This document shows, piece by piece, positions 1 to 39,451 of a stretch of 39,451 bases of DNA (its first letter is position 1; each line of letters opens with the position of its first letter). The DNA lies in contig JAJDVR010000048.1 in the NCBI GenBank assembly GCA_022826025.1, positions 1 through 39,451 on the forward strand, in the 5' to 3' direction. The notes under the pieces were generated by a model that was not told where the DNA came from, searched no databases, and worked only from the letters and a program-made list of their open reading frames with translations. Position numbers and translations under genes: made by a program. Origin of the DNA: Gemmatimonadota bacterium (GTDB lineage: Bacteria > Gemmatimonadota > Gemmatimonadetes > Longimicrobiales > Gaopeijiaceae).

Positions 1-162
1 CACCTCCAGCCCCACCCACGACGGCCCCGGCAGCGCGGGGGCGGGCAACTCCTCCAGCTTGACGCCCCCGGCAGCCCCGAAGAGCGCCCAGTCTGTCACC
101 CGGCCGAGGGACTTGGCGATCAGATAACCGGGAATGGAAACGTGGAAGCGGACGGCGCGCAT
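1..162 (-). CDS. Zinc-dependent (MDR) alcohol dehydrogenase-like protein, N-terminal part, truncated by window edge
   Basis: Reverse strand from ATG at 162 reads MRAVRFHVSIPGYLIAKSLGRVTDWALFGAAGGVKLEELPAPALPGPSWVGLEV, resembling the N-terminus of MDR dehydrogenases. Open to the window edge. Confidence 0.6.
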   Translation of the reverse strand, partial: MRAVRFHVSIPGYLIAKSLGRVTDWALFGAAGGVKLEELPAPALPGPSWVGLEV

Positions 163-215
163 ATGGTTGCTCGGTGTTGGTTCGGGTCGGGTTGGACGGG
201 TCGCGTTGGACTGGC

Positions 216-1211
216 TCAGGAGCCGCCCCGCTCCCGCAGCGCCCCGAGTGCAAGACGAACCTGCACCGGCACCATCGCCCGCCGCCAGTCCGCATCGACG
301 ATGGCGTTCTCGAGCGGATGGCACTGGCGATGAGCGCGCTCCGCGAGCGCCTCGATCACCTCGGTGGTGAGCGTGCGGCCCAGGGCGATGCGGGCCCACC
401 CGGTCAGCAGCCGCGGACGGGCGCCCAGCGCGGTCACCACGCCCATGATCTGGCAGACCCGTCCGGAGCGCTGGAAGTCGGCTGAGACCGCCACCGAAAG
501 CAGCGGGAAGTCGATCGAGCGGCGCTGGCGCAGCTTGGTGTACGCCGCGCGGCTGTCGCGCGAGGGAAACGGAATGCGCACCCGGGTCACGATCTCGCCC
601 GGCTTCCTGCGACTGTTCCAGATGCCGTCCGCCAGGAAGAAGTCGTTCAGGCCCACTTCCCGGCGTCCCTCCGATCCGGCCAGCTCGACGGTCGCGCCCA
701 GGGTCATGAGCACGGGCGGGGTATCGGCCGAATGCGCGGCCACACACTTCTTCCCCACGCGGGTGACGTGGCAGACGTCTCCATCCTTCTTCAGGCAGTA
801 CCCGAGGGCATCCCGCCAGAACTCCGTCTGGTTGTAGTAGGTGCAGCGGGTGTCCAGGCAGATGTTGCCTCCCAGGGTGCCCATGTTGCGCAGTTGCGGC
901 CCCGCCACCTGCCCGGCCGCCGCGGCCAGCGACGGGAACCGGCGCCGCACCTCGCGATGGCGTGCCACCGAGGCCAGCGTCTCCGCCCCCCCGATCACCA
1001 GGACGCTGCCTTCGCGCCGGAACCCTCTCATGCCGGGGATCTGCTTGAGCGCGATCAGGTGGTCCGGGGTGAAGAGCCGATGCTTCATGTTGGGGATGAG
1101 GTCGGTGCCGCCGGAGACCGGAAGCGCCCGGCTCCCCCAGCGGTCGAGCAGCCCCACGGCTTCGTCCACCGTTCGGGGCCGGTGATACCGGAACGGGGGC
1201 AGGCGCAGCAT
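216..1211 (-). CDS. FAD-binding subunit of a molybdenum hydroxylase (4-hydroxybenzoyl-CoA reductase beta / xanthine dehydrogenase FAD subunit type)
   Basis: PVSGGTDLIPNMK and GPQLRNMGTLGGNICLDTRC motifs; Cys-rich insertion CLDTRC...GYCLKKDGDVCHVTRVGKKC as in HcrB-type subunits. Confidence 0.9.
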   Translation of the reverse strand: MLRLPPFRYHRPRTVDEAVGLLDRWGSRALPVSGGTDLIPNMKHRLFTPDHLIALKQIPGMRGFRREGSVLVIGGAETLASVARHREVRRRFPSLAAAAGQVAGPQLRNMGTLGGNICLDTRCTYYNQTEFWRDALGYCLKKDGDVCHVTRVGKKCVAAHSADTPPVLMTLGATVELAGSEGRREVGLNDFFLADGIWNSRRKPGEIVTRVRIPFPSRDSRAAYTKLRQRRSIDFPLLSVAVSADFQRSGRVCQIMGVVTALGARPRLLTGWARIALGRTLTTEVIEALAERAHRQCHPLENAIVDADWRRAMVPVQVRLALGALRERGGS

Positions 1212-2135
1212 TCAGCGATCTCCGCTCGCAGTGCCGGGGTTCAGGGGTCGAGCCACCATGATCCCGTCCTGGCCCCCGATGCGCTGCACGCGCTCCGAGA
1301 GCGGAACCTCGCTGATCTGGACCTCGGACCCGACCAGGGGGGCGTGCAGCAGGAACACGCTGCCGTCCCGCACCAGCGCCAGCCCGGTATGCGCGATGTC
1401 GAGGCCACCAACGGTGGACGTGGCGGCGATGATGTCGCCGTCGGCGATGTCCGGAGCCGCTTCCTCGATGCGCTCCTCGCCGATGTAGTAGCGCGGCCGC
1501 GCGCTCAGCCGCGCCTCCGTGCGCGCGATCTCGTCGACCACGCCGGGCTCCGAGAGCTGCCGGTAGGCTTCCGGGTGCGTCGACATGAAGTCGATCGGGG
1601 TTTCGTCGGCCATGCCGCCGAGCTCCCGGGAGACGTCGCGCACCAGCCCTCGCGCCTCGTTGTCGGCGATCCACTCCGAGAAGTAGTGGAGCCGGCTCGG
1701 ATAGCCCTCGAGCTTCCCTCCCCGGTACCGGATCTCGGTGAGCAACCCCCGGTACTCGGCGCGCAAGAGCTCCTCGTCGTCGAGCATCGACGGGTCGTGG
1801 AGATGAACGAAGCGGCCCAGCGCGAGCACGTTCTCGACGAAGGTCACGCAGTCGAGTTGCCTCAGGTTGACGACCAGCCGCTCGGGACCCTCCACCTCCA
1901 GTGTCGCGGGCACATACGCGGTGCCCACGAAGCCGACCCCGATGCGCGCCATGGTCTCGCCCAGCGGGAGGAGGTGGAGCCCTTCCTCCCAGGCGCGGGC
2001 GAGGGTCGAGCGCACGATGCCCCAGTCCTCCGCCGTCCCCTCGGACAACGCCAGCAGGCGGGCCTCCTCGACGGGAGACCCGGGATCACAGGATGCAAGG
2101 GCCAGAGGCGCCACGATGGCTGCGGCGCATCGCAT
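1212..2135 (-). CDS. DUF1460 (N-acetylmuramoyl-L-alanine amidase-like) putative lipoprotein
   Basis: LRQLDCVTFVENVLAL Cys motif and HTGLAL His region typical of DUF1460. Likely start MRCAAAIVAPLALASC (lipobox) at 2135; the track ORF extends to 2258. Confidence 0.8.
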   Translation of the reverse strand: MRCAAAIVAPLALASCDPGSPVEEARLLALSEGTAEDWGIVRSTLARAWEEGLHLLPLGETMARIGVGFVGTAYVPATLEVEGPERLVVNLRQLDCVTFVENVLALGRFVHLHDPSMLDDEELLRAEYRGLLTEIRYRGGKLEGYPSRLHYFSEWIADNEARGLVRDVSRELGGMADETPIDFMSTHPEAYRQLSEPGVVDEIARTEARLSARPRYYIGEERIEEAAPDIADGDIIAATSTVGGLDIAHTGLALVRDGSVFLLHAPLVGSEVQISEVPLSERVQRIGGQDGIMVARPLNPGTASGDR

Positions 2136-2254
2136 CAAGCGCGTGTAATACGAGTGTAATACACACCCCAATGGGCGTCTTCCATCGAGCCGCCGATCGT
2201 TGCGGGCCTCCATGCGACTCCCCGGCGCGGGAAGCCCGGGATTCGCGCCGGCGT

Positions 2255-4756
2255 TCATCGACCCACTCCCGCGGTCGCCGCGATGTCGGTACTCGCGGCT
2301 TCACCTGATCGGGCGGTCCGTCGCCGGGGCGGCTCCAGCGCCTTCGGGCCCCCGGCCTCCTGGATGGCCTTCCACACATTCGGCGGCGAGAAGGGCAGAC
2401 GGTCCATGCGCACTCCGGTTGCGTCGTAGATGGCGTTGGCGATTGCGGGAATCGAGGAATGCAGCGGCCCCTCCCCCGCCTCCTTGGCCCCGTAGGGGCC
2501 CTCCGGGTCGATCGACTCGACGATGAGCGATTCGATTTCCGGCGTGTCCAGGCTGGTTGGGATGCGGTAGTCGAGGAGCGAGGGCGCGTTGTGGAGCCCC
2601 GCGCGTCCCTGCGCGGCGGACTTGAAGATCTGCTCCTCCATGAGGGCCTCGGCAAAGCCCATGTAGACGGACCCCTCCATCTGGCCCTCCACCAGCAGCG
2701 GGTTCAGGGCACGCCCGCAGTCGTGCGCCACCCAGATCCGTACCACGTCCACGACCCCGGTCTCGAGATCCACGTCGACCTCGGCCACATGGGCGGTGAA
2801 CGAGTACGCGGGCGAGGCGCCGATGGTCCCGCCCCGGTAGTCGCCGTGATTGTCGCGCGGGGTGTTGTACCAGCCCGTGGCTCCCAGCGTGCCGAAGCGC
2901 GCCTCGGCCAGGTTGAAGGCCTCCGCAATGGGCATCCGGCGCCCGGTGTCGGGCGCGTAATACGCCCCTCCCCCCGCCAGCTGAACCTGGCCCGGCCGGC
3001 ATTCCCAGTGCTCGGCCACGGCCTCCTGCACCTTCCGCCGCAGCTTGCGGGCGGCATCGATGCAGGCGTTGCCGAGCATGAAGGTGATGCGCGACGAATA
3101 CGCGCCCAGGTCCACCGGGGTGAAGTCTGTGTCACCGGCCAGCACGCGCACGTACTCGAGCGGCACGCCCAGTTCTTCCGCGGTGATGTACGCCACCATG
3201 GAGTCGCATCCCTGCCCGATCTCCGATGCTCCGCTCAGCACCGCCACCCGCCCCGACCGGTCCACCTGCAACTGGATCGCCGACTGCGGCATCTCGTTGG
3301 GGTAGACCGGGTAGTTGGTCCCGGAGATGTAGCAGGACCCTGCGACCCCGAGTCCCCGCCCCCGGGGCAGCCGTCGATGGCGCTCCCGCCATCCGCTGGC
3401 CTCCTCCACCGCATCCAGACACTCCAGGAAGCCGTTCGAGGTGACGCGCAGCTCGTTGACCGTGCGCGTGTTGCCGCCCATGAAGTTGACGCGCCGGAGC
3501 TCGATGGGGTCCATCGCCAGCCTCTCGGCGAGCTTGTCCAGCTGCACTTCGAAGGCGAAGCGCGGCTGCACCGAGCCGTGGCCGCGTTTCGGGCCGCAGG
3601 CGGGCTTGTTGGTGTAGACGCGCGTGGAATCGAAGCGATACGCGGGCATGGCGTAGGGAGCGGTGAGCAGCTGGCCCGCGTAATACGTGGTCACGAGCCC
3701 GAAGGACGCGTAGGCGCCCCCGTCGAGCACGACCTCCGCGTCCACCGCCTGCAGCCGGCCCTCGTCGTCGGCGCCGGTGCGGTACTTCATGTGGAAGGGA
3801 TGGCGCCCGCGGTGGGCGTAGAACACCTCCTCGCGGGTGTAGAGGATCTTGACCGGACGTCCCGTCTCCATGGACAGGCGGGCTGCGCAGAACTCCAGGT
3901 CGAAGGGCTCGGACTTGCCGCCGAAGGCCCCGCCCACGGGCGGCTGCACAACCCGGATGGTCGCCGGGTCCAGCCCCAGAACCGAGGCCAGCTCGCGGTG
4001 CAGGTAGTGCGGCACCTGGGTCGCCGACCACACCGTCAGGCGCCCGTTCTCGTCGTAGCGGCCGATGGCGCAGTGCGGCTCGATGGGGGTGTGGGTGCTG
4101 CCCTCGAAGAAGTACTCCCCCTCCACCACGACGTCCGCTTCCGCCATGCCCTCGTCCACTTCGCCGAAGCTGAGCTGCACCCGCTTGGTGACGTTGCCGT
4201 TCCGCCCCTCCCGGCGAGGCTCGTGGATGAAGGGACGCTCGTCGCTCCCATCGGCCGCGAGCGCCTCCGCGGGACTCAGGCAGGCGGGCAGCTCGTCGTA
4301 CTCGACGCGGATCCGCGAGAGCGCCCGGTTCGCGGTGTCCTCGTCCACCGCCGCCACCGCCGCCACCCCGTCGCCGATGTAGCGCACCCGCTCCACGCAC
4401 AGCGGGTACTCGTCGGGGGTCCAGGGAATGATCCCGTAGCGGACGGGCATGTCGCGGCCCGTGACGACCGCGTGCACGCCCTCGAGCACGAGGGCCCGGG
4501 AAGCGTCGATGGAGAGGATGCGCGCGTGCGGGTGCGGGCTGCGCAGAATCTTTCCATGCAGCATGCCGGGAAGCGAGATGTCGTCGGTATACGCCGCCTT
4601 GCCCGTGGCCTTGGCCAGCCCGTCCACCTTGCGCTGGGGTTTGCCTATGAGCGTAAAGCCGGACCCCGTCCCGGCGCCCGTCCCGGCCGCGCCGCCCGAC
4701 TCCGCCCACAGGGGAAGATCCCCCAGGGCCGGGGCACGGCTCGGGAGGTCGCTCAT
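2255..4756 (-). CDS. Molybdopterin-binding large subunit of xanthine dehydrogenase/4-hydroxybenzoyl-CoA reductase family
   Basis: KVDGLAKATGKAAYTDDISLPGMLHGKILRSPHPHARI, GGAFGGK, GPYGAKEAGEGP. Start MSDLPSRAP at 4756 overlaps the upstream stop; the longer track ORF to 5116 is read-through in the wrong frame. Confidence 0.93.
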   Translation of the reverse strand: MSDLPSRAPALGDLPLWAESGGAAGTGAGTGSGFTLIGKPQRKVDGLAKATGKAAYTDDISLPGMLHGKILRSPHPHARILSIDASRALVLEGVHAVVTGRDMPVRYGIIPWTPDEYPLCVERVRYIGDGVAAVAAVDEDTANRALSRIRVEYDELPACLSPAEALAADGSDERPFIHEPRREGRNGNVTKRVQLSFGEVDEGMAEADVVVEGEYFFEGSTHTPIEPHCAIGRYDENGRLTVWSATQVPHYLHRELASVLGLDPATIRVVQPPVGGAFGGKSEPFDLEFCAARLSMETGRPVKILYTREEVFYAHRGRHPFHMKYRTGADDEGRLQAVDAEVVLDGGAYASFGLVTTYYAGQLLTAPYAMPAYRFDSTRVYTNKPACGPKRGHGSVQPRFAFEVQLDKLAERLAMDPIELRRVNFMGGNTRTVNELRVTSNGFLECLDAVEEASGWRERHRRLPRGRGLGVAGSCYISGTNYPVYPNEMPQSAIQLQVDRSGRVAVLSGASEIGQGCDSMVAYITAEELGVPLEYVRVLAGDTDFTPVDLGAYSSRITFMLGNACIDAARKLRRKVQEAVAEHWECRPGQVQLAGGGAYYAPDTGRRMPIAEAFNLAEARFGTLGATGWYNTPRDNHGDYRGGTIGASPAYSFTAHVAEVDVDLETGVVDVVRIWVAHDCGRALNPLLVEGQMEGSVYMGFAEALMEEQIFKSAAQGRAGLHNAPSLLDYRIPTSLDTPEIESLIVESIDPEGPYGAKEAGEGPLHSSIPAIANAIYDATGVRMDRLPFSPPNVWKAIQEAGGPKALEPPRRRTARSGEAASTDIAATAGVGR

Positions 4757-5262
4757 TCCCCGTTCTCCGTTCCACCGTTCTGCCCGCGTAACACCGCCGC
4801 GGCCGACTCGACCGCATCGTAGATCTTGGTGTAGCCGGTGCAGCGGCAGAGGTTGCCGGCGAGCGCCTCCCGGATTTCCGTCCGACTCGGGGTATCGTTG
4901 CGCTCCAGAAGGGCGGCCGCCGAGCACAGGATGCCGGGGGTGCAGAACCCGCACTGCGCCGCCCCGTTGAGGTCGAAGGCGTCCTGCAGCGGGTGCGGCC
5001 GGCCTGCGCCGGCGAGCCCTTCGACGGTGCGGATTTCCAGCCCGTCCGCGGCCAGGACCGGGGTGATGCACGACAGATGCGGCTCTCCATCGAGGATAAC
5101 CGTGCACGCCCCGCAATCGCCCTTGTCACAGCCCTGCTTGGAGCCGGTGAGCCCGATCACGTAGCGCAGCGTCTCCAGCAGCGTGTAGTGCGAGGGGACG
5201 CCCGGCGCGTAGTCGTCTCCGTTTACGCGCAGATGGACGATGCAGGTCGTGGCCTTCACCAT
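4753..5262 (-). CDS. [2Fe-2S] small subunit of molybdenum hydroxylase
   Basis: GCDKGDCGACTVILDG and CGFCTPG...GNLCRCTGYTKI motifs for two [2Fe-2S] clusters. Start MVKATTCIVHL preferred over the ORF-track start at 5307. Confidence 0.93.
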   Translation of the reverse strand: MVKATTCIVHLRVNGDDYAPGVPSHYTLLETLRYVIGLTGSKQGCDKGDCGACTVILDGEPHLSCITPVLAADGLEIRTVEGLAGAGRPHPLQDAFDLNGAAQCGFCTPGILCSAAALLERNDTPSRTEIREALAGNLCRCTGYTKIYDAVESAAAVLRGQNGGTENGE

Positions 5263-5446
5263 GCGAGCGCGGCAGCCTCCCGCTTCCTGTGAGATTCCCG
5301 AACCCAATAATACCAGGACTTGAGGCGACAGTTCTCCCCGCGTTACCTTCCGCCCATCGGGATGTCCGAAGCGGCGATCCGGTTAGCGCCATTGCCGACT
5401 GCGCGTCCCGTTCCCCGTCGTCCCCCGCGATCGGAGTGTTTTCGCG

Positions 5447-5866
5447 ATGCCATACCCGGAGATGATCGTCGCCCCCATGCGCGCGGAACTCGTCCGCCTG
5501 GGCTTTCAGGAACTGCGCACGCCGGACCAGGTGGATGCGGTGGTGGACGGTGAGGACCGCCCGCTGCTCCTGGTGGTCAACTCGATCTGCGGTTGCGCGG
5601 CCGGCGCCATGCGTCCCGGCGTCGCCCTGGCGCTGGAGAACGAGAATCGCCCCGAGATCCTGACCACCGTTTTCGCCGGTCAGGACATGGACGCCACGGC
5701 CAAGGCGCGAGAGTACATCGCCGGCTACCCGCCGTCGTCGCCCTCGGTTGCGCTGTTCAAGGAAGGCGAGCTCGTGTACATGATGGAACGGCACCAGATC
5801 GAGGGGCATTCGGCCTACCAGATCGCCGCCGACCTGGGCAGCGCCTTCGACGAGCACTGCGCGTAA
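5447..5866 (+). CDS. Bacilliredoxin, BrxA/BrxB (YphP/YqiW) family
   Basis: MPYPEMIVAPMRAELVRLGFQELRT... with NSICGCAAG (CGC) motif. Confidence 0.88.
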   Translation: MPYPEMIVAPMRAELVRLGFQELRTPDQVDAVVDGEDRPLLLVVNSICGCAAGAMRPGVALALENENRPEILTTVFAGQDMDATAKAREYIAGYPPSSPSVALFKEGELVYMMERHQIEGHSAYQIAADLGSAFDEHCA

Positions 5867-5919
5867 CTTCGGGCTGGGCCGCGTCCGCCGGCGGAAGAGG
5901 CGGGAGCGCCGCGGTCCCC

Positions 5920-6831
5920 TCAGAGGATCGTCTGTCCCAGCGCGGAGGCGATCAGTCCCACCGCCATCCGGGCGGTGCGGTTGTGGGCGTCCAGCACGGG
6001 GTTGAGTTCCACCACTTCCAGGCTGACGAGCCGTCTCGACCGCGCCACCTTCTCACAGACCAGGTGCCCTTCGCGGAAGGTCAGCCCGCCGGGCACGGGC
6101 GTGCCGACCCCCGGTGCGATCATGGGGTCGAGGCTGTCCAGGTCGTAGGAGAGGTGGAACCCGGCGGTGCCCGCGCCGGCTCGAGCGATCGCCTCGTCCA
6201 CGCAGGGGGCGATGCCGCGCTCGTCGACCTCCGACATCGTGAACACGCGCACGCCGGATGACTTGACCACTTCCCGCTCGGCCGGGTCGATCTGGCGCAC
6301 GCCGATCATGCTCACATTCTCCGGCCGCACCGCCGGATGCAGGTCCGCCAGCGATCGCAGCACCCGCGGCCCGTGCCCCGTCAGCACCGCGAGCGGCATC
6401 CCGTGCACGTTGCCTGACGGGCTGGTCGCCGGCGTGTTCATGTCCGAGTGCGCATCCACCCAGATGAGGCCGATCCTCTCCCGGCTGCGTGCGTAGAAGC
6501 GGCTGACGCCCGCCACCGATCCGATGGCGATGCTGTGGTCGCCGCCCAGCACGAGGGGCATGCATCCCCGCACCAGCGCGTCCTCGACCATGTCGCGGGC
6601 GCGGCGGCATACGGATTCGACTTCGGGCAGGTAGCGCGCGTGCCGGTCCCGCTGCTCGGTGCGCTCGGGATCGGTCGCCACCACCGTTCCCATCTCGCGG
6701 ACACGATAGTCGAGTCCCTCCAGCGCGTCCCTGAGGCCGGCGATGCGCATTGCCGACGGCCCCATGTCCACGCCGCGCCGCCCGGCGCCGAGATCCATCT
6801 GCACCGACACCAGCGCCACCTCCCTCACCAT
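5920..6831 (-). CDS. rocF: Arginase
   Basis: GGDHSIAIGSVAG, WVDAHSDMNTP, SYDLDSLDPMIAPGVGTPVPGGLTFREG: ureohydrolase metal-binding motifs. Confidence 0.92.
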   Translation of the reverse strand: MVREVALVSVQMDLGAGRRGVDMGPSAMRIAGLRDALEGLDYRVREMGTVVATDPERTEQRDRHARYLPEVESVCRRARDMVEDALVRGCMPLVLGGDHSIAIGSVAGVSRFYARSRERIGLIWVDAHSDMNTPATSPSGNVHGMPLAVLTGHGPRVLRSLADLHPAVRPENVSMIGVRQIDPAEREVVKSSGVRVFTMSEVDERGIAPCVDEAIARAGAGTAGFHLSYDLDSLDPMIAPGVGTPVPGGLTFREGHLVCEKVARSRRLVSLEVVELNPVLDAHNRTARMAVGLIASALGQTIL

Positions 6832-7538
6832 CCGCGGAGCTCCTTTCGGCGGGCCTTCCGCGCCAGCTTTCGACGGCGGGCCGCGTCCCTCTCCCTCTCG
6901 CCCGGCAGCCGCGTGGTCACATCGACGCCACCCATCACGGCCACTCCGTTGACCCGCAACACCGGAGATTCCGGATCCGAGGAAGCCACGGACGCATCCG
7001 CCAGTTCGTCAGGCTTCCGTTCGAACGCTCCCAGGACGCCCACACCGTTGCACTCGACCTGCAGACCCGGCGGAACGATGACGTCCACGCCGCCCCACAT
7101 GGCGAATACGGTCACCTCGGTAACGCCCGGCCCGAACCCGGCCTCCCGAAAATCGAGTTCGACGCCTCCCATGAGCGCGAGCGCGTGCATCTCGCGGGGC
7201 GCGATCCACGCGCCACCCCGCGTGCTCGCTCCCAGGACACCTGCCATGAACTGCCGGGACGGCACCCTCTCCGGGGACACCACATTCGCCGGGAGGTTCG
7301 GGCTCGCGGGGGTCGCCGAAGCCGTGCCGCCGCTGGCCGGCTGCAGGGCCGTCGGAGGGAAACCGGCCACGAGCGCCGCGAGCTGACGGGTCGTGGTCGC
7401 CCGGTGCGCGAGATCCAGGCGGCGCTCGAAGTCGGGCATCGACAGGCGATCCTCGGCAAATCGCTCGCACAACCGGTCGATGGTGGCCTGGCGCACTTTC
7501 TCCAACCCTGTGCCACCGGCCCCGGGGTCGTTCTTCAT
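6825..7538 (-). CDS. DUF1707 (SHOCT-like) plus LiaF-like C-terminal domain protein
   Basis: N-terminal RQATIDRLCERFAEDRLSMPDFERRLDLAHRATTTRQLAALV; C-terminal ALALMGGVELDFREAGFGPGVTEVTVFAMWGGVDVIVPPG. Confidence 0.75.
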   Translation of the reverse strand: MKNDPGAGGTGLEKVRQATIDRLCERFAEDRLSMPDFERRLDLAHRATTTRQLAALVAGFPPTALQPASGGTASATPASPNLPANVVSPERVPSRQFMAGVLGASTRGGAWIAPREMHALALMGGVELDFREAGFGPGVTEVTVFAMWGGVDVIVPPGLQVECNGVGVLGAFERKPDELADASVASSDPESPVLRVNGVAVMGGVDVTTRLPGERERDAARRRKLARKARRKELRGW

Positions 7539-8714
7539 CTACCTTCCTCCGGACAGAAACTCCCGGCCGAAATCCTCCAGAATGCGCGCGCACGCCTCGA
7601 TTTCGTCGACGGCGATCCACTCGTCGGCGGAGTGCGCCTGCGCGATCGAGCCGGGACCGAAACATACGGCCGGAGTCCCGGACCGGTTCAGGAAGGCGGC
7701 GTCGACCCAGGCGGTCATGCCTTCGATGGTCGGATCCCGTCCGCTGCCGGCGATCGCCCCGAGCAGGCCCTGCACCAGGGGTGACGACTCCGCCACCTCC
7801 GTCCCCGGACGCTCCAGCGTCATGCGCAGCGCGGCGCCGGAGCGCGCCTCCTCGCCCAGCCCCGCCACCACGGCCGCGAGCTCCTGCATGACGGCCTCCG
7901 GCGACTCGTGGGGAAGGGTTCGCCGCTCCACCACGACCTCGCAGTGCTCCGGGTAGACCGACGGGGCGGCCCCTCCGGAGATGGTCCCCGCGTGAATGGA
8001 CCCCCAGCCCAGCAGGGGATGCGGCGACCGCTCGAACAGGCCCTCCTCGTACTCCGCCATGGCGACGAGAAACTCGGCGGCGTGCAGAATCGCGTCCACC
8101 CCCTGATCGGGCCGCGAGCCGTGTGCAGCGCGCCCTGCAAAGCGGGCCTCGATCCACACAAAACCCTTGTGCGCGGGCATGACCGCGAGTCCGGTGGGCT
8201 CGCACACCACGGCGGCATCGGCCCGCACTCCCGCCTCGGTGAGCCCCGCCATTCCGGTGCTCGCGTGCTCCTCGTCGGCGGTCAGCGCGACAATGAGGTC
8301 ACCGCGAGGACCCTGGGCCGCCAGGGCGGCCGCGGCGCTCAGGAGGGCCGCCACCCCACCCTTCATGTCGCACGACCCTCGTCCCCACAGCCGTCCATCC
8401 CGAACCTCCGCGCCAAACGGATCGATGGTCATCCCCTCGACGCCGACGGTGTCCAGGTGACCGTTGAACATCAGGCGCCGGGGTCCATCGCCCATGCGCC
8501 CGACCACGTTGGGGCGGCCCGGCTCCGGCTCCGTCAGCGAGACGTCGAATCCCCACCCTGCGAGCAATCCGGCCGCGCAGGCGGCGATCTCCGCCTCTCC
8601 GCTGCCGGAGGCCTCGATACGCGGATTGACGGACGGCAGGGCCACCAGGAGGCGCGCCAGCGACAGCGCGTCGCCTTTCCTCGCACGGCTCTCCACGCTC
8701 TCATGCGGGGTCAT
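7539..8714 (-). CDS. M20 family metallopeptidase (ArgE/DapE type)
   Basis: FNGHLDTVGVEG, GRGSCDMKGGVAALL, ALTADEEHASTGMAG motifs. Confidence 0.9.
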   Translation of the reverse strand: MTPHESVESRARKGDALSLARLLVALPSVNPRIEASGSGEAEIAACAAGLLAGWGFDVSLTEPEPGRPNVVGRMGDGPRRLMFNGHLDTVGVEGMTIDPFGAEVRDGRLWGRGSCDMKGGVAALLSAAAALAAQGPRGDLIVALTADEEHASTGMAGLTEAGVRADAAVVCEPTGLAVMPAHKGFVWIEARFAGRAAHGSRPDQGVDAILHAAEFLVAMAEYEEGLFERSPHPLLGWGSIHAGTISGGAAPSVYPEHCEVVVERRTLPHESPEAVMQELAAVVAGLGEEARSGAALRMTLERPGTEVAESSPLVQGLLGAIAGSGRDPTIEGMTAWVDAAFLNRSGTPAVCFGPGSIAQAHSADEWIAVDEIEACARILEDFGREFLSGGR

Positions 8715-8902
8715 CGCGGAGTCCCGCCGAGGGGCGGCCCATGACCCGGGAGGGCATCAGTTTTCAGTTGCTCCGGCAAGGTCGTTTCCGGTTTTCCGAT
8801 TCCACGCATCCGCCGTGATGCGGGCAAGCGCGCCCGAATTGGGGAGATTGCCGCCCTCAGGGGAGGTTTTGCGCCCGAATTGGGCGAGGCACGGTTCATG
8901 CT

Positions 8903-9106
8903 ATGAAGGGGCGGCGAAGGCTGGTTGGAAAATGGGATCTGCAAACTGGGGAGGGGATCATCCGAGCCTTTACCGTTGGCCTGCTGGGTGCCGCTGCCGT
9001 GGCCACCCTCATCCTCGTCGGCACCCGGTCCCGCCACCGCACGCGGGTCCGGGACGCCTACAGGCGAGCGCTCACCCCGGAGCAGCTGCGGGAACTGGGC
9101 ATCTGA
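8903..9106 (+). CDS. Small single-pass membrane protein, hypothetical
   Basis: 67 aa with one hydrophobic segment (AFTVGLLGAAAVATLILVG) and a basic tail. Confidence 0.5.
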   Translation: MKGRRRLVGKWDLQTGEGIIRAFTVGLLGAAAVATLILVGTRSRHRTRVRDAYRRALTPEQLRELGI

Positions 9107-9197
9107 TCATCTGACGCCCCGATTCCCCCGGCGCGATTCGCTCGCGCGCCTCCGGGAAGGGGTGACCCTTCGGCACAGATCGTCCGTCCGCCGCGGA

Positions 9198-9431
9198 TCA
9201 GCCGAAGTAGTCCGTGTTTTTCTCGATGTAGCTCGTCCACTCCTCGGGGACATCCGTGTCCGGGAAGATGGCCTGCACGGGACACTCGGGCTCGCACGCT
9301 CCGCAATCAATGCACTCATCGGGGTGGATGAGGTATTGATCCTCGGTTTCGTAGATGCAGTCCACCGGACACACCTCGACGCAACTCGCGTCCTTGGTCC
9401 CGATGCACGGCTCCGTGATGATGTATGTCAT
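9198..9431 (-). CDS. Ferredoxin (bacterial 7Fe/8Fe type)
   Basis: MTYIITEPCIGTKDASCVEVCPVDCIYE...CIDCGACEPECPVQAIFPD. Confidence 0.95.
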   Translation of the reverse strand: MTYIITEPCIGTKDASCVEVCPVDCIYETEDQYLIHPDECIDCGACEPECPVQAIFPDTDVPEEWTSYIEKNTDYFG

Positions 9432-9629
9432 GGTCCCTCCTGAGACTCGAAGTGTCCCGGGGCGTGGCGCATTGCCGACCTGCTCCCCGCGGGTCCACCG
9501 AGCATGATTCCGGCTCCGTATCGCGCTACATGATGCAGGAAGCCAATAGCCGTTGCAAGGACCACGCCCTCTCCGCGGGGCCGCGCTCCCGCCCGGTTGT
9601 TCCGTTGTGACCTCACCAGGAGAGGCGGT

Positions 9630-10183
9630 TCACTTCTGCCAGGTCCGGTCGGCGGCTCCCGCGGCGTGGTTCTCGACCCGGGCCAGCACGAAGAGCAGGT
9701 CGGACAGCCGGTTGAGATACCGGAGGATGCCCTCGTCGACCGGTTGACGCGCGGCCAGCGACACGGTGACCCGCTCGGCCCGGCGGCAAACGGAGCGGGC
9801 GAGGTGCAGCGTCGCGGCGGCCGGCGCACCGCCCGGCAGGATGAACTTGCGCAACGGGGGGAGCTCGGCGTCGGCTTCGTCCATCCATGCCTCCATCTCG
9901 CCGACCCGCTCGACGGGTACCTCGGGCACCTTCGGCCGTTTGCGTCCCTCCGCGGCCGGCGGAAGGGCCAGGGAGGCGCCGATGGCGAAGAGATCGCGCT
10001 GGATCCGGACCAGTCGGGCGGCGGTGGCCGGAACCCCGGTCTGGCCGTGGGCGAGCCCGAGGCACGAGCTGAGTTCGTCCACCGTGCCGTACGCGTGCAG
10101 GCGGGGATGATCCTTCGCCACCCGCCCGCCCCCCAGCAGGCCGGTTTCTCCCTCGTCCCCTCGTCTGGTATAGATCTTCATCC
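9630..10183 (-). CDS. Cob(I)yrinic acid a,c-diamide adenosyltransferase, PduO/MMAB type
   Basis: MKIYTRRGDEGETGLLGGGRVAKDHPRLHAYGTVDELSS...ILPGG...CRRAER...LNRLSDLLFVLAR. Start at 10183; the ORF track's 5' extension is spurious. Confidence 0.93.
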
Positions 10184-10296
10184 GCATCCATCGCAGGTCC
10201 GTGCCCCGCCTCGCCCGCATCCACGGCAGATTATAATACCGGTGCGCGACCCCTGCTCCGGGCAGAGTTCCGTGAGCCGCACTCCGGGAGGGAGAT

Positions 10297-10872
10297 GTGA
10301 CGATCGCCGAGCTGGGCGGCCAGCCCGACGCCGTTCGCGAACAGGCCGCGGCGCTGCTCGTGGACGGCTTCGACCAACATCCGCGGGGATGGCGGGACCT
10401 GGAGGCAGCCACGGGGGAGGTGTCGCATGTCCTCGGTCGCGGTTTCGCCTTCGCCGCCATCGAGGATGCCCGCCTCCTGGGGTGGATCGGCGGCCTGCCG
10501 GAATACGAGGGCCGCGTATGGGAGTTGCACCCGCTCGTCGTACGGCGGGAGCACCGTCTTCGCGGGGTGGGAAGGGCGCTCGTCGCCGCATTCGAGGATG
10601 AAGCCCGGCGCCGCGGCGCGCTGACGTTCACGCTCGGCACCGATGATGACGGCGGGCAGACCTCGCTCGCCGGCGTGGACCTCTACGTGGACATCCCGCG
10701 TCACATCGCCGCACTGCGGGACCTGGGCAGCCGGCACCCGTTTCTCTTCTATCGCCGCCTGGGCTACGTCGTCACCGGGTGCATGCCGGACGCCAACGGC
10801 CCGGGCCGGCCGGACATCTACATGTCCAAGTCGGCCGGGCGGGAAGACCGGCGCCGGCAGCCCGCAGAATAG
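10297..10872 (+). CDS. GNAT N-acetyltransferase, AAC(6')-like
   Basis: WELHPLVV...LRGVGRALV, LGTDDDGGQTSLAGVDLY, HPFLFYRRLGYVVTGCMPDANGPGRPDIYMSK; GTG start. Confidence 0.8.
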   Translation: MTIAELGGQPDAVREQAAALLVDGFDQHPRGWRDLEAATGEVSHVLGRGFAFAAIEDARLLGWIGGLPEYEGRVWELHPLVVRREHRLRGVGRALVAAFEDEARRRGALTFTLGTDDDGGQTSLAGVDLYVDIPRHIAALRDLGSRHPFLFYRRLGYVVTGCMPDANGPGRPDIYMSKSAGREDRRRQPAE

Positions 10873-10905
10873 CTCCCCGCGGACCGGCGAGCCGAGCGGC
10901 TTCGG

Positions 10906-11157
10906 TTACCGCAGCTTGACGGCCTTCCTTATGACCTTCGCCTTGTCGATCAGGCTCGTGGCCTTGTCCACAGCGCCCTCGGCCTCCGGGAGGAGGAGGT
11001 CACGGATGTCGAGGAGCGCCTCCAGGTAAAGCTGGTCGCGCTGGAAGGCGAAGTCGAGCCGGTCCATCTCGGCACGGTCGTTCTCCCGTTCGGCCCTGCT
11101 GAAGGCGCTGGTGTAGATGGCCTCCAGATTGCCGACGATGCGGCTGCGATCTCTCAT
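10906..11157 (-). CDS. Hypothetical small helical protein
   Basis: 83 aa, overlaps the upstream hydrolase by 4 nt (translational coupling). Confidence 0.6.
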   Translation of the reverse strand: MRDRSRIVGNLEAIYTSAFSRAERENDRAEMDRLDFAFQRDQLYLEALLDIRDLLLPEAEGAVDKATSLIDKAKVIRKAVKLR

Positions 11158-11852
11158 CCTGTCTCGACCCGCTTCCGTTCAAGCGCCCGGGCGACCGCCG
11201 GCCGGGTGAGAAAATCCCTTATGCCGCGGCGCAGTTCGTCGAAGTGTCCGTGAAAGTAGTGGTCCGCTCCCGGGATGACGACTGCCTGCACCGGATCCCC
11301 CAGCTGCCGCGCGAATTCCGCCGCTCGGGCTCCCGAACCGAATTCGTCGCGCTCGCCCTGAACGATGAGCACCGGGCAGCGAGCGCCCGCCAGGAACCCG
11401 TAGTCGTGGAGGTCGAAGGCGAGCCCGACGCCGACCATGGCCGCGACGCCCGCGTGGCCGACACCCGCCCTCAGTGCGACCAGCGACCCGAACGAGAATC
11501 CGCCGGCCACCAGCGGCAGGCCCGGAAAGATACCCTCGAGGTGCCGTAGCGCGGCGCGCGCGTCCTCGGTCTCGCCGAATCCCCCGCCGTAGGAGCCGGT
11601 GCTCCGTCCCACGCCGCGAAAGTTGAAGCGGAGCGCCGCCAGCCCGGCCTCGGTCATGGCCTGAGCCGCGCGGTACACGGCCTTGGTGTGCATCGTGCCC
11701 CCGTGCAAGGGATGCGGGTGGCACATGACCGCGGCCCCGCGCGGGGCCTCACGCGGCTGGCGCAGCACAGCCTCCAGCAGGCCGTGCGAGACGGGTATCG
11801 GGAGAAAGCCTCCCTTCGCTGCAGGGGGCATGGGGAACCGGTCTGTTCGCAT
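11154..11852 (-). CDS. Alpha/beta hydrolase (dienelactone hydrolase-like)
   Basis: CHPHPLHGGTMHTKAVYRAAQAM, GGFSFGS nucleophile elbow, PGADHYFHGHFDEL. Start MRTDRFPMPP at 11852; the longer track ORF runs antisense through the neighbouring genes. Confidence 0.85.
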   Translation of the reverse strand: MRTDRFPMPPAAKGGFLPIPVSHGLLEAVLRQPREAPRGAAVMCHPHPLHGGTMHTKAVYRAAQAMTEAGLAALRFNFRGVGRSTGSYGGGFGETEDARAALRHLEGIFPGLPLVAGGFSFGSLVALRAGVGHAGVAAMVGVGLAFDLHDYGFLAGARCPVLIVQGERDEFGSGARAAEFARQLGDPVQAVVIPGADHYFHGHFDELRRGIRDFLTRPAVARALERKRVETG

Positions 11853-11923
11853 GTCGATCGGGGCGGGGCTATTCTGTTCGCCTGCCGCGAGCCGGGTCAA
11901 GGGCAGCCGGAGGACCAGGATCG

Positions 11924-12322
11924 ATGACCGTCGGACCGACCGAGTTGGCGAAAGTGGTAAACCGCATGTACTGGGACTCCGACGAGAGCGTAAACCGGAT
12001 CGCCGAGCGACTCGATCTCTCCAAGGGCGCCCTCTACGGCATGATCGAGCCGGCGCCCGCCGACCGCACCTGCCCCGATTGCACCTCCCCCCTGAGCTTC
12101 GGCAACCGGACGGCACGCGACCGCGGGCTTGCCGAATGCGTCCCCTGTTCCGTTGTCGGGGAGCCGGCGGACCGGGTACCATCCACCGCACTCGCCCCGC
12201 ACACCCCGGAACCGGCTCCAATCCGCGAGCCCCGGGTATGGAGCGGGCGAGCGCTGGCCGGTTCCCTGCTGCTCGGGGTGGTCGCGGGGGTGCTGATCGC
12301 TCGCATACTGCGCCGCCGGTGA
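11924..12322 (+). CDS. Putative HTH / zinc-ribbon protein with C-terminal membrane anchor
   Basis: SVNRIAERLDLSKGALYGMIE (HTH-like), CPDC...CVPC, C-terminal AGSLLLGVVAGVLIARILRRR. Confidence 0.6.
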   Translation: MTVGPTELAKVVNRMYWDSDESVNRIAERLDLSKGALYGMIEPAPADRTCPDCTSPLSFGNRTARDRGLAECVPCSVVGEPADRVPSTALAPHTPEPAPIREPRVWSGRALAGSLLLGVVAGVLIARILRRR

Positions 12323-12365
12323 CGGCGCCGCGCCTTTCCACGCACACTTCAGACAAGATCGGTAC

Positions 12366-13139
12366 GTGACGATGAAGCTGCATCACCCAACGACGCCCGC
12401 CGGGAATCGGCTCGCGGCACGGTTTGGTTTCCGGGCCCTGGCCCCGCTCGTTCTCGCGCTGGCGACCGGCTGCGCGAGCGGAGAAGGCGAGGCGAATCCT
12501 CCGGCGGAGGGGGAAGCCGCCCAGCCCCTCACCCGGAGTCTCTTCACCACTCCTCCCGAAACGCTCCCCGGGGAAGAGATCGACTTCCCGGGCCTGGGCT
12601 TCGACTTCGGCAGCCCGGACGCGACGCTCCGCATCGCGGAACTCAGCGACTTCGGCTGCGGCTTCTGCCGCAAGTTCCACGAAGAGACCTTCCCCGTGCT
12701 CCAGGAGGAGTACATCGACGCCGGCACCGTGCTGTGGAAGTACATCCCGATCGTGACCGGGATGTTTCCCCACGGAGACCTGTCGGCGCTCGCGGGAGAG
12801 TGCGCGGGAGAGCAGGACGATTTCGAGGGGATGATGGTGCGGCTGTTCGAGGACCAGGGGACGTGGAAGGGCAGCGGCGATCCCATGCCCCACTTCCTCG
12901 GCTACGCCGCCGAGCTCGGGCTGAACTCGGAGCAGTTCGAGTCCTGCATCGCCGAGGAGCGGCCGGGAGACCGCATCGCCGACGGCGGACGGGCCGCGCG
13001 CGCGCTGGGCCTGCGCGGAACCCCGAGCTTCCTGATCAACGGATTCCCCGTCCAGGGAGCCCTTCCCACGCAGCTCTTCCGCGACATCCTGGACAACGAG
13101 CTGGAGGCGCTGGCCGAGGCCGCGGGGTCGGGGGGCTAG
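12366..13139 (+). CDS. DsbA-family thioredoxin-fold lipoprotein
   Basis: Lipobox-like ATGCASGEG; AELSDFGCGFCRKFHEETFP (CGFC) and RGTPSFLINGFPVQGA. Confidence 0.88.
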   Translation: MTMKLHHPTTPAGNRLAARFGFRALAPLVLALATGCASGEGEANPPAEGEAAQPLTRSLFTTPPETLPGEEIDFPGLGFDFGSPDATLRIAELSDFGCGFCRKFHEETFPVLQEEYIDAGTVLWKYIPIVTGMFPHGDLSALAGECAGEQDDFEGMMVRLFEDQGTWKGSGDPMPHFLGYAAELGLNSEQFESCIAEERPGDRIADGGRAARALGLRGTPSFLINGFPVQGALPTQLFRDILDNELEALAEAAGSGG

Positions 13140-14053
13140 CCTCCCGGCCGTCGCTGCACGCGGTCGAGCGGGCGCGCGATGTTCGCCGGCCGCCGGGGTT
13201 CCCGGGTGGCCATGTTGAACCGGTCTCCCGGGGCCAGGAAGTAGAAATCGCCGCCGGTGTCGATCTGCGCCCCGGTGTCGTAGATGACGACGTAGCTCTC
13301 GCCGATCACCTCGAACTCGTCGCCCTGGACGACGATCGCGGTGTTCTCGTCGATCCCGATGCCCAGCAGCCCGGGCATCGCCTCCATCACCTCGAGCATG
13401 TCGAACTGGCGGTTGCGACGCAGCAGGTGCTGGTCGACGCCCACGTTGCGCAGGAAGCCGAACCCCTCCTCGTGGTCTCCCATCATGATGGTGTTGGTCT
13501 GCGTGTCGCCGCGGATGAGGTACGACCCCTGGATCGAGGCGCCGGCCGAGGAGCCGCCGATGACGCCGCCGCGCTCGAGCACGCGGTGGAGTTCCTCCTC
13601 CGTACGGGTGTCAAGGTATGAATCCGCGATCCGCCACTGCCTGCCGCCCGGGAACCAGACCCCGCCGGCCTCCCGGATCGGCGCCACGAAGGCCTCGCTG
13701 TCGGCCTCGGCGCGGTCGTTGGTGTGGATCACCGTCAGGTTGGTCGCGCCCGCCGCGCGGAACTGGCGCAGACCGGGGTAGAACTGGTCGTACTCCGCCG
13801 CGCCGCCCGCGGTGGGGATCACGACGATGGGGGCGTCGGCGCCGCCCGCCAGGTCGATGAAGCGGCGCACGATGCCCAGATCCTGCATGGCGCCCCCCAC
13901 AACGACAAGCGAGCCGTTGGCGGGACCCACCTCCTGAGCCCCCAGAGGCGCCGTCGTGCCCTCTCCGGCGGTCCCCAGGGCGAGCGCGATGGCGATGGCG
14001 ATCATGGTTGTGCTCCGGTTCATCTGCGACCTCCTGGACCGCGTCCGATTCAT
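13136..14053 (-). CDS. Exported cyanophycinase-like S51 peptidase
   Basis: Signal peptide-like N-terminus (MIAIAIALALGTAGEGTTAPLGAQ); GSLVVVGGAM, VIPTAGG, GGSSAGASIQG, GIGIDENTAIVV. Confidence 0.85.
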   Translation of the reverse strand: MNRTRSRRSQMNRSTTMIAIAIALALGTAGEGTTAPLGAQEVGPANGSLVVVGGAMQDLGIVRRFIDLAGGADAPIVVIPTAGGAAEYDQFYPGLRQFRAAGATNLTVIHTNDRAEADSEAFVAPIREAGGVWFPGGRQWRIADSYLDTRTEEELHRVLERGGVIGGSSAGASIQGSYLIRGDTQTNTIMMGDHEEGFGFLRNVGVDQHLLRRNRQFDMLEVMEAMPGLLGIGIDENTAIVVQGDEFEVIGESYVVIYDTGAQIDTGGDFYFLAPGDRFNMATREPRRPANIARPLDRVQRRPGG

Positions 14054-14328
14054 GTGGTTTCTGGATGGGTGCCCGGGTTGGCGGGCAACCCCGGACAGGA
14101 ATCATTCCGCCTTGAAGCCGGTTGCGCCAGCCGCGGGCCGGGTCGGGCAGCACCGTCCTTCGCAGGCGACAAAAGACCCTTCATCCCGGGCTGGGCGTCA
14201 GCGCATTGCAATGACACGGCACGGCCAACCCTTGAAGCCTCCGGCACGTTGCGTCGCCGTTTGCTGATAGTTCGCTGATGGCGGGCGACTACTGTTGTGC
14301 GTCGCCTCATCTTGCAAAAGGAGCGCCC

Positions 14329-15210
14329 ATGCCCCGCTCAAAGCGCCCCCAATCGCCATTCCTGCTCTTCTCCGTCCCGTACCGGACGCTTGTCCCGCTC
14401 ACGGCTACGGCCGAGTTTATCGAGCGCGAAAGGGGACTCAGGGGCTCGGCCCTGATCTGGCGTCTGGGGACGCGGGAGCTGGCCGACAACTTGAGGATCG
14501 CACGCCTGAGACCGCCGGGCGTCGTCCTGATTCTCATTCTTCCGCCCGCTTCATCGCTGACACCGGAGACGGATCTTCTCCATGTTATCGGGCGATGTAG
14601 GCCGACAGCCATCGTCCCTCATCACGAGGACATCGATCCGGGTGACATGAAGTCGCTTATTCGCCGGCCACCGACCGACCTCCCGGTTGAGTTCACCGAG
14701 TATCTCGCCTGGAGGGGACTGCGGGTCGACCGCGGCACATGCGACATCATTCGCCGCACCGTGACGCTGGCGAGACACCTCACCACGATCGCCAGCCTGT
14801 CCCGGACGATCTACCTGTCGCGCCGCGCACTGGGTCGCCGCTTCGTGTCGAGAGGGCTGCCGGTACCTTCGCACTGGCTGCAGTTCTGCCGGATTCTGCA
14901 CGCGGTCCTCCGGCTGCAGAACTCGTCGCAGAGCCTGCACTCCGTCGCCTGTGGCCTGGGTTACCCCGACGGCTTTGCGCTGAGCAATCAGATGAAGCGG
15001 CTCATCGGAGTTCGGCCCTCGACAGCCCGACGTTGTCTGGGATGGGAGTGGCTGATCGAGTGCTGGTTGCAGAAGGAGAAGGCGACCGGAGCGTTGACCC
15101 ACGACTTGCGCAGCGGCTCAGCGAGCAGATCGGCCCGCGCGTTCCAAGCCCATCGAGATCCGGCCCGAAGAGCCAGGAAGCTGGCAGTTCGACGGTCGGC
15201 CTCCAAGTGA
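14329..15210 (+). CDS. AraC-like helix-turn-helix regulator (divergent)
   Basis: C-terminal LSRRALGRRFVSRGLPVPSHWLQFCRILHAVLRLQNSSQSLHSVACGLGYPDGFALSNQMKRLIGVRPSTARR matches the double-HTH AraC pattern; RBS-like aaaggag precedes the ATG. Confidence 0.7.
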   Translation: MPRSKRPQSPFLLFSVPYRTLVPLTATAEFIERERGLRGSALIWRLGTRELADNLRIARLRPPGVVLILILPPASSLTPETDLLHVIGRCRPTAIVPHHEDIDPGDMKSLIRRPPTDLPVEFTEYLAWRGLRVDRGTCDIIRRTVTLARHLTTIASLSRTIYLSRRALGRRFVSRGLPVPSHWLQFCRILHAVLRLQNSSQSLHSVACGLGYPDGFALSNQMKRLIGVRPSTARRCLGWEWLIECWLQKEKATGALTHDLRSGSASRSARAFQAHRDPARRARKLAVRRSASK

Positions 15211-15229
15211 CTCCAGCAGCATCGAAACA

Positions 15230-18200
15230 ATGTCAGAAAAGCCTTTCGGGCCGGGACACATGCAAGCCCACCAAGGCAATCCCCGCCCAATTTTTCGTTT
15301 GGTGACCTTCGGCGGTCCCGCGTTGTACGCCGGCACCAGGCATCTTGCGCTGTCTCCCCTCAGAGCGGCTTTGCTCAGCCTGCTCGCGACCGCGCCGGAC
15401 GGCGTGTCGACAGCGCGCGCCATCAGTCTGCTCTGGCAGCCTGCGCCTTCCCGTCGGCTCAGACACCGCATCAGCCAGCTCATCTATTCGCTGAACCGGG
15501 AGTTTGCCGAGCCGCTGGTTGTCAGGAAACATGACCGCCAATACCTGAGCGCGGCGATTGCCACGGACTACAGCATCCTCCTGGGGGGGATCTCGGACGA
15601 GCACCTGGTCGAAGCTGCTGAACTGTGCGAACGAGGGTTTCTCTCGGAACTGACCAGGTCCCCCTCGAAAGCGTTCTCGCAATGGCTGGACGAAACAAGG
15701 CTCCAGCTCCGGTCCCGGATCCGAAAGGATGCCGTGACACACTGGACCCGCCTGGCCGGCCAGGGCCGCTGGCATCGGGCCGCTTACCCGGCTCGAGCCC
15801 TGGTTTCGTTCAATCCGTATGACGAGCGGGCCCTTCGGATGCTGATTCGGGCCGAGGCGATGTCCGGAAAGGTAGGCGAGGCGGAGGCGGCCTTTCACAA
15901 TTTCGTGGAAAGGTCCGAGATGGGTAACTCGGAGTGGTCCCCAAATGCGGCGACGCTGTCGCTGGTCAGCCACCTGCATGACATGCGCGGGCAGGCCGGC
16001 ACGAAGCCCGCTTCCCGACCGGTGGACGGTCAGCCCCTGACCGGGCGTACCGAGGAGCTGGCTGCGATCCTGGGGGCTTTACTCCCTCGTCCCGGAGACG
16101 GGTTGCGCGTGGTCGTGTTGCGCGGCGAGCGCGGAATCGGAAAGACGCGGCTCGCAGAAGAAGCCCTCGCCCGGGGCCTGCTGGCAGGTATCCGAGCCAT
16201 TCGCAGCCAAGCGAGGAGCCGCAGACAGGTCTCCTTCCTGGACACCCTCCTCGACGCGCTGAGGTCCTCCGATCTCGACGCCGAGATCAACCAACTGGCG
16301 GAACCCTGGCGCGGCATCATCCAGAGACTGCTGTCAAGGTCCCCCAGCGGTACGGAATCATCAGCCGAACCGGGTGCGGCCGTGGCCGGTCGATTCAACC
16401 GGCGGTGCCTTGAAGCAGTCTGGCGGTTGCTCATGGAGGTCACCCGGAACAAGCCCACCATCCTCTTCATCGATGATTTCCAGTGGGTTGATTCGGATTC
16501 GATGGCGGGTCTGCAGTACGTTCTGGAGCGATGGCCCTCCCTCCCTTTGGCTGTCATGCTCGCGACCCGGACCGACAGGCTGCGTGAGAAGGACTCCGTC
16601 AGCCGGCTGCTGGGTGGTTCCCTGATGCGATACGAGCCGAGCGAGTTCTTTCTCGGCGAACTCAGCAGGAGGGCTGCCGCCGGCCTGGTAGACACCATTT
16701 CCGATGGCCGGATCGAGGCGGAGGTGCGGGACCAGATCGTTGAGCTGAGCGGCCAGAACCCGTTCTTCATCGTGCAACTCGCCCGTCAGGCCGGCTCGGG
16801 CCAGCGCCTGCCGAACCTCGATCCGGGCGATTTCGTGCCGGTCCCGAAGTCCATCGCCAGAGTCTTCGCGGACCGCCTGACCGAGTTGGATGACGACGGC
16901 GAACGTGCACTTCAGCTTCTCACCGTCCTTGGGCGTCCCATGGGGGTCGACACGTTGTCCGAATTGTCCGGCAGGTCGCACGACTCGTGCCTGCAGGCGC
17001 TCGACCGGTTGCAGCAGTCCCGGCTGGTCGAATGGGACTCGCGCGGGTTTGTTGCACGCTACGAACTCATCCTCCATACGGTCTACGATCGAATGAACGT
17101 CGCGCGGAGGGCATGGGTCCACGGTCGCGTTGCTGCGCATCTGGAGGGTGTGAACACCCCGGCGACTTCGGCGGAACTGGCGATGCACTATCACCATGCC
17201 CGTATGCGGACTCACGCGCTCCGGCACGCCCTGGCCGGAGCCAGGGTCGCGGAGAAAGCGGGCGCCTTCGCGGAGGCCGCCAAGCTCTTCTCCCTCGCGA
17301 GGGAAGACACCGACGATCCGCGGACCCGCGGCCGGATCGCCACCCGCGTCGCTCGTCTTCACTACGTGTGCAGGGACATCGTGGAGGGACCGGCGTGTTT
17401 GACCGAGGCTGCGTTTCAGCTTCGAAACTCCCAACGCCTCGAGAGCGCCCTGGTTGCCGACCTCCTGCGCGTCGATCTGCTCGCGAGCAAGGGCTCCCGG
17501 TCTGCGCGAGAGGCGGCAGCCGGCATCCGTGAACTCGGACGCACCGCCGAGGAGCAGAGGCATTGGAAGGCGGCCGCCAAGGCTATCGAACTCGAACTCC
17601 GCATCCACAGAAGAGAAGGACACGGCCCTGAGGCGGACGGGGTCGCCGCTCACGCCAGAGCGCTGCTGGAGCGTGTTGCACCGGAGTCACGGGGCCCCCT
17701 GCATGTCAGCCTCGCACTCCATCATCAGGGTGACTTCGATGCCGGGCTGGGGCATGCCCGCGAAGCCATCGCCATCGCCCGCCGGAAGCGCTCCCCGGAT
17801 GAACTGCTGCAGGCCCTGGTGCCGCTCGTTGCGATTCAGGGCGTAAGGGGACTCATGGCCGATCCGGAGGTCACCTCGGCGGCGGCGGAGGGGGAGAAGC
17901 TGCGCGGGAGCCGCGACGATTTCGTCGATCACTACAACCTGTTCGTCAGTGCAGGTACCGGATACCGCGCGATCGGACGCCTCGACGAGGCAAGGAACTG
18001 GCTTGCCAAGGCCGGGCCGCTGCTTGCCGGGGTGAACGTCTGCGAAGCGCATGTTTCCCTGGAATGCAAGATGGGAGAGCTGGCGCTGGAGGCGAGGGAT
18101 TGGGACCTGGGCGCCGCACATTTTGCTCGGGCCCGGCAACTCTGGATGCCTGGAATGGGGCGTCATCTGGGGATCATCAGCCATGCGGGCGCCAGCCTGA

Positions 18201-18574
18201 CCGCGCTGCGCACGGGCGAAGTGTCGATAGCCCGCGAGATGGCAGACGACACCCCCGAACCGCCAGCAAGCTGGTTCGAGGATCCGTGGGTGTTCGCGTT
18301 GTTCAAGGCCCGCGTGTGCGAGTGGAGGAGCGCCGTCGGTGCGGGTGCGGACGCCATCAGCGACATCGCGATGCTCATCGAGGCAACTCAGCCGGCCCAT
18401 TGGGCGCGGCTCAAGTTCGAGGAGGCGCTCCTGCGGCTACGACATTCGCTCCCCCAGCGATACGAGGTCACGGAAACGGCCGCGGAAGCGGCAGCCGACC
18501 TGGGGATCGATCGCTGGGTCAGGCTCCTGAAGGCGGCACGACGACGAGCACGCTGGCTGGCGGTTGGTGGTTGA
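15230..18574 (+). CDS. SARP/BTAD-type transcriptional activator with AAA/STAND ATPase and helical-repeat C-terminus
   Basis: BTAD-like N-terminus (LRAALLSLLATAPDGVSTARAISLLW...; YDERALRMLIRAEAMSGKVGEAEAAFHNF), Walker A LRGERGIGKTRLAEEA, Walker B TILFIDDFQWVD, long helical-repeat-like C-terminus. Confidence 0.8.
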   Translation: MSEKPFGPGHMQAHQGNPRPIFRLVTFGGPALYAGTRHLALSPLRAALLSLLATAPDGVSTARAISLLWQPAPSRRLRHRISQLIYSLNREFAEPLVVRKHDRQYLSAAIATDYSILLGGISDEHLVEAAELCERGFLSELTRSPSKAFSQWLDETRLQLRSRIRKDAVTHWTRLAGQGRWHRAAYPARALVSFNPYDERALRMLIRAEAMSGKVGEAEAAFHNFVERSEMGNSEWSPNAATLSLVSHLHDMRGQAGTKPASRPVDGQPLTGRTEELAAILGALLPRPGDGLRVVVLRGERGIGKTRLAEEALARGLLAGIRAIRSQARSRRQVSFLDTLLDALRSSDLDAEINQLAEPWRGIIQRLLSRSPSGTESSAEPGAAVAGRFNRRCLEAVWRLLMEVTRNKPTILFIDDFQWVDSDSMAGLQYVLERWPSLPLAVMLATRTDRLREKDSVSRLLGGSLMRYEPSEFFLGELSRRAAAGLVDTISDGRIEAEVRDQIVELSGQNPFFIVQLARQAGSGQRLPNLDPGDFVPVPKSIARVFADRLTELDDDGERALQLLTVLGRPMGVDTLSELSGRSHDSCLQALDRLQQSRLVEWDSRGFVARYELILHTVYDRMNVARRAWVHGRVAAHLEGVNTPATSAELAMHYHHARMRTHALRHALAGARVAEKAGAFAEAAKLFSLAREDTDDPRTRGRIATRVARLHYVCRDIVEGPACLTEAAFQLRNSQRLESALVADLLRVDLLASKGSRSAREAAAGIRELGRTAEEQRHWKAAAKAIELELRIHRREGHGPEADGVAAHARALLERVAPESRGPLHVSLALHHQGDFDAGLGHAREAIAIARRKRSPDELLQALVPLVAIQGVRGLMADPEVTSAAAEGEKLRGSRDDFVDHYNLFVSAGTGYRAIGRLDEARNWLAKAGPLLAGVNVCEAHVSLECKMGELALEARDWDLGAAHFARARQLWMPGMGRHLGIISHAGASLTALRTGEVSIAREMADDTPEPPASWFEDPWVFALFKARVCEWRSAVGAGADAISDIAMLIEATQPAHWARLKFEEALLRLRHSLPQRYEVTETAAEAAADLGIDRWVRLLKAARRRARWLAVGG

Positions 18575-18682
18575 GCCGGAGTCCCGTTGCCGGGGTGCGC
18601 GGGCCAGACCGTCGCGACCGGTTACGCGCCGGTCGTCCCATCCCGCCATTCCGTCGCCCGAGGTCTTCCGCTTGCTTGTACC

Positions 18683-19231
18683 ATGCCGCCGACGCACAGC
18701 AAGCTGATCCACGACCGGTCTCGCCGGAGCCTCCGGACCGTCTACGCCGACCTCGTCCGCGAGGCCAGGCACATCGATGCGGCCGTCGATCGGATCCGGC
18801 TCTCCGGCATCGATCTCGCGTACAAAGACCTGGACTCGGTGGAAGAACTGCGCGTCCTCACCACCGAGATCAATGCGGCAACGCTCAAGTTCGAGGCCGA
18901 GGCGATCCTGGCCGATCCCCAACGCAGCGACAATCTGAGTGTCGTCGTGCGCCTGCTCACCGAAGAGCGCCTCCGGGTCCGTTGCGCGCCCCTCCTCGAC
19001 TGGGCGCCCAACTTCTCCGTCTTCGTCGATCCGCAGGGACGCTGCGATCTGCTTCTGGGCGTCCACTGGTTCCAGATTCCCTACCCCTCGCGCGGGCCGG
19101 CCCTCGCCGTGGTGCACGGGGGCGGGGAGGCTGACGGCGTGCGGGCGCGATTTCAGGAGATGTGGGACCTGGCGCACGACATTGGTCCGGCGTTGCGCGG
19201 CGTCTTTGAGGCCGCCGCGCACGCAACTTGA
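18683..19231 (+). CDS. Hypothetical protein
   Basis: 183-codon ORF (including stop) starting MPPTHSKLIHDRSRRSLRTVYADL. The track start at 18587 is less likely. Confidence 0.6.
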   Translation: MPPTHSKLIHDRSRRSLRTVYADLVREARHIDAAVDRIRLSGIDLAYKDLDSVEELRVLTTEINAATLKFEAEAILADPQRSDNLSVVVRLLTEERLRVRCAPLLDWAPNFSVFVDPQGRCDLLLGVHWFQIPYPSRGPALAVVHGGGEADGVRARFQEMWDLAHDIGPALRGVFEAAAHAT

Positions 19232-19256
19232 CACGCTGACGGCCTTGGGGTACGGT
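19228..19256 (+). promoter_or_regulatory. Sigma70-type promoter for tRNA-Asn
   Basis: TTGACA (19228-19233), 17-nt spacer, TACGGT (19251-19256), 22 nt before the tRNA 5' end. Confidence 0.65.
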
Positions 19257-19278
19257 TGCTGGCTACTGCAGGCGGTCT

Positions 19279-19351
<73 letters not shown>

Positions 19352-19385
19352 CTGGAGAATCTTCCGAGGTCGATACGGGCGTCCG

Positions 19386-19420
19386 CGAGGCCCCGGAGGG
19401 CACCTGCCTCCGGGGCCTCG
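19386..19420 (+). terminator. Strong hairpin downstream of tRNA-Asn, possible terminator
   Basis: Perfect 14-bp stem CGAGGCCCCGGAGG / CCTCCGGGGCCTCG with 7-nt loop GCACCTG. No U-tract follows. Confidence 0.5.
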
Positions 19421-19496
19421 TCATGTCCGGCTCTGACGGGCTGGCGGGTGCGTTGGCCGAACCCCGGAACCACAGCGACCCGGGCCTGCGCGTCCT

Positions 19497-20651
19497 TCAG
19501 GGCCGGTAGCTGAAGAGCAGCGATCCGCTGTAGCGCTCGAAATAGGCGTCGCCGATCTCGGTCTCCGCCCGGGTCCAGCCGATTTGGAAGCGGCCGTCGA
19601 CGGTGTCGGTGAGCTGCCGGCTGACGCCTACGTACACCCGCGACGCATTGTCCGCCTCTTCGCCCGGAATCAGACGGATGAACTCCGTTTCGGTCAGGTA
19701 GTCCTTCGCGGTAAGCACCGCCGTGATATGGGTCCTCATGTCCGCGGGCATGGGGATCGACACGACGGTGTTTACCGAGACGGCGTTGTATTCCGTCCGG
19801 CTCGCATTGGATCTGTTGATCGTGCCCCGGATGCCGACCTCCGCGGTGACCCCCGGCGACTCGAACCCATCCGAAGATTCCAGCCCGTCATACCGCCACA
19901 GCGCACCCACCTGATAGGCCTGGTCCCGGCGGAAGGGATCAGGTTCATAGCGAGTGCCCTGTTTCGGATATCGGAATTCGGTGAACGATCCGTAGAAACG
20001 CATCGTCAACCGCGCCGTGTTCCACATCCGTGCCTGCGCGGCACCCAGTTCGAACCCGATCTTGTTGCGGTCGAGCAGATCGAGTTGCGGCACGATTTCC
20101 TGAGCGTTGTAATCGGCCCGGCCACCCTCGACACTCACATCCCAGAAGGTCCCGCCTATTTCCCGTGTCTGGAAGAGCGCCGACCCTTCGTAGTTCGTGT
20201 AACCCGGCTCCAGGAACAGGGGAGTGGGCGTGCGGTCAGCCACATCGCGGCCTCCTGCCCGCCCGCTGAACTGCAGGACGCCGTGGTTCGTCGTTGTGCG
20301 GAACACGGCGTCGAGGACCCCGCTCGAAACACGGGGCGCATAGTCGCGCAGTTTGAAGCCGTACGCGTCGAACTGCCGGACACCGCCATCCAGTGTGACG
20401 GTGAGGCCGTCGAACCCGTTGGCGTTCGAGTTCAGAACGGCTCGGACCCCAAGTTCGGCGCTCGTCGCCCAGGCCTGATCTACGCTGTCGACCACGGCGA
20501 GCGTCACGGACGGTATCCCTCCGCCATACCGTTCCACATGCGTCCCGCCGGTAAAGACCAGGTCGGTCACGCGCGCCTGTGCGGAGAGTGTCGTACCCCA
20601 TCCGGTACCCATGAGGACGACGAGGGTCGCGATCCGCGTGGAACAGCTCAT
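19497..20651 (-). CDS. Predicted exported beta-barrel-like protein, hypothetical
   Basis: Signal-like N-terminus ending LSAQA; many alternating aromatic/polar segments (RLTMRFYGSFTEFRYPKQ; SGSLLFSYRP C-terminus). Confidence 0.65.
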   Translation of the reverse strand: MSCSTRIATLVVLMGTGWGTTLSAQARVTDLVFTGGTHVERYGGGIPSVTLAVVDSVDQAWATSAELGVRAVLNSNANGFDGLTVTLDGGVRQFDAYGFKLRDYAPRVSSGVLDAVFRTTTNHGVLQFSGRAGGRDVADRTPTPLFLEPGYTNYEGSALFQTREIGGTFWDVSVEGGRADYNAQEIVPQLDLLDRNKIGFELGAAQARMWNTARLTMRFYGSFTEFRYPKQGTRYEPDPFRRDQAYQVGALWRYDGLESSDGFESPGVTAEVGIRGTINRSNASRTEYNAVSVNTVVSIPMPADMRTHITAVLTAKDYLTETEFIRLIPGEEADNASRVYVGVSRQLTDTVDGRFQIGWTRAETEIGDAYFERYSGSLLFSYRP

Positions 20652-21538
20652 GCGGTGTGCTCGCCCCCGATGCGCTGGAGAAACTCTTCCGCTCGCGCCC
20701 TGGCGATGTCTCGTCTCTCGATCACGAACTCCCTGGATTGTTGCAGTCGCTCGAGACGCTGCGACAACTCCTCGCTGCCGATCAGGTCCTCCGCATTGTT
20801 GGATGTCGCCTCTGGTCCCACGGGCACACGAAGGTCGCCGAAGCGGGAGAGATCCGCTCCGAAATCCCGCACCATGCGCGCATGACGCTGCCGCTGCTCG
20901 AGCAAGTCGATCTGGGCATCGATGTCGAGCAACAGCAGGTCATGACGTCTCGCATGCAGCTCCAGCAAGTCCGCCTTGGCCCGGATTTCGTCCCGGGTGT
21001 CGCCGGGGTCGATGTTGATCTCAGGGAACGGATCGTCGTCGATCTCGATGGGGCGTTCAAGCTGGTCGGCGTCGTCGTTCAGGAGGGCGATCCGGCGACC
21101 GATGAGGTCGCGCGCGCGCGCATCAGGGGCCTGTGCAAGCTCCTCGACCAACTCGTCCAACTCGTCCAGTACGCTTGACAGGTAGGAGCGCCGGGCCTGT
21201 TCCAGCTGGCCCGCGGCGTCGTCGAGATCCCTGTTGCTCTGTTCCAGCTCGCGCGCCTGCTCCTGATAGATCGCCAGAGCATGCTCGTACCGGGCCTGAT
21301 CGCCGGACTGCCGAGCCTCGGTCACCTCGTCGAGAGCGTCGTCGAGGAGGTCGCGCTCGAGATCGCGGGCCCGGAGGGCGGCGTTGTAGGCACTCTCCGC
21401 CGCGCGATAGGCGGACCGCTCCACATCCTGCGATTCGGCGGCGGAGGGAAGGGCGGCGCACAGACCCGCGGCCAGGGCCACCAGGCGGAGCAGTCCCGCC
21501 GGCTTCCGTCCTTTGCCCTGTGCGGCCGATGGGGCCAT
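20648..21538 (-). CDS. Exported coiled-coil protein, hypothetical
   Basis: Signal-like LLRLVALAAGLCAALPSAAESQ followed by long charged heptad-like helices. 4-nt overlap with the downstream barrel gene. Confidence 0.65.
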   Translation of the reverse strand: MAPSAAQGKGRKPAGLLRLVALAAGLCAALPSAAESQDVERSAYRAAESAYNAALRARDLERDLLDDALDEVTEARQSGDQARYEHALAIYQEQARELEQSNRDLDDAAGQLEQARRSYLSSVLDELDELVEELAQAPDARARDLIGRRIALLNDDADQLERPIEIDDDPFPEINIDPGDTRDEIRAKADLLELHARRHDLLLLDIDAQIDLLEQRQRHARMVRDFGADLSRFGDLRVPVGPEATSNNAEDLIGSEELSQRLERLQQSREFVIERRDIARARAEEFLQRIGGEHTA

Positions 21539-21551
21539 GACCCGCCTCGGT

Positions 21552-22940
21552 TCAGGCGTCTATACCGTACTTCTCAAGCTTGTAGTAGAAGGCGCTCGAC
21601 TTCAGTCCCAGCAGTCTGGCCGCCTCCGCCTTGACTCCTCCGGCCCGCTCGAGAGCCTGCCTGAGGAGCTTCTCCTCAATACCCTCGACCACCTCGTTCA
21701 GGTTCTTTCCGCCCTCGGGCAGGTCGTCCGGCCGGGACACGATGTCTCCCGCGTTCATCGCAGGCAGATCCCCCGCATCGATCGTGGGACCGTCCGCAAG
21801 CAGGAGCGCCCGCTCGATCACGTTCTCGAGCTCGCGAACATTTCCCGGCCACGCGTAGCTGCTCAGCCTGTCCATCGCCTTCGCCTCGACCCCACCGACG
21901 CCGGAGTTGGTGCGTTTGCGCAGCTTTGCAATGAAGTGGTCCACCAGGAGCGGGATGTCCTCGACACGGTTCCTCAGGGGCGGCAGCACGATCGGGACGA
22001 CATGCAGGCGGTAGAAGAGGTCCTTGCGAAAGTCCTCGCTGGCCAGGAGTTCCTCCGCGGGAGTGTTGGTTGCCGCAATGATGCGGACATCCACGGGAAT
22101 CGTCTTCTCTCCCCCCACGCGCTCGAGTTCCCTTTCCTGGATCACCCGCAGGAGCCTGACCTGGGTCATGGTGGAGATCGTGGCGATCTCGTCGAGAAAG
22201 ATGGTCCCGCCGTCCGCGAGCTCGAAGCGCCCCCGCCGCCTTCGGTCCGCACCGGTAAACGCACCTTTCTCGTGCCCGAACAGCTCCGAGTCCAGCAGGC
22301 TCTCCGCGAGGGCTCCGCAGTTTACGCGCACGAAGGGGCCGTCCCGGCGCGATGAGCTGGCGTGAATGGCGCGGGCTACGAGCTCCTTGCCCGTGCCGGA
22401 CTCTCCGTAGATCATGACCGTCGACTCGCTGGGAGCCACCCGGCCGATCCAGTCGTACACCCGCTTCATCGCCGGAGCTTCGCCGATGATCTGCCCGTAG
22501 CGGGCCTCGGTCTGCTCCTTCAGCGAAGTGTTCTCGATCCGCAGCGCCACGTTCTCCCGGCGCAGTTCGTCGCGCTCTTCCCGCTCGCGCAGCAGGCGGC
22601 CCACCTTGACCGCGAACTCCTCGGGAGAGAACGGTTTTGTGATGAAGTCGACCGCCCCCAGCTTCATCGCCTCCACGGCCCTGTCCACGGTGCCGAAAGC
22701 CGTGATCATCATCACATCGGTCTCCGGGGCCTGAGCCCGCACCTGGCGGAGCACCTCGATGCCGTCCATGCCGGCCATTCGCAGGTCGGTGACGACCAGC
22801 TCGGCGCCATGCTCGCTGAGCAGATCCAGACCCTGCCTGCCATTCTCGGCCGAAAAGGTCCGGTGGCCGTGCTTGCGCAGCAGCAGCTCGAGGCCTTCGC
22901 GGATGGCATCGTGATCGTCGATAATCAGCACTCGCGCCAT
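21552..22940 (-). CDS. Sigma54-dependent NtrC-family response regulator
   Basis: VLIIDDHDAIREGL, VVTDLRMAGMDG, GESGTGKELVARAIH, ELFGHEKGAFTGAD, C-terminal Fis-type HTH. Confidence 0.95.
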   Translation of the reverse strand: MARVLIIDDHDAIREGLELLLRKHGHRTFSAENGRQGLDLLSEHGAELVVTDLRMAGMDGIEVLRQVRAQAPETDVMMITAFGTVDRAVEAMKLGAVDFITKPFSPEEFAVKVGRLLREREERDELRRENVALRIENTSLKEQTEARYGQIIGEAPAMKRVYDWIGRVAPSESTVMIYGESGTGKELVARAIHASSSRRDGPFVRVNCGALAESLLDSELFGHEKGAFTGADRRRRGRFELADGGTIFLDEIATISTMTQVRLLRVIQERELERVGGEKTIPVDVRIIAATNTPAEELLASEDFRKDLFYRLHVVPIVLPPLRNRVEDIPLLVDHFIAKLRKRTNSGVGGVEAKAMDRLSSYAWPGNVRELENVIERALLLADGPTIDAGDLPAMNAGDIVSRPDDLPEGGKNLNEVVEGIEEKLLRQALERAGGVKAEAARLLGLKSSAFYYKLEKYGIDA

Positions 22941-23087
22941 GGCACCAGATGGACGGGCCCGCTGGGGGCGGTGGAAGGAAGGCCGACACGGGACGGAGGG
23001 CCGAGGCGCGCATGGCCTGGAGCCCGGGATGCGCGCGCCGCTCGATCCCCGGGCGAGCCGGCGGCAAGCTCTTGACGGGCGCAGGCT

Positions 23088-24602
23088 CTAGCGGGCATTC
23101 GCTTCACTTCGCGCGACCGGGAACACCTCCGAGCCGGGCAAATATAGACGGAACTCCGCGCCATTCCCAGCAGCGCCGTCGCCCGAGACCAGTTCGACCC
23201 TGCCTTCGTGGGCCCGTGCCACGCCGGCCACGATCGCGAGCCCCAGGCCCGCGCCCCTTTCCTTGCTGGTGACGAAGGGCTGGAAGATTCGTCCCCTCAG
23301 TGATTCCGGCACGCCCGGCCCGTTGTCGCGCACGGATACGATGACTTCGCCGTTGCTGAACGCACCCTTGAGCCAAACCCGGTCACCGGCTTCGGCCGCG
23401 TTGCGCAACAGGTTCAGCACCAAGCGCTTGACCTGCCCGGAATCCGCCACCACCTCCAGCTGCGCATCCGGCAGCTCGACCTCGAGGCTGCCTCCCCTCG
23501 ACTCGAGCTCCGTCGCAACCAGCTCGGCCGCTTCCCTGAGCGGAGCCCGGATGTCGTGCAGCGTCGGCTGCGGCGCCCGGGGGCGAGCGTACACGAGAAA
23601 GTCGGTGATGATGCTGTTGAGGGCATCCACTTCCGCCTGGATCTTGCGGAAGAGCTGAGCCCGTTCCTTCGGGTCGGCGCTGTCCGCCGCGATGGCCGAG
23701 AAGAGCTTCAGCCCGCCCAGAGGATTCCGGATCTCGTGAGCTACCTGAGCGAGCATGAGCCGGAGTTGCTCGTCCCGCTGGATGATTCCCAGGCGCATGC
23801 GCTCCATCGCCCGCGAGAGACGGCCGATCTCGACGCCCTCCTCCACTTCGATCGACCGCGTGATGCGGCCCCGCTGGATACGAAGCGCCACCCTGCTGAG
23901 CCGCTCCAGAGGCTTGGCGATGCGGGCGGCCAGGCCGATGGCGACGAGAACCGAGAGCACGACCGTGATCGCGGAAGCGAGGAGGACCGACCTCCGCAGC
24001 CTGGCCAGGGGAGCGAGGTAGTCCGCGCGCATGAGCACGGCGAGGGCGACGTCGGATTCGTTGTCGGATTCCTCCAGCCGCGCGAAACCGTACTTGTAGA
24101 AGCGACCGTCCCTTCCCTCGAAGAGCGGCGAGGTCGCCGATCCCTCCTCCCACAGTGCGCTCAGGTCGTAGGCGGAGAAAATGAGGACGGAGGTCCCGAT
24201 GATCGGAAGGGATTCGGCCGACTCGGTCGACACGATGGCCGTATAGGAAGGGGGCTGTTCAATGGTTCCTCCTCCCCCCGGTACCGCGCCTTCCCCGGGA
24301 AGGGCCGGAGTCTCGCGGCGAATGATCCAGGCAGCGTCCACATATCCGCGGTCGACCAGACTGCGCAGGCGGTCGTACGCCTCCCTCCAGAAGAAGGTCT
24401 CTTCGTCTCCGCGGCCGAGAAGGAGCAGATTGGTTGCGTCCAGCCCGGTTTCCGCCGCCACGCCCGCGGTGACCTGGAGCTTGTCGTCCAGTTCCTCCTC
24501 GAGCGCCCGGTCGGTGACCGAGAATGCCATCCAGCTGCTGGTCGCCGTGAAGATGACCGCGAAGGCGACCAGGACCAGCACGTACAGGCGTCGAAGCGGC
24601 AC
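23088..24602 (-). CDS. Sensor histidine kinase (HAMP, HisKA, HATPase)
   Basis: Two TM segments flanking an extracytoplasmic domain; LAQVAHEIRNPLGGLKLFS H-box; VSVRDNGPGVPESLRGRIFQPFVTSKERGAGLGLAIV. Confidence 0.93.
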   Translation of the reverse strand: MPLRRLYVLVLVAFAVIFTATSSWMAFSVTDRALEEELDDKLQVTAGVAAETGLDATNLLLLGRGDEETFFWREAYDRLRSLVDRGYVDAAWIIRRETPALPGEGAVPGGGGTIEQPPSYTAIVSTESAESLPIIGTSVLIFSAYDLSALWEEGSATSPLFEGRDGRFYKYGFARLEESDNESDVALAVLMRADYLAPLARLRRSVLLASAITVVLSVLVAIGLAARIAKPLERLSRVALRIQRGRITRSIEVEEGVEIGRLSRAMERMRLGIIQRDEQLRLMLAQVAHEIRNPLGGLKLFSAIAADSADPKERAQLFRKIQAEVDALNSIITDFLVYARPRAPQPTLHDIRAPLREAAELVATELESRGGSLEVELPDAQLEVVADSGQVKRLVLNLLRNAAEAGDRVWLKGAFSNGEVIVSVRDNGPGVPESLRGRIFQPFVTSKERGAGLGLAIVAGVARAHEGRVELVSGDGAAGNGAEFRLYLPGSEVFPVARSEANAR

Positions 24603-24678
24603 TCTCGCGATCTCCTTTTGCGGTTGAGCTCCGGCTCAGGAGCACACTCTCCGGTTTCGCCCGGCCGACGACCTCGGT

Positions 24679-25677
24679 TCACAGCCCACAGGGCACCCGC
24701 TCCAGCGCAACTTCGCTGAATTGAATCGCCGATCCCGTCCGTGGCGCAATGACGAGGTGGAAGGGAGTTTCAACCACCGCCGCCGGCGAACAGAAATCAC
24801 CGGGGGCGAGTTCCACGAGGTGAATGATCGCACCCTCCGTGGCAACGATGCTCCTGATCTCGAGGATGCTCCCCGCCTCCTGGCGGGCGCCATCCGCCGC
24901 GACCACCACCATATCCGCCTTCCAGTCGATGTCGGGCAGGGATGCCCCGCCGGCGTGCCGCCGCCAGAAGTCCCCCCACCCGGCAGGTGCATCGTCCTCG
25001 TCCGGCCCTCCGAAGAACACCCGTGAAACCAGTGCCCGCTCACCGGGCTTCGCCCCCTGGTCGAGGGTTGCGAACGGTATGCTCTGGTGGTAGACGCTGG
25101 TGGCGGAATCTCCAAGGGTGCGGTCGTGCACCAGCCTGGACACCTGGATCACCCGACTGGCGTGTATGTCGGGCCCCGAGCCGGCGGGATTCAGCGATCC
25201 GAGGGGGCCCTTTGCACAGCGGGTCCAGCTCCTCTCCTCGCCCCGGATTTCGTCCTGGATGCGAAGGGTTACGCGGGCCTCGCCGTCACATGGCGGGTTC
25301 AGGTTCGGATCGAGATCCTCGATGAACAGATCCAGACCGGCCGCGCCGTGGATCTGGGTGACCAGGGTGGCGTAGGATGCGGTGAACGCGGCCGGAAGCC
25401 CGGGACTCCGCGTGGTGGTCTCGCTGCCTACCACCCCCCGGTAGGCGATCGACTCGAGAAGTTGCCAGGCGCCGGTCGATCGCCAGGTCAGCGTCTGACG
25501 CAGTTCTCCCCTGCCGGGTGACGGGAGAAGCTGCTGCGGAGTCACGACCTCCACGACCAGCTGGCCCGACTGGCCAAAGCGCAGCATGGGTGGCGCCACG
25601 CCGTTTTCCCCGCACGCGGATACCGCGGCCGTCGCCATGGCCGCCCAAACCCATGGACCTCCAAGCTTTCTCCTCAC
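24679..25677 (-). CDS. Putative lipoprotein, possibly PrcB-like C-terminal domain
   Basis: GTG start at 25677 gives VRRKLGGPWVWAAMATAAVSACGENG (lipobox-like). C-terminal IDWKADMVVVAADGARQEAG...PFHLVIAPRTG is only suggestive of PrcB. Confidence 0.6.
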   Translation of the reverse strand: MRRKLGGPWVWAAMATAAVSACGENGVAPPMLRFGQSGQLVVEVVTPQQLLPSPGRGELRQTLTWRSTGAWQLLESIAYRGVVGSETTTRSPGLPAAFTASYATLVTQIHGAAGLDLFIEDLDPNLNPPCDGEARVTLRIQDEIRGEERSWTRCAKGPLGSLNPAGSGPDIHASRVIQVSRLVHDRTLGDSATSVYHQSIPFATLDQGAKPGERALVSRVFFGGPDEDDAPAGWGDFWRRHAGGASLPDIDWKADMVVVAADGARQEAGSILEIRSIVATEGAIIHLVELAPGDFCSPAAVVETPFHLVIAPRTGSAIQFSEVALERVPCGL

Positions 25678-25825
25678 ACCGATGCCTTCGTCAGCCCCTT
25701 CGCTGATTTGACGATGCCGAACCGGCAGCACCAATATACCGCGCTGCCCGCCGTCCGTCCTGCTGCCCCGCCGCCGCGGACGTGCGCACGTGAACGTTCC
25801 CCGGGCCTTCGCGCCAAGGAGCCGC

Positions 25826-26416
25826 ATGGACACCCGCGACCGCCTGCTTGCCCTGCTGATCAAGCGGTCTCTCCGGGTTGGCCGCTTCACGCTCGCCAGC
25901 GGCATCCGCTCGACCTACTACGTAGACGCGCGAGCGACGACGATGACCGCCGAGGGACAGGCGCTCGTCGGCCGGGTATGCCTGAGTTACCTGCGGCGCG
26001 CCGGTCTGGATCCCACACACGTCGGCGGTCTTACGATGGGCGCCGACCCGATCGCCTACGCCATCGCGCGTCAGAGCTGGGAGGAGCACCGGCCCATGGA
26101 CGCGTTTTCCGTCCGCAAGGACGCGAAGGAATACGGCACCCGGCGCAGGGTCGAGGGCGGGCTTCCGACGGATGCGCGCGTGGTGGTCATCGAGGATGCC
26201 ATGACCACCGGCCGGAGCACCCTCAAGGCCATCCGGGCGGTTGAGGACCACGGCGCCCGGGTTCTCGCCGTCCTCGCACTCGTTGATCGTGAGGAAGGAG
26301 CCCGGGCGCGCATCGCGGCCGAAGGCCATGCGGTGACAACCGTGTTTCCCGCGAGCGAACTCCTCGCCGCTCGCAAGGAACTGGCCGGCTCAGAGATGCC
26401 ACCGGCGCCGGTCTAG
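25826..26416 (+). CDS. pyrE: Orotate phosphoribosyltransferase
   Basis: FTLASGIRSTYYVDAR and VVVIEDAMTTGRSTLKAI (PRPP-binding motif). Confidence 0.9.
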   Translation: MDTRDRLLALLIKRSLRVGRFTLASGIRSTYYVDARATTMTAEGQALVGRVCLSYLRRAGLDPTHVGGLTMGADPIAYAIARQSWEEHRPMDAFSVRKDAKEYGTRRRVEGGLPTDARVVVIEDAMTTGRSTLKAIRAVEDHGARVLAVLALVDREEGARARIAAEGHAVTTVFPASELLAARKELAGSEMPPAPV

Positions 26417-26456
26417 CCCCCATCGACCCCCGCCTTCGGGCCCATCACCGAACGGG

Positions 26457-27572
26457 TCAGTCGAGCAGCCGGAGGGGCATCACCAGGCAGAGGTAGTCGA
26501 TCGCGTCCCCGTCCTCCGCGGGCACCGGCTCGACGGTTGCCGCACGTTCCGGCGCCTTGAACGCCAGCCGAACTTCATCCGTGGGCATGTGCTGAAGCAC
26601 CTCGATCAGATAGCTGGCGTTGAACCCGATATCGAGGTCGTCGCCCTCATATCCGAGGTCCACCTCATCGTAGCCCTCGCCCAGATCGGGAGTACTCACG
26701 CTCAGGTTCATCCGGCTACCGGAAAAGCTGAGCTTGATGCGGTGCGTCTGGTCGCTCGCGACAACATCCATCCGCTTGACGGCGGCGAGCAGGCTGTTCT
26801 TGTCGACGACCGCAAACTTGTCGTTGTCCCTGGGGATTACCTGCTTGTAGTTCGGGTAGGTGCCGTCGATCAGCCGGGTATAGACCTCGGTCGGCCCTGA
26901 ACGGAAGCCGAGAAAGTTGCCATCGCGGCCCAACTCGAGTTCATCCCCTTCACCGAAAAGCCGCTGTACCAGCCTCAGTGCCGAGGGGGGAACGATGAGG
27001 TTCGAGGCGGCCGGCCCGGACGACTCGGTCTTCACCGCCATCCTCGCAAGCCTGTGCCCGTTGGTCGCCACCATTCGCATCTCGTTGCCGCGCAACTCCC
27101 AGAGCACTCCACTCAGGATCGGCCGGCTCTCCTCGCTCGATACCGCAAACGACGTGTTGCGGATGAGCGACAGGAGATCGCCCCCGGAGGTAGTCCATGC
27201 CTGATCGAAGTCCAGGTGGGGCGACGACGGAAAATCGTCCGCCGGCAGACCGTTGAGCTTGAAACGGCTCTTGCCGCAGACCAGCTCCATCTGGCTGCCC
27301 AGAGTGCCGACCAGCACCGGGCGGTCGGACAGCGCCCGCACGATCTCCTGGATCTTCTTGCCCGGGACCGTCAACGAACCTGTCTCCTGAACCTCCGCGG
27401 CTACGCGGGTCCGAACGGTGACATCCAGGTCCGTGGCCGTGATCCAGAGGCCCTCTTCGGTTGCATCGAAGAGAATGTTGGAGAGAACCGGCAGCGTGGT
27501 GCGGGCTGGAACGGATTGGGAGACTGCCGTGAGTCCCTGGTACAGGTTCTGCCGAGTCAGGGCAAGTTTCAT
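26457..27572 (-). CDS. dnaN: DNA polymerase III beta sliding clamp
   Basis: MKLALTRQNLYQGLTAVSQSVPARTTLPVLSNILFDA...YLCLVMPLRLLD; adjacent to dnaA. Confidence 0.97.
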   Translation of the reverse strand: MKLALTRQNLYQGLTAVSQSVPARTTLPVLSNILFDATEEGLWITATDLDVTVRTRVAAEVQETGSLTVPGKKIQEIVRALSDRPVLVGTLGSQMELVCGKSRFKLNGLPADDFPSSPHLDFDQAWTTSGGDLLSLIRNTSFAVSSEESRPILSGVLWELRGNEMRMVATNGHRLARMAVKTESSGPAASNLIVPPSALRLVQRLFGEGDELELGRDGNFLGFRSGPTEVYTRLIDGTYPNYKQVIPRDNDKFAVVDKNSLLAAVKRMDVVASDQTHRIKLSFSGSRMNLSVSTPDLGEGYDEVDLGYEGDDLDIGFNASYLIEVLQHMPTDEVRLAFKAPERAATVEPVPAEDGDAIDYLCLVMPLRLLD

Positions 27573-27658
27573 CTGGTTCGGATCCTAAGAGATGGAGTTG
27601 CGGTCTTGAGGGAATCCACGAGAGGAAGTTCGAGTTCTACCCTTGTATCACAAGAAAG

Positions 27659-27691
27659 TAGTAGTAGTAGAGGCTGTGGAGTTGTAGACAA
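27659..27691 (-). promoter_or_regulatory. Candidate oriC basal unwinding element: two DnaA-box-like sites, GC spacer, DnaA-trio repeats
   Basis: Minus strand 5'-TTGTCTACAACTCCACA-GCCT-CTACTACTACTA-3' between dnaA and dnaN. Confidence 0.6.
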
Positions 27692-27867
27692 CGCCTCGCC
27701 TCTGCCCGGGTAACCTGGTTCTCCCCAAGGGTCTCGGGAATGGAGGGATGCCGTGGATTGCGGATGCAAAAGAGCATCTGGTTTTCCATGAATCCACAGC
27801 GGGGGCTGAGGGAGCGGAGCAAGCCACGCCGTTTCCCCTGTTTTCCCCACCCGTTTGAACATGTATT

Positions 27868-29256
27868 TCAGGCCCCTCCCGCGAGAACCTGCTCGCGCAG
27901 GCGGGAGACGCGGTTGGCGAACTCCTCGTCCGTCTGCAGATCCCGATCCACCTTTCTGATCGAGTGGATCACGGTGGAATGATCCCGTCCCCCGAACGCC
28001 GCGCCGATCCTGGTAAGGGGCAGGTCGAGGATTTCCTTGATCAGGAACATGGCGACCTGGCGGGGCACGGTGACGTCCCGGGTACGCCGCTTCGAGACGA
28101 GGCCTGCGGGTTCCACCCCCCAAGCCGCCGCGGTGGCGTTCAGGATGTCGGCTGTCGATGTGGGCGGGGATGGAGCGAGGGTTGGGATTCGCGATTCCTG
28201 TAGCGCTTCGTGCGCGAGCCCGAGCGTGATTTCCTGATTCGTCAGGGACGAGAAGGCGAGCAACTTGATGATCGCGCCTTCCATCTCCCGGACCGACGAG
28301 GTACACGAACGGGCCACAAGGTCGATCACTTCGTCTTCCAGAAAGAGCCCGTCGGCGGCGGACTTCTTGCGGACGATCGCGATCCGGGTTTCGTAGTCCG
28401 GGGGCTTGATGTCGGCCACCAGACCCCACGCGAACCTCGACACCAGTCGTTCTTCGAGCCCGGACAGGCTGCTGGGCGCGCGGTCGCTGGTGAGAACAAT
28501 CTGCTTCTGTGCGTCGTACAGGGCGTTGAAGGTGTGAAAAAACTCTTCCTGTGTGCGCTCCTTACCCTCCAGGAAGTGGATGTCGTCGACGAGCAGGAGG
28601 TCGATATGCCGATAGCGCCGACGGAAACCGGGCGTCGCGCCCTCCTGGATGGATGTGACCAGTTCGTTGGTGAACTGCTCGGTGGGGACGTATGCGATGT
28701 GCGTCTGCGGAGCGTGCTGTTGCAGGTAGTTGCCGATCGCATGCATGAGATGGGTCTTTCCCAGCCCCACCCCTCCGTAGACGAAAAGGGGGTTGTACAT
28801 GCGGGCCGGTTTCTCGGCGACGGCGCGGCAGGCGGCGACCGCAAGCTGGTTGTTGTTGCCCACGACGAAGCGGTCGAAGGTGTAGCGTTCGTTCAGTTTG
28901 TCGGAGGGGACCGTCGGCTTTGACTCGGAGATGCTGGACCGATACGGGGGCGAGGAGTAGGCAGGAGCATCTGCGGCCAGGGCAAAGGCCGCGGGCGCGG
29001 CGAGTGGGGCCGACGACCGGTAGGATACCGACAGGGGACGTCCCAGCCGCTGCTCGATGCTTCTGCGGAGAAGCGCGCCGTACTTGTCCTCGATCCACTC
29101 CACATGGAACTGGCTCGGGGCCTCGACCAGCAACTCGTCGTCGGAGAAGCCGACCGCCTCGGTGCCGGCAAGCCAGGTCTGGAAACTCTGTTCCGGAAGG
29201 TAGGCCCGCGCGGCCGCCAGGGCGTGAGCCCAGATCTCGGAGGCAGACAGTTCCAT
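27868..29256 (-). CDS. dnaA: Chromosomal replication initiator DnaA
   Basis: NPLFVYGGVGLGKTHLMHAIGN, LLLVDDIHFLEGKERTQEEFFHTFN, C-terminal FGGRDHSTVIHSIRKV signature. Confidence 0.98.
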   Translation of the reverse strand: MELSASEIWAHALAAARAYLPEQSFQTWLAGTEAVGFSDDELLVEAPSQFHVEWIEDKYGALLRRSIEQRLGRPLSVSYRSSAPLAAPAAFALAADAPAYSSPPYRSSISESKPTVPSDKLNERYTFDRFVVGNNNQLAVAACRAVAEKPARMYNPLFVYGGVGLGKTHLMHAIGNYLQQHAPQTHIAYVPTEQFTNELVTSIQEGATPGFRRRYRHIDLLLVDDIHFLEGKERTQEEFFHTFNALYDAQKQIVLTSDRAPSSLSGLEERLVSRFAWGLVADIKPPDYETRIAIVRKKSAADGLFLEDEVIDLVARSCTSSVREMEGAIIKLLAFSSLTNQEITLGLAHEALQESRIPTLAPSPPTSTADILNATAAAWGVEPAGLVSKRRTRDVTVPRQVAMFLIKEILDLPLTRIGAAFGGRDHSTVIHSIRKVDRDLQTDEEFANRVSRLREQVLAGGA

Positions 29257-29423
29257 CGAGGACGGAATGAGGGAGGAGAGTCGAGACCGGGGCTTGTGCG
29301 GAAAGCCCCCGGGGCAGCGAAGGGTGCAACGGTACCCCGGGAGTGTGGAAAAGTCAATCGCGGCAAGCGCGCCTGCGTTTCCGGGCGGCTACGGTCCAGT
29401 TCGGATGGCGGGGTACGCCGGGG

Positions 29424-29453
29424 TTGACGGGCCGCGCGGATTTCCGGTAGGTT
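29424..29453 (+). promoter_or_regulatory. Candidate sigma70 promoter for rpmH
   Basis: TTGACG, 18-nt spacer, TAGGTT upstream of rpmH. Confidence 0.4.
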
Positions 29454-29534
29454 CCTCGCCCGTCCCGCGTTCGCCCGGCGGTTGGTACGACTCGCTCGAC
29501 TGGATGCGGGTGGTTCCTTTCACGAACGTTCCTC

Positions 29535-29684
29535 ATGAAACCGACATACAGACCACGGAATCGAAAGAGAAAGAACACCCACGGATTCCGCGCCCGAATG
29601 AGCACGCGGGCAGGCCGCAAGACGCTGTCGAGGCGGCGGAGGAAGGGGCGCCACAGGCTGGTCGTGGAGGTCGGCTCGAAGTAG
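29535..29684 (+). CDS. rpmH: Ribosomal protein bL34 (absent from the supplied ORF track because it is short)
   Basis: Manual translation [49 protein letters not shown]. Confidence 0.96.
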
Positions 29685-29737
29685 ACGGCGCAGCCGCCGC
29701 CGAGCCGGGGCTTCCAACCGAAGTATGCTTTACTCCT

Positions 29738-30067
29738 TTGAGACGAATTCGGCGCTCCGGCGAGATCCGGGGGTTGTTGAGGCGGGGGAAGCGAAGGAGG
29801 ACGTCCGAACTCGACGTCTTCCTCGCGGCTTCCGCCACTTCTTGTGCACGCTTCGGGGTGATCGTGCCCAAGCACGGACACGCGATTGTGGATCGCAACC
29901 GTTTGCGGCGTCGGCTGCGTGAGATCGGACGACTCGAAGTGCTGCCGCGGCTGGACACCCACCCTCGGGATCTGGACTTCCTGGTCAGGGCCAGACAGGA
30001 GGCGTACCAGGTGTCGTTCCAGCGGCTCAGGAATCAACTGGTGAAGCTGACCGAGGAGCTACTCTGA
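29738..30067 (+). CDS. rnpA: RNase P protein component (start uncertain)
   Basis: [30 protein letters not shown]...[30 protein letters not shown] at 29738 is the only canonical-position start; the frame is open much further upstream. Confidence 0.85.
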
Positions 30068-30072
30068 AGTTC

Positions 30073-30285
30073 TTGCTGAGCGGCATTCGCTTCTATCGGG
30101 CGGCCATCTCTCCGTTGACGCCGCCTGCCTGTCGCTTCGTGCCCAGTTGTTCGGCCTACGCGCTGGAAGCGCTTGAGCGGCATGGAACCCTGCGCGGCTG
30201 CTGGCTGACGCTGCGGCGGCTCTGCCGGTGCCACCCCCTTGGCGGGAAGGGGTTCGATCCGGTGCCTCGAGGACACGCGCGATGA
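30073..30285 (+). CDS. yidD: Membrane protein insertion efficiency factor YidD
   Basis: [34 protein letters not shown]...[15 protein letters not shown]. Confidence 0.95.
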
Positions 30286-31952
30286 GACCGGAACTTCGCT
30301 TCGTCCTCGCCATCTTCCTGATGATCGGCGTCCTGTTCGGAACCAACCTGCTCTTTCCGCCTCCCCCGGCCCCGGAGGCGCCGGTGCCCGCAGCGGTGGA
30401 GAGCGAGCCCCGGGCCGGGGAGCTGACGGAACCTGCGGCCACGCCGATCACCGGGATTGCGACCGCGGCCGTGCCGGATCCCCCCGTAGTGCCGGAGCGC
30501 CGGATCCGCGTCCGGGGACCGCTCTACGAGTTCGAGTTCAGCAACTACGGGGCACAGTTGCATTCCGCGATACTGCCGGGATTCCGGTCGTTCGCGGATG
30601 ACGGTCCGGTACAGCTTCTCCTGCGCAACGGGCCGGGCGCGCTCGGCAACCGGGTCGCGGTCGCCGGAGATACGCTCGATTTCTCCGCGGTGCCTTTCGA
30701 AGCGTCTCCTGCGGAGGGGCTTACGCTGGTCGAGGGAGATGATTCGCAGGAGCTGAGCTTCACCTTCCGGAGTCCCGACGGGGCAACCGGCTTCGAAATC
30801 CGATACCGCTTCGATCCCGACTCCTATCTGATCGACGTCCGCGGGCGTGTCCTCGGCGTCGATCGAGGTCTTCTGCTTACGGACCTGGGTCAGGGACTGG
30901 CGTTCAACGAAGCGCGCCCCGCCGATGACGAGCAGGCGCTGGCCTACGTGGTCAACCACACCCAGGACGGGATCCGGCAGCGGCCGCTCAGGAATTTCGA
31001 GGAAGATCGGGTCGAGGACGGCCCGCTGCTGTGGGTGGCGCTCAAGAGCAAGTACTTCCTGGCGGCGATGCTGGCCGGGGACGATTGGGAAGCGGAGCGT
31101 TTCCTGGGCGGGGTCTTCGCGCGGCGCCCGGTCGACCTGTACGGCGGGGAGGAGCCGCGGGTATCGGTAACCGCGGCGCAGAGTCTCCTGCCCGACGATT
31201 CATTCGCCTACAGGGTCTACCTGGGGCCGCAGGACTTCACCCGGCTGAGGGCGATCGGCGCCGACCTGGAGGACGTAAATCCGGTCGGATGGAGGTGGCT
31301 GCGGCCCGTCATCCAGCCGTTCGCAGCGATCATCACCACGATCCTCATCTACCTGCACAACCAGTTGGGCTGGGGCTATGGATGGGTGTTGATCCTGTTC
31401 GGGGTCATGATGCGCGTCGTGCTCTTTCCGCTGAACCAGAAGGCCATGCGAGCACAGCTGAGGAACACCGCCGTCGCGCCCATGGTCAAGGAAATCCAGG
31501 CCAAGTACAAGAACGATCCCGAACGGCAGCAGAAGGAGATGATGAAGCTGTACAGGGAACACGGATTCAATCCGCTGGCCGGATGCGTTCCCATGCTCAT
31601 CCCCTTCCCGGTGCTCATCACGCTCTTCTTCGTCTTCCAGAACACCATCGAGCTTCGCGGCGTCTCCTTCCTCTGGCTGCCGGATCTCTCCGCCCCGGAT
31701 CCGCTGTATCTGCTTCCTGTCTTCCTGGGCGTATCCATGTTCCTGCTTCAGTGGGTGAGCATGCGTACGATGGAGCAGGTGAACCCCCAGATGAAGATGA
31801 TGCTGTGGTTCATGCCGATCTTCATGGTATTCATCTTCTTCCAGCTGGCATCGGGGCTGAACCTCTACTATGCGACGGCCAACATCGCCACGTTGCCCCA
31901 GCAGTACTGGATCGCCAGGGAGCGACAGAAGGCGAGGAACAAGGCATCCTAG
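30282..31952 (+). CDS. yidC: Membrane protein insertase YidC
   Basis: [51 protein letters not shown]; periplasmic domain plus C-terminal 60KD_IMP-like core. Confidence 0.96.
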
Positions 31953-31992
31953 GTTGTAAGCCCGCCGGCCAGGCAGGGTACAGGGAGCAGGA

Positions 31993-33432
31993 TTGACGGA
32001 CACCATCGTTGCAGCGGCAACCCCGCCGGGGCCCGGGGCCCTCGCTGTGGTACGGATTTCCGGGCCGGGCGCCTTTTCCGTCAGACGCGCGCTTGCGCCG
32101 GACCTTCGTGCCCCCCGAGATCGGCTGGCGATGCTGGCGGGACTGCACGACCCGGAGACCGGAGAGCTCCTGGACCGGGGAATCGTCACCAGCTATCCGG
32201 CGCCCGCCAGCTACACCGGAGAGGACATGGTGGAGATCTCCTGCCACGGCGGATACCTCATCCCGGGCCTCCTCGTGGAGCACGCGCTCGAAGCGGGCGC
32301 CCGCATGGCCGAGCCTGGAGAATTCACCCGGCGGGCCTACCTGAACGGGAAGATGGATCTGCTTCAGGCGGAAGCCGTGTGCGATCTGGTAGCGGGCCGC
32401 AGCCGGGCGCTGCACCGGGTAGCGGTGCATCAGATGGAGCGTGGGCTGTCGGCCAGGATGACGGCGGCCCGCGCTTCCCTGGTCAGACTGGAGGCGCTGC
32501 TCGTCCACCATCTGGACTTTCCGGATGAGGACGAGCCTCCGACGAGCCTCGAGGCGGTGGCCCGGGAGGCGCGGGAGGTGCGTCTCCGGTTGGAGGACGT
32601 GTTGGCCACGGCACCCGAAGGGGAGCTGCTCAGAGAGGGCGCGCTGACCGTCCTGGCAGGGCGCCCCAATTCAGGTAAGTCAAGTATTTTCAATGCCTTA
32701 GTGGGATATGAACGTGCCATCGTGACCGAAGTGCCGGGAACCACGCGAGACGCGCTTGAGGCCACGGTGTCGTTGGGGGGCTATCCATTCCGGCTTGTGG
32801 ACACTGCCGGGCTCCGGGAAACCGGGGAGCGCGTCGAGGCACTGGGGATCGAGGTTGCCCGCCGCTATCTGGCGCGGGCGGACCTGGTGCTGTATTGCGC
32901 GGAGACAGGCGAAGCGGTGTCGGAAGCCGATCTGGGTTTTCCGGGCGAGCGCGATTGCCCGTTGCTGGTTCTGGAAACCAAGGCCGATCTGGCCCGGCGG
33001 GGCAACGGCACCGCGCGCAAGTACGTCAATGCTCGGGAGAACGGAAGTTCCGATACGGAGGGCGGGACAGATCGCCCCCGTGCGGGCGCCGCGGATGACG
33101 GCCGAGGGCTGCCTCGCCGGATCGCCACCTCCGTGGTCACGGGGGAGGGACTGGAGGAGTTGGGCCGAGTCCTTCCAGGGATGGTCTTCGGAGGGCTGGT
33201 CCAGGCAAACGCGGACACGCCGGTCGTGACCCGCAGGCGGCACCGACGCGCCCTCGAACGGGCGGTAGAGGAGCTGGATGCGTTTGAGCGCGCTCTGGCG
33301 AACGGGATTCCGGCTGAAGTGGCTGCAACCCATCTGAGGCCGGCGGAGACGGCTCTGGAAGAGGTCCTCGGAATCGTTACCCTGGATGAGGTGCTCGACC
33401 GGGTGTTCCGCGACTTCTGCATCGGCAAGTAG
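31993..33432 (+). CDS. mnmE: tRNA modification GTPase MnmE
   Basis: DTIVAAATPPGPGALAVVRISGPGA; GRPNSGKSSIFNAL; VPGTTRDALEA; C-terminal FCIGK. Confidence 0.96.
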   Translation: MTDTIVAAATPPGPGALAVVRISGPGAFSVRRALAPDLRAPRDRLAMLAGLHDPETGELLDRGIVTSYPAPASYTGEDMVEISCHGGYLIPGLLVEHALEAGARMAEPGEFTRRAYLNGKMDLLQAEAVCDLVAGRSRALHRVAVHQMERGLSARMTAARASLVRLEALLVHHLDFPDEDEPPTSLEAVAREAREVRLRLEDVLATAPEGELLREGALTVLAGRPNSGKSSIFNALVGYERAIVTEVPGTTRDALEATVSLGGYPFRLVDTAGLRETGERVEALGIEVARRYLARADLVLYCAETGEAVSEADLGFPGERDCPLLVLETKADLARRGNGTARKYVNARENGSSDTEGGTDRPRAGAADDGRGLPRRIATSVVTGEGLEELGRVLPGMVFGGLVQANADTPVVTRRRHRRALERAVEELDAFERALANGIPAEVAATHLRPAETALEEVLGIVTLDEVLDRVFRDFCIGK

Positions 33433-33560
33433 GTTTCGTGTGGCGGGAGGCACCGCGAGAGAAGGATGTATGGGCTCGGCGCGAGCGAGACAAGTTGTTG
33501 ATGGCGTTGATGTTATAGTGTGTCCTGGGCTGCTCCGGCGGACGAGACGGAAAGCGCGGA

Positions 33561-35513
33561 TTGCAGATAGTGGATAGAACATATGACGTGATCGTGGTGG
33601 GCGGAGGCCACGCCGGGGCTGAGGCAGCGGCGGCAGCCGCGCGCCTCGGAACCCGGGTTCTGCTGATCACCCCGGACCTTGCGCGCATCGGACAGATGAG
33701 CTGCAATCCTGCGATCGGAGGCATTGCGAAGGGCGTCGTTGCGCGTGAGGTCGACGCGCTCGGGGGGGTCATGGGACGGGCCACGGACGCGGCACGCATT
33801 CACTTTCGCATGCTCAACCGCTCCAAGGGTCCGGCCGTGTGGGGTCCGCGCGCGCAGTGCGACCGGACCCTGTATTCGCTGGCGGTGCGACGAGTGCTGG
33901 AAGAGCTGTCGACGCTGGATCTCTTTCAGGATATGGTTTCCGATCTCGTGCTACAGTGCGACCGGATCGCCGGTGTGCGGACGCGCACCGGACTAGAGTT
34001 CCGGGCCCCGGCCGTGGTCATCACGACAGGGACATTTCTTCGCGGCCGCATTCATGTCGGCTTGGGAGCCGGGGTGGAGGGGGGGCGCGCCGGAGAAGAA
34101 GCCTCCGTCGAGCTGGCCTGTGCGCTCGAGGGTCGCGAGTTGGAGGTGGCGCGTTTCAAGACGGGTACGCCGCCCCGCATCGATGGCCGGTCCGTGGACT
34201 ACGGGAAGCTGGAAGAGCAACCGTCGGAAGCCGGGGGGGTTCGCTTCTCCGCGTTCGTCCACGAGGAGTTTCCGGGCGAGCGTCCCTGCTGGATTACGTG
34301 GACGGGGAAGGAACTAAGGGACATCGTGCAGGAAAACCTCGAGCGGAGCGCCCGGTTTGGCGGGGACATCGCGGGCCGGGGGCCGCGGTACTGTCCGTCC
34401 ATCGAAGACAAGATCGTCCGGTTTCCGGACGCACGCGGGCACCAGGTGTTTCTGGAGCCTGAGGGGTTGGACACGACCGAACTCTATGTGAACGGGTTGT
34501 CGACTTCCTTGCCCCCGGAAGTGCAGCTCCGTTTCCTGCGGAGCGTACCTGGTTTGGAGCGGGTGCGCATGACCCGTAGCGGGTACGCGATCGAGTACGA
34601 CTACTTCCTTCCGCATCAGCTGCGGCACTCCTTGGAGGTGAAGTCGGTAGCGGGACTCTTCTTTGCCGGGCAGATCAACGGCACAACGGGCTACGAAGAA
34701 GCCGCCGGGCAGGGATTGGTGGCCGGTGCAAACGCCGGCCTGGCCGCCCTGGGGGAGGCGCCTTTCATTCTGGAGCGCGACCAGGCGTACATTGGTGTGC
34801 TGATCGACGACCTGGTCACCAAGGGGGTGGATGAACCCTATCGACTCTTCACCTCGCGTGCGGAATTTCGGCTGCTGCTCCGCCAGGACAACGCACTCGC
34901 GCGCCTGGGACCGGTAGCGCGCGAAAGGGGTCTGTTATCTCCCAGCCAGACCCGGGTGCTTGAGCAGCGCCTGGAAACGGAACGGCGTCTGATCGAGTGG
35001 TTTCGATCGACGCGCCTGGAGCCGGAACAGGTGAACGACGCGTTGGCGGAAGCGGGATCGAGCCCATTGCGCACTCCCGCACGAGCGGTGGAGTTATTGA
35101 GAAGGCCGGAGGTGAGGTCGGATGCGCTGATTCGGGCGGCCAATGCGTCGTTTGTTGAAGATGGTTGGGAGGAGGCCCTGCCGGCTGTCGAGGTCGACCT
35201 GAAATACAAGGGATATGTCCAGCGCGAGCGGGATCGAGCGGCCGCTCTTCGGGCGCGTGCGGCATTCCGGATTCCGCAAGACATCGTGTACGAAGGTCTG
35301 GTGACGCTGTCGCACGAGGCCCGCGAAAAGCTCGATCAGGTACGACCGGCCACCTTGGCGCAGGCCTCGAGGGTCTCGGGTGTCTCGCCGGCGGATCTTC
35401 AGAACCTCGTCATGGAGATCCGGAAGCAGGGGAGCGCCGCTTCAGAGCGTTTCACGGGAAACATGACGGTGAAACAAGGTCGTAGAACGGACCGTGTTTC
35501 ACGGGAAACATGA
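33561..35513 (+). CDS. mnmG: tRNA uridine-5-carboxymethylaminomethyl modification enzyme MnmG
   Basis: YDVIVVGGGHAGAEAAAAAARLG; GQMSCNPAIGGIAKGVVAREVDALGG; GQINGTTGYEEAAGQGLVAGANA. The C-terminal tail is encoded by the parS-containing repeats. Confidence 0.97.
   Translation: MQIVDRTYDVIVVGGGHAGAEAAAAAARLGTRVLLITPDLARIGQMSCNPAIGGIAKGVVAREVDALGGVMGRATDAARIHFRMLNRSKGPAVWGPRAQCDRTLYSLAVRRVLEELSTLDLFQDMVSDLVLQCDRIAGVRTRTGLEFRAPAVVITTGTFLRGRIHVGLGAGVEGGRAGEEASVELACALEGRELEVARFKTGTPPRIDGRSVDYGKLEEQPSEAGGVRFSAFVHEEFPGERPCWITWTGKELRDIVQENLERSARFGGDIAGRGPRYCPSIEDKIVRFPDARGHQVFLEPEGLDTTELYVNGLSTSLPPEVQLRFLRSVPGLERVRMTRSGYAIEYDYFLPHQLRHSLEVKSVAGLFFAGQINGTTGYEEAAGQGLVAGANAGLAALGEAPFILERDQAYIGVLIDDLVTKGVDEPYRLFTSRAEFRLLLRQDNALARLGPVARERGLLSPSQTRVLEQRLETERRLIEWFRSTRLEPEQVNDALAEAGSSPLRTPARAVELLRRPEVRSDALIRAANASFVEDGWEEALPAVEVDLKYKGYVQRERDRAAALRARAAFRIPQDIVYEGLVTLSHEAREKLDQVRPATLAQASRVSGVSPADLQNLVMEIRKQGSAASERFTGNMTVKQGRRTDRVSRET
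35448..35463 (+). promoter_or_regulatory. parS-like site 1
   Basis: CGTTTCACGGGAAACA; two mismatches to consensus TGTTTCACGTGAAACA. Confidence 0.75.
35449..35479 (+). repeat. 31-bp direct repeat, copy 1
   Basis: GTTTCACGGGAAACATGACGGTGAAACAAGG, identical to copy 2 at 35496-35526, 47-bp offset. Confidence 0.97.
35495..35510 (+). promoter_or_regulatory. parS-like site 2
   Basis: TGTTTCACGGGAAACA; one mismatch to consensus TGTTTCACGTGAAACA; upstream of parAB. Confidence 0.88.
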
Positions 35514-35526
35514 CGGTGAAACAAGG
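35496..35526 (+). repeat. 31-bp direct repeat, copy 2
   Basis: GTTTCACGGGAAACATGACGGTGAAACAAGG. Confidence 0.97.
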
Positions 35527-35872
35527 CGCATCTCGGGAGTTCGAAATCGGGTTCCTGGTGGGGGTCCTCGTTGGAGAGGGACATTTCGGTGGAGATGGGC
35601 GGCAGCCGCACGTCACACTCCGCATGCATACCGACCACAAGGCGCTCTTCGACTGGATCATGGAGCACTTCCCCGGAGGAAAGCTGTACGGTCCCTACCG
35701 GCACGGCGGACGGCAGTACTACCAATGGATGGCGCGCGGATCCTTCCTCCGGGAACACCTGGTTCCCTTGCTGGACCGGTATCTGGACGAAAAGCTGGAC
35801 GCAAAGGCCGCCCTCCGCTTCCAGGCCATGAAAGCGCGGTACTTTCCTGATTCGGACGCCGTCGCAGGCTAG
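35510..35872 (+). CDS. LAGLIDADG homing endonuclease-like small protein (single motif)
   Basis: FEIGFLVGVLVGEGHFGGDGRQPHVTLRMHTDHKALFDWI...YYQWMARG matches the LxGhhxGEGxF LAGLIDADG pattern. ATGA overlap with mnmG. Confidence 0.75.
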   Translation: MTVKQGASREFEIGFLVGVLVGEGHFGGDGRQPHVTLRMHTDHKALFDWIMEHFPGGKLYGPYRHGGRQYYQWMARGSFLREHLVPLLDRYLDEKLDAKAALRFQAMKARYFPDSDAVAG

Positions 35873-36046
35873 CAGTCTCCTGGATCAGTCCGCGCGCACC
35901 GAGACCGGCGAGGCGCCGGGCTGGCAGAAGCGCTTGAAGGCCGAATAGCAGCGCTATTGGGCCGAAAGGGATCGTAGAGCACGCGATCCAGCGCGGATGC
36001 ATCGCCGCTCGAATGCCGGGCGGAGTTGTCCAGGGGCTGCCACCTG

Positions 36047-36079
36047 CGCTGTCCGGCGTCGGGCCGGAGCAGGACAGCG
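36047..36079 (+). other. Inverted repeat/hairpin in parA upstream region
   Basis: CGCTGTCC (36047-36054) ... GGACAGCG (36072-36079), perfect 8-bp arms. Confidence 0.5.
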
Positions 36080-36269
36080 AGCCCATGCCAGGATGACCTG
36101 CAATCAGGCGCAAAGCCACATGCCGGCGACGCGCATCCACCTTTTCCGCAAACCGGGGGGCCGGTAGCTTTCCAGTGCGACCTCTTCCCCGAATTCGGAG
36201 TTCGACCCAGGGAACCTGCCCGTGTTGTGGAGAAATCTCGCCCCCGGAAAGAGCTGACCACTGCTAGCC

Positions 36270-37064
36270 ATGTCCAGAGTCATCACCATCGCCAACCAGA
36301 AGGGGGGCGTAGGCAAGACCACAACTGCGATCAACCTGGGAGCTGCGTTAGCGGTGGCTGAACAGCGCACGCTGGTCATCGACATGGATCCACAGGCCAA
36401 TGCAAGCAGCGGATTGGGCCTCTGGAGCCATGATCAGGTCTCCGGCATGTACGACGTCATGATCGGGGGGCGCTCGATCGAGGAATCAAGGGTTCGTCAG
36501 CTTCACTTTCCCTACCTGGACATGGTCGGCACCACGCGCGACCTGGCCGGCGCAGAGATCGAACTGGTAGGCGTGGAGGCCCGTGAATCCGTTCTGCGTA
36601 CGGCACTTGAGCCCATTCGCGACGATTACGACTACATTCTCGTGGACTGTCCCCCTTCGCTGGGACTCCTGACGCTCAACACCCTCACCGCGGCCGACTC
36701 CGTACTCATCCCGATTCAGTGCGAGTTCTACGCGCTGGAAGGCCTCAGCCAGCTTCTCAACACAGTGCGAATTGTACAGCGGGGGCTCAACACGGGCCTG
36801 GAGATCGAGGGCGTGCTCCTGACGATGTTCGACAAGCGGCTCAACCTCTCGAAACAGGTCGCCCGGGAAGCCCGCGAGTACTTTGGGGACAAGGTCTTCA
36901 CGAACGCGATTCCCAGGAACGTTCGGCTTGCCGAGGCGCCGAGCTTCGGCAAGCCCATCATCGTATACGATGTCCTCTCAGCTGGAGCCCGTTATTACCT
37001 CCGTCTGGCGAGGGAAGTCATTCAGCGACGCAACACCGGATTACCGGGACGGGAGCCCGCGTAG
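36270..37064 (+). CDS. parA: Chromosome partitioning ATPase ParA/Soj
   Basis: MSRVITIANQKGGVGKTTTAINLGAAL; DYDYILVDCPPSLGLLTLNTL. Confidence 0.97.
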   Translation: MSRVITIANQKGGVGKTTTAINLGAALAVAEQRTLVIDMDPQANASSGLGLWSHDQVSGMYDVMIGGRSIEESRVRQLHFPYLDMVGTTRDLAGAEIELVGVEARESVLRTALEPIRDDYDYILVDCPPSLGLLTLNTLTAADSVLIPIQCEFYALEGLSQLLNTVRIVQRGLNTGLEIEGVLLTMFDKRLNLSKQVAREAREYFGDKVFTNAIPRNVRLAEAPSFGKPIIVYDVLSAGARYYLRLAREVIQRRNTGLPGREPA

Positions 37065-37068
37065 CTTC

Positions 37069-37986
37069 ATGAGCGTTGCTCCGAACACTCGACTCGGGCG
37101 CGGCCTGGGCGCCCTGCTTGGGGATCATCTCGATCGGCCCGTGGAAGGCGAAGTCGCACGCCTGCCCCTGGATTCCGTGGGCCGCAACCCCTTCCAGCCC
37201 CGTCGCAAGTTCAAGGAAGAGGAAATCCGGGAACTCGCGGCGTCCATCAGCGCAAACGGATTGCTCCAGCCCGTTCTCGTCAGATCCACGCCCGCACCGG
37301 AGCATTGGGAACTGGTGGCGGGAGAGCGCCGACTTCGAGCTGTGACCAGACTCGGCTGGAGCGAGGTACCGGCAATCGTCCGCGAGGTGGATGACGAAAC
37401 CATGCTTGTGCTGGCGCTCGTAGAGAACCTCCAGCGCCGCAATCTCGGCGCGCTGGAGGAAGCCGAGGGCTACAAGGTGCTTGTGGAGAAATTCAAGCGC
37501 ACTCAGGAGGACATTGCGCTGGCTGTCGGGAAGAGCCGCGCCACGATAACCAACATCCTCCGCCTTCTGAAGCTCCCTGTCGAGGTCCGGCAGTTGCTCG
37601 GGGCGGAGAAGCTCACGCCGGGACACGCGCGGGCGCTTCTCGCCGTCGACGACCAGGAATGGGCCGTCGAGTTGGCTCGAATGGTAGTCGAAGGCGGTTG
37701 GTCCGTCCGCAGGCTGGAGGAGACCGTGCGCTTGAACCCGACGCGTCCGCCTGGCAATGAGGACGCACCGGACCGCCGAAAACGCCGGGCTCGGCAGTCG
37801 GGAACACCGGATCCGGTGCTGCACGCGTTGCAGGAAGAGTTGCGCGCCGCGCTCGGGACACGAGTCGTAGTTCGACGGCAGCGAGGAAGCAAGGGGCGCA
37901 TCGAGATCCCCTTTCACGACGATCGGGATCTCGAACGTGTCTTTGCCCTGGTGTCGGGTCGGGAGGCCGCGGATGTTCTGGAATAG
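37069..37986 (+). CDS. parB: Chromosome partitioning protein ParB/Spo0J
   Basis: RLGRGLGALLGD; LVAGERRLRAVTRLGWSEVPAIVREV; ALVENLQRRNLGALEEAEGY. The track ORF start at 36883 is too early. Confidence 0.96.
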   Translation: MSVAPNTRLGRGLGALLGDHLDRPVEGEVARLPLDSVGRNPFQPRRKFKEEEIRELAASISANGLLQPVLVRSTPAPEHWELVAGERRLRAVTRLGWSEVPAIVREVDDETMLVLALVENLQRRNLGALEEAEGYKVLVEKFKRTQEDIALAVGKSRATITNILRLLKLPVEVRQLLGAEKLTPGHARALLAVDDQEWAVELARMVVEGGWSVRRLEETVRLNPTRPPGNEDAPDRRKRRARQSGTPDPVLHALQEELRAALGTRVVVRRQRGSKGRIEIPFHDDRDLERVFALVSGREAADVLE

Positions 37987-38725
37987 GAAGTCTCAAAACC
38001 GTCGGGCTCTGACGGTCGTACTCCTGGCCGATGGGTCGACGAGTGCGCGAAACTATGTGTTGACCACTGTCCACGCGGCACTGGCTTCGCTCGCCCTCGC
38101 CGGACTGGTTTCGGCAGGCTACGTGGCCGGCGTTGCGGTTACCGCGCATCGCGTGGACATCCTGTCGGACTCGCTCGCGGCCCAGGCGGAAGGGATTCGG
38201 GCGCTGAGCACGCATATCGACACCGTGGAAGCTCGCTACCGGCGGATTGCCGACCTCTTTGGAGCCGGCCCAAGCGCGCCATCGGACCTTTGGCTTCCGC
38301 CGGTAGGGAACGAAACAAGCTCCGGTCGATTGCTCGCCGACGAATCCACGCCCAACAGCTGGCCGCTCACGGAGCGAGGCTTTGTAACCCAGGCGTTGAT
38401 GGAAGGCATGGTGGGGGAACATCCAGGCCTGGACATCGCTGTTCCCACGGGCTCCTACATCCGCGCTGCGGGCGGAGCCGTCGTAGCCGAAGCGGGAGAA
38501 GATCCGCTCTACGGGCGTTTTGTGCGCCTTGACCACGGCGACGGATACACCAGCTTATATGCCCATGCTTCCATGACGTTTGTGGAAAGGGGAGACATGG
38601 TGCGCCGGAACGAGGTCATTGCATTGAGTGGATCAACGGGCAGGTCGACAGCTCCGCACCTTCACTTCGAAGTCCTTCGAAACAACGAACCTGTCGATCC
38701 GTTGACGCTCCTTGTGCAGCCTTGA
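37973..38725 (+). CDS. M23 family peptidoglycan peptidase with TM anchor
   Basis: N-terminal TM (ASLALAGLVSAGYVAGVAV); HPGLDIAVPTGSYIRAAGGAVV...HGDGYTSLYAHAS...APHLHFEVLRN. Confidence 0.93.
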   Translation: MFWNRKSQNRRALTVVLLADGSTSARNYVLTTVHAALASLALAGLVSAGYVAGVAVTAHRVDILSDSLAAQAEGIRALSTHIDTVEARYRRIADLFGAGPSAPSDLWLPPVGNETSSGRLLADESTPNSWPLTERGFVTQALMEGMVGEHPGLDIAVPTGSYIRAAGGAVVAEAGEDPLYGRFVRLDHGDGYTSLYAHASMTFVERGDMVRRNEVIALSGSTGRSTAPHLHFEVLRNNEPVDPLTLLVQP

Positions 38726-38789
38726 GGGTTGCCGGCGCTCCGCGCTTTTCGTGACTCCACTCAACTTCCATTAAGGGACAAATACCAGG

Positions 38790-39176
38790 ATGAGCAAACA
38801 GCGGCCGACTTCGCCCCCCGCGTCACCAGACAACACGATTTCGATCATCGGACCCGGGATGACCGTAGTCGGGAATTGCAAGACCGAGGGGACCATTCGC
38901 ATCGAAGGCAGGATCGAGGGGGGGGTGGAGGCCGGGAAAGCCGTTGTCGTCGGAAAGAACGGAACGGTTGTCGGTGACATCTCCACCCAGGACGCAGTAA
39001 TCTCAGGAAGACTCAAGGGGACCCTGAAGATCGGTTCACGCCTGGAGCTCCAATCGTCCTGTGACGTCGACGGTGATATCGACACCCGCCGGATCGTGCT
39101 CGAAGAGGGCGCCACCGTCAACGGCACCGTCAAGATGGGGAGCCGGGGCGCCAAACCACCCTCTCCTCGAACGTAA
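38790..39176 (+). CDS. Bactofilin family protein
   Basis: ISIIGPGMTVVGNCKTEGTIRIEGRIEGGVEAGKAVVVGKNGTVVGDISTQDAVISGRLKGTLK. Confidence 0.93.
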   Translation: MSKQRPTSPPASPDNTISIIGPGMTVVGNCKTEGTIRIEGRIEGGVEAGKAVVVGKNGTVVGDISTQDAVISGRLKGTLKIGSRLELQSSCDVDGDIDTRRIVLEEGATVNGTVKMGSRGAKPPSPRT

Positions 39177-39234
39177 CCAACAAGTTGGATGCCATGGCTT
39201 CGGTGGCCGGCAGATTTCGCCGCGCACCGTAGCC

Positions 39235-39367
39235 GTTTTCCACTTTCCGCCTCCGTTGTGGAAAACCTCCTAAGTCAATATCGAGCCGACTCTTTTGAGA
39301 TGGGACCGCCCTCCGCGGCGGGTGCGGTATCCACGCCACTGTTGTTTTCCACGGAGCCGTGGAAAAC
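39235..39367. promoter_or_regulatory. Cluster of four GTTTTCCAC/GTGGAAAAC boxes including a perfect palindrome
   Basis: 39235-39243, 39258-39266 (rev), 39344-39352, 39359-39367 (rev). Palindrome GTTTTCCACGG-AG-CCGTGGAAAAC at 39344-39367. Confidence 0.7.
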
Positions 39368-39415
39368 CGGTTGGATTGCAGCCCTTCGTCACGGGGCATT
39401 CGTGTGCATGACGCC

Positions 39416-39451
39416 ATGAAGAAGGGGACCGGGGGCATGAAGCTGGAATCG
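39416..39451 (+). CDS. Possible start of a further CDS truncated by window end
   Basis: ATG at 39416 reads MKKGTGGMKLES to the window edge. Confidence 0.3.
   Translation, partial: MKKGTGGMKLES

Follow-up and report, generated by a model that had tools for sequence, protein, structure and literature searches.

A conserved parS-like element linked to a LAGLIDADG-fold protein gene points to a possible two-part chromosomal centromere

We describe a doubled 28-bp element at the 3′ end of mnmG, ahead of parAB, in a Gemmatimonadota genome, in which a degenerate parS is joined to a second conserved box immediately upstream of a gene for a small LAGLIDADG-fold protein. We lean towards the view that this repeat is a two-copy, two-part centromere in which ParB would bind the dyad and the LAGLIDADG protein the box, the whole taking the place of palindromic parS; its main rivals are a selfish endonuclease that targets palindromic parS and simple autoregulation of the LAGLIDADG gene. 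We take as established that the element is conserved, that it is strictly linked to the gene in a fixed orientation, and that it replaces palindromic parS in Gemmatimonadota.

Background

The parS of bacterial chromosomes is commonly regarded as a single, almost universal palindrome, with ParB as its sole reader. The parS of plasmid P1 is an asymmetric composite centromere read by ParB together with the accessory DNA-bending protein IHF, a host factor that is encoded elsewhere and has a fold unrelated to LAGLIDADG. WhiA is a LAGLIDADG-derived regulator with a chromosomal role and links to chromosome segregation (PMC3781837). In the literature searched, which left preprints and many subscription journals uncovered, neither LAGLIDADG proteins nor homing endonucleases were linked to ParB or parS except through WhiA, and no paper was found describing the arrangement of element and LAGLIDADG gene reported here.

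Methods

The window is the whole of contig JAJDVR010000048.1 (39,451 nucleotides) of a Gemmatimonadota metagenome-assembled genome (GCA_022826025.1). Homologous loci were gathered by a profile search with the protein product of ORF2, blind to the DNA motif, which yielded 118 homologues, of which 80 loci were kept. Statements about whole genomes derive from pattern searches, and phyla are those of the record titles (Gemmatimonadota, Acidobacteriota, Actinomycetota, Chloroflexota, Armatimonadota, Deinococcota, Dormibacterota, Elusimicrobia, Binatia and others).

Results

A doubled 28-bp element at the end of mnmG

The window carries mnmG, a small open reading frame (ORF2), parA and parB, with dnaA nearby (Table 1). 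Among its close relatives are a contig titled BD2-11 clade and four records titled Gammaproteobacteria (L134, L135, L136 and L138); the latter titles look wrong, the MnmG proteins being about 95% identical to that of the window and the genomes belonging to the same Gemmatimonadota genus. Between ORF2 and parA the window has some 400 bp (35873-36269) without an evident gene. An rsmG gene between mnmG and parA in relatives was not borne out; several of them have a lipoprotein-like ORF between parS and parA.

Table 1 Features of the mnmG-parB region in the window
Feature	Position	Strand	Remarks
mnmG (gidA)	33561..35513	+	Beyond the conserved domains, the tail past residue 616 runs through the elements
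28-bp composite element, copy 1	35449..35476	+	Inside mnmG 3′ tail; core invariant in 9 genomes of the genus
ParB dyad (degenerate parS), copy 1	35449..35462	+	GTTTCACGGGAAAC
Second box, copy 1	35463..35476	+	ATGACGGTGAAACA; proposed binding site of the LAGLIDADG protein (putative)
Variable spacer between copies	35477..35495		Over 35476-35495, 10 of 20 positions differ among congeners
28-bp composite element, copy 2	35496..35523	+	Overlaps mnmG stop and ORF2 start
ParB dyad, copy 2	35496..35509	+	
Second box, copy 2	35510..35523	+	Opens with ATG, the ORF2 start codon
ORF2, single-motif LAGLIDADG-fold protein, 120 aa	35510..35872	+	Catalytic-type acid E23 kept
parA	36270..37064	+	
parB	37069..37986	+	HTH and C-terminal domains; specificity residues R173 and G201 kept

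A preliminary description of this DNA had reported a 31-bp direct repeat carrying a parS and an extra half-site, and the repeat is confirmed, with identical copies at 35449-35479 and 35496-35526, 47 bp apart. The 31-bp sequence is absent from 100 shuffles of the window, the parS core GTTTCACGGGAAAC has no other copy with up to one mismatch in the 3.9-Mb genome, and the core is invariant in congeners, which together rule out a chance repeat. The figure of 31 bp describes the repeat but not the conserved unit, which is 28 bp long because the trailing AGG, present in both window copies, is not common to both copies in most congeners. The unit consists of the ParB dyad GTTYCACGTGNWAC, a degenerate parS, followed by the box NTKACGGTGAAACA. 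Among nine congeners, 0 of the 54 positions in the two 27-bp cores vary, compared with 22% in mnmG and 50% in the spacer. As far as sequence can tell, the parS call has good support, as does the extra half-site, and ParB would be expected to bind the element of the window in vivo, an expectation backed indirectly by the co-variation of the dyad with ParB and by the binding published for Thermus thermophilus (both below). The extra half-site proves to be the important part, since it marks the conserved 28-bp element tied to the downstream LAGLIDADG gene.

The same description had read the repeat as a recombinational switch able to fuse mnmG and ORF2. The repeats are indeed identical over 31 bp and 47 bp apart, and the frame arithmetic is correct: the copy-1 ATG at 35463 is in the mnmG frame (35463-33561 = 1902 = 3 x 634), the mnmG TGA occupies 35511-35513 and ORF2 starts at 35510, so that a 47-bp loss would join both frames. 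The fusion would, however, have about 754 residues and roughly 82 kDa, not the ~75 kDa predicted. Both copies and separate genes are kept in all nine genus members with an assembled locus, where MnmG always ends in VSRET* within copy 2. Beyond the genus the layout is not kept, and in most other carriers mnmG does not directly adjoin the element. In one genome of another genus (G020) the doublet and ORF, while keeping their orientation relative to each other, are inverted relative to mnmG and parA and make no contact with mnmG, which removes the basis for a switch of this kind; we consider it hardly credible, though rare variants within a population may occur. Contigs C82 and C126 of G020 (end of L101 and start of L102) overlap and carry near-identical copies of ORF2, probably strain variants of one locus.

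The element accompanies the gene across phyla

The 80 loci span at least nine phyla. With up to three mismatches allowed in the 14 arm positions, the element was found upstream of the gene in all 73 testable loci, as against one match in 26,182 positions of control stretch, and under strict matching 97 of 101 copies are no more than 350 bp upstream and share the strand of the gene. This relative orientation holds whatever the orientation of mnmG and parA. The weighted consensus of the element is GTTYCACGTGNWACNTKACGGTGAAACA (28 bp). parA is nearby in 71/80 loci, in either orientation and nearly always with parB. Genome-wide, most elements adjoin the gene, with one or two per genome, and the extended motif GTTTCACNNGAAAC-N6-GTGAAAC is found, invariably as two copies, in precisely those 10 of 118 relatives in which the ORF is present. 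Of two complete Armatimonadota genomes, one has the element at the sampled skew minimum and the other not clearly so. Four more distant LAGLIDADG homologues (L222-L225, family f7) are without the 28-bp element.

An undescribed LAGLIDADG-fold family

The characterization of ORF2 as LAGLIDADG-like is borne out by its predicted structure, an AlphaFold model (pLDDT 93) of LAGLIDADG topology with an alpha-beta-beta-alpha-beta-beta-alpha fold and a LAGLIDADG helix, whose best matches among solved structures are I-OnuI, I-CreI and their relatives (E from 2e-5). At the sequence level the family has no match in Pfam or NCBIfam, including their WhiA domains, no relative among solved structures, and a single weak match in PHROG, labelled HNH endonuclease. 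It thus lies outside curated families and is previously undescribed. E23, at the catalytic position of the LAGLIDADG motif, is invariant in 54 sequences, and dN/dS among nine congeners is 0.05-0.15, indicating purifying selection.

No homologues of ORF2 were found in the plasmid, phage or viral-contig collections searched, and an origin of the gene in any of these was set aside on that account. Horizontal transfer was likewise not inferred from trees: the ORF2 tree, with 105 columns, is too weak (an AU test does not reject a single Gemmatimonadota clade, p 0.37), and in the ParA tree the Gemmatimonadota form one clade.

Palindromic parS is mostly missing where the gene is present

The palindrome GTTYCACGTGRAAC was found in none of 13 gene-bearing Gemmatimonadota genomes versus 238 of 284 that lack the gene (n=297; Fisher 2e-10, a figure inflated by the inclusion of related genomes). 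The safer gene-bearing count is 0/9, since four of the 13 carry distant homologues without the element. Genomes of different genera or lineages (g1, G211, G302, G020 and G124) are all without the palindrome, G020 having been searched for the GTTTCACNNGAAAC form only. The genome of the window has no GTTYCACGTGRAAC and carries the degenerate asymmetric dyad instead, while relatives without the gene have palindromic sites downstream of mnmG, often as doublets, of the form GTTTCACGTGAAAC or GTTCCACGTGGAAC. In seven gene-lacking Gemmatimonadota loci (L110, L111, L121, L122, L126, L128 and L129) parS is GTTCCACGTGGAAC, usually in doublets ~43-53 bp apart. Across phyla, 31 of 33 gene-bearing genomes are without palindromic GTTYCACGTGRAAC and two have it, a count made without matched controls, and Thermus without the gene also has mostly non-palindromic parS. 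To judge from these patterns, the element seems to replace ordinary parS.

The near absence of palindromic parS from gene-bearing genomes is also what selfish homing would produce, with a LAGLIDADG homodimer cutting palindromic parS on a homologous chromosome and repair copying in the gene together with a linked, cleavage-resistant composite parS. A homodimeric LAGLIDADG enzyme would naturally target a palindrome, the catalytic-type acid E23 is invariant, and the distribution is patchy, with a switch inside one genus, g62, G211 being unlike most siblings. Contrary to a typical homing cycle, however, the gene is kept in all nine assembled congeners under strong purifying selection; the element is a specific sequence conserved across phyla, not just any non-palindrome; and the searches of mobile and viral collections returned no homologues. 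We therefore regard selfish homing as rather unlikely.

The dyad and the box behave as separate parts

Positions 1-14 of the element resemble parS with a decayed inner half, and positions 15-28 form a nearly invariant box. Four lines of evidence underlie this division. In Thermaceae without the gene the dyad GTTTCACGGGAAAC is present and the box never comes after it, and in most Thermaceae with the gene both are there (two of eight gene-bearing loci show no element at the strict setting used); in Thermus thermophilus HB27, ParB binds the same 14-mer as parS (PMC4409726). The arms of the element are asymmetric: left position 4 takes T or C (72 and 38), as in parS, and at the mirrored position on the right 110 of 112 have A. 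ParB residue 201, which helps to set specificity at base pair 6, has been reported as an absolutely conserved Gly (PMC7383237), yet in six Dormibacterota (L170, L191, L195, L201, L209 and L210) it is Ser, and in the same six, position 6 of the element changes from A to G and its mirror position 9 from T to C, while position 22 in the box stays T; these six form one clade and probably represent one event. Finally, the upstream linkage of gene and element is kept in four loci of Armatimonadota and Elusimicrobia that lie away from parAB. In the Armatimonadota loci L172, L178 and L194, which lie apart from parAB, gene and element are beside an apparent valyl-tRNA synthetase gene.

These observations bear on two further explanations. 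ParB might read the whole element alone, as a parS of three half-sites, with the LAGLIDADG gene a linked passenger: each of the three sub-sites looks like a ParB half-site, R173 is retained in ParB, as is G201 outside Dormibacterota, and a complete parS half-site (GTGAAACA) closes the box, which ParB could therefore bind as well. The Dormibacterota box nevertheless does not follow the change in ParB, and genomes without the gene have no box even when they have the same dyad, which makes this explanation quite improbable. The 28 bp could instead be only the operator of the LAGLIDADG gene, its likeness to parS arising from descent or overlap and with no role in partition. The fixed orientation of the element and its strictly upstream place, kept also at loci where parAB is not a neighbour, speak for such an operator, and the four loci away from parAB fit plain autoregulation as well as a two-part centromere. 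The co-variation of the dyad with ParB residue 201 points the other way, as does the placement of the element in the window genus, within the mnmG coding region and at a start codon and not in an ordinary promoter region; moreover, palindromic parS is missing where the element is present, so that no other obvious centromere is left. On balance we judge autoregulation alone to be unlikely.

Discussion

Alongside the observations listed at the outset, we treat three further results as settled: the dyad co-varies with ParB residue 201 and the box does not, the ORF2 protein is predicted to have a LAGLIDADG fold, and its gene is under purifying selection. Under the two-part centromere that we favour, positions 1-14 would serve ParB as a parS dyad with a decayed inner half-site, and positions 15-28 would be a separate box for the LAGLIDADG protein. 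The protein encoded immediately downstream is the most likely ligand of the box NTKACGGTGAAACA: it would be a domesticated homing-endonuclease fold that binds there, perhaps bending the DNA, and would aid ParB loading by helping it to nucleate on a parS too weak alone. Sitting on the upstream region of its own gene, it could also autoregulate. parA, parB and the LAGLIDADG protein would then make up a ParABS variant in place of one based on palindromic parS.

The window locus shares with chromosomal ParABS systems on palindromic parS (TGTTTCACGTGAAACA) the position of parA and parB next to mnmG near dnaA, GTTYCAC half-sites, a ParB with HTH and R173/G201, and a pair of sites at the locus, a trait also of relatives lacking the gene; it differs in its decayed inner half-site, fixed second box, LAGLIDADG gene and lack of palindromic parS. 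The parSc of T. thermophilus HB27 (TGTTTCCCGTGAAACA; PMC4409726) has an identical 14-mer dyad on the other strand but no second box, and no LAGLIDADG homologue was found in the genome carrying the published probe sequence. With WhiA the family shares a LAGLIDADG fold in a chromosomal role; unlike WhiA, it is a lone domain that keeps the catalytic-type acid and has no detected WhiA Pfam domain. LAGLIDADG homing endonucleases such as I-CreI and I-OnuI have the same fold, single-motif size class and catalytic-type acid, whereas ORF2 has no intron or intein context that we could see, and the conserved sequence upstream of it is intact and doubled beside its own gene. The closest parallel in design, P1 parS with IHF, is likewise an asymmetric composite centromere with an accessory protein, the proposed partner here being chromosomal and encoded beside its site.

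More tentatively, and short of an even chance in our estimation, the element may represent a class of chromosomal centromere hitherto undescribed and present in at least nine phyla. On its asymmetric 28-bp parS, ParB would have an obligatory, site-specific partner in a domesticated protein of homing-endonuclease fold, and the centromere would thereby gain a direction. If this is true, a bacterial centromere can be remodelled and acquire a partner protein, and the homing-endonuclease fold takes part in chromosome segregation; a two-part centromere with a partner protein not described before may be at work in some bacteria.
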